From NCBI GenBank assembly GCA_029250665.1, contig JAQXEV010000038.1, positions 1 through 35,955 of the forward strand: 35,955 bases of DNA, given 5' to 3'. Below the pieces are notes generated by a model. It was given only the letters and a program-made list of their open reading frames with translations, was not told the origin of the DNA and ran no database searches. The first letter of the stretch is position 1. Each line of letters begins with the position of its first letter. Source of the stretch: Candidatus Thalassarchaeaceae archaeon. Its GTDB lineage: Archaea > Thermoplasmatota > Poseidoniia > Poseidoniales > Thalassarchaeaceae. Below, in pieces: positions 1 to 35,955 of this stretch. The translations under genes and the position numbers were made by a program.

Positions 1-69
1 GACGAGGTCGTCTCAAATGTCCTCGTCGAATTAGAGGGCAGTAGTGGTCCGACCGTCCGAATCTCTTGA
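1..69 (+). CDS. C-terminal end of an unidentified protein (partial, cut by window edge)
   Basis: Frame 1 from the first base reads open for 22 codons (DEVVSNVLVELEG...TVRIS) and ends at TGA 67-69. The tail is acidic and hydrophilic like the other proteins here. It is too short to assign a family. The stop codon lies inside the loop and right arm of a perfect 12-bp inverted repeat, as expected for a gene end carrying a 3' hairpin. That this is a real gene end is inferred from the open frame and the hairpin. Confidence 0.45.
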   Translation, partial: DEVVSNVLVELEGSSGPTVRIS

Positions 70-79
70 GATTCGGACG
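54..79 (+). terminator. Perfect 12-bp hairpin overlapping a stop codon
   Basis: CGTCCGAATCTC, then TT, then GAGATTCGGACG: arms 54-65 and 68-79 are perfectly complementary. The element overlaps the TGA stop of the partial upstream gene. No T-run follows, so it is not a classic intrinsic terminator. It may act as a 3'-end or stability element, or as a protein-binding dyad. Confidence 0.4.
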
Positions 80-157
80 AAAACTACCTCCGAAATCGGC
101 AGGGTTGCATTCTTGACGCATCGATGACCCCGGCAAGGTAAGGGAGAAGGGCACAGT

Positions 158-2293
158 ATGGCAAGTGGCTCAGGCATTTACATCTCTTGGCTGATGGGGG
201 CGATTCTACTCTCGGTCGCACTGATGCCACTGATGAAGCCACCATGGGCTAAGATTCGTCTCCAGGCTTTCGTCGACATGTTCAGACGTTATTGGGCCCA
301 TATGATCGTGGTATTCTCAGTTTATCTATGGAAGGATTTGCTCGATCAACTCGATCGAATTCTTATGGCAAATACTCAGCTCGACATGACGCCGTATGTC
401 TATGCTATCGAAGGCGATATCGTGCTCTGGATTCAAGACGCGTTTCACAACGATTTACTTTCAGTTGGCTTGACTCACTTCTATGTCATGGGATTCATGA
501 CCGCAACTTTCGCTTCCTTCGTTTACCCAATTTACTTCGACGACCGACACATGGCCGACAGAGTCTCTCTCTCGATGTTCTGGGTCTATGTTTTGGCAAT
601 TCCATTCTACCTCTTTTTCAATGTCCGCGTGACCGGTGATCACATTCCGGCGATGGAGACGATTGCTTACGATTTGACACCGGAGATTCACAATTGGTTC
701 ACGCGGATTGATCCGTTTACGAACGGCATGCCGAGTTTGCACATTGGTTTGCCGTTCGCTGTCTGGTTAACCTATCTCCGATGGGATGAGGACGGGCGCT
801 GGAGTCGCTTCCGATTAGCGCTCGTTGCTTTCATCTTTCTGACAGGTTTCGCGATTTTGTATCTCGGGATTCACTGGGTTGTGGATATCATTGGTGGAGT
901 CGTTGTCGCGACACTGGCTGTTCGGCTTTCAGAGAAGACGCATGGGCCGGTCTGGCGCTTTGCCGATGAGCGTCTATTCACCCGCCGATTGGCTCGCTTA
1001 ATCAACGACCCAAAGGCTTGGTTGAGGCAGGTTGGAAAGTCCCTCAAGCAGATGGTCAAGCCACTTCGCGAGCCTTCGAGCACTCAGACTGGTGCCGTAA
1101 TAATCGCTATACTGATTGGTACTGGAACCGTCCTTCTGTGGGATGCGACTCATCAGGACTTCCCAGTTGAAGGAGTTGAATGGCCGACTCATGCTGTTGG
1201 TTCTGGAGATTGGTTGGTAAGCGTCGAAGAGAATCAAAACGGTACTGTCGATGTGACTGCGTGGAATTCAGAGTATAGGGATTCGCAGACGATATCGACG
1301 ATTACCATCGGTGAGCATGGTTGGTCATCAATCCCTAAATTGTCTGCTTCTGAGAACGGAGTAGTGTTATTCGATTCCTACAAGATGCAATTCTGGTCCT
1401 ATCCGACCACAAATCAGGGATTCGATTCATTGTGGTCGACCGAGGAATTGAATCATGACTTACCGGAGATTCTTGACATTATGATGGCGGTGGATAGTGA
1501 CGGCGAGGCGGTCATTGCAATCGTCTATGCTAACCAGATAGTCTACCGAGACATCTCTGGACACATCGCCGAGCACCCTGCACCCGCGGGACCATTCACA
1601 GCTGTGGCAGCATCTGGGAATCTAATCGCCTCAGCGATGACGACAGCGAACGGACCGATTCTGGATGTTGTATCGTTGTCGACTCAATTGAGTCTCAATA
1701 TCGAGATTACCGACACTGCTGACGAAGTAGTCGATGAACATCTCGAGAACGTCTTCGGCATCGCTGTCGATTACGCATCTTCGGAGGTTGTCGACATCGA
1801 GATGGATGGAAATCACGTCGTCGTCGTGGTCGATGTTGGACCGGTGAATCGCACCATCCTCATCGACACGATTAGCGGTTCGCAACTTCTTCTATCCGAT
1901 CCGGTTTGGCCTTCATCCTCTCCAAGTATCGCTCACGGTCGAGTCGCCTTCTTGCAGATTCCTCGATTCGACCCGACTATCGAACCAGAGGATTTGCTGA
2001 CTGCGAGGGATGTATTTCTGCATGATATCGCTGAGAATCTCACCGTGCAGTTGACTATCGACGATGATGTAGATCAATCCAATCCTCAGATTCTACAATC
2101 GAATGTGGCTTGGATTGAGGGCCATGATGACGAGGGCTTCGAAATTAGGATGCACGCCCTCGAGGAGACCTTCGAACCCTATTCCTCGGTTGTCTTGCAA
2201 TCGTCGATAGTTCTACTAATTCCGTTGATGATTCTCTACGCTTTTCAGAGTACCAGTACCAATCGCCGCCGAGTTCGTCGCGACTTTGAGTGA
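158..2293 (+). CDS. PAP2-superfamily membrane phosphatase fused to a large outer beta-rich domain
   Basis: The N-terminal ~260 residues are polytopic and carry the two catalytic PAP2 motifs: MPSLH (S193, H195) and GIHWVVD (H239, D243). This spacing resembles the inositol-phosphorylceramide-synthase/AUR1-like PAP2 branch. Such enzymes hydrolyse or transfer lipid phosphate groups at the membrane. After a transmembrane helix at ~312-328 come ~350 residues of short beta-strand-like, Asp-rich sequence without hydrophobic spans, resembling a beta-propeller. A final transmembrane helix (~685-702) and a basic RRRVRRDFE tail follow. The sensor-like domain would therefore face outside. The ATG follows a GGGAGAAGGG purine tract. 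At 711 aa it is about three times longer than a plain PAP2 enzyme. The PAP2 assignment is secure; the substrate and the propeller fold are inferred. Confidence 0.8.
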   Translation: MASGSGIYISWLMGAILLSVALMPLMKPPWAKIRLQAFVDMFRRYWAHMIVVFSVYLWKDLLDQLDRILMANTQLDMTPYVYAIEGDIVLWIQDAFHNDLLSVGLTHFYVMGFMTATFASFVYPIYFDDRHMADRVSLSMFWVYVLAIPFYLFFNVRVTGDHIPAMETIAYDLTPEIHNWFTRIDPFTNGMPSLHIGLPFAVWLTYLRWDEDGRWSRFRLALVAFIFLTGFAILYLGIHWVVDIIGGVVVATLAVRLSEKTHGPVWRFADERLFTRRLARLINDPKAWLRQVGKSLKQMVKPLREPSSTQTGAVIIAILIGTGTVLLWDATHQDFPVEGVEWPTHAVGSGDWLVSVEENQNGTVDVTAWNSEYRDSQTISTITIGEHGWSSIPKLSASENGVVLFDSYKMQFWSYPTTNQGFDSLWSTEELNHDLPEILDIMMAVDSDGEAVIAIVYANQIVYRDISGHIAEHPAPAGPFTAVAASGNLIASAMTTANGPILDVVSLSTQLSLNIEITDTADEVVDEHLENVFGIAVDYASSEVVDIEMDGNHVVVVVDVGPVNRTILIDTISGSQLLLSDPVWPSSSPSIAHGRVAFLQIPRFDPTIEPEDLLTARDVFLHDIAENLTVQLTIDDDVDQSNPQILQSNVAWIEGHDDEGFEIRMHALEETFEPYSSVVLQSSIVLLIPLMILYAFQSTSTNRRRVRRDFE

Positions 2294-2314
2294 CAGTTAA
2301 TCTCTGACGACGAC

Positions 2315-3400
2315 TCATTCAGCGAGCCTGAACATTTCATTGAGGCTGTGTTGCGCCCGCGAGATAATTTCCTCGTCAAGTTCGATTATCTGCGCCGGAT
2401 GAGGATCGCGCAGGGCTTGCAGAATGTCTTCAAGTTGAGTCATTTTCATGTATCGGCACATCACACAGGTTCCAATCAGATTGATTTCGTTATCCGACTC
2501 AGCACGCACTCGATCAGCCGTCCCACATTCGGTAATCAGCATGATGTCCGGCTTACCCTCGGCTCCCAACCTCAGAGCCTCTTCCATCAGTTTCTCGCTA
2601 CTCCCCACAACATCACTTTCTGCAATAACGTCGGCATCACACTCAGGATGGCTGAGTACCTTGAGTTCGATACCGTGCTCAGCTGTTCGTGAGCGCCACG
2701 AGCGAATTTTTTCACCGGTGAATGTTGCGTGAACGTAGCACTCGCCATCGTAATTGATGACTTCTTTTCGACCGGCCAAATGTTCAGTCAGATGCTTCCC
2801 CATTAGTCGGTCGGGCACAAAAATCAGTCGATCGCCAGGCAACTTCTCGCAAATACGCAGATAATTGCTGCTTGTCACACACACATCCACCTCGGCCTTG
2901 ACTTCGGCACTGGTGTTGATGTAACAGGCGACCGGGACTCCCGGATAACGTGCCTTGAGGTCGCGCACATCTGCAGCGGTTATGCTGTCAGATAGGGAAC
3001 ATCCCGCTTCAGGAGATGGATGGAGCACTGTCTTGTGTGGGCTGACAATCTTGGCAGTCTCAGCCATGAATCGAACGCTAGAGAATAGTATCGTTTGTTG
3101 CGGAGCATCACGTGCAGCCTTGGAGAGCGAGTAACTGTCTGAGACCGAGTCAGCGACTCCGTAAACGATGTCGGGAGTTTGGTACGAATGCGCGATCAAA
3201 AAAACATCATTCGCGCGCTTGAGTTCGTTGATTTCGAGGGTCAGCGGAGCGATTGTCTTGCAGGTCTCGAGATCCCAGAGCTGACCCTGATTGATGACTT
3301 TCTGTAGTCGCTTCGCCTCAGTCTCAATCTCTTCGGCAGAGTATGACTTCGGCGTCAGTGAGCCACGAGGTAGCGGGGCAGCAGGCATCTGCATGGTCAT
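2315..3400 (-). CDS. nadA: Quinolinate synthase (NadA)
   Basis: NadA condenses iminoaspartate with dihydroxyacetone phosphate to quinolinate in de novo NAD synthesis, using one [4Fe-4S] cluster. The three cluster cysteines are visible in AGCSLSD, SHPECDAD and GTCVMCRYMKM. Other family motifs are RFMAETAKI, CYINTSAEVKA and TSSNY. Length (~361 aa) is normal. The ORF track begins at a TTG (3427); I prefer ATG 3400, because the extra Arg/Gln-rich residues are not family-like, though GGAGG at 3416-3420 leaves the start uncertain. No nadB or nadC is nearby. It is divergent from the Bud32 gene with under 80 nt between starts, so they share a promoter region. Function is near certain. Confidence 0.95.
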   Translation of the reverse strand: MTMQMPAAPLPRGSLTPKSYSAEEIETEAKRLQKVINQGQLWDLETCKTIAPLTLEINELKRANDVFLIAHSYQTPDIVYGVADSVSDSYSLSKAARDAPQQTILFSSVRFMAETAKIVSPHKTVLHPSPEAGCSLSDSITAADVRDLKARYPGVPVACYINTSAEVKAEVDVCVTSSNYLRICEKLPGDRLIFVPDRLMGKHLTEHLAGRKEVINYDGECYVHATFTGEKIRSWRSRTAEHGIELKVLSHPECDADVIAESDVVGSSEKLMEEALRLGAEGKPDIMLITECGTADRVRAESDNEINLIGTCVMCRYMKMTQLEDILQALRDPHPAQIIELDEEIISRAQHSLNEMFRLAE

Positions 3401-3479
3401 CTGCGCTCGCTGCTGCCTCCGGTGCAACCGCTTTCAAGGCATCTCATCTCGGAGGAGCATGACAGGGGAGGGGATTGCG

Positions 3480-4133
3480 ATGTGGAACGAGGAATCGGTT
3501 CTCCATATCGGTGCTGAGGCCACGGCAACGGCTGGAACCTGGATGGGTATCCGTGCCGTGTTGAAGAAGCGCGAGCCGCGAGCCTATAGGCATCCTTCAT
3601 TGGATCGAAAACTGACCCGTCAACGACTATCAGCTGAGGCTCGTATCCTCGCGCGTTTGCAGAAGATTGGATTCCCATCTCCTGCCCTATTGGATGTCGA
3701 TGCTGAGGGTGGATGGCTTCTACTCTCACGAATCGAAGGACGTCCTCTCTACGAGGCGCTGCAAGATGGAAGCGCCGGTCTAGATACAGTCCGCGCCTTC
3801 GGAGCCATCATTCGTCGCCTACACGAATCGGATATCGCGCACGGCGACTTGACAACACACAATGTGATGATTGACGAGAACGGGAATCTGAACCTCATCG
3901 ATTTCGGTCTCGCACGCATTGCCCCCGAAATCGAACATCTCGGCCTTGACTTACAAGTCCTCAATGAGTGCCTAACCGCCAGCCATCACACCTACGAGGG
4001 AGCGGTCGAGACCATGATCGAAGGCTATCTCTCGGCGGATTCTGGCGAATCCACAGGACTCACACAGAATCCGGCATCCGCTGTCGTCGAACGCTTCAAC
4101 GCAATCCGCGGCCGCGTCCGCTACCACGCCTGA
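3480..4133 (+). CDS. Bud32/PRPK-type atypical kinase (KEOPS subunit), stand-alone
   Basis: Bud32 is the small kinase/ATPase of the KEOPS complex, which makes the universal tRNA t6A modification together with Kae1. The sequence opens with the family-typical GAEA near the N-terminus. It then has a K-x-YR-x-P-LD-like stretch (YRHPSLDRKLTRQR), the catalytic loop AHGDLTTHNVM and the metal-binding NLIDFGLA. Length (217 aa) matches Bud32, and it is not fused to Kae1 as in some archaea. ATG 3480 has GGGGAGGGG six bases upstream and gives the family N-terminus. ATG 3459 (after GGAGG) is an alternative; the track's 3291 start overlaps nadA and is rejected. The rdgB gene follows 71 nt downstream. Confidence 0.88.
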   Translation: MWNEESVLHIGAEATATAGTWMGIRAVLKKREPRAYRHPSLDRKLTRQRLSAEARILARLQKIGFPSPALLDVDAEGGWLLLSRIEGRPLYEALQDGSAGLDTVRAFGAIIRRLHESDIAHGDLTTHNVMIDENGNLNLIDFGLARIAPEIEHLGLDLQVLNECLTASHHTYEGAVETMIEGYLSADSGESTGLTQNPASAVVERFNAIRGRVRYHA

Positions 4134-4204
4134 GTACAATAGACGATTGACAACCCTCAAATTTGACCCCACTGAATCGCTGAACACACCTCCGAGATGA
4201 GCAG

Positions 4205-4798
4205 ATGAGAATCCTCTTCGCAACGGGAAATGAGAACAAAATCATCGAAGCCCGAGAGGTCCTCGAGCGACTCAACCATACTGTAGAGGGCCTCATAATC
4301 AACGGACAGCGCCCCGATTTTGACGAACCAAAACACCTCGGTCTCACTGCTGTCGCCCAAGCAAAAATTGAGCAAGCCCTCGCCCTCATTCAAGGTACTA
4401 GCCACGAGGGCAGCGCCATCTTCGTCGAGGATTCTGGGATCTTCCTCGACGCCTTCCCAGAATGGCCAGGCGCGGCATCCTCCGATGTTGAGCAAAAATT
4501 AGGCCTCGCAGGAATCATCGAGAAAATCAACGAGGCCGGCGACCGCGGTGCCGAATACCGTGCGGTCGCGATTTTGTCTGACGGTACCAATCAATGGCAG
4601 TCAGTCGGCGTCTGCCGCGGAACAATCTCCACTGAACTCCGCGGCAACCACGGCTTCGGATACGATCCAATTTTCATCCCTGATGCGGGGGACGGACGTA
4701 CTTTCGGAGAACTTGAATCCCATTACAAAAACGAGATGTCCCATCGAAAACAGGCTGTAGAAGGGCTCGCAGCGCTTCTCAATCCCCCGTCAAAGTGA
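4205..4798 (+). CDS. XTP/dITP pyrophosphatase, RdgB/HAM1 family
   Basis: This enzyme hydrolyses non-canonical purine triphosphates (ITP, dITP, XTP) to monophosphates and cleans the nucleotide pool. Family signatures are ATGNENKIIEA at the N-terminus, the VEDSGIFLDAFPEWPGAAS active-site segment, GFGYDPIFIPD and the C-terminal SHRKQAVEGL. Length (197 aa) is standard. It sits downstream of bud32 on the same strand, a frequent archaeal neighbourhood linking KEOPS and house-cleaning genes. The ATG at 4205 directly precedes the conserved MRILFATGN start. Confidence 0.95.
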   Translation: MRILFATGNENKIIEAREVLERLNHTVEGLIINGQRPDFDEPKHLGLTAVAQAKIEQALALIQGTSHEGSAIFVEDSGIFLDAFPEWPGAASSDVEQKLGLAGIIEKINEAGDRGAEYRAVAILSDGTNQWQSVGVCRGTISTELRGNHGFGYDPIFIPDAGDGRTFGELESHYKNEMSHRKQAVEGLAALLNPPSK

Positions 4799-4834
4799 AT
4801 AGAGACCCGCCAATGTGGTAAACGAGGGGTCGAC

Positions 4835-5797
4835 GTGGTTTCGTACACCAGATTGTTTCTGCTGATGCTTATTGCAGTCGGAACGCCGTTGTTTCTGATC
4901 TTTCAGGGAACGATGAGCATCGGCTTACAGATAGCCTCTGGAACGGTGCTTCTTGCCTTCCTTGCAATCTACGTCTTCTCGGGACGACAACCTCTCCCTA
5001 AGTCCCCGAAAGTCCCTTCTGTGACGATTGAGGTTGAAGAAGAGCCGGATGAGCTTGATCTTCCTGCTCCGGTCGTTGAGATGGATAGCGTCAGTGACAA
5101 GCGTGAAGAGAAGATTCGTCGCAGTCGCGGGCGTGTAGCGGCTCCAGCCGCTCCTGCGATGCCAATGCCGCCTCCTGGCGCGCCTCTGCCTCCACCCGGT
5201 GTTCCGGTGCCTGCTATGCCACCTATGCCACCTATGCCTGCTGCGCCGGCGATGCCCCCACCAATGCCTGCTCCTGGTGCTCCTCCTGTGGTGGCTGGTG
5301 ACGGAGAGAACGTTGCACAGCGCCTTGTCGTTGCGCGCGATGCACAGTCAGAGATGGAGTCTGAGATTGAGACCTATGTCGAGGACAGGCGGGTGAAAAG
5401 GGCAGAGATTCGAGGACGAATAGAGCGCCGTCGCCGAATGGCTCTAGCTGAACGACGAGCGGCAAAGGTTCGGATGTGGACTGAATTGGAAGATGGTGAA
5501 GATTTGGGTGCTTTGTTGAATCGAGCGGACCACGGATTGACTGTCATCGATGAACCGGAGGAACCTGATGATTCGGCTCCGCTCGGTGTCTCATACGTTA
5601 GAGTCGACGAATCGAGGATACTCAAATTGAGGATTCCACTCAGTGTTCCTGAGAAGCAGGATGAAACTCCAACAACACCTCTTCCACAGATGCCAGAAAT
5701 GGGTGAGATGCCCCCAATGCCCCCTCCCCCAGGAGACTTACCACCTCCTCCTGGAATGCCCGGGATGCCACCACCACCACCGCCTCCTTCGCTGTGA
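4835..5797 (+). CDS. Membrane-anchored Pro/Met/Ala-rich protein of unknown function
   Basis: The start is GTG, preceded by GAGGGG about five bases upstream. Two hydrophobic helices (residues ~6-24 and ~28-48) form a membrane anchor. An acidic linker (EVEEEPDELD) follows. The region at ~100-150 is dominated by P, M, A and G in PMPPP/PPGAP-like units. A charged, Arg/Glu-rich, probably helical segment (~155-215) comes next, and a second proline run ends the protein (PPPPPPSL). No enzyme motif is visible. The proline runs look like flexible spacers that present the charged segment away from the membrane. It lies on the same strand as the crotonase gene, 33 nt upstream, but no functional link is evident. 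Confidence 0.6.
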   Translation: MVSYTRLFLLMLIAVGTPLFLIFQGTMSIGLQIASGTVLLAFLAIYVFSGRQPLPKSPKVPSVTIEVEEEPDELDLPAPVVEMDSVSDKREEKIRRSRGRVAAPAAPAMPMPPPGAPLPPPGVPVPAMPPMPPMPAAPAMPPPMPAPGAPPVVAGDGENVAQRLVVARDAQSEMESEIETYVEDRRVKRAEIRGRIERRRRMALAERRAAKVRMWTELEDGEDLGALLNRADHGLTVIDEPEEPDDSAPLGVSYVRVDESRILKLRIPLSVPEKQDETPTTPLPQMPEMGEMPPMPPPPGDLPPPPGMPGMPPPPPPPSL

Positions 5798-5830
5798 TAT
5801 GTTGAAGCGCGGGGTTGGACTGGACCCTCT

Positions 5831-6667
5831 ATGAGCGAGGATGTATTGCTGGTCGAGAATGTGGCCGTCGAGGGCTCGAGTCCGGCCGGTGGAGTAATTT
5901 CAGTCTGGACTTTGAACCGGCCGCAGAAACTCAATGCTCTGAATTCTGCATCGCACGATGCGTTGAGGCAGGCTTGTGCTATTGCTGAGGCTGACGACGC
6001 TGTGCGCGTCGTCGTCATCAAGGGCGCGGCACCTCTGCCCGCGCCTGAAGGAAAGCGACAGAAACCGGCGGCATTCGCCGCCGGAGCGGACATCTCCGAA
6101 TTTGCTGGAAAAGACTCGGATGATGTCCGACCATTCTTCGAGAATAATGCCTGGGAGAAAGTTTGGAATCTTTCGAAGCCAACGATTGCGATGGTTGACG
6201 GCTTCGCCTTGGGTGGTGGCACTGAGCTGGCACTCTCTTGTGATCTCCGCATTGCCAGCACCCGCGCAAAGTTTGGTACACCTGAGATTAATCTAGGACT
6301 GATTCCCGGTGGTGGTGGGACTCAGAGACTCGCTGGTATGCTCGGTTATGGCAAGGCGATGGAGATGGTGATGACCGGCGACATGGTCGGCGCGGATGAG
6401 GCACTGCGGCTTGGTTTAGCCAATGATGTGGTCGAGCCGGAAGAACTTGAGGCGCGAACGATGAAAATGGCTGAGAATATTGCCAAGAAGTCGCCTTACA
6501 CAATCAAGGTCGCTAAGCGGGCGGTTCGCGCTGCCCTCGATTTGCCGCTAACTGAGGGGATTCTTGCAGAGCGCTCTGAATTCGTTGCCCTATTCGATAC
6601 CGAGGACAAGGAAATCGGCGTCCAAGCATTCCTCAACCGTGAAGACGCCGAATGGGTCGGCAACTAA
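5831..6667 (+). CDS. Enoyl-CoA hydratase (crotonase family), catalytic glutamates present
   Basis: It adds water across 2-enoyl-CoA in beta-oxidation. Both catalytic glutamates are in place: one in GGGTELALSCDLRIA, the other in FGTPEINLGLIPGGGGTQRL, matching the classic hydratase pattern. The oxyanion-hole region is AAGADISEF. An extra charged loop (PAPEGKRQKP) lies just before that motif, making the protein slightly long at 278 aa. It starts at ATG 5831 and ends convergently with the P-loop kinase gene, the two stops overlapping by three bases. It is one of three crotonases within 8 kb, and the one best suited to be a true hydratase. Hydratase is likely; the chain length and the natural substrate are unknown. 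Confidence 0.88.
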   Translation: MSEDVLLVENVAVEGSSPAGGVISVWTLNRPQKLNALNSASHDALRQACAIAEADDAVRVVVIKGAAPLPAPEGKRQKPAAFAAGADISEFAGKDSDDVRPFFENNAWEKVWNLSKPTIAMVDGFALGGGTELALSCDLRIASTRAKFGTPEINLGLIPGGGGTQRLAGMLGYGKAMEMVMTGDMVGADEALRLGLANDVVEPEELEARTMKMAENIAKKSPYTIKVAKRAVRAALDLPLTEGILAERSEFVALFDTEDKEIGVQAFLNREDAEWVGN

Positions 6668-7248
6668 CCGTGCAAAACAGAGTCGATATGGCCGATTGGA
6701 TCATCGGCTTGAGTGATGTCAATGGTCAGCCAGCCTGAGTTCTCCGCCAAGCGAAGCATCTCAGCCTGAATTTCACGTATTCGCTCGATGTGGTCGAGAT
6801 AGTGCCTGACAGGCCTGCCGTTGTGTTTGCGTCTTCCCGCAATCATTCGCACATGCTCCTCAGCATCTTCCACGGCCATCACGACGCCGCACGCCGTGCC
6901 TCCAGCAGCTCTCCAGGAGTCAATGAGACCGAATGAGGGGGCGAAGTGAACTCCTTCGAGCAGGAGGTCGCCACCTCGCTTCATTTCACGCGCGATGACA
7001 GCATCAATTGCATCGCGCAGTGGCGCGATAGTAGCCTTCCAATCGTCTATCGCGCCCGACCCGCTCGGCTGAAATGAAGATCGGTGCAAGGCGGGCGATT
7101 CCTCAACAGAAACCGTTGTTCGTAGCGTTTCGCGAATCGTATCGCTTGAGACCACTTTGTCAAATTCAAGCGCGGCAGCTATCCTTGCGGTAAGCGTCGA
7201 CTTGCCGACTCCGCTGGCTCCAGAAATAATCAGAAGTCGGCCGACCAT
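6664..7248 (-). CDS. P-loop kinase resembling 2-phosphoglycerate kinase
   Basis: The Walker A motif GASGVGKST is at residues 10-18. It is followed by SSDTIRETLRT, a LHRSSF motif and LLLEGVHFAPS, a pattern I associate with archaeal 2-phosphoglycerate kinases, which make 2,3-diphosphoglycerate. A basic patch (AGRRKHNGRPVRHYLDH) resembles a lid. At 194 aa it is shorter than the methanogen enzymes (about 300 aa) and lacks their N-terminal extension, so the substrate may differ. The gene starts 20 nt downstream of the aldehyde dehydrogenase stop on the same strand, suggesting co-transcription. Kinase fold is confident; the specificity is tentative. Confidence 0.7.
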   Translation of the reverse strand: MVGRLLIISGASGVGKSTLTARIAAALEFDKVVSSDTIRETLRTTVSVEESPALHRSSFQPSGSGAIDDWKATIAPLRDAIDAVIAREMKRGGDLLLEGVHFAPSFGLIDSWRAAGGTACGVVMAVEDAEEHVRMIAGRRKHNGRPVRHYLDHIERIREIQAEMLRLAENSGWLTIDITQADDPIGHIDSVLHG

Positions 7249-7268
7249 CTGTACACCGAGCCGTCTCC

Positions 7269-8687
7269 TCAGCGTTGAATGGCCTTGATTTCAAGGAATT
7301 CCTCGAGCCCATGTATTCCGAGTTCTCGGCCGTTACCTGACAGCTTGTAGCCGCCGAATGGAGCGCTGATGTTGAACGCACCACCGTTGATGCTAACCTG
7401 ACCTGTGCGCAGTGCACGAGCAACGCGCATAGCACGCTCTTCATTCCCTGACCAAACACCGCCAGACAGCCCATATTCTGAGTCATTCGCTAGAGCAATC
7501 GCCTCTTCCTCTGTCTCGTAGGTGGTGATTGTGAGGACTGGGCCGAAGATTTCCTCGCGGAAAATTGTCATCTCGGAAGTCACGTCAGCGAACACCGTTG
7601 GTTGAACGAAGAAACCACTCTCTAACCCCTCGGGCATGCCTTCTCCTCCTGCGACCAAAGTTGCTCCTTCGGACAAACCGGATGCGATGTATCCGGCGAC
7701 TGACTCTTGCTGTCGCGCCGATACCATCGGCCCGCAGCGTATTGATTCGTCATTTGGGTCACCGACCGAATATCTCTGCATAGTGGCAGTGATTACTTCG
7801 ACGACTTCGTCGCGCGCGCCAGCCGGCACGATTAGTCGGCTCAGGCTGGAGCATTCTTGTCCAGAATTGTTGAAGCAGGCGTAAACAGCCATCTTGGCAG
7901 CCTTCGCGATATCCGCGTCATCGAGGATGATATTCGCGCTTTTTCCACCAAGTTCGAGGGTGACGCGCTTCACAGTGGGTGCAGCAGCCTGCGACACGCT
8001 GACTCCTGCACCAGTTGAACCGGTGAAACTGACCATATCGACTTCAGCATGTGCGGCGAGTGTCTCGCCGATATCGCGGCCGTGGCCTGAAACCAGATTG
8101 AACACACCCGCAGGCAGCCCAATTTCATGCAAAAGATCCGCTAGAAGGAAGGCGTTGAGTGGGGCCTCTTTGGAGGGTTTGAGGACCATTGTGCAACCTG
8201 AAGCGAGGGCGGGTGCGACTTTGCCGATTATTTGGTGAAGTGGAAAATTCCACGGCGTAATCATTGCTACGACTCCGATTGGTTCCTTGACAATCAACGA
8301 ATTGCGGACCTCCTCTTCCCACTCGAAGGATTCGAGCATTTTCGCGTACGAGCGAGAGACAACACGAGGCGTTCCGACCATCGCCATTCTGCTGTAATTG
8401 ATCGGGGTGCCAACTTCTGCTGTAATTAGTTGGGCGATTTCTTCGCCGCGTTCCTTGAGCGCGGCTGAAATTGAATTCAAAATCTCGATTCTTTCTTCGA
8501 TACTGCTCGCCGACCAGGCGGGGAAAGCCGCGCGCGCTGCTGCAACTGCGGATTCGACATCTGCAGCGCTTCCAACCGGCACAGAACCGATGCACTGCTC
8601 GGTTGTTGGATTAACAACTTCAATCGTTCCTTCACCGCTTGCTGCGACCCACTTTCCATCGATGTAGATGCTCTCGCGCGCGTTCAT
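7269..8687 (-). CDS. NAD(P)-dependent aldehyde dehydrogenase
   Basis: This is a full-length (472 aa) ALDH-superfamily enzyme that oxidises an aldehyde to an acid. Catalytic features are N147 in ITPWNFPL, E245 in LELGGKSAN and the nucleophile C279 in NNSGQECSS. EEIFGPVL and GGYKLSGNGRELG complete the fold. Sequence style is that of the broad betaine/general aldehyde dehydrogenase clade, not the PaaZ fusion. It is divergent from the PaaG-like crotonase (68-nt gap) and lies upstream of the P-loop kinase. In this context it is a candidate for oxidising the semialdehyde released by ring cleavage (the BoxD-like step). That role is inference from position. Confidence 0.9.
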   Translation of the reverse strand: MNARESIYIDGKWVAASGEGTIEVVNPTTEQCIGSVPVGSAADVESAVAAARAAFPAWSASSIEERIEILNSISAALKERGEEIAQLITAEVGTPINYSRMAMVGTPRVVSRSYAKMLESFEWEEEVRNSLIVKEPIGVVAMITPWNFPLHQIIGKVAPALASGCTMVLKPSKEAPLNAFLLADLLHEIGLPAGVFNLVSGHGRDIGETLAAHAEVDMVSFTGSTGAGVSVSQAAAPTVKRVTLELGGKSANIILDDADIAKAAKMAVYACFNNSGQECSSLSRLIVPAGARDEVVEVITATMQRYSVGDPNDESIRCGPMVSARQQESVAGYIASGLSEGATLVAGGEGMPEGLESGFFVQPTVFADVTSEMTIFREEIFGPVLTITTYETEEEAIALANDSEYGLSGGVWSGNEERAMRVARALRTGQVSINGGAFNISAPFGGYKLSGNGRELGIHGLEEFLEIKAIQR

Positions 8688-8755
8688 GGATGGGGCAAAG
8701 CGAGGTGACTTATCAGATTCATGCAGTTCAAAAGTAGAGCCGCGACTGGGAGTTC

Positions 8756-9553
8756 ATGAGTATGGAAGTCACACGTCATGATGGAGGCGTTGCTGTGGTC
8801 ACACTTTCCGAGGCTGCTGCTAGAAACGCCTTCTCACGATCTTCTATACACGAGATTGCAGATGTGTTGGGTGGATTGTTGGATGACCCGTCTTGCAATG
8901 GGATTGTGCTTACGGGCACGGGTCGATTCTTCTGTACTGGTGCTGATATCGACGAATTTGCCGACTCGATTGATGATGGTTCCATCGCGGATCTCGTCGG
9001 TGAATTAACCGGGGTTTTGCATCCACTTGAGTTGCGCCTTCGCCGTTCTCCGACCGTTTTTGTCGCTGCGATGAATGGTGCTGCAGCCGGCGGTGGGCTC
9101 GGTCTCGCCTTATCTGCTGATTACCGAGTCTGCGTACCCGAAGCCCGCCTCGCCGCCGCCTTCTTTTCACTCGGCCTCTCTCCAGATGGCGGCTCGACCT
9201 GGATGCTCCCGCGTTTGGTAGGGAACCAGCGCGCTCGCCGATTCTTCTTCGACAACGAGGTCTGGACAGGTGAGCAAGCTCTCGAATTTGGAGCAGTTGA
9301 CGAGGTTGTTGGAGCTGACGATTTACTTGGGCGTGCCATTGAGGTTGCAGCCAAGTGGGGCTCGTGGGCTCAAGCGAGCAGACAGGGAACCAAGCAATTG
9401 CTCGATGCCTCGACTGCGACCTTCATGGAGACTCAACTTGAGTTTGAGAAGTCCTTGATTACTGCTGCGAGTCTCACACCGGATTTTGCTGAAGGAGTCT
9501 CGGCCTTTCTCGAGAAGCGAACGCCCTCTTTTGGGCACTCGGAAGAAGAATAA
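8756..9553 (+). CDS. Crotonase-family isomerase, PaaG-like
   Basis: This crotonase (265 aa) lacks the first hydratase glutamate: the position reads GGGLGLALSAD. The second half reads SLGLSPDGGSTWMLPRLVG, which matches the PDxGGTWxLPRLVG pattern of PaaG-type enzymes, the oxepin-forming/double-bond isomerases of phenylacetate catabolism. It therefore probably isomerises an enoyl- or epoxy-acyl-CoA and does not hydrate. ATG 8756 follows CTGGGAG; a second ATG lies two codons on. It is divergent from the aldehyde dehydrogenase and convergent with the peroxiredoxin-like gene. Fold is certain; PaaG-like activity is a motif-based inference. Confidence 0.82.
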   Translation: MSMEVTRHDGGVAVVTLSEAAARNAFSRSSIHEIADVLGGLLDDPSCNGIVLTGTGRFFCTGADIDEFADSIDDGSIADLVGELTGVLHPLELRLRRSPTVFVAAMNGAAAGGGLGLALSADYRVCVPEARLAAAFFSLGLSPDGGSTWMLPRLVGNQRARRFFFDNEVWTGEQALEFGAVDEVVGADDLLGRAIEVAAKWGSWAQASRQGTKQLLDASTATFMETQLEFEKSLITAASLTPDFAEGVSAFLEKRTPSFGHSEEE

Positions 9554-9589
9554 TCTCCAATCGACTGAGTTGGTGGCTTGAGTTGCGGC

Positions 9590-10252
9590 TCAGAAGATTT
9601 TGGCTGCGGTAGTGAATACCCTTGCATCAGGATAATCCGAGCAGTATTGGTAGGCGTAGGTGGTACGCACCTTACCCGAGGAATCTACGAGGAACTCTCC
9701 TGTAGACATCCAAGGATTGTCTACTAGAGGACGATCGATTGCACGCCTAGCCTCTTGGAAGTCAAGTCCGATCTCCTTCGAGTGACACCAAGTTTCCTCA
9801 GGAGCGTCATACAGTACTTGTTCCACACCAAAGTTTGCCAGCCCGTAGGCGTTGTATACAACATATTCAGGGTCGCAAAGTATCGGACAAGAAATCTCGT
9901 ACTTTTCGCGATATTCAGCGGCTCTCTCCGGCTCTCCCTGGCCTATGATAACTGGAGTTATTCCAGCGGCAATATAGTCGTCGTACTCGTCGCTGAGTCT
10001 TGATGCTCTATCGAGTCCACACCCACAACCAAAGTGGCGCCAAAACATCAGAAGAGCCGGGCCATCCGACCAGAATGAGGACAATTGACGTGGGGTACCA
10101 GTATGATCGAGCAATTCGAGGTCTGGTGCGTTGGTGCCGACATCGAGGAGTTTCGATCGCTTATCTCCAGGTCCAGCAACCCAGATATCGAGCCATTCCT
10201 TCTCAGCGGCTTCAGTCAGTCCCTCAGTGTCTTCCATACCTACTTTAGGCAT
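9590..10252 (-). CDS. AhpC/TSA-like thioredoxin-fold (peroxiredoxin-like) protein
   Basis: The core begins with VGTNAPDLELLDHTG and LSSFWSDGPALLMFWRHFGCGCGLD, the layout of AhpC/TSA proteins, with a Cys-Gly-Cys-Gly motif at the peroxidatic position. Then come GITPVIIGQGEPERA, CPILCDPEYVVYNAYG and a strand near GEFLVDSSGKVR. I chose ATG 10252: the track start at 10315 would run back into the SemiSWEET gene, and an AT-rich TATA-like stretch (TTTATTTTGTACAAA) lies just upstream of 10252. At 220 aa it resembles peroxiredoxin-like (PRXL2/AhpC-TSA_2) proteins. It is last in the oxygenase operon or has its own promoter. A role in detoxifying peroxide from oxygenase turnover is plausible but unproven. 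Confidence 0.72.
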   Translation of the reverse strand: MPKVGMEDTEGLTEAAEKEWLDIWVAGPGDKRSKLLDVGTNAPDLELLDHTGTPRQLSSFWSDGPALLMFWRHFGCGCGLDRASRLSDEYDDYIAAGITPVIIGQGEPERAAEYREKYEISCPILCDPEYVVYNAYGLANFGVEQVLYDAPEETWCHSKEIGLDFQEARRAIDRPLVDNPWMSTGEFLVDSSGKVRTTYAYQYCSDYPDARVFTTAAKIF

Positions 10253-10277
10253 CTTTGTACAAAATAAAGATTTAGCC

Positions 10278-10565
10278 CTAACGACGTAGTCGTAGAACAC
10301 CAATGATGATGGCAAGAATGCAGGATAAGGCTGCGATATTTGCGAAAACCATCGCCATAGACTCGATGACTATTCCATAGAATAACCACATCGTCAGAGA
10401 GGCTGAAACCAGAGAGAAAGTCGGTAACGAAATTCCCTCATGCTTGCCCTCAGACCAGACTTTGCGAATCTGTGGGAACCATGCGATTACACCGAGAAAT
10501 CCCGCTGCGACGCCAATCGCTTCAACCCAGAGTGGAATCGTCGTCGCCAATTCCCGACACCTCAC
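10278..10565 (-). CDS. SemiSWEET/PQ-loop small transporter
   Basis: This 95-aa protein has three predicted transmembrane helices and the PQ-loop signature: GFLGVIAWFPQIRKVW followed by EGISLPTFSL. A central WLFYG and a helix-3 asparagine (MVFANIAAL) match SemiSWEET half-transporters, which dimerise to carry sugars or other small solutes. The GTG start at 10565 overlaps the dehydrogenase stop in a GTGA, so translation is probably coupled. Its position inside a CoA-catabolic operon is unusual and suggests a solute related to that pathway, though this is only contextual. Confidence 0.82.
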   Translation of the reverse strand: MRCRELATTIPLWVEAIGVAAGFLGVIAWFPQIRKVWSEGKHEGISLPTFSLVSASLTMWLFYGIVIESMAMVFANIAALSCILAIIIGVLRLRR

Positions 10566-11461
10566 AATGGCAGGTCATCGCGCTCGGCCTTCTCGCCGTC
10601 AGACCAATCGTATAGACCACGAGCTGTTTTCTTTCCGAGGCTGCCCTCGGCGACAAGCGCCTCGAGCAGAGGATGAGGCCGATACGAATCATCATCAAAG
10701 GCTTCAGCCAAATTATTCAGAATGTCGCGACGAACATCTAGCCCAACCAAGTCACTAAGTTCGAGCGGTCCCATTGGATGTCGATATCCTAATCTCATTG
10801 CAGTATCAATATCGCTGGCACTGGCAACGCCATCAGCCAGCATTCGAATCGCTTCATTACCCAGGATTACTCCGAGCCTGCTCGTTGCAAATCCAGGTAC
10901 ATCGCGCACCAAAATCGTCTCTTTTCCCATGGCAGAACCGATGGACTGAGCTGCTTCAACAGTCTCATCAGAGCAGTTGTCATGACGAACAATCTCAAGC
11001 AATTTCATGATTGGAACTGGATTGAAGAAGTGCATCCCGATAACTCTGTCAGCACAAGTAGTGGCCTCTGCGATTGCGCCAATCGGAAGTCCCGAAGTAT
11101 TCGTCGCAAGTATAGCGTGGGCCGGAGCCATCGACTCGAGATCCCGGAAGATACTCTGTTTCAATTCCATAATCTCAGGAACAGCCTCGATAACCAAGTC
11201 AGCCCCAGAAACGGCCTCAGCCATATCCGCGCATGCACTTAGATTTCCTTCCCACTCTGCCTTCTGCTCAGCAGTGGTCTTGCCACGAGCAATTCCTTTG
11301 TCCCAGAAGGAGTCGACAGCAGCCATCCCCTTCGCTAATCCTTCAGGAAAAGTATCGAACAATCGAGTCTCCCAACCGGTTTGAGCGCAGACCTGAGCAA
11401 TCCCTGCGCCCATCGTCCCGGCGCCGATTACGGCGACGGTACGAATGCCCATTCGTTTCAC
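10562..11461 (-). CDS. 3-hydroxyacyl-CoA dehydrogenase (PaaH/HbdA type)
   Basis: It oxidises (S)-3-hydroxyacyl-CoA to 3-oxoacyl-CoA with NAD. The Rossmann start AVIGAGTMGAGIAQ is at residues ~9-22. The active-site segments are LATNTSGLPIGAIA and MHFFNPVPIMKLLEIV. The C-terminal domain begins at PGFATSRLGV and includes GYRHPMGPLELSDLVGLD. Length (299 aa) is that of the stand-alone enzyme with no crotonase domain. The GTG start at 11461 overlaps the upstream gene's TGA (GTGA), and the stop overlaps the SemiSWEET start the same way; ATG three codons in is an alternative start. It is the oxidative beta-oxidation step downstream of the BoxB-like oxygenase. Confidence 0.93.
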   Translation of the reverse strand: MKRMGIRTVAVIGAGTMGAGIAQVCAQTGWETRLFDTFPEGLAKGMAAVDSFWDKGIARGKTTAEQKAEWEGNLSACADMAEAVSGADLVIEAVPEIMELKQSIFRDLESMAPAHAILATNTSGLPIGAIAEATTCADRVIGMHFFNPVPIMKLLEIVRHDNCSDETVEAAQSIGSAMGKETILVRDVPGFATSRLGVILGNEAIRMLADGVASASDIDTAMRLGYRHPMGPLELSDLVGLDVRRDILNNLAEAFDDDSYRPHPLLEALVAEGSLGKKTARGLYDWSDGEKAERDDLPL

Positions 11462-12018
11462 TCCCTGCCGTATGCCGCTAATGCAGCCTGAAACAGTCGT
11501 TGCCGCGGAACATCATGCTCCAAGAAGCAAGTGAAAGGAGCCACATCTTTGAGCAATTCAATCGCCGAGACATAAGCGCCGTAAATGAAGGGGTCAGCGA
11601 CCTCAGTCGCTGGAATATTGATTCCCAACTTAGCCAATCCCTTCCGCGTATCTTCGTCCCAAATCGCGTAGGTGTGTTGGGTGAAGTGGAGGTAGGAGGA
11701 GAGTCTGACTATGTCGGAGCGAGCATTTGGGGTAAAGGAGTCGAGTAACAGAGTGTCGGGGTAACGAATCGCATACATCGCTAGTTTCACTTCGCGCGTA
11801 GTTTCGTCTCGCCAATCTCTCTTGCCTAATCCCATCCATTCATCGACCATATCGAACATGTCATTGGTGTAAGGTCGATGCACTCTGTAGAGCAGTTTTT
11901 CGTAGCCTTCAGCGTCTTGATCGGCTGAATGGTGGTGCTCGTGAAATAGGTCGGTTAATTTGTCAAAGAATGGCTTACAGCTCTCCTTATCGAAGGCCAG
12001 GAGTGATAGATGTTGCAT
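11458..12018 (-). CDS. Uncharacterised protein embedded between oxygenase and dehydrogenase
   Basis: I do not recognise this 186-aa soluble protein. It is rich in His, Asp and aromatic residues, with a FHEHHHSADQDAEGYE stretch near the N-terminus and predicted helices throughout. No signal peptide or membrane span is seen. ATG 12018 is preferred: it lies 17 nt after the oxygenase stop and is preceded by GGGTGAT. The track start (12069) overlaps the oxygenase. Its stop overlaps the dehydrogenase GTG. Tight packing implies it works with the oxygenase, for example as a small subunit, metal chaperone or hydrolase. The clustered His/Asp/Glu could bind metal; that is speculation. Confidence 0.7.
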   Translation of the reverse strand: MQHLSLLAFDKESCKPFFDKLTDLFHEHHHSADQDAEGYEKLLYRVHRPYTNDMFDMVDEWMGLGKRDWRDETTREVKLAMYAIRYPDTLLLDSFTPNARSDIVRLSSYLHFTQHTYAIWDEDTRKGLAKLGINIPATEVADPFIYGAYVSAIELLKDVAPFTCFLEHDVPRQRLFQAALAAYGRE

Positions 12019-12035
12019 GAAATCACCCGTTAGGC

Positions 12036-13178
12036 TCAGTCGCCCTTCCACTCGCGGTATTGAATCCATTCTTCTTGCATGTATTCGTTAATCAGACGTT
12101 CTTCGTCCGCATCGGTGGGAAGAACGTCGTCGAGGTAAGCCTGCCAATCTGCGTCACTTCCTTCGAAGTCATCGCCTTCAATCGTGTAACGCTTTGCTGA
12201 GTATTTTCCGATTCCTCGGTTGAATTTGTCAGACGGAATAAACAACTCAGGCTCGCCTTCCTTCCGGGCCTGACTAATTCTGCGCATCTCGTCGCGAAGT
12301 TCCTGGAAATAGAGCTCACGGCTCGCTTCGTTGAGGTGATCACGGTCGGCAGCATCGCTGGACTCGCGTTCATCATAGCGCCCCTTGATTCCGTAAACAT
12401 AGGCCCACTGGGCGCTTGTCGAGTCGTCAGTTCCAAACAGGTCGAGGCCGGTGCTGACCCACTTGTTGACGTATTTCTGGAGAAGAGCGCATGGGATTAC
12501 TCCCTGCTTGACGATTCGGCGTAGTCCATTGGCTCCGGTGCCAAGGTGGAAGGATTCCTCCTTCAGCATCGGTCCCATCGAGGCGGCGAGTGGCTGGAAA
12601 GAAGATGTGCTGAGCATCTTCAGTTGGTACTTGCCGTCTCGGTCGATGAAGTGAGTGAAGCAGAAGAAGTCCAACCAGTGGTCGATTGGTTCGTTGAACG
12701 AACCTAGAATTCGAGTTCCTTCCTGTGCATTACGCTCGAGCAGCTTTGCTGCCTCACGCACTCCGTGCTCACCGAAGTAAGTACAGAGAAGGTAAGCCAT
12801 CTGCCATCCGTGGCGCTGTTCTTCGCACATGATTCGTAGGGCTGACTTGCGGTCATACTCAGTCGGTGCGGTCGCCAGCAGGTGGTTCTGCTGCTCGACG
12901 CTGGCGAATTCTGTATCGCCCTGCACGCTGACCATCGAGATGATTGCGTCACGGATGTTTTGCTGTGGGATCTGCATTCGGCGCTGCCACTTGGGCATGC
13001 CTTGAAAATCGCCGAATTCGATCTGGGAACCAGCGGTGTCCCAGTCGAACTTGATGTCGAATCGGTAATCTCCCAGCCACGAGGGATCGAATCCAATTCG
13101 TGTCTGCCAATCACTGAAATCTTGTATCCACACCTCGAAGTTCGGGGTGTAGTCCTGTACGATCTCTTCCTCTGTCAT
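12036..13178 (-). CDS. BoxB/PaaA-family di-iron acyl-CoA epoxidase (oxygenase component)
   Basis: It likely inserts one oxygen atom into the ring of an aromatic acyl-CoA to give an epoxide. Motifs closely follow BoxB (benzoyl-CoA 2,3-epoxidase): QGDTEFASVEQQ, IMCEEQRHGWQMAYLL, TRILGSFNE, FIDRDGKYQL and LKEESFHLGTG. The two ExxH pairs (EQRH, ESFH), the helix glutamate in DTEF and the Asp in DRDGK are the expected di-iron ligands. After them comes VSTGLDLFGTDDST, again BoxB-like, then a shortened acidic C-terminus. At 380 aa it is shorter than bacterial BoxB (~470). ATG 13178 is chosen; an in-frame GTG at 13217 (near-leaderless behind a TATA-like AAAATTTT) is the alternative. An 8-bp inverted repeat lies at the likely transcription start. 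Family is confident; benzoyl- versus other acyl-CoA is open. Confidence 0.85.
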   Translation of the reverse strand: MTEEEIVQDYTPNFEVWIQDFSDWQTRIGFDPSWLGDYRFDIKFDWDTAGSQIEFGDFQGMPKWQRRMQIPQQNIRDAIISMVSVQGDTEFASVEQQNHLLATAPTEYDRKSALRIMCEEQRHGWQMAYLLCTYFGEHGVREAAKLLERNAQEGTRILGSFNEPIDHWLDFFCFTHFIDRDGKYQLKMLSTSSFQPLAASMGPMLKEESFHLGTGANGLRRIVKQGVIPCALLQKYVNKWVSTGLDLFGTDDSTSAQWAYVYGIKGRYDERESSDAADRDHLNEASRELYFQELRDEMRRISQARKEGEPELFIPSDKFNRGIGKYSAKRYTIEGDDFEGSDADWQAYLDDVLPTDADEERLINEYMQEEWIQYREWKGD

Positions 13179-13216
13179 GAGGTGGGCCAGAAGCAGCCTG
13201 TATTTCAACCACTTCA

Positions 13217-13235
13217 CCGAAGACTACGTCTTCGG
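13217..13235 (-). promoter_or_regulatory. 8-bp inverted repeat plus TATA-like box upstream of the oxygenase gene
   Basis: CCGAAGAC-TAC-GTCTTCGG is a perfect dyad (arms 13217-13224 and 13228-13235). On the minus strand an AAAATTTT (13242-13249) lies about 26 bases upstream of position 13219. The dyad would therefore cover the predicted transcription start of the oxygenase gene. This geometry suits an operator for a dimeric repressor, or a 5'-UTR hairpin. Confidence 0.45.
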
Positions 13236-13261
13236 CCGACCAAAATTTTCGATCGATGTGT

Positions 13262-14119
13262 TCAGCGACCTTCGAAGCGAGGTGTGCGACGCTCGACATA
13301 AGCGGCGATTCCTTCCTTCGCGTCAGCGCTGTTGAACAGAGCTGCTTGCAACTCGCGCTCAAGCGCAAGGTGATACTCGAAAGGCATCTCAGGTCCGGAT
13401 TGGACTGAGCGCTTGATGTTGCCAACTGCCATCGTAGCCTTGTAAGGTAGGCAGAACTGGCTGGCGTAGTCGAGAATGTCCTGGCGGAATTCGTCCAGTG
13501 AGCCGTCCCAAACATCGTTGAAGAGGTCGATTTCCTTAGCCTTCTCAAAGGCCATCAGCTCGCCGCTGACCATGTATTCGAGAGCGCGCGACTTGCCGAT
13601 GAGGCGAGATAGTCGCGCAGTGCCGCCTGTTCCTGCAAGCACACCGAGGTTAATCTCAGGAAGTCCACACTTGCCTGCATCCTTGCGAGCTATACGAATG
13701 TCGCAGGCCATTGCGATCTCAAGTCCGCCGCCGACAGCGTGACCGTTGATTGCACAAATGACGAGCTTCGGAGTCTGCTCGAGGCGGCTAAGTGTCTCGT
13801 TAGCGTGAAGGCAGAAATTGTACTTGAAGCCCGGTGTAACCGAGTTCAACATCTGGATGCTTGCACCGGCAGAGAAGAACTTGTGTCCATTGCCTGTGAA
13901 GACGATGACGCTGACGTCGTCATCAAAGCGCGCCTTGACGACAGCGGTATCGATGTCGCGCATCATCTCGTGCGTGTATGTGTTCGGGCCGACTTCGTCG
14001 CCCTCAAGTGGAGCACCCGCCGAATTCGAAGCGAGTTCGATGATGGCGATTCCGTTTTCTGTGACTCCGTAGTTTACCAAGCGGTTTGGCATGGGTTCGA
14101 GTTCAGGCCATGAGGTCAT
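13262..14119 (-). CDS. Crotonase-family enzyme adjacent to the oxygenase (hydratase or ring-processing lyase)
   Basis: Both catalytic glutamates are present: GGGLEIAMACDIRIA and CGLPEINLGVLAGTGGTARL. The CoA-binding segment FFSAGASIQML is followed by a distinctive stretch (FKYNFCLHANETLSRLE) not found in the other two crotonases here. Length is 285 aa from ATG 14119; the track start at 14152 adds 11 residues, but a CATAATC about 25 bases upstream suggests a leaderless ATG 14119. It precedes the BoxB-like gene on the same strand with an 83-nt gap. By position it is the best candidate for processing the epoxide (the BoxC step) or for the first hydration after ring cleavage. It is much shorter than bacterial BoxC (~550 aa), so that role is a hypothesis. 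Confidence 0.8.
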   Translation of the reverse strand: MTSWPELEPMPNRLVNYGVTENGIAIIELASNSAGAPLEGDEVGPNTYTHEMMRDIDTAVVKARFDDDVSVIVFTGNGHKFFSAGASIQMLNSVTPGFKYNFCLHANETLSRLEQTPKLVICAINGHAVGGGLEIAMACDIRIARKDAGKCGLPEINLGVLAGTGGTARLSRLIGKSRALEYMVSGELMAFEKAKEIDLFNDVWDGSLDEFRQDILDYASQFCLPYKATMAVGNIKRSVQSGPEMPFEYHLALERELQAALFNSADAKEGIAAYVERRTPRFEGR

Positions 14120-14181
14120 GGCGCATCGACCGTAGGTCGGATTATGAATCACACGGGTACGCTTGGAGCCTCAAAAATCGC

Positions 14182-15405
14182 TCAAGCGTCGTTTTCAGAG
14201 AAGGAAGTATGACCTCCTCCTCGCTGCTGGGACTTCCACTGAACTCCTATTTCTTCGGCCCGCGGGCTTGCTTCCCAGACATCTCTTGAGAGGGCCTTTC
14301 GGAACGGCATGCGGGAGACCATTCGGCCGTCTGCGAGTTGTTTACGGCGGAGCATGCCGATTTTGACGATGGGCCATAATGCTCGTCGAAATAATCCGGG
14401 TTGGTAGACCCATTTCATGAAGGCGAGCCCATCGCCTTTGCGCGCTTGGTCACGCATCCAATAGCGCGCGACCATTTTGAATCCACGATCGCCAATTCGA
14501 TTCATCAAGAACCGGTTTATGGCGCTCGCTCGAATAAGTGGAATCAAGCGACTACGGACTTGTTTTTCATAATCATTCGAGTCCATAATCGAGTTGGCAG
14601 CCATCGCTCCGCTGGTGATTGCATAACGCATCCCAAAACCCCACATGAAGTCCTGCAAGCCGCCGGCTTCGCCGACATAATGCCTGTCTTCGTGGATGTA
14701 GTGGTCGGGTAGTGAGAAGTCACCCTTCCCGCCGACGCGTTTTATCGGTTGGCGGTTGAGTTCGTAGTGTTCCTCGTACCAAGCGATGGTCTCGTTGAGG
14801 TATCGTCCGGACTTCTTTTGCTGACGCCAGAGGCAGGTGCAGATGAGGCCTATTCCGTCGATGATAATCAGGTAGGAATAGGCTCCCGGAGCGAGTTTGT
14901 CATTGAGTTGGAAAGCGACGTGGTTGGGGTGGTCGGTATGAAAAATCTCTCCGAAGGCAACGGCGCTGGATTCCTTTGGTCCAGCAGCGATTATGTCGCA
15001 TTCGCTGGGGTCTTTACGCGTCTCGTAGTGGATATTTGCGCCAGCAGCTAGGGCCATTCGCTTGAATCCTTGATCGATGCAGTGTTCGTCAGTTCCCCGC
15101 TCGACGACTCTGAATGCGATTCCATCGGTTACTGGATTACTGATCTCGTCGTCGGGATGGATGAGATCGATGATGCTGAATGCATCCGACTTGAATTCGT
15201 TAGGATCCAAACCCCACTCACGCATCTCGTCGAAGAAGTCGGTATCACTGCTCCAATTCTCAAGGCCCTGGAAATCACCGTCGAAGCGCGCGCCTGAGTC
15301 CTTGCGAATCTCGTGCACGTGGACATCATACCCTCCGCGCGCGAGTATAGTCGCAGCCGAGAGTCCCGAAAGTCCTGCACCGAGGATGTCTATGCGGCGG
15401 CTCAC
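14182..15405 (-). CDS. FAD-dependent oxidoreductase, geranylgeranyl reductase family
   Basis: The N-terminal dinucleotide fold DILGAGLSGLSAATILARGG binds FAD. The second FAD motif is YVGEAGGLQDFMWGFGMRYA, with the GD/GE-AGG pattern of geranylgeranyl reductases that saturate archaeal lipid prenyl chains. A basic, aromatic C-terminal region (MLRRKQLADGRMVSRMPFRK) could face the membrane. Length (407 aa) is normal for the family. It lies 62 nt upstream of the oxygenase-linked crotonase on the same strand, so it may head the same transcript. Alternatives are other hydroxylase/reductase flavoproteins of the same superfamily; the family call is good, the substrate is not shown. Confidence 0.8.
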   Translation of the reverse strand: MSRRIDILGAGLSGLSAATILARGGYDVHVHEIRKDSGARFDGDFQGLENWSSDTDFFDEMREWGLDPNEFKSDAFSIIDLIHPDDEISNPVTDGIAFRVVERGTDEHCIDQGFKRMALAAGANIHYETRKDPSECDIIAAGPKESSAVAFGEIFHTDHPNHVAFQLNDKLAPGAYSYLIIIDGIGLICTCLWRQQKKSGRYLNETIAWYEEHYELNRQPIKRVGGKGDFSLPDHYIHEDRHYVGEAGGLQDFMWGFGMRYAITSGAMAANSIMDSNDYEKQVRSRLIPLIRASAINRFLMNRIGDRGFKMVARYWMRDQARKGDGLAFMKWVYQPGLFRRALWPIVKIGMLRRKQLADGRMVSRMPFRKALSRDVWEASPRAEEIGVQWKSQQRGGGHTSFSENDA

Positions 15406-15485
15406 GAGACGACGACCCTGATGCTGTGTTTGAATGGTTGCTTGTCTGTGCGAGGCATTGAAGCACTGAGTGGGGATGGGACTTC

Positions 15486-15908
15486 ATGCCTCGAGTCGTT
15501 GTTCGCGTCGAGTCAGAGAAACTCGAACCTGAGGATCTCCGAGGGCTGGTCGACCCACAGGGCTGCGGTAGCGTGGTATCCTTCGTCGGTCTGACTCGGG
15601 GAGAGGACGATGGCGTCGAAGTTGAGAGATTGGAATTCGACGCCTGGGAAGAGAAGCTTCCGTCAGTGCTCAACCGATTGGCATTCGACGCAGTTGAGCG
15701 CTTCGGCGTCTCATCGGTGGTGATTGCGCATCGTACAGGTGTGGTATTGCCTGCCGAGCCAATCGTTTGCATCCACGTTGGAAGCCCACACCGAGCTGAG
15801 GGATTCGAGGCCTGTTCTTGGCTGATAAGTGAGCTAAAGGCGCAAGCGCCGTTGTGGAAGAAGGAAATTCGAGCCGACGGTGAATTGTGGAAGGCTGGGC
15901 TCGGCTGA
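15486..15908 (+). CDS. moaE: Molybdopterin synthase catalytic subunit (MoaE)
   Basis: MoaE inserts two sulfurs into cyclic pyranopterin monophosphate to make molybdopterin, paired with MoaD. Family motifs are visible: GSVVSFVGLTRGE, AHRTGVVLPAEPIV, VGSPHRAEGFEAC and the catalytic lysines in LKAQAPLWKKEIRADGELW. Length (140 aa) is typical. ATG 15486 starts the conserved N-terminus. The gene is isolated on the plus strand between two minus-strand flavoprotein genes; no moaD is seen, while moaC lies 1.7 kb away on the same strand. It implies a molybdenum or tungsten enzyme elsewhere in the genome. Confidence 0.95.
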   Translation: MPRVVVRVESEKLEPEDLRGLVDPQGCGSVVSFVGLTRGEDDGVEVERLEFDAWEEKLPSVLNRLAFDAVERFGVSSVVIAHRTGVVLPAEPIVCIHVGSPHRAEGFEACSWLISELKAQAPLWKKEIRADGELWKAGLG

Positions 15909-15925
15909 GCGATTCGGCTGCCCAA

Positions 15926-17266
15926 TCATCCGCGCATCGAAGCGACAATGTCGTTTACAGCATGAGGCACATTTGAGGCGATTCCCTCGACCATCATCCA
16001 TCCGTGACCCTTGACCCCGTCGCCGACACAGCGGATGCCTTCAACTCCGATATCCATCGGTAGTTCGGCACCTTGTGGTGCGCGATTACACGGCCAGTTC
16101 CGATGATATGTGTGGACGCAGATTTCCTCGCCGTGGTCGGCGAGCCAAGGGATTGACTCGTAGAGTTCCTCGCGCCCTTTGTTAATCTCGGATTTGACCG
16201 AGGCATCTGGTACAAATTGGTGTGTGATCATCAGATGTTTTCCTTCGGGAGCGAGGCTTGGGTCGGAGAAGGTTGGAATGACAAAGCCTCCAACTCGCTC
16301 AAGATTCGGCAACATAGTCACCCCGCTGCTACGCACCGGAATGTCATCGTCGAGCGCGAAGCAGAACCCAATTCCACCAACTGCTTGAGTGTTTTTGACC
16401 TGCTCTCGCACGCTGTCGGCCACCTCGAAATCGTCTGATAGTGACTTCAGTAGATTCGGGTGGCCACCATTGTGAATGATTGAATCCGCGCCAACCCAAC
16501 TCGCTTCATCTCGACCACGTCGTCGTACCCCGACGCAGAATCGATGCTCTTTCGTAGATTCCTCCGCCGTCCCCGGAAGAATCTCAGTCACCTCATGACT
16601 CAATTTTACGCGCGTACCATTCTCTCGAAGTTCCGTGCGTAATCCATCGATTACGCCCTTACATCCACCTTTCGGAATGTGCGGCCGGTCTGACCAGAAG
16701 GAATTCTGCAATATCCGAACCACGGTCGAGGCCGGCATCTGATCGAAGCGTAGACTCACAGCAAAATTCGAGAAGGCATCAAGAAAATCGATGAATTCGT
16801 CGCTAAACTTCCTCTGAAGCCAAGTTCGGCCATCTACGGTTTCTTCTCCCCATGCCTGCTTGGCGTCCTTGGCAAGAAGTCCTGGAAGATTCATTGCATC
16901 CTTTGCAGAGAACCACGGTATTAACCCGTAAGCCGACTTTGAGGACTGATATTTTCCATCCTTTATTCGACAAGCGAAGTGGCTGGTTGGCAGGAAATCT
17001 ACCCCGTGACGACCGAGGTCTAACCCGCCTTTCGAACGTGGACCAAGTATCAGGTCTGAGAACGGTCCTTTGCGTCCGTGCGGAATCATGTGAACCGCAC
17101 CGGTGGGGATCTGATATCCGTCGTGATCATGTTGTGTGAATCGCCCACCGGCAAAGGACATCCGCTCGTAAACAGTGACGTCGAAATCACCAGTTTGAGC
17201 AAGTAGAGCAGCGGAACCAAGTCCACCGACTCCAGCTCCAACAACGAGTGCCTTCGGCTTTTTCAT
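15926..17266 (-). CDS. CrtI-like FAD-dependent oxidoreductase
   Basis: Residues ~6-40 carry the FAD-binding fold VVGAGVGGLGSAALLAQTG and YERMSFAGGRF. The C-terminus has the partner motif RCVGDGVKGHGWMMVEGIAS. This is the layout of phytoene-desaturase/carotene-isomerase-like amine oxidoreductases acting on isoprenoids. Length is 446 aa. The gene follows the 2[4Fe-4S] ferredoxin by only 14 nt, so the two are almost certainly co-transcribed and the ferredoxin is a plausible redox partner. Substrate could be a carotenoid or archaeal lipid prenyl chain, or another polyene; the sequence alone does not decide. Confidence 0.82.
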   Translation of the reverse strand: MKKPKALVVGAGVGGLGSAALLAQTGDFDVTVYERMSFAGGRFTQHDHDGYQIPTGAVHMIPHGRKGPFSDLILGPRSKGGLDLGRHGVDFLPTSHFACRIKDGKYQSSKSAYGLIPWFSAKDAMNLPGLLAKDAKQAWGEETVDGRTWLQRKFSDEFIDFLDAFSNFAVSLRFDQMPASTVVRILQNSFWSDRPHIPKGGCKGVIDGLRTELRENGTRVKLSHEVTEILPGTAEESTKEHRFCVGVRRRGRDEASWVGADSIIHNGGHPNLLKSLSDDFEVADSVREQVKNTQAVGGIGFCFALDDDIPVRSSGVTMLPNLERVGGFVIPTFSDPSLAPEGKHLMITHQFVPDASVKSEINKGREELYESIPWLADHGEEICVHTYHRNWPCNRAPQGAELPMDIGVEGIRCVGDGVKGHGWMMVEGIASNVPHAVNDIVASMRG

Positions 17267-17280
17267 TCATAGATCACCAT

Positions 17281-17541
17281 TCAGGCGTAGACCAGCGCCC
17301 CGGTTGGGCACCAGAGAAGGCAGAGAAGGCAATCAGTGCAATTTTTTTCGATGACCTCGCATAATCCTTCGACGACGAGTGCATCGTCTTTGCAAGCCAT
17401 TAGACAATAGGAACATCCGACGCACAAGTCATTGATGACCTGCAATTTCTTGCCCTCTTCACTCGGTCTGTCATGATCGACGCCCGACTCGAGTTGTGGT
17501 ACGACCCCTGGAGTTGCCTTGTCTCGGAATGCCTCTGCCAC
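17281..17541 (-). CDS. 2[4Fe-4S] ferredoxin
   Basis: This small acidic protein (86 aa) has two cluster motifs, CVGCSYCLMACKDDAL and CTDCLLCLLWCPTGAL. The first ends in Cys-Lys where bacterial-type ferredoxins usually have Cys-Pro. A 40-residue charged N-terminal extension precedes the first motif. The CrtI-like flavoprotein is next on the strand, 14 nt downstream. In some archaea isoprenoid-reducing flavoproteins depend on a neighbouring ferredoxin, so it probably donates electrons to that enzyme. It could also serve the BoxB-like oxygenase, since BoxA contains a similar ferredoxin domain; this is speculative. Confidence 0.9.
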   Translation of the reverse strand: MAEAFRDKATPGVVPQLESGVDHDRPSEEGKKLQVINDLCVGCSYCLMACKDDALVVEGLCEVIEKNCTDCLLCLLWCPTGALVYA

Positions 17542-17634
17542 GTTTTGTAGTAATCAATCAAGTATTTCAGAACCATGTTCTCCCTCCGGGCCTCTGATTA
17601 GGGATACGCACCTCCGCCAACCTGAGGCAAACGC

Positions 17635-18099
17635 ATGGAGGAATCATTCACGGGGATAATCGATGTCGGTTCGAAGCCTGTCGTTGCCCGCGAAGCAGTC
17701 GCAACGGGGCTGCTTCGTCTCTCACCTGAAAGTCTGGATGTAGTGGCTAATGGCCGCTCGGTCAAAGGAGATGTTCGTGAGGCTTCTACCGTCGCGGCGA
17801 TCCAGGCTGTGAAAGAGACGCCGCGCATGCTCCCTCATTGCCACCCGATTCCTATCGAGGGCTGCACAATAGATTGGGCGATTCAACGAGATGACTTCGG
17901 CGGTGCTTTGCGTTGCACGGTCACTGTTCGAACGCACTGGACAACTGGCGTGGAAATGGAGGCACTTTGTGGGGTAAACGCAGGACTTCTCTGTGCTTGG
18001 GACATGCTAAAATCAATCGAGAAGGACTCTGATGGTCAGTATCCTAGCGCGCAAATCGATGGGGTTCGCGTAATTCGTAAGAGCAAAGGTTCAGCTTAA
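17635..18099 (+). CDS. moaC: Cyclic pyranopterin monophosphate synthase (MoaC)
   Basis: MoaC closes the pyranopterin ring in molybdenum cofactor biosynthesis after MoaA. Signatures are GIIDVGSKPVVAREAVATG, KGDVREASTVAAIQAVK, PHCHPIPIEG and VEMEALCGVNAGLLCAWDM. Length (154 aa) is standard. ATG 17635 gives a short N-terminus before the conserved IDVG. It is the first of three plus-strand genes (moaC, FBPase, aldolase), each separated by under 70 nt. With moaE nearby it shows the organism makes molybdopterin. Confidence 0.95.
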   Translation: MEESFTGIIDVGSKPVVAREAVATGLLRLSPESLDVVANGRSVKGDVREASTVAAIQAVKETPRMLPHCHPIPIEGCTIDWAIQRDDFGGALRCTVTVRTHWTTGVEMEALCGVNAGLLCAWDMLKSIEKDSDGQYPSAQIDGVRVIRKSKGSA

Positions 18100-18166
18100 T
18101 TTACGGCCGATATGTCGAGCCTTGTCGACCCGTATGATTGAATGCTGAACGCTATTCGCAGCGGTC

Positions 18167-19120
18167 ATGGCGACCATCGATTTGGAGAGACATTTCCTCG
18201 ATGCGACTGAGGCTGCTGCGATTGCTGCTTCGGCTTGGATAGGCAAGGGAGATGGAAAGGCCGCTGACGGCGCGGCGGTAGAAGCGATGCGCGCTGTGTT
18301 CGATGGCGTGCCTTTCGATGGGCGCGTAGCAATTGGTGAAGGGGAGCGCGACGATGCACCTATGCTTTGGATCGGAGAACCACTAGGTTCGATGCAAGGT
18401 GATCCGAATGCCCCTTCAATTGACATTGCAGTTGACCCGCTCGAATGTACCAATCATGTCGCCAAGGATTTGCCGAATGCGATGGCGGTTCTTGCTGCAG
18501 CCCCGCGCGGGACTCTACTTCACGCTCCTGATTGTTACATGGACAAGATCTCTGGGCCAGCTGAGTTGGATGGTGTGATCAGCCTCGACGCATCAACCTC
18601 GTACAATGTCGAGGCTGCGGCCTCGGCCCTTGGAAAGAAAGAGTCTGAACTCAATATCGTTGTAATGGACCGGCCGAGACATGAGAAACTGATTTCTGAA
18701 CTCCGAGCACACGAGGTAAATGTCGTACTAATCGGCGACGGCGACGTTTCAGCTGCGCTCAATGCGGCCGACCCAAAATCAGAGATTGACATGCTAATGG
18801 GAATTGGCGCAGCGCCAGAAGGTGTCATCACAGCCACTGCGCTTCGCGGTCTCGGAGCCCCATTTGAGGGGCGCCTCGTGTTCAAGGATGAGGGCCATCG
18901 TGAGCGCGCAGAGAACATGATTGATGGCGATATTGAGCGACTCTGGGACAGAGATCAGCTCTGTGCTAGCGATGATGCTGTATTCATCGGCACTGGTGTT
19001 TGCCCAGGCCGAACCTTCGGCGTAGAGTCTCTTTCTGACGGACGTTACTCAGTTCAGTCCGAGGTTATCGACGTGGCGAGTGGAAGCCACAGATTTGTCG
19101 ACAATATCCGCTCAGCCTGA
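18167..19120 (+). CDS. Fructose-1,6-bisphosphatase class II (GlpX type)
   Basis: It dephosphorylates fructose-1,6-bisphosphate in gluconeogenesis. GlpX landmarks are GKGDGKAADGAAVEAMR, VAIGEGERDDAPML (E58/E60), the metal-binding DPLE (D90, E93) and GTLLHAPDCYMDKISGP. The canonical DPLEGT reads DPLECT here, with Cys at residue 94. Length is 317 aa. The next gene, 68 nt downstream, is the class I aldolase that makes the substrate. Most archaea use the bifunctional FBP aldolase/phosphatase for this step, so a bacterial GlpX points to acquisition by transfer. Confidence 0.9.
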   Translation: MATIDLERHFLDATEAAAIAASAWIGKGDGKAADGAAVEAMRAVFDGVPFDGRVAIGEGERDDAPMLWIGEPLGSMQGDPNAPSIDIAVDPLECTNHVAKDLPNAMAVLAAAPRGTLLHAPDCYMDKISGPAELDGVISLDASTSYNVEAAASALGKKESELNIVVMDRPRHEKLISELRAHEVNVVLIGDGDVSAALNAADPKSEIDMLMGIGAAPEGVITATALRGLGAPFEGRLVFKDEGHRERAENMIDGDIERLWDRDQLCASDDAVFIGTGVCPGRTFGVESLSDGRYSVQSEVIDVASGSHRFVDNIRSA

Positions 19121-19188
19121 ATCTGATTCCATAATTCACGGGCAAAGGATTCATCTTCCGAACCCACCACGTCGTGCCGAGGTTCGTC

Positions 19189-20199
19189 ATGGACACTGAA
19201 CTACTTGAGAGAACAGCGCGAGAACTTGTTGCACCAGGACGAGGAATCCTCGCCGCCGACGAGAGCAATGGAACGATGTCTAACCGCCTTGCAGCTGTCG
19301 GTGTCGAACCTTCTTCGGAGACTCGTCGAGCATACCGTTCCAACATCTTCGCAACCTCTGGCTACCAATCGGCGATTAGCGGTGTAATTCTCTTCGATGA
19401 GACAATTCGTCAGAAGATGAGCGATGGAACTCCTATTCCAGAATATCTTGCCAGTCGTGGCGTTCACCCCGGGATCAAAGTAGATACTGGAGCCAAGGAA
19501 TTAGCACACCACTCAGGCGAGAAAATCACAGAGGGGTTAGATGGTCTTCGCGAGCGCTGTGCTGAATACTTCGCCATGGGCGCTCGCTTTGCAAAGTGGC
19601 GCGCAGTCATTCGAATCGGAGAAGGGATGCCGAGCGATGCCAACCTCTCAACCAATGCTCATGCCCTCGCTCGCTACGCAGCGATCTGCCAAGAACAAGG
19701 TCTCGTTCCAATCATTGAGCCTGAGGTTTTGATGGATGGTGAGCACGATGCTCAGACTTGCTACGATGTTACTGCGCGAATTCTCGATGAGACATTCGCA
19801 GCTTGCGAAGTTCAGGGAGTACACATTCCAGGAGCTTTACTGAAGCCAAACATGATTCTACCAGGAAAGTCATGCTCTGACCAAGGTAACCGAGAACAGG
19901 CGGCTCAATTGACTGTGGATTGCCTGACTAATCACGTCCCACACAACTTGCCTGGAATCGTCTTCCTCTCTGGCGGTCAGTCCGACGAGGACGCGACCGC
20001 CCATCTCAATCTGATGAATGGCATGGATGTTGAACACCCATGGCAGTTGTCTTACTCATACGGTCGAGCCCTACTCGCTCACGCATTACAGACTTGGGCA
20101 AGCGGTTCCAATGAAGATAGCCAGGGTGCCTTCGCTCACCGCGCAGCGATGAATAGCCTAGCCCGAACTGGCGATTGGTCAGCCGAGCTTGAAGTCTGA
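19189..20199 (+). CDS. Class I fructose-bisphosphate aldolase (PF00274 type)
   Basis: It reversibly condenses DHAP and glyceraldehyde-3-phosphate through a Schiff base. The sequence follows the animal/plant-type class I aldolase throughout: ILAADESNGTMSNRL, ISGVILFDETI, GIKVDTGAKEL, KWRAVIRIG, PIIEPEVLMDGEHD, ALLKPNMILPGKS (Schiff-base Lys, residue 219) and FLSGGQSDEDA. ATG 19189 has GAGG six bases upstream and begins the family N-terminus; the track's GTG 19174 is only five codons earlier. The distinct DhnA-like archaeal aldolase is a different family, so this is probably an acquired gene working with the GlpX phosphatase just upstream. Confidence 0.95.
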   Translation: MDTELLERTARELVAPGRGILAADESNGTMSNRLAAVGVEPSSETRRAYRSNIFATSGYQSAISGVILFDETIRQKMSDGTPIPEYLASRGVHPGIKVDTGAKELAHHSGEKITEGLDGLRERCAEYFAMGARFAKWRAVIRIGEGMPSDANLSTNAHALARYAAICQEQGLVPIIEPEVLMDGEHDAQTCYDVTARILDETFAACEVQGVHIPGALLKPNMILPGKSCSDQGNREQAAQLTVDCLTNHVPHNLPGIVFLSGGQSDEDATAHLNLMNGMDVEHPWQLSYSYGRALLAHALQTWASGSNEDSQGAFAHRAAMNSLARTGDWSAELEV

Positions 20200-20258
20200 G
20201 ATAATGGCTCAATCGCTAGGGCGGATTGCACGCTAGATGCATACTCGCTGAAGCGCGA

Positions 20259-20513
20259 TTAGTTCTGGCCGTCGAGCACGCCTGGTCGTAGAGTCCAGAC
20301 ACAGATTTCGTAGCGGCCGGAGAGTGCGCCGCCACGCTTGGTCGTAGCGACCTTGAGTATGTCTTTGTCCTTTGAGAGGACGTTGCCCAATTGTTGCGGG
20401 GTGGTGCCGTGACGCATCGTCGAGTTGACGTGCTCGAGGATTTCGGTCGTGTTCGCCTCTCCTCTCTCGTTCAGGAATTTCTTAATCTTCTGTCGTAGTC
20501 TTGTTGTGCGCAT
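20259..20513 (-). CDS. Small winged-helix-like protein (paralog 2)
   Basis: This 84-aa basic protein has an N-terminal helix-turn-helix-like pattern (RQKIKKFLNERGEANTTEILEHVN), a second helix pair (TTPQQLGNVLSKDKDILKV) and a strand-rich end (SGRYEICVWTL). It resembles the protein encoded immediately upstream in length and in the order of elements. ATG 20513 lies two bases after that gene's stop, so they form a bicistronic unit. DNA binding is likely from the fold pattern; the target is unknown. Confidence 0.7.
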   Translation of the reverse strand: MRTTRLRQKIKKFLNERGEANTTEILEHVNSTMRHGTTPQQLGNVLSKDKDILKVATTKRGGALSGRYEICVWTLRPGVLDGQN

Positions 20514-20515
20514 AT

Positions 20516-20794
20516 TCAGCTCTCCTTTCTTTGGTCGGACGTCTTCCTCTCGTGATGCTTAACCCACATGTTTGAGGCCCATTCCGAGACAGGTGACTCG
20601 GAGCGCCTCATACCGCTCTTGCGAACAGTACCGATGCGGGTAATCTGATCATCCGCTTCTAGGATGCTCGTGATGTCCGCGGGGCTGTTCGCTGGGTCGA
20701 TCTGGCTCGAGAGCCAGGTCGATATCTCGATGGTGTTTCGCGGCCGCTCAGAAAGGTAGTTTCGAATCAGTTCACGTAGGTTCTGTGAGTCCAT
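20516..20794 (-). CDS. Small winged-helix-like protein (paralog 1)
   Basis: This 92-aa protein has an N-terminal helix set (LRELIRNYLSERPRNTIEISTWL), a recognition-like helix (SPADITSILEADDQITRIG) and a C-terminal strand around SNMWVKHHERK. It is similar in plan to its downstream neighbour, suggesting tandem duplication. ATG 20794 is preceded by GGAGGATGAG. A TATA-like GTTATATCA on the minus strand (about 20859-20869) fits a start of transcription near 20838. It is divergent from the 872-residue wHTH protein across a 259-nt AT-rich region and may regulate it. Confidence 0.7.
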   Translation of the reverse strand: MDSQNLRELIRNYLSERPRNTIEISTWLSSQIDPANSPADITSILEADDQITRIGTVRKSGMRRSESPVSEWASNMWVKHHERKTSDQRKES

Positions 20795-21053
20795 TTCCGT
20801 CTCATCCTCCGTCTCAATCCGGCCGCTTAACCAGTCCGTTACCGACAGGACAGCAGACGTTGATATAACAGTTCTGCACCTCTCATGCTGTCTTAGTTAC
20901 AAATAGTTGCATTAATCACGCCTGATTTCACAATTCAACTCGGTGTGGAAATGAAACTGTTATGTTTTCCATAGGAAATGTGTAATCAAATGTAATGAAA
21001 TAGTATAATTTAATTAGGGCATTCTAACTAATTGAATCAGGAGAGGGCTATTA
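20795..21053. promoter_or_regulatory. AT-rich divergent promoter region with dyads
   Basis: The region separates the wHTH pair (minus) from the 872-aa gene (plus). For the plus gene, AGTATAATTTA at 21002-21012 is a good TATA-like box, and AGGAGAGGG at 21039-21047 is a strong ribosome binding site six bases before GTG. ATAACAGTT (20865-20873) recurs inverted as AACTGTTAT (20955-20963). TTTTCCATAGGAAAT at about 20965-20979 is a dyad with a TTCC/GGAA core, reminiscent of archaeal origin recognition boxes. These could be operators or initiator-binding sites. Confidence 0.5.
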
Positions 21054-23672
21054 GTGTCGGATGACTTGCAAATCGGTGTTCCATCGGCTGATTACGCAAA
21101 TCTGAAACGGATTCGTAGTGCTCACCGGCGGCGCCTTCTCGATCGGCTCACAGATGGCGGCGCAACAGTGAGCACGCTCGCTCGCGATTCTGAATTACGA
21201 ATTCCGCACGCTTCAGCGGAGCTAAGGCGAATGAGAAACGACGGACTGGTCGCCAGTGATCAGGTAGCCGGGGCCCGAGGTGCTCGCCTGCATCTGACTC
21301 AATCTGGATGGGAGGCGATCCGTTCCGACGAACTAGCTCGAGCGATAGAGGCTCTACCACTACCCTCTCCTTCGCACAGATGTTGCTTACTCGCGCGCGA
21401 TGGAGCCAACTTACTGTTCGGACTTCTGGCTCCAATCGACTCTCCACTCATCCTGATTCCCGACCGCCCAGTTCGGGCAACAATTGGTGAAGGTGGCTCC
21501 ACCGGAAGAGAAGGGGTCTCTTGGACTTGGGCGGTCCTCAGAGAGAGATCTCCGCGTTGGTTCGACCTCAGGTCGCTTGAGATGCTCCCAGAACCCCCTT
21601 CCAGCCATGATCCTGAGAGCATCTCAGCCTATGTCGGAGAGAATCACACACTTGGCATAGTCAGAGCCCGATTAGTCGATGCAGATAGGCCGGTGGCACT
21701 AGCCCCTGGAATATGGTTTGAGGCTCCTAGCCACCGGCCTGACACTCCGCTGCCAGAAGCCAGCCATCACCGCGGCAGCTGGGTACTCGGCAACTGCCAC
21801 GAAAAATCACCAGAAATTCGTCCGAAGGATCCAGTCTGCGCAGTTATGGAGGAGAGGCTTCCACGCTCGATGCTGCTTCGGACAGCTAGAGCAAATGCCC
21901 TTGTCATTGCCGATCTCGGAGGCCTAGATTCAGGGGGTCACGAATATCCCATCTCATGTCTCGATGCATGGATTCGACGGGCCCACCCACGGCTCGTCCC
22001 CTCGGAACGCAAGCGTCGCCTCAACAGTCTCAGAGAACGCCTGACATCAACTAGGCGGGTGCGCACGGAGGAGTCGACTTGGAGGAGATTTCGAAGGGAT
22101 TGGGGCGAGTCAACTTTCTCTACGGAAGAGCGTGGGCTACGGATGCTAGACACCCGCGGACTTGGTGCGACTGCAGTAACTTCGCTAGTAGAATGGGCGG
22201 TTGCAGAAGAGGAGAGGCCGCCGTTAGTTCTGGAGATTTCTGAAGAACTTCCCGACGATGTCCTGACTGCCGTGATTTCACATCCATCACTCCGCCTCAC
22301 ACTCTCTCCTTCAGCCCGTTCTTCTCTGGCTATATTCGACGAACTGACCGTCGACCCTCTCAGACCTCTGCCGTGGTTACGACTGCGAACTCGAGGCGGG
22401 AGGGACCTACCTGTACGCCTCGTAGACCCAGTGCCGATGAGCCCAGAATTGGTTGTAGATAGCGAAGAGGCACCATCTCCTTGGGCTGTGCTCGGGTTGG
22501 AGGTTGGCGGTGCTGGTTCCACTTCAGATGATTCTTCGATGATTGGTTCTGCGATTGCTCAATTCCCAGAAGGGAATGAGGATTGGTCGAATATGATGGA
22601 GGCGAGCTATCCGGTTGCAGCTTGGATTGCTTCGCCACCACGGACGCGTTGGCATCGATGGCAGCGGTTGAGGGTGCGGCTGGATTCTGAGTGGATCGCT
22701 CTACTCGACCTTGATTTCATTCCACTCGAGCGTTTGGCTGAAATTGCTGACGAGGCTCCTGTACGTGTATTGGAGATGTTCGCTGAGAAATTGCGGGCGA
22801 TGCTTCGAGATGACCCCGAGATTGCTCTACGGACTAGGCCTGCGACCGATCCCTCGCAGGCCACCGAAGGAGCTTCGTGGGTTGCAGCTCAATTGCTGAG
22901 CAATGCCGCGTGGTTGCCCGATGACATGCAGGAGGACCTGATCCGATGGGCTCTCGAGGCTTGGTTGGTGCACCCTCCTGCAGATTCACTTGCTGCATTA
23001 CAGGCAGTAGATTGGATTCACGGGGGTGAGAGTGCTGATGCGATTAGATACGCTCCCGTTCTGCAAGGTGTATTGCGACGCTCTACTGGATTTGAGATGA
23101 ATCATGACCTCAAGATTTGGTCACTACTGGTCGAGCGGATACGCGATGGTAAGCAATTGGATATCGAGGGGGTCGAGGCAATCGTCGAGAATCTACCTCT
23201 TGATTGGTGGGCGCTCCTCGCGCCGGAACTACTGACAAATCTACTCGTAGAGGATGGCTCACTTGAATGGCTACTCGAGAATCCTATTCCATGGGCTGCG
23301 GCCGTATTACGACCGCAGGGAGAGGCGAGCAGTGCTCCGGGCTTACGAGATAGGGTGCATCCAGGGTGTTCGCCGGATATCCGTAACGCCCTCGCGCGAC
23401 GCTTACGTGCGCGTTACGAGAGAGGAACTCTCCCTGAGGCAACTGCCCCTCTACTCGACTTGCTTGAATCATTAGACCGAGCCATCGAAGGTGGCTCGCC
23501 AGCGACCGGCAGAACCCATCCACTCGTAGGATGGCTGGCCCAGCCGGTCGAGAAATGGCCACCACTCAGCACGGAGATGGCGATGAGCGGTAATCCACAC
23601 ATCAGCGAGAGGTTGATTCTACGCAGTTCCGGTTGGCATGAAGGCCTCTCACGAGATCACAGAACATTCTGA
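21054..23672 (+). CDS. Large protein of unknown function with N-terminal winged helix
   Basis: I do not recognise the bulk of this 872-aa protein. The first ~80 residues look like an ArsR/MarR-type winged helix: HRRRLLDRLTDGGATVSTLARDS, then ELRRMRNDGLVA and a wing ending in LHLTQSGWEAI. The middle (~90-480) is mixed alpha/beta with repeated Arg-rich helices and no nucleotide-binding motif. The C-terminal half (~500-860) is helical and rich in Trp, Leu and Glu (LDWWALLAPELLTNLL), like a helical repeat or scaffold. No membrane span is seen. GTG 21054 is supported by a strong Shine-Dalgarno sequence and a TATA-like box. A gene-free structured region follows. It could be a DNA-bound sensor or scaffold; nothing visible suggests an enzyme. 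Confidence 0.75.
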   Translation: MSDDLQIGVPSADYANLKRIRSAHRRRLLDRLTDGGATVSTLARDSELRIPHASAELRRMRNDGLVASDQVAGARGARLHLTQSGWEAIRSDELARAIEALPLPSPSHRCCLLARDGANLLFGLLAPIDSPLILIPDRPVRATIGEGGSTGREGVSWTWAVLRERSPRWFDLRSLEMLPEPPSSHDPESISAYVGENHTLGIVRARLVDADRPVALAPGIWFEAPSHRPDTPLPEASHHRGSWVLGNCHEKSPEIRPKDPVCAVMEERLPRSMLLRTARANALVIADLGGLDSGGHEYPISCLDAWIRRAHPRLVPSERKRRLNSLRERLTSTRRVRTEESTWRRFRRDWGESTFSTEERGLRMLDTRGLGATAVTSLVEWAVAEEERPPLVLEISEELPDDVLTAVISHPSLRLTLSPSARSSLAIFDELTVDPLRPLPWLRLRTRGGRDLPVRLVDPVPMSPELVVDSEEAPSPWAVLGLEVGGAGSTSDDSSMIGSAIAQFPEGNEDWSNMMEASYPVAAWIASPPRTRWHRWQRLRVRLDSEWIALLDLDFIPLERLAEIADEAPVRVLEMFAEKLRAMLRDDPEIALRTRPATDPSQATEGASWVAAQLLSNAAWLPDDMQEDLIRWALEAWLVHPPADSLAALQAVDWIHGGESADAIRYAPVLQGVLRRSTGFEMNHDLKIWSLLVERIRDGKQLDIEGVEAIVENLPLDWWALLAPELLTNLLVEDGSLEWLLENPIPWAAAVLRPQGEASSAPGLRDRVHPGCSPDIRNALARRLRARYERGTLPEATAPLLDLLESLDRAIEGGSPATGRTHPLVGWLAQPVEKWPPLSTEMAMSGNPHISERLILRSSGWHEGLSRDHRTF

Positions 23673-23740
23673 ACTGAACGCTCGTAATAACACCAATTTC
23701 CGACTTTTACCTCGCGTTTCACTTGCTCTCCTCCTATACG

Positions 23741-24068
23741 AGGGGTTCATGAAGGGTCCACCGGACGAATCGACGCCCGACCGGCAACACCGTGCCGACG
23801 AAAGCCCCAGCCGGAGTTAGTAGGATGAACCACGGTACCACGGAACGGGATTTGCCGTATGTCGAAGACCGGAATGAGCCACTGCTGTGCTATGACTTCC
23901 GGAGCAACACATACGGTCGGATTGTGATGGGTCCCCGGACGACTGCGACCGGAAGAGAGCGGAATGACTTACGGGACAACCACACGGTCCAACAGACGTC
24001 CCGGGGTGGGTCAGGTGCCTGAGCATTGCGATGAAGGTCACCGTTACGCCCCGGGGCACACCCCTTTT
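23741..24068 (+). ncRNA. Candidate structured noncoding RNA, family not identified
   Basis: Between two plus-strand genes lies a GC-rich stretch without a credible ORF but with many complementary segments. These are a closing AGGGGT/ACCCCT (23741-23746 with 24060-24065), CGGCA/TGCCG (23782-23797), and CCGTATGT/ACATACGG (23855-23862 with 23909-23916) enclosing CCGGAA/TTCCGG. A bulged CCCCGGACG/CGTCCCGGGG (23933-23941 with 23997-24006) and TCAGG-TG-CCTGA follow. It ends in CCCCTTTT, a T-rich archaeal-type terminator, which favours the plus strand. Length (~330 nt) is in the range of RNase P or SRP RNA. The conserved SRP helix-8 sequence and the RNase P core pairs were not found, so the class is open. 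Confidence 0.55.
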
Positions 24069-24106
24069 CCAAAGTCCTCAAGACTTCACACACTGGCTGG
24101 TTGACG

Positions 24107-25120
24107 ATGCACTCACTAGGATTGGTCGGCGGTACCTTCGACAGATTCCATTCTGGACATCGCGCACTCATCGAACGAGGATTATCTGAGTGCGTGCGTT
24201 TGGAGCTGTGGCTTACGAGCGATAATTTAGCGAATTCGAAGGATTCGCGGATCGAATCTTGGGCCGATCGCTCGTCGAAAATCCTCGCATCGCTTGGTGA
24301 TTCGGCTGATCGGGTCAGCCTACACGTGCTGGAGGATGAGGATGGACCTGCTCCTTGGCATGAGACTGCTACCGCAATTCTTTGCACTCCTGAGACTCTT
24401 CCTGGTTGTGAGAGAATCAATCAAGCTCGCGCCGCCAATTCCTTGGGTGCTCTCGAGATTATCGTGGCTGAGCACGTGACTGCCCATGATGGCGCTCCGA
24501 TTTCCAGTTCTCGCGTTCGAGCGGGTGAAATCGACTTGGATGGCGAGGCCTATCTTCCTGCTGATGCAGGCCAGGTTTCGATGATTATGACGCACGAGGT
24601 TGAAGCCAATCTAAAGGACCCGTTCGGTCAATTATTCGAGGGTCCTGAGGATGATCCGAGCGTTGCTATGCGGGCCGTGCTGGAGGAAATCTTCGGTAGT
24701 CCCGGCCCGGTTATCGCTGTGGGTGACGTCACAGTCAAGACTCTGCAAGATCTTGGTAGCCCCGCCGATATCGCTCTTATCGATGGTAAAACAAAGCGCG
24801 AAGAGTGGGAACACGCTTCGACCATCGACCATTCTCTGTACAACGATACGCGCACATGTGAGAATCCTGCAGGCCAACTTTCCGCTGGACTTTACCTCGC
24901 CTGCGCTGCTGCGATGCAAGCATGGCGTGAAGATGGTCGTAGTTGCCTCATCAACGTCGATGGGGAGGAGGATCTTGCTCCGCTCCTACTGCATCCGTTG
25001 GCTCCACTCGGAGCGGTTGTGCTCTACGGTCAACCCGGTCGGGGAGTCGTTCTTCGTTGGACTGGCGCGGATTCGAAGTCGCGCTGCCGTGATTTGCTTA
25101 CAGCAATGGTTCGAGATTGA
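24107..25120 (+). CDS. Bifunctional CoA synthase: phosphopantetheine adenylyltransferase fused to DUF359 dephospho-CoA kinase
   Basis: The N-terminal ~150 residues are a nucleotidyltransferase: GLVGGTFDRFHSGHRALIERG and the SSSRVRAGEIDLDGEAY closing motif, as in archaeal CoaD. From ~170 onward the sequence matches DUF359, the archaeal GTP-dependent dephospho-CoA kinase: GPVIAVGDVTVKTLQDLG, IALIDGKTKREEW, AGQLSAGLYLACAAAM and INVDGEEDLAPLLLHPLAPLG. The protein would catalyse the last two steps of CoA synthesis. ATG 24107 is preferred to the TTG two codons earlier. Both halves keep their motifs, so the fusion is likely active. Vertebrate CoA synthase fuses analogous activities, but its kinase domain belongs to an unrelated family. 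Confidence 0.9.
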   Translation: MHSLGLVGGTFDRFHSGHRALIERGLSECVRLELWLTSDNLANSKDSRIESWADRSSKILASLGDSADRVSLHVLEDEDGPAPWHETATAILCTPETLPGCERINQARAANSLGALEIIVAEHVTAHDGAPISSSRVRAGEIDLDGEAYLPADAGQVSMIMTHEVEANLKDPFGQLFEGPEDDPSVAMRAVLEEIFGSPGPVIAVGDVTVKTLQDLGSPADIALIDGKTKREEWEHASTIDHSLYNDTRTCENPAGQLSAGLYLACAAAMQAWREDGRSCLINVDGEEDLAPLLLHPLAPLGAVVLYGQPGRGVVLRWTGADSKSRCRDLLTAMVRD

Positions 25121-25156
25121 GAAAGCAAGTGGGCTCGATGAGCCTGCCGCCGAAAA

Positions 25157-25687
25157 TCAGGCCTCAGCCTTGTCGAGTAAATTCAGTCCGACACCGAATG
25201 AGAACGGGGCCACACTGACTGCGAAGACACCAGGGTCTACCCAGGTATTGTTCTGTATCGACCAAGCGAGATAGAAGAGGACACCGCCAACAATCAACCA
25301 GTCAGCAAGGGTCTTGCGGATTCCGTCCTTGGTTGAGCTTAGCCCTGAGAGGCAGTTCGGCAAATCACGAACTGCGGTGATTGCGCCACCCTCGACGGCC
25401 TGACCCATTCCGACATAGCCGAGTCCGGTTACGGCGAGGCCGAGACCTGCAAACACGATATCGTCGAGAACAACCGTGATTCCATCGTGAGGAACATATA
25501 TCTCGCCGAATGCACCATTACTGAGGAATCCGAGCCAAAGCACCTTGAATCCAGATGAGTAAGCCCCGATGACGATGTTGACGATGGTCAGCAGAAGGAC
25601 CCATCCACCAAGCAGCAAGAAGCCGGTTGAGGCTGTGCGGCTCGGGCGAGTCAAGGCCGAGTACCAGTCGTTGTCAGCGAGGGACAT
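25157..25687 (-). CDS. Four-helix membrane protein of unknown function
   Basis: This 176-aa protein has about four hydrophobic segments (LLLGGWVLLLTIVNIVIGAY; the VVLDDIVFAGLGLAVTGLG region; WLIVGGVLFYLAWSI; FAVSVAPFSFGVGL). A short soluble N-terminus precedes them, and a loop with charged residues lies in the middle. I chose ATG 25687 (MSLADNDWYS); the track's start at 25798 adds a basic, non-hydrophobic 37 residues with no family-like appearance. AGGTCGCC lies upstream. It is downstream of orc1 on the same strand with an 8-bp hairpin in the gap, so it may be separately controlled. Function is unknown. Confidence 0.65.
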   Translation of the reverse strand: MSLADNDWYSALTRPSRTASTGFLLLGGWVLLLTIVNIVIGAYSSGFKVLWLGFLSNGAFGEIYVPHDGITVVLDDIVFAGLGLAVTGLGYVGMGQAVEGGAITAVRDLPNCLSGLSSTKDGIRKTLADWLIVGGVLFYLAWSIQNNTWVDPGVFAVSVAPFSFGVGLNLLDKAEA

Positions 25688-25722
25688 CGAGTGCGGCGAC
25701 CTGTGAACTCGGTTTAACCGTT

Positions 25723-25740
25723 GAGGCCCTGAAGGGCCTC
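25723..25740 (-). terminator. Perfect 8-bp hairpin between orc1 and the membrane protein gene
   Basis: GAGGCCCT-GA-AGGGCCTC (arms 25723-25730 and 25733-25740) is perfectly self-complementary and gene-free. It lies 108 nt past the orc1 stop and 36 nt before the next start on the same strand. It may be a 3' end of orc1 transcripts or a 5'-UTR element. There is no clear T-run. Confidence 0.4.
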
Positions 25741-25847
25741 TGTTTCGATGGCACTGATACTCTATCTGAAGTTCGAAGAAGGTTATCCTCAAGCACACTT
25801 CGTTGATCTATATTCAATTCGCTGGATACCGCTGGGTCCATGAGAAT

Positions 25848-27086
25848 TCAGAGATGGCTCTGGAGTCGGTAGCGGCAGCGCGCTGCCTCAGCGATTAGTG
25901 GATCCGCATCGCTCATCGTCGTCACCGCATCGATTGTCTTTGGTATCGCCGAGTTGACTTGCTTACTGCGCCCACCTCGTCCCTTGCTTACGTTTCGAGC
26001 CATAATCATCCCGAGAGTGTCTAGCTCGTTGAGCAGGGTCGAGATTCGACGAGGCGTCAGTGGTTCGACATTGACATTGAGACAAGCATCGGAATAGGTT
26101 CGATACACCTCTCCGGTGGAAATGTTGCGCAGTCCATTGTCTTCATTGATGCGGATTGCGAAGAGCACGAGCTTCTGGTGCAGTGGTAGAGTCTGCAGTA
26201 CTGGCGTGACCTGATCGTGCTCGAGTTGCGACTGTGCCAGCCGGACGTGTCTTGGTTCGACCTTTGTCTGTGATCGTTGCTCTGCTTTCTGTACCGAGAT
26301 TCTCAGAAGGTCGAGGGCGCGGCGCGCGTCACCGTGTTCTTGGGCTGCGAGCGCCGCGCACAATTGGATGACTCCATTGTCAAGGACATCCTCCCGCAGA
26401 CCTGTACTCGCTCTCGCTGTTAGAATGTCAGTAATCTCAGTCGCGCCATACGGATGGAAGATGAGGTCTTCCTGACCGAGTCGACCTGAAACTCTCGGGT
26501 CAAGTAATTGTGTGAAATGCAAGTCATTGCTGATTCCGATGATACAGCAACGCGAGCGCTGCAGGATTGTGTTGAGGCTAGTCAGATTGTACAACAGATT
26601 GTCACCTGCCCGTTCGACGAGATTGTCGATCTCGTCCAGCACGATGATGTGAACTCCGCCAGCACGGTCCATTCTCTCGACGAGGTGGTCGAGAACTCGA
26701 TCGGTAGGCCAACCTGTGAATGGTATAGGCACATCTCCGCGCTCAGCTAGGCGGCTCGCCAAAGTCTGCACTACTCGGTAACGCGTGTCGACTTGTCGAC
26801 AATTGATCTCGTACGTACGCACGGACTTTCCGAGTTCCGATCCCTTCTCGCGCAATTGGCCTAGAACGAATCTGGTTACTACAGTCTTGCCACTTCCTGG
26901 GACACCGTAGAGTAGCATGTTTGAGGGGATGTGCCCGTTGAGAGCGTCGACGAGGTTGCGAACTAACGCCTCAACTTCTCTATCACGGTGTGGGAGTGTG
27001 GTCGGTTCGAAAGCGTGGTCGAAGGCTTTTCTATCGAGGAAGAGGGAATCTTGTCCCAAAATCTTCTCGAAAATATTGCCGTCCAT
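25848..27086 (-). CDS. Orc1/Cdc6 replication initiator
   Basis: Archaeal Orc1/Cdc6 binds origin recognition boxes and loads MCM. The AAA+ core has Walker A GVPGSGKT (61-68), Walker B IIVLDEIDN (~147-155), sensor 1 IGISND and sensor 2 GDARRALDLLR. The C-terminal winged helix follows, around GEVYRTYSDACLNVNVEPLTPRRISTLL. The N-terminus NIFEKILGQDSLF is typical. Length is 412 aa. ATG 27086 is the first start after an in-frame TGA two codons upstream; an A8 run precedes it. The gene faces away from a 400-nt non-coding region that is AT-rich on its distal side, the usual arrangement for an origin next to its initiator. Confidence 0.93.
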   Translation of the reverse strand: MDGNIFEKILGQDSLFLDRKAFDHAFEPTTLPHRDREVEALVRNLVDALNGHIPSNMLLYGVPGSGKTVVTRFVLGQLREKGSELGKSVRTYEINCRQVDTRYRVVQTLASRLAERGDVPIPFTGWPTDRVLDHLVERMDRAGGVHIIVLDEIDNLVERAGDNLLYNLTSLNTILQRSRCCIIGISNDLHFTQLLDPRVSGRLGQEDLIFHPYGATEITDILTARASTGLREDVLDNGVIQLCAALAAQEHGDARRALDLLRISVQKAEQRSQTKVEPRHVRLAQSQLEHDQVTPVLQTLPLHQKLVLFAIRINEDNGLRNISTGEVYRTYSDACLNVNVEPLTPRRISTLLNELDTLGMIMARNVSKGRGGRSKQVNSAIPKTIDAVTTMSDADPLIAEAARCRYRLQSHL

Positions 27087-27490
27087 TTTTTTTCACACAA
27101 CCGCTGCCCATTCCATGTTCGCTACTCCCAGAGGTTCCGGGACATCGGCGGCGAACGCGGATTCTTCACGACGGCGTTAGAGGTAATGAAAGTTCCCGGA
27201 CTGATGTTGAGGCAGCGAGCAATTCTTAATCCTCTGTCATCCATTATGATTGCTGCACACTTCGGCCGGAATCCGGAGTAATTAACAGTTCAGCACAACG
27301 GTTTCCTATAATTTTTATCACTTCGCTTTCATTTTCTCATCGCAATTTTAGCAGATGAATCGTATAGGATCAAGGAGGTCTGTATTCCGGTCTTAAAAAA
27401 AGTCTCAAATTGAGCGGGACCACTGCTTGAATGTGTCTTGAAAGCGGTTTTAGAATGTCAGTTCTTATTTATAGAAGAAAATAATAACGC
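27087..27490. other. Orc1 upstream region: promoter and candidate replication origin
   Basis: About 400 nt without a convincing gene. The orc1-proximal half (27087-27280) is of ordinary composition; the distal half (27283-27490) is markedly AT-rich, with A7 and T5 runs and ATTTATAGAAGAAAATAATAA. On the minus strand AAAATTATAGG (about 27305-27316) is a TATA-like box placing orc1 transcription start near 27288, giving a ~200-nt leader. TAACAGTTCAGCAC (27283-27296) differs by one base from TAACAGTTCTGCAC in the other AT-rich divergent region (20866-20879). CGGTTTCC at 27299-27306 could be an origin-box half site. No complete canonical origin recognition box was seen, so origin status is inferred from gene context and composition. 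Confidence 0.4.
27122..27244 (-). CDS. Possible 40-codon leader ORF upstream of orc1
   Basis: On the minus strand an ATG at 27244 opens 40 codons (MDDRGLRIARCLNISPG...RNLWE) to a TAG, between the predicted orc1 transcription start and its ATG. It has no recognisable family and no clear ribosome binding site. It may be fortuitous, or an upstream ORF that modulates orc1 expression. Confidence 0.2.
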   Translation of the reverse strand: MDDRGLRIARCLNISPGTFITSNAVVKNPRSPPMSRNLWE

Positions 27491-28276
27491 TCAATTTTTA
27501 ACAAGTAAAAACTCACCATTCTCGTCTATTGAGAGTTCGTCACCGTCCTCGAGTTGTACTACATTTCCATCTATTTCAGGCATTGGGAATCCTCCGCTTC
27601 TGCCTGTGCCATCGGCGTAATTGTGAGTCACTAATACCGTCGCTTCAGGATGACGTTCGGCGAGGGCTTGCACCTGCTTGGGGTTGTGATGATTCGGACT
27701 GTCGACAAAATCAGGAACGCCCATTTCGACGAGAATTACATCGGCTTGGCCAGCTCGCGATTCAATGCCCTCGCATGGCCCTGAGTCGCCACAATGAAGC
27801 AGGGTGAATCCGCTTTCATGGCTCAAGAAATAACCGTGCGGGTCAGTCTCCGGTGTGTGGACAACTGGGAATCTCTCGAAGCTCCAACCTGAATCTCCAA
27901 TCGTTCCAGACTCAGCTTCATTCCAGACGATCTCATTTTCCAATACCTCACCCAAACTCCCAGGGAATCCTACCTCACTGAGTTGTGAGAGCAACTCTCT
28001 ACCGCCCGCTCGCAGGTGAACGGCGAGCGGCGTAACTTGCTTCGAAATGTAGTGACGCTCGAGAATTAGAAAAGGAAATCCGAACATGTGGTCCGCGTGC
28101 CAATGAGTGAAGAGAAGATGCTCAATTTGTCCTGGCGAGGTTCCGACGCGCCGCAGTTGTGGAAGCACAGATGGCGGCGCATCTACGAGGATTTTTCCAT
28201 CGATCAGAACCAGCGCATGCAGCCTACCATTAGGTGAGAATGCATTGCCCGTCCCGAGGAACTGCACGCGCGGCAT
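27491..28276 (-). CDS. Metallo-beta-lactamase-fold hydrolase, RNase Z-like
   Basis: The N-terminus VQFLGTGNAFSPNGRLHALVL and the zinc motif THWHADH (H58, H60, D62, H63) place it in the RNase Z/phosphodiesterase-like MBL group. Further ligands are likely in FPVVHTPETDPHGY, LLHCGDSGPCEG and VLVTHNYADG. At 261 aa it lacks the long exosite arm of true RNase Z, so a role other than tRNA 3'-end processing is possible. It ends with a short acidic extension (EDGDELSIDENGEF). Divergent from the CysJ-like gene across a 120-nt gap. Confidence 0.82.
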   Translation of the reverse strand: MPRVQFLGTGNAFSPNGRLHALVLIDGKILVDAPPSVLPQLRRVGTSPGQIEHLLFTHWHADHMFGFPFLILERHYISKQVTPLAVHLRAGGRELLSQLSEVGFPGSLGEVLENEIVWNEAESGTIGDSGWSFERFPVVHTPETDPHGYFLSHESGFTLLHCGDSGPCEGIESRAGQADVILVEMGVPDFVDSPNHHNPKQVQALAERHPEATVLVTHNYADGTGRSGGFPMPEIDGNVVQLEDGDELSIDENGEFLLVKN

Positions 28277-28321
28277 GACCTGCGGATGATGCGAACATGA
28301 CTTGAGTCGTTCGGGTAATCA

Positions 28322-28338
28322 CGCCCGCTACGCGGGCG
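28322..28338. repeat. 7-bp hairpin CGCCCGC-TAC-GCGGGCG in a divergent intergenic gap
   Basis: A perfect inverted repeat (arms 28322-28328 and 28332-28338, loop TAC) sits between divergent MBL and flavoreductase genes. Its position between two promoters argues against a terminator and for an operator or a small dispersed element. A TTTGATAAATG stretch downstream could be the plus-strand TATA region. Confidence 0.4.
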
Positions 28339-28396
28339 AACTACATCCCCCTTCTTTGATAAATGAACTTCGGCTCGGAGAGGCGCTGGTGAGTGT

Positions 28397-29677
28397 TTGT
28401 CTGATTGGAGTGCGAAGAATCCGTACGGCTCAAAGCTGACGGAGAATTACATCCTGAATAGTGAAGGTTCTCGCAAGGAGACTCGTCACATTGTCTTCGA
28501 CTTGGGAGACTCTGGCCTCGAATACAAGGCAGGAGATGCTCTCGGAGTTATCCCTCGCTGCCCCCCAGAACTCGTCGATGATTTGTTGGCCGCAGCCAAC
28601 TTCTCGGGTGACGAGACGGTCGAGACTCACCTCGGCGAGGCCACGCTGAGGGAGGCGTTGGCTGACCACCTCGAAATCCACCGCGTTTCAAAGAAGTGGA
28701 TTGTGAACCTCGGCAACCGACTCTCCTCCGACAATGGACCGATGGAAATCCGAATCGCTCGCCGGCACAGAGTTTCGACTGAAGACGGAGCACTGCTTGT
28801 CGATTGGTCGGGCTCAGGTGAGGGCGAAGATGTACCGGTCGGCTACGAGGAGATTGGAGTTGCTTGCGATCCTGCTGAGGCTCTTTGGCGTGAATTGACT
28901 GAAAATGCTGACTCGATGGAGGATTACATGTGGTCTCGAGATTATATCGACGCGCTGGGCGACTTCGGTCACATCGGATTCTCCGCTCAACAACTCGTCG
29001 ATGGAATGGACCGGCTCAAGCCGCGTCTATACTCGATTGCCAGTAGCCCCGATCATGAGCCGGGTACAGTCCATTTGACGGTCGGAATTGTCCGCTATTC
29101 ACATCACGGCCGTGACCGTGCTGGTCTTTGCACTGGATTTCTTTCCGACCGCTGCGATGTTGGCGATACTGAGATTGGAGTTTTCATGTCGCCGACTCGA
29201 TCTTTTATTCTGCCAGAGGACGGCGACACAGATTGCATAATGGTTGGTCCAGGCACTGGAATCGCGCCCTTCCGCGCCTATCTCCAACAGCGAGATATCA
29301 ACGGCGACAAGGGTCGCAATTGGCTCTTCTTCGGTGACCGGACCGAGGCGGGCGAGTACTACTATCGCGAAGAGATGAACGATTGGAAAGAGCGCGGAGT
29401 CCTCGACCGCCACGACCTCGCTTGGAGCCGCGACGGTGACGAGAAGGTGTACGTTCAGCACTTGATGCGGAAGAATGGCGAGGAGATCTGGAATTGGCTT
29501 GACGGTGGCGCTTACTTCTACGTCTGCGGAGACAAATCACGTATGGCCAAGGATGTCCATCAGACACTCATCGACATCTGTGAAGAGCACGGTGAGATGA
29601 GCGCTGAAGAAGCAAAGGAATTCGTTGAGGTTGGTATGATGAAGACCCAGAAGCGATACCTCCGCGATGTCTACTGA
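28397..29677 (+). CDS. CysJ-type NADPH-dependent flavin reductase (no flavodoxin domain)
   Basis: This corresponds to the FAD/NADPH half of sulfite reductase alpha/cytochrome P450 reductase. FAD binding is shown by PRLYSIASSP and GLCTGFLSDR. NADPH binding is shown by MVGPGTGIAPFRAYLQQR, FFGDRTEAGEYYY, YFYVCGDKSRMAKDVHQTL and the C-terminal aromatic in RYLRDVY. The N-terminal FMN domain is absent and the 426-aa protein begins at the connecting domain (NPYGSKLTENY). TTG 28397 is supported by GGTGAG three bases upstream. It probably passes electrons from NADPH to a separate ferredoxin, flavodoxin or reductase. No sulfite reductase beta subunit is in the window. Confidence 0.88.
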   Translation: MSDWSAKNPYGSKLTENYILNSEGSRKETRHIVFDLGDSGLEYKAGDALGVIPRCPPELVDDLLAAANFSGDETVETHLGEATLREALADHLEIHRVSKKWIVNLGNRLSSDNGPMEIRIARRHRVSTEDGALLVDWSGSGEGEDVPVGYEEIGVACDPAEALWRELTENADSMEDYMWSRDYIDALGDFGHIGFSAQQLVDGMDRLKPRLYSIASSPDHEPGTVHLTVGIVRYSHHGRDRAGLCTGFLSDRCDVGDTEIGVFMSPTRSFILPEDGDTDCIMVGPGTGIAPFRAYLQQRDINGDKGRNWLFFGDRTEAGEYYYREEMNDWKERGVLDRHDLAWSRDGDEKVYVQHLMRKNGEEIWNWLDGGAYFYVCGDKSRMAKDVHQTLIDICEEHGEMSAEEAKEFVEVGMMKTQKRYLRDVY

Positions 29678-29707
29678 TTATCGCTCTGATCGGTTACATC
29701 ATCAAAT

Positions 29708-29726
29708 CGACCGCCTATGGCGGTCG
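29708..29726. terminator. Perfect 8-bp hairpin downstream of the flavoreductase gene
   Basis: CGACCGCC-TAT-GGCGGTCG (arms 29708-29715 and 29719-29726) lies 30 nt after the flavoreductase stop and 40 nt before the biotin carboxylase ATG. It resembles in design the other short intergenic hairpins with 3-nt loops in this window. It may mark the 3' end of the first transcript; no T-run follows. Confidence 0.4.
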
Positions 29727-29765
29727 CCGAACCCTACATAGGATTCAGCCCATAGGAGTAATTCG

Positions 29766-31103
29766 ATGTTCAGGCGAGTTCTGATTGCGAATCGCGGTGA
29801 AATTGCACTGCGAATCCTACGCTCGCTGCGCAGCCTTGGAATCGAGGTTGTGATGATTCATGGGCGAGAGGATAGGCTCACTACACCCGTGCGGCTCGCC
29901 GATGAAGCCGTCTTCATCGCTCGTGACGACCCTCTCGCATCTTACCTCGACATCGAAGCAATCGTAGCCGCAGCGAAGGAGGTCGGTGCGGATGCTGTTC
30001 ATCCTGGCTACGGTTTTCTAGCAGAGAATCCAATCTTCGCAGAGCGATTAGCCGAGGAGGGAATCACTTTCATCGGTCCAAGCCCAGAAGTTCTGAGAGT
30101 TCTGGGCGACAAAATCACCGCCCGAGAGGCGATGTCAATGGCTGGTCTTCCCATAGCCAGAGGCTCACCTGGACCAATCTCAGATCCAGCAGAAGCCTCA
30201 GTAATCGCTGATGACATAGGCTTCCCAGTCATCATCAAGGCGGCGGCTGGTGGCGGTGGTATCGGAATGCAAGTGGTAGAATCCGCCGACGAATTCGAAT
30301 CAGCACTCAACCTCTGTCAAGGACGCGCCCTCTCAGCCTTTGGAGACGACCGAGTATTCCTCGAGAAATTCATTGAGGGCGCCCAACACATCGAATTCCA
30401 AGTACTCGGTGACGGCCAAGATGCAGTTCACTTCGGTGAGAGGTTTTGCTCAATCCAGCGCCGTCACCAAAAAATTCTCGAAGAGGGACCTTGGCTCTCA
30501 GAAGAGGTTCGCGCCGACATCGGATCACGTGTAGTCGAAGGTGCCAAGGCCGTAGGATACAAGGGACTTGCAACCTTCGAATTTCTCAGAGATGCCCATG
30601 GCGAATTCTACTTCCTCGAGGTCAATCCACGAGTCCAGGTCGAGCATACTGTCACCGAGATGATCACCGGATTTGACCTCGTATCGCTGGGAATCAGAAT
30701 AGCGGCAGGCGAGCGCCTGCCGGTGTCTCAGAAGGACATCACCATCTCGGGCCATGCCATCCAAGCCCGTCTCAACGCGGAAGATTCGCGTACACTGGAA
30801 CCATCTCCAGGTAGGTTGTGGGAGTGCCATTGGCCGGCTGGTCCTGGTGTCCGTGTCGATACTCACGCGCACACGGGTTACGATATGCCGCCATCATTCG
30901 ACTCATTGCTTGCCAAACTCATTGTTTGGGGTCGCGATCGTGAAGAGGCGATTCGACGTCTTGACGCAGCTCTGGGTGAGACCATGATACTAGGAGTTGA
31001 AACTCTCATACCCCTCCACCGAGCCATTCTAACCGAGGAAGATTTCCGAAACAGAAATGTTACCATCAGGTATCTCGAGGAGCACCCGGACCTGTTGAAG
31101 TGA
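29766..31103 (+). CDS. Biotin carboxylase subunit of an acyl-CoA carboxylase
   Basis: The ATP-grasp enzyme carboxylates biotin on a carrier protein. Motifs are FRRVLIANRGEIALRILRSL, VHPGYGFLAENP, IKAAAGGGGIGMQVV, QRRHQKILEEGP and FLEVNPRVQVEHTVTEM. Length (445 aa) is typical of a separate AccC/PccA-like subunit. Where many family members read ERDCSIQRRHQK, this one reads ERFCSIQRRHQK, a substitution worth noting. Carrier protein and carboxyltransferase are not in the window. It is followed after nine nt by a PfkB kinase and likely co-transcribed with it. In archaea this could support propionyl-CoA or acetyl-CoA carboxylation. Confidence 0.92.
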   Translation: MFRRVLIANRGEIALRILRSLRSLGIEVVMIHGREDRLTTPVRLADEAVFIARDDPLASYLDIEAIVAAAKEVGADAVHPGYGFLAENPIFAERLAEEGITFIGPSPEVLRVLGDKITAREAMSMAGLPIARGSPGPISDPAEASVIADDIGFPVIIKAAAGGGGIGMQVVESADEFESALNLCQGRALSAFGDDRVFLEKFIEGAQHIEFQVLGDGQDAVHFGERFCSIQRRHQKILEEGPWLSEEVRADIGSRVVEGAKAVGYKGLATFEFLRDAHGEFYFLEVNPRVQVEHTVTEMITGFDLVSLGIRIAAGERLPVSQKDITISGHAIQARLNAEDSRTLEPSPGRLWECHWPAGPGVRVDTHAHTGYDMPPSFDSLLAKLIVWGRDREEAIRRLDAALGETMILGVETLIPLHRAILTEEDFRNRNVTIRYLEEHPDLLK

Positions 31104-31112
31104 GGTGAAAGC

Positions 31113-32078
31113 ATGGATATGGTGATTGTCGGCTCAATTGGTTACGACGACATTCAGACTCCAGTGGCGAGTGGATCTGATTTGCTCGGTGGTGCTGCGG
31201 TTTACTCTGGGCTCGCCGCCTCGTTTCATCTGCGAACGATGGATGAGGAACCTACGAAGGTTGGTTTAGTCGGCGTCGTCGGTGATGATTTTTCTGTGTA
31301 TGACCAGATGGTTTTGGAGAAGGCTGGATTGAATCTTGCTGGAGTAGTTAGGGCAGAGGGCGACACATTTCGTTGGTCAGGAAAGTATGAGGGAGCGATG
31401 GAATCAGTTGAGACTCTCGCTACCGAGGTCAATGTTCTAGCCGATTTCAAGCCCGAATTGCCCGACGTATGGAACAATCCTGAAATTCTCTTTTGTGCGA
31501 GCACACACCCTGCCACTCAGGTTGCCGTACTCGACCAGTGTCCAGGGGCGCAGTTGACCGTTCTAGATACATTCATGTTGTGGATTGAGAGCGAGTTTGA
31601 GACTCTTAGTGAGGCGATGCGCAAGGTGGATATCGCCGTCATAAATGAGCAGGAAGCCTGCGCTATCGCCGATGATGAAATTCTGCCTCGCGCGATGAAG
31701 TCAATTATGTCGGGGGAGGCTCTACACGGTGGTTCTGGAGCAGGCCCTGGACCTCGATGCCTCATCGTCAAGCGAGGTAGTGGTGGAGTATTGGCAATGC
31801 TTCCAGGAGGGGCTATCGCTCTTCCTGCCTACCCGACTGACAAGATTGTCGATCCAACTGGCTGTGGAGATTCCTTCGCTGGTTCATTGCTGTCTTATTT
31901 GATTGGCCGCCAAGGTGTATTGAATGATCTCGATGCTATACGGAATGCTCTCGTCCATGCCACCGTGACTTCCTCCTTCACCCTCGGTGGCATCGGAGTA
32001 ACAGCACTCGGTTCGATTGACCGTGGAATTTACCACGCACGCGTAGACAGATACCGTCGAATCGTTGGTTTCTCCTGA
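31113..32078 (+). CDS. PfkB-family carbohydrate/nucleoside kinase
   Basis: A ribokinase-fold sugar or nucleoside kinase. It has an N-terminal GGAAVYSGLAASF substrate motif, INEQEACAIA, and the C-terminal anion-hole signature VDPTGCGDSFAGSLLSYL. In that signature the usual DTxGAGD reads DPTGCGD; the catalytic Asp is retained. Length is 321 aa. ATG 31113 is preceded by GAGGTGAA and lies nine bases after the biotin carboxylase stop. Substrate cannot be read from the sequence. Confidence 0.88.
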   Translation: MDMVIVGSIGYDDIQTPVASGSDLLGGAAVYSGLAASFHLRTMDEEPTKVGLVGVVGDDFSVYDQMVLEKAGLNLAGVVRAEGDTFRWSGKYEGAMESVETLATEVNVLADFKPELPDVWNNPEILFCASTHPATQVAVLDQCPGAQLTVLDTFMLWIESEFETLSEAMRKVDIAVINEQEACAIADDEILPRAMKSIMSGEALHGGSGAGPGPRCLIVKRGSGGVLAMLPGGAIALPAYPTDKIVDPTGCGDSFAGSLLSYLIGRQGVLNDLDAIRNALVHATVTSSFTLGGIGVTALGSIDRGIYHARVDRYRRIVGFS

Positions 32079-32134
32079 TGGCGATTGCTCTCAACTGAAC
32101 TATCAGTCGATAGGACAGGTCACCGACAGAGGAA

Positions 32135-33964
32135 TCACTCGAGCCGACGAATACCGGGGAGGCGGCCGTCACCCTTCTGACTCGTCGTCCGCAACTGTGA
32201 GAATCGCAATTCATCCGACTCGGGAAGATTTGCAGGTGCTCGTTCCTCACCTTTCGAGACGCGATTGACCACACCATCGAGAGCATCTCTTGCCGAGGAT
32301 GCAGGTGGAGCACTGGTCATCTGACGTGCTCGGCCAGCAACATCAGCCTGATGATCCTGGTCCGAGCGAAGGCGAAGAAGTTGACTTGAGCGGAAGCGCG
32401 CATCGCCTTGATGCTCACGCCCATCCTCGTCTCCGTAAACCTCTGCATAGTCTCGACGCGGAGGTGAGGGGGAGAGTAAGGAAGCGAGCCAAGTCTGCTT
32501 CTTGGGGCGCCCTACCGCGCTCCGAACTCGCCCACGACTCATGCTGTTTGCGAATTTTGAAACAGCGGGGAATTCATCCTCAAAGCGCTCGGTATCGACT
32601 GCTGGTGCCGAGAGTGCTCGTGTTTGCGAAATTTCTCCTTGCCAAGCCGAGTGCGCCTTGGCAGTTTTGACTAGGCCGGGTTTGCACTCTTCTCTGACCG
32701 CCGCCTCGTTAGGAGTGGGTAATCCCCAACCTGAGTTGGTAGCGTTCGGCGCTGCCGTACTGTGCCTGCTCCGGGCAGAACGAATCATCTCGGAACTCGA
32801 CGGAGGTCGGGCCGGTGCGGAGTATGAAGGAGCAGTCCTTGCAGTTGCGTCTGAGGTCGGAGGCGAGTAGTTTGTCGAGGGGGAGTTCGCCATCGGTCTG
32901 GAACCAGCCGGATAGCTTGAGCCACCTATTGGCTCATCGTCGAAAAGTGAGGAGTCGAAAATCGATTCGGATTGGGAATACGAGGGGGATTGAGGACTAC
33001 TGTTTGATGGAGGTGTATCGAAGATTCCTCCCTCCTCAAAGAGATCGAAGGATCCCATCGCATCAGAGAATGCTTCATCCATCCTATTCTCTTCGGAATT
33101 TACTTCATCTTTTTCGTGATACCATTCTGGAGATTCGGGACGCCCCCAGGCTCTCTCGTAGGCGTCGGCGGGTTTTACTGGCGCACGAACCGGTGGTGGA
33201 ATGTTGTAATTGGGAGGTTCGTGGGCGTCGAGAGAGGCGAAGATGCCTCCCTCTGGAGCTTGCTGTACCATTGAATTGGGAGTTTGTGCTCCCATTCTAG
33301 CCGCATTTGAGGCGATTGTCGCAGCGGCTGGACTGGCTGTGAAGCTCGGGGGTGCACTCGACAAGCGGGCTAAATCCGTAGCAACCGGCTCATTCTCAAA
33401 GAGGCCAATTCCAGGGGTCGCTATCGAATCGGGAGCGCCGAGTAGAGCCTTCGGCTCGAAGGTAGCAAACCGTCGCTCCCGCTCTTCCTCCAACTCTCTG
33501 AGTCCAGCCTTCGCCTCCTCAATCGTGCTTCCGTGCATCACTCGGTCCACCATCATGCACAATCGTAGCAATTCCGATTGTGTTCCGGTGACGAGATGCT
33601 TGTCGCCCGCATTGGTTTCGATAGCAAGGACTGGTGTCTTGAGGGTCAGATACCCGATTGCCGAGAGTAATCCTGCAGCGGCGATGCCCCAGCCAACAGG
33701 TGGAGTGAGGACAGCAGCGCCGACCCAAACACCGACAGCGCCGAGCGTTAGGAAGCCGTTTGGAAGACGAGCAAGGTTGATGTTCCTCAATGTTGAGATG
33801 TTAGAGAGATTGATTCGGATACCGTATCCGTAGTAATCCTCGAGGGTTAGCTGCCGCTCGGTGAGTATACCGCAGTATGTCCCACTTACCCCGACCAGAC
33901 TAAGATTGTCGAATAGCTCCGACTCTCCTTCATCCAGTCGGGCATTACGCCCGGCTGAGTGCAT
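32135..33964 (-). CDS. Uncharacterised protein: PH-like N-domain with membrane hairpin, long disordered Ser/Pro tail
   Basis: Residues ~17-155 look folded: strands around LVGVSGTYCGILTERQLTLEDYY, then a two-helix hydrophobic hairpin (LTLGAVGVWVGAAVL and GIAAAGLLSAIGYLTL), then strands LAIETNAGDKHLV and a helix. This resembles bacterial-PH-like proteins with a membrane hairpin. The remaining ~430 residues are low-complexity and rich in Ser, Pro, Ala and acidic patches (NSSPQSPSYSQSES), with basic clusters near the end. No catalytic motif is seen. ATG 33964 follows AAGTGGG. The disordered tail suggests a scaffold or a phosphorylated adaptor at the membrane. The function is unknown. Confidence 0.65.
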   Translation of the reverse strand: MHSAGRNARLDEGESELFDNLSLVGVSGTYCGILTERQLTLEDYYGYGIRINLSNISTLRNINLARLPNGFLTLGAVGVWVGAAVLTPPVGWGIAAAGLLSAIGYLTLKTPVLAIETNAGDKHLVTGTQSELLRLCMMVDRVMHGSTIEEAKAGLRELEEERERRFATFEPKALLGAPDSIATPGIGLFENEPVATDLARLSSAPPSFTASPAAATIASNAARMGAQTPNSMVQQAPEGGIFASLDAHEPPNYNIPPPVRAPVKPADAYERAWGRPESPEWYHEKDEVNSEENRMDEAFSDAMGSFDLFEEGGIFDTPPSNSSPQSPSYSQSESIFDSSLFDDEPIGGSSYPAGSRPMANSPSTNYSPPTSDATARTAPSYSAPARPPSSSEMIRSARSRHSTAAPNATNSGWGLPTPNEAAVREECKPGLVKTAKAHSAWQGEISQTRALSAPAVDTERFEDEFPAVSKFANSMSRGRVRSAVGRPKKQTWLASLLSPSPPRRDYAEVYGDEDGREHQGDARFRSSQLLRLRSDQDHQADVAGRARQMTSAPPASSARDALDGVVNRVSKGEERAPANLPESDELRFSQLRTTSQKGDGRLPGIRRLE

Positions 33965-34057
33965 CCCACTTGGCTGAGCGCATCTTCCTCGCTATAACTG
34001 CTCGGGGCGATGAGCGGGTTCGCGTGCGGCTTGCGCGCGAGGGGCATGACCGCCAAT

Positions 34058-34072
34058 GCCCCCGTAGGGGGC
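34058..34072. repeat. 6-bp hairpin GCCCCC-GTA-GGGGGC downstream of the SelB-like gene
   Basis: A perfect GC-only inverted repeat sits 18 nt past the SelB-like stop, between two minus-strand genes. On the transcribed strand it reads GCCCCC-TAC-GGGGGC, sharing the TAC loop with the hairpins at 13217 and 28322. It may be a 3' end signal. Confidence 0.35.
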
Positions 34073-34089
34073 TTGGCATCGATTATGTC

Positions 34090-35109
34090 TCAGGCTTGCT
34101 GGATGCTGGAAACGCTGCCCATGATTCGCATCGGCATCGCATCCAATTGAGTGATCAGAATCGAGGGTGAACCCTCGGCTCGAATCCACAATGAACTCTC
34201 CCAATCGACATTGATTGAATCGCCTTCGACCGCTGTTACTCGGCCGACCACGAATTGTAAATCGACGGCTGCGTGAATCACATCATCCACCGCGATACTT
34301 CGCTTCTGGAATGGTGCCGCTTTCAATTCAATGATCGACTTCTCATGCCGTACAAGTGCTTCACTTCCTGGCGCGACAATCATGCATCCGCGGTGCAGCG
34401 CCTCCTCTCGCAGATTGCGCAGAGCGACACCGACGCGGTCGCCGGCCACTGCAGTGTCTACATCATCATCCATCACTTGCAGTGAACGCACGACTCCCGT
34501 TTCGTTCGCAGGAAGAATCAGGGCGTCATCGTGCTTGTTCACTGCACCGGACTGGACGTATCCAATCGCAACCAGACCGACCCCCTTGACATTGAAATGC
34601 TGGTCAACAGGGAGCACGAGGCTTTGGCCCTCGGCTCCCGATCCAGCAGCATCCATGTGAGAATACAATTCCTCTCTCAAGTCATGGGCATCGGGCATTG
34701 ACTCATGAACAGCCCAAGACCCCAGACCAGCTTGTGTCAGAATCATCTTCACCTGGTCTGAATCAACCCATCCTCCATCAACCGCATTTACTATTGCGAT
34801 ACCACGCGTAATTCCAGCCGCACCGAAAGAAACCAACACTTCTCCGAGCGCGGCATCCACTGCTTTTACCTCTACAACACCAACCTTGGCTACGTTGAGT
34901 ACTGAGAGAAGCGGACGTAGACGTTCAGGATGGCGCAGAGGTCTTAGAAGAGATAATACAGATGTTTGTCCATCTCTTTCTTCCTTGTAGACATATGACT
35001 CAATGTCGCGTACATCATTCGACTTTGCTAGAGAACGAGCTAGGTCTGCAGATCCGACGAAGGCGACATTCAGCACCGGCATGAGTTGCGCGGGCAGAGA
35101 TATGGTCAT
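34090..35109 (-). CDS. SelB/EF-Tu-like protein with degenerate GTPase domain
   Basis: The C-terminal half matches EF-Tu/SelB domain II: NVKGVGLVAIGYVQSGAV, DDALILPANETGVVRSLQ and DTAVAGDRVGVALR, followed by a domain III-like beta region. The N-terminal ~170 residues keep a G-domain-like layout but lack the Walker A: the equivalent reads VAFVGSADLARSLAKS, with no GxxxxGK(S/T), and no clear DxxG or NKxD is seen. It therefore probably does not hydrolyse GTP. ATG 35109 is preferred to the TTG one codon before. Such non-GTPase SelB paralogs occur in several Euryarchaeota with unknown roles, probably on ribosomes or tRNA. Domain II is confident; function is not. Confidence 0.72.
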   Translation of the reverse strand: MTISLPAQLMPVLNVAFVGSADLARSLAKSNDVRDIESYVYKEERDGQTSVLSLLRPLRHPERLRPLLSVLNVAKVGVVEVKAVDAALGEVLVSFGAAGITRGIAIVNAVDGGWVDSDQVKMILTQAGLGSWAVHESMPDAHDLREELYSHMDAAGSGAEGQSLVLPVDQHFNVKGVGLVAIGYVQSGAVNKHDDALILPANETGVVRSLQVMDDDVDTAVAGDRVGVALRNLREEALHRGCMIVAPGSEALVRHEKSIIELKAAPFQKRSIAVDDVIHAAVDLQFVVGRVTAVEGDSINVDWESSLWIRAEGSPSILITQLDAMPMRIMGSVSSIQQA

Positions 35110-35170
35110 CAATTCGACGGATAGATTCTGTCGTCAATGAGTTCAAAAGTAACACAATAGATGGATTTCC

Positions 35171-35560
35171 ATGAACGAGCAGCCTCCACAAGTGGTTTTC
35201 ACTAACCAAGCCACTAATCCTAATCGAGATATAGGGTCGGGAACAGCGTCTCATCTATTAGGTTCATTACTGAATCTAATATTTCCGTTATTTTCTTGGG
35301 TTGGACCGTTAATATTGTATGCTACAAATAGTAATGAAGATGCTATTTTAAAACATCATTTAGCACAATCTCTCAATGCTTCAATTACATTTTCATTAGC
35401 CCTTTTGATTCATGGTGCATTGATGCTTGTTTGTCTTGGCTTCATTACAGCCATGGTTCATTGGATAATGTATGTCATTTGGTCGGTTAATGCAAATAAT
35501 GCATTAAAGGCAGGCCAGATGTACGATTATCCGTTTACAATCAGTTTCGTAACCCCATAA
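35171..35560 (+). CDS. DUF4870/Tic20-like small membrane protein, AT-rich
   Basis: A 129-aa membrane protein with a hydrophilic N-terminus (~25 residues). Three to four hydrophobic spans follow (LLNLIFPLFSWVGPLILY, then SITFSLALLIHGALMLV and CLGFITAMVHWIMYVIW), and the protein ends PFTISFVTP. The AILKHHLAQSLN segment is typical of DUF4870 proteins. Codon use is strikingly AT-rich (for example TTATTAGGTTCATTA) against GC-leaning neighbours, a sign of recent transfer or relaxed constraint. It ends two bases from the convergent thioesterase gene. Confidence 0.75.
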   Translation: MNEQPPQVVFTNQATNPNRDIGSGTASHLLGSLLNLIFPLFSWVGPLILYATNSNEDAILKHHLAQSLNASITFSLALLIHGALMLVCLGFITAMVHWIMYVIWSVNANNALKAGQMYDYPFTISFVTP

Positions 35561-35562
35561 GA

Positions 35563-35955
35563 TTAGCGCATTGCGTCTCTGGCACGCTGCGCTGCGTCCC
35601 ATTGACTCTGCTCTTCTTCGCTTGAGGGTGTGAATTGTGGCACTTCGACAGGGTTCATCGAGCCGTCGACTGCGACCATGAAGAAATATCCTGAGCAGAT
35701 TTCCTCGGGGTCCCAGTCCGAGCGAGTCATTCTGCATGATCGGACAAGGACACCGACAGTGCGTCGGCTCGTCCAAACGACGCGCGCTATGGTGCGAATT
35801 ACGTCGCCTTGGTAAGCTGGTCGCTTGAATTTCAGCGCGTCGACGGAAACCGTGACAAATTCTTGATGCGCGAACTGACTAGCTGCCATTCCGGCGGCAG
35901 TGTCCATAATCGACATTAGACGGCCGCCGAATAGAGTATCGAGCGCATTTGTGTC
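35563..35955 (-). CDS. Hotdog-fold acyl-CoA thioesterase (5' end beyond window)
   Basis: The frame is open to the window edge: residues before the track's Met read DTNALDTLFGGRL, then MSIMDTAAGMAASQFAHQ, FVTVSVDALKFKRPAYQGDVI. This is the N-D-T-L-F-G-G-x-L-M pattern and the active-site helix of cytosolic acyl-CoA thioesterases (YciA/ACOT type). The true start therefore lies outside. An acidic tail (PSSEEEQSQWD) ends the protein. It hydrolyses acyl-CoA thioesters; chain preference is unknown. Confidence 0.85.
   Translation of the reverse strand, partial: DTNALDTLFGGRLMSIMDTAAGMAASQFAHQEFVTVSVDALKFKRPAYQGDVIRTIARVVWTSRRTVGVLVRSCRMTRSDWDPEEICSGYFFMVAVDGSMNPVEVPQFTPSSEEEQSQWDAAQRARDAMR

Follow-up and report, generated by a model that had tools for sequence, protein, structure and literature searches.

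The closest described relatives of the RNA analysed here are the HgcG/Pab40/Pf7 RNAs of Thermococcales (Rfam RF00064). Pab40 is reported to guide P. abyssi U2588 in vitro, the equivalent of T. kodakarensis U2592 (PMC6138745; PMC4652768). It is also reported to guide Psi2016, which is position 1956 in H. marismortui and 1915 in E. coli, and stem II has been proposed for H. marismortui 2621, or E. coli 2586 (PMC2584109). The Haloferax HP1/HP2 and Afu-4 H/ACA sRNAs have been described as homologous to Pf7 stems II and III, with targets 2621 and 1956/1958 in H. marismortui numbering; in the Haloferax H/ACA sRNA stem I is missing and the spacer is long (PMC2584109), and this RNA is likened to the present RNA by description only. 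The H/ACA-like guides of Pyrobaculum depart from the canonical form in that the lower stem is missing (PMC4652768).

The present locus lies within a window of 35,955 nucleotides, this being the whole stretch of DNA that was analysed, from a Thalassarchaeaceae genome assembled into 126 contigs (1.48 Mb). A sequence-only reading of the window had marked a structured RNA candidate at this position, and homologues and covariation now identify it as a conserved structured RNA gene. Very likely, the product of the locus is an archaeal H/ACA guide RNA with several hairpins, an ortholog of HgcG/Pab40/Pf7 that is predicted to guide rRNA pseudouridylation. The gene is placed on the plus strand at 23774..24068, with ends that are inferred, and the mature RNA is probably ~295 bases long (~23774 to 24068).

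No Rfam family, RF00064 included, is matched in the window at curated cutoffs, and tRNA genes are absent from it. When thresholds were relaxed in the Rfam search that the sequence-only reading had proposed, HgcG (RF00064) was the sole family to stand out, covering 23855-24056 with 29.7 bits (E 1.7e-6). The RNA had been missed by annotation because this falls below the gathering score of 77 bits, which is a score cutoff and not a biological feature. A bridge covariance model (A2), built solely from Thermoplasmatota HgcG hits outside the window's order, matches the window over 23845-24068 with 71.5 bits (E 4.7e-18; E-values are rough owing to a shortened calibration). The same model gives 49-87 bits for the other loci of the order and 35-47 bits for Thermococcus HgcG, and nothing comparable in three bacterial chance loci or in rRNA loci. 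By covariance-model similarity the locus thus belongs with HgcG/Pab40. In another family of the order, one genome shows HgcG matched over its full length (30.9 bits), likewise just 5' of a PPAT gene (see below).

The size of the RNA had led to the suggestion of a divergent RNase P or SRP RNA, and size alone does suit either. The RNase P RNA of this genome is, however, on another contig (C90), where it scores 242 bits, and neither the RNase P (RF00373) nor the SRP models match the locus even at E 10. An RNase P RNA at the locus is refuted by the gene elsewhere in the same genome, and the probability of either family is negligible. In a different genome of the same genus (G065) there are two strong archaeal RNase P RNA matches (C24:5581-5872 and C2:12831-13122), reflecting a duplication or an assembly artefact. 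A coding function was also rejected, as neither Pfam nor NCBIfam has a family that matches the two minus-strand ORFs crossing the RNA; this was a check that the earlier reading had named. Its other suggestion, a new class of RNA, gives way to a known one: as judged from sequence, the RNA is a divergent, enlarged member of HgcG/Pab40/Pf7 (RF00064). The family and its mechanism were known already; what appears to be new is an added hairpin, the absence of ACA boxes from two hairpins and a central pocket that has seemingly been retargeted.

Folding of the single sequence gives -124.2 kcal/mol (z = -0.95), with 20/100 shuffles folding equally well; the folding energy alone is uninformative, and the comparative evidence is strong. 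Covariation was assessed in 30 non-redundant homologues against 500 shuffles and slid-partner controls. Every stem of the four hairpins described below is paired in 81-100% of cells, which is equalled by 0/500 shuffles. Sliding the stem partner reduces the pairing, and two-sided pair changes are present in each hairpin. Since the shuffle ignores relatedness, what counts most is the pairs changed on both sides, together with the slid-partner controls. On these alignments the RNA consists of four separate hairpins, arranged in the order IV, I, II, III, each having the H/ACA architecture of a lower stem, a two-strand pocket and an upper stem, with compensatory changes. The covariance check with homologues that the sequence-only reading had called for therefore supports a structured RNA.

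Hairpin IV, the extra 5' module, spans 23776..23849 and consists of a lower stem (23776-23779/23846-23849) and an upper stem (23789-23794/23831-23836), which are 95% and 92% paired with changes on both sides, together with a K-turn. Its pocket strands are GGCAAC (23783-23788) and ACCACG (23837-23842). It is present in both families of the order that were examined, and was not seen 5' of hairpin I in Thermococcus or elsewhere in Thermoplasmatota. Hairpin I (23855..23916), the equivalent of Pab40.1/Pf7 stem I, has a lower stem at 23855-23862/23909-23916 and an upper stem at 23869-23874/23897-23902, enclosing the pocket strands CGAAGA (23863-23868) and AGCAAC (23903-23908). Two stems that had been proposed from the sequence, CCGTATGT/ACATACGG and CCGGAA/TTCCGG, are those of hairpin I; they are 81% and 94% paired with both-side changes in 5/8 and 5/6 pairs, giving 10/14 for the hairpin.

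The central hairpin II occupies 23919..23994. Its lower stem (23919-23926/23983-23990) and upper stem (23934-23937/23972-23975) are 92% and 96% paired, with two-sided changes in 8/12 pairs, and it has a K-turn. The pocket strands are AUGGGUC (23927-23933) and ACAACCA (23976-23982), and an ACA box follows at 23992-23994. Hairpin III (23998..24060), equivalent to Pf7 stem III, has lower and upper stems at 23998-24006/24049-24057 and 24014-24017/24039-24042 that are 100% and 90% paired. Its pocket is formed by GGGUCA (24008-24013) and GUUAC (24043-24047), and its ACA box (24058-24060) is 15 nt from the upper stem, within the 14-16 nt expected of an H/ACA (ANA) box. Tandem GA/GA pairs of a K-turn are found in 30/30 homologues for both IV and II and in 28/30 for III; for hairpin I the 5' GA is present in 29/30, the 3' side being an alignment gap. 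All features of the RNA are on the plus strand.

The overall nested fold that had been drawn from the sequence is not supported, although every string quoted for it is present where it was placed, between two plus-strand genes. The closing stem AGGGGT/ACCCCT is paired in 65%, with 61% obtained from shuffling; the 5' arm falls within the promoter-like CGAGGGGTTCATGA, and the 3' arm within the ACA box and the T run at the end. Similarly, CCCCGGACG/CGTCCCGGGG is paired in 83% against 83% by shuffling, a value reached by 242/500 shuffles. It joins hairpin II to III, gives no sign of covariation and is incompatible with the lower stem of hairpin III, which is paired in 100%. The repeat of GACCGGAA is real, but the second copy belongs to inserted sequence within the hairpin II loop, which is missing from most relatives, and so carries little weight. 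The 3' end proposed at CCCCTTTT (24061..24068) fits; it is a probable T-run terminator, and a T-rich stretch follows the ACA in most relatives.

In the order of hairpins I-II-III, the K-turns, the pockets and the ACA boxes after II and III the RNA is like HgcG/Pab40/Pf7 of Thermococcales. Unlike these, it has hairpin IV and no ACA after hairpin I. An ACA box is present after II and III in 30/30 homologues and after I and IV in 0/30. As hairpin I keeps its ACA in Thermococcus and many other Thermoplasmatota, the box has been lost in the window's lineage. The HgcG-like RNAs of other Thermoplasmatota (loci L053-L072) share hairpins I-III, and many have the same pocket letters (UCGAAG/GCAA, GGGUC/ACAACC and GGGUCA/GUUA); they differ in having no hairpin IV, in that most have an ACA after I, and in that the PPAT motif is not nearby. 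Three of these RNAs (L061, L062 and L064) seemingly keep I and II, with a recognisable III absent.

Candidate targets were sought by testing every 23S and 16S uridine for two-strand pocket complementarity flanking UN. The rRNA of relatives was scanned, the window's own genome having no assembled 16S or 23S gene. The best 23S site for pocket III is GGGGGUAAC-UA-UGACCC, which is E. coli U1915 in helix 69; for pocket I it is GGCUUGC-UA-CUUCGAUG (U2496), and for pocket II GGGGUUGU-UC-GCCCAUU (U2555, in the A-loop). The best site for pocket IV, AGGU-UU-GUUGCU (U2606), is weak. Shuffled pockets reach the observed score in 10/300 (I), 5/300 (II), 30/300 (III) and 102/300 (IV) cases. The single-site scores are modest, with none compelling alone, and that of IV is not significant.

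Agreement with the Thermococcales sites is a stronger argument for the targets than these scores. The Thermococcus MAGs with HgcG had no 23S, and other Thermococcaceae were used instead. The same scan with Thermococcales HgcG and 23S places I at nucleotide 2592, III at 2020 and II at 2682, which are E. coli 2496, 1915 and 2586, and so returns the published or proposed Pf7/Pab40 sites for I, III (H. marismortui 1956) and II (H. marismortui 2621). Complementarity thus predicts that, in both groups, hairpin I targets the equivalent of P. abyssi U2588 (E. coli 2496) and hairpin III that of U2016 (E. coli 1915). Guide and target have also changed together: at two positions of hairpin I, from GCGAGG:CCUCGC in Thermococcales to UCGAAG:CUUCGA in the window's group, and at one position of hairpin III, from GGGUUA:UAACCC to GGGUCA:UGACCC.

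These results bear on whether all four hairpins act as guides. The 5' half of the RNA (IV and I) may have lost guiding and have become structural or L7Ae-binding, with only II and III guiding pseudouridylation. The missing ACA boxes and the weak target score of hairpin IV would agree with such a loss, but in both hairpins the pocket strands rank with the best-conserved positions of the whole RNA, and pocket I fits the nucleotide equivalent to that of Thermococcales with two compensatory changes. Furthermore, the H/ACA-like motifs of Pyrobaculum also depart from the canonical form (PMC4652768) and provide a precedent for non-canonical guides, the present RNA differing from them in that it keeps the lower stem and misses the ACA in I and IV. 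On balance we regard loss of guiding by the 5' half as rather unlikely.

Pocket II differs from its Thermococcales counterpart in fitting the A-loop U2555 rather than U2586. In lineages with the pocket GGGUC/ACAACC, which include the window, the U2555 duplex scores 28-39. In genera with AGGUC/ACUACC the fit to U2555 is poor (11) and that to 16S U555 is better (18-27); the 16S U555 scores are near the shuffle range, so that retargeting of pocket II is put forward as a hypothesis. Only tentatively do we propose an order-level guide RNA in which a fourth hairpin has been gained and is directed against a uridine that itself arose in this lineage, both ACA-less hairpins work, and, in several genera, pocket II has moved from U2555 to 16S U555 (E. 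coli numbering). The ACA-less modules and the apparent retargeting provide test cases for the requirements of H/ACA guides and for how guides change target.

The computation shows homology, four hairpins with K-turns, ACA boxes behind II and III, and complementarity between guide and target; that the RNA is transcribed, assembles into an RNP and brings about the modifications is inferred. On the model of the Pab40 system, which has been tested, the K-turn of each hairpin would bind L7Ae, and Cbf5-Nop10-Gar1 would bind the hairpins. The two pocket strands would pair with the rRNA sequences that flank the target uridine, presenting it for isomerisation, and Cbf5 (with Nop10, Gar1 and L7Ae) would turn it into pseudouridine. 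In 23S rRNA the predicted uridines are U1915 in helix 69 for III, and U2496 for I and the A-loop U2555 for II around the peptidyl transferase centre; U2606 for the extra 5' hairpin IV is more tentative. Protein partners are encoded in the window's genome, namely Nop10 (46.9 bits) and the Cbf5-type DKCLD domain (50.2 bits). For these uncultured archaea, the RNA gives a prediction of the ribosomal uridines that carry modifications.

DNA comparison finds homologues of the RNA in 91/99 genomes of the window's family (Thalassarchaeaceae), covering 11/11 genera sampled. Across Thermoplasmatota, HgcG matches occur in 21/41 genomes with scores from 92.7 to ~17 bits; one other Thermoplasmatota genome, at 92.7 bits, is above the gathering score. 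Use of RF00064 with strict filters over the whole order returned 1/146 genomes and missed the window itself, so this count is uninformative on absence. A search of openly licensed papers found no account of it from Marine Group II. An RNA that had escaped annotation, and that is conserved throughout an archaeal group which is probably the most abundant one in the surface ocean, is hereby assigned, and HgcG of Thermococcales is tied to a phylum-wide family.

The RNA sits between a plus-strand ORF (21054-23672) and a plus-strand CoA-biosynthesis gene (24101..25120) that Pfam and NCBIfam identify as phosphopantetheine adenylyltransferase (PPAT) fused to DUF359 (GTP-dependent dephospho-CoA kinase). 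An in-frame search within 260 nt found the PPAT motif GGTFD[RH][FL]H 40-136 nt downstream in 40/51 homologous loci; in the remaining 11/51 the strict motif was unmatched or the locus was not resolved. The PPAT motif is absent within about 1.5 kb of the HgcG hits elsewhere in Thermoplasmatota, and the linkage therefore looks order-specific.

Upstream, a promoter-like element CGAGGGGTTCATGA (23739..23752, plus strand) lies outside the RNA, ~25 nt 5' of its start, with an unconserved spacer between the two. It is probably a BRE/TATA-like promoter. A similar element, with a consensus of ~CCGNNGGGTTCATG, is found ~27-30 nt 5' of the RNase P RNA gene both in the same genome and in the majority of 12 others from the order. 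The ~CCGNNGGGTTCATG element, 25-30 nt 5' of this RNA and of RNase P RNA (loci L109, L112-L122), is thus a candidate small-RNA-gene promoter across the order. The pattern shows no genome-wide enrichment (5 hits against 3 for a control), and the case for a promoter rests on its fixed position before two kinds of RNA gene.

The constant place of the RNA just 5' of the PPAT gene across the order could suggest a cis-acting, riboswitch-like 5' leader of the PPAT/dephospho-CoA kinase mRNA. Such a leader is highly improbable: the RNA ends (ACA and T run) before the PPAT gene, its promoter-like element is common to RNase P RNA, and complementarity to rRNA accounts for its conserved letters. The lack of the PPAT motif near homologues outside the order argues in the same direction.

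Other genes of the window include Cdc6 among the neighbours. Cdc6 and the PPAT/DUF359 fusion, together with the way related genomes group, suggest Candidatus Poseidoniales (Marine Group II, phylum Thermoplasmatota). The ORF 5' of the RNA (872 aa) matches no Pfam family and has a weak, below-cutoff match to an ArsR-type HTH. At 18167-20199, a GlpX-type fructose-1,6-bisphosphatase adjoins a class-I fructose-bisphosphate aldolase.
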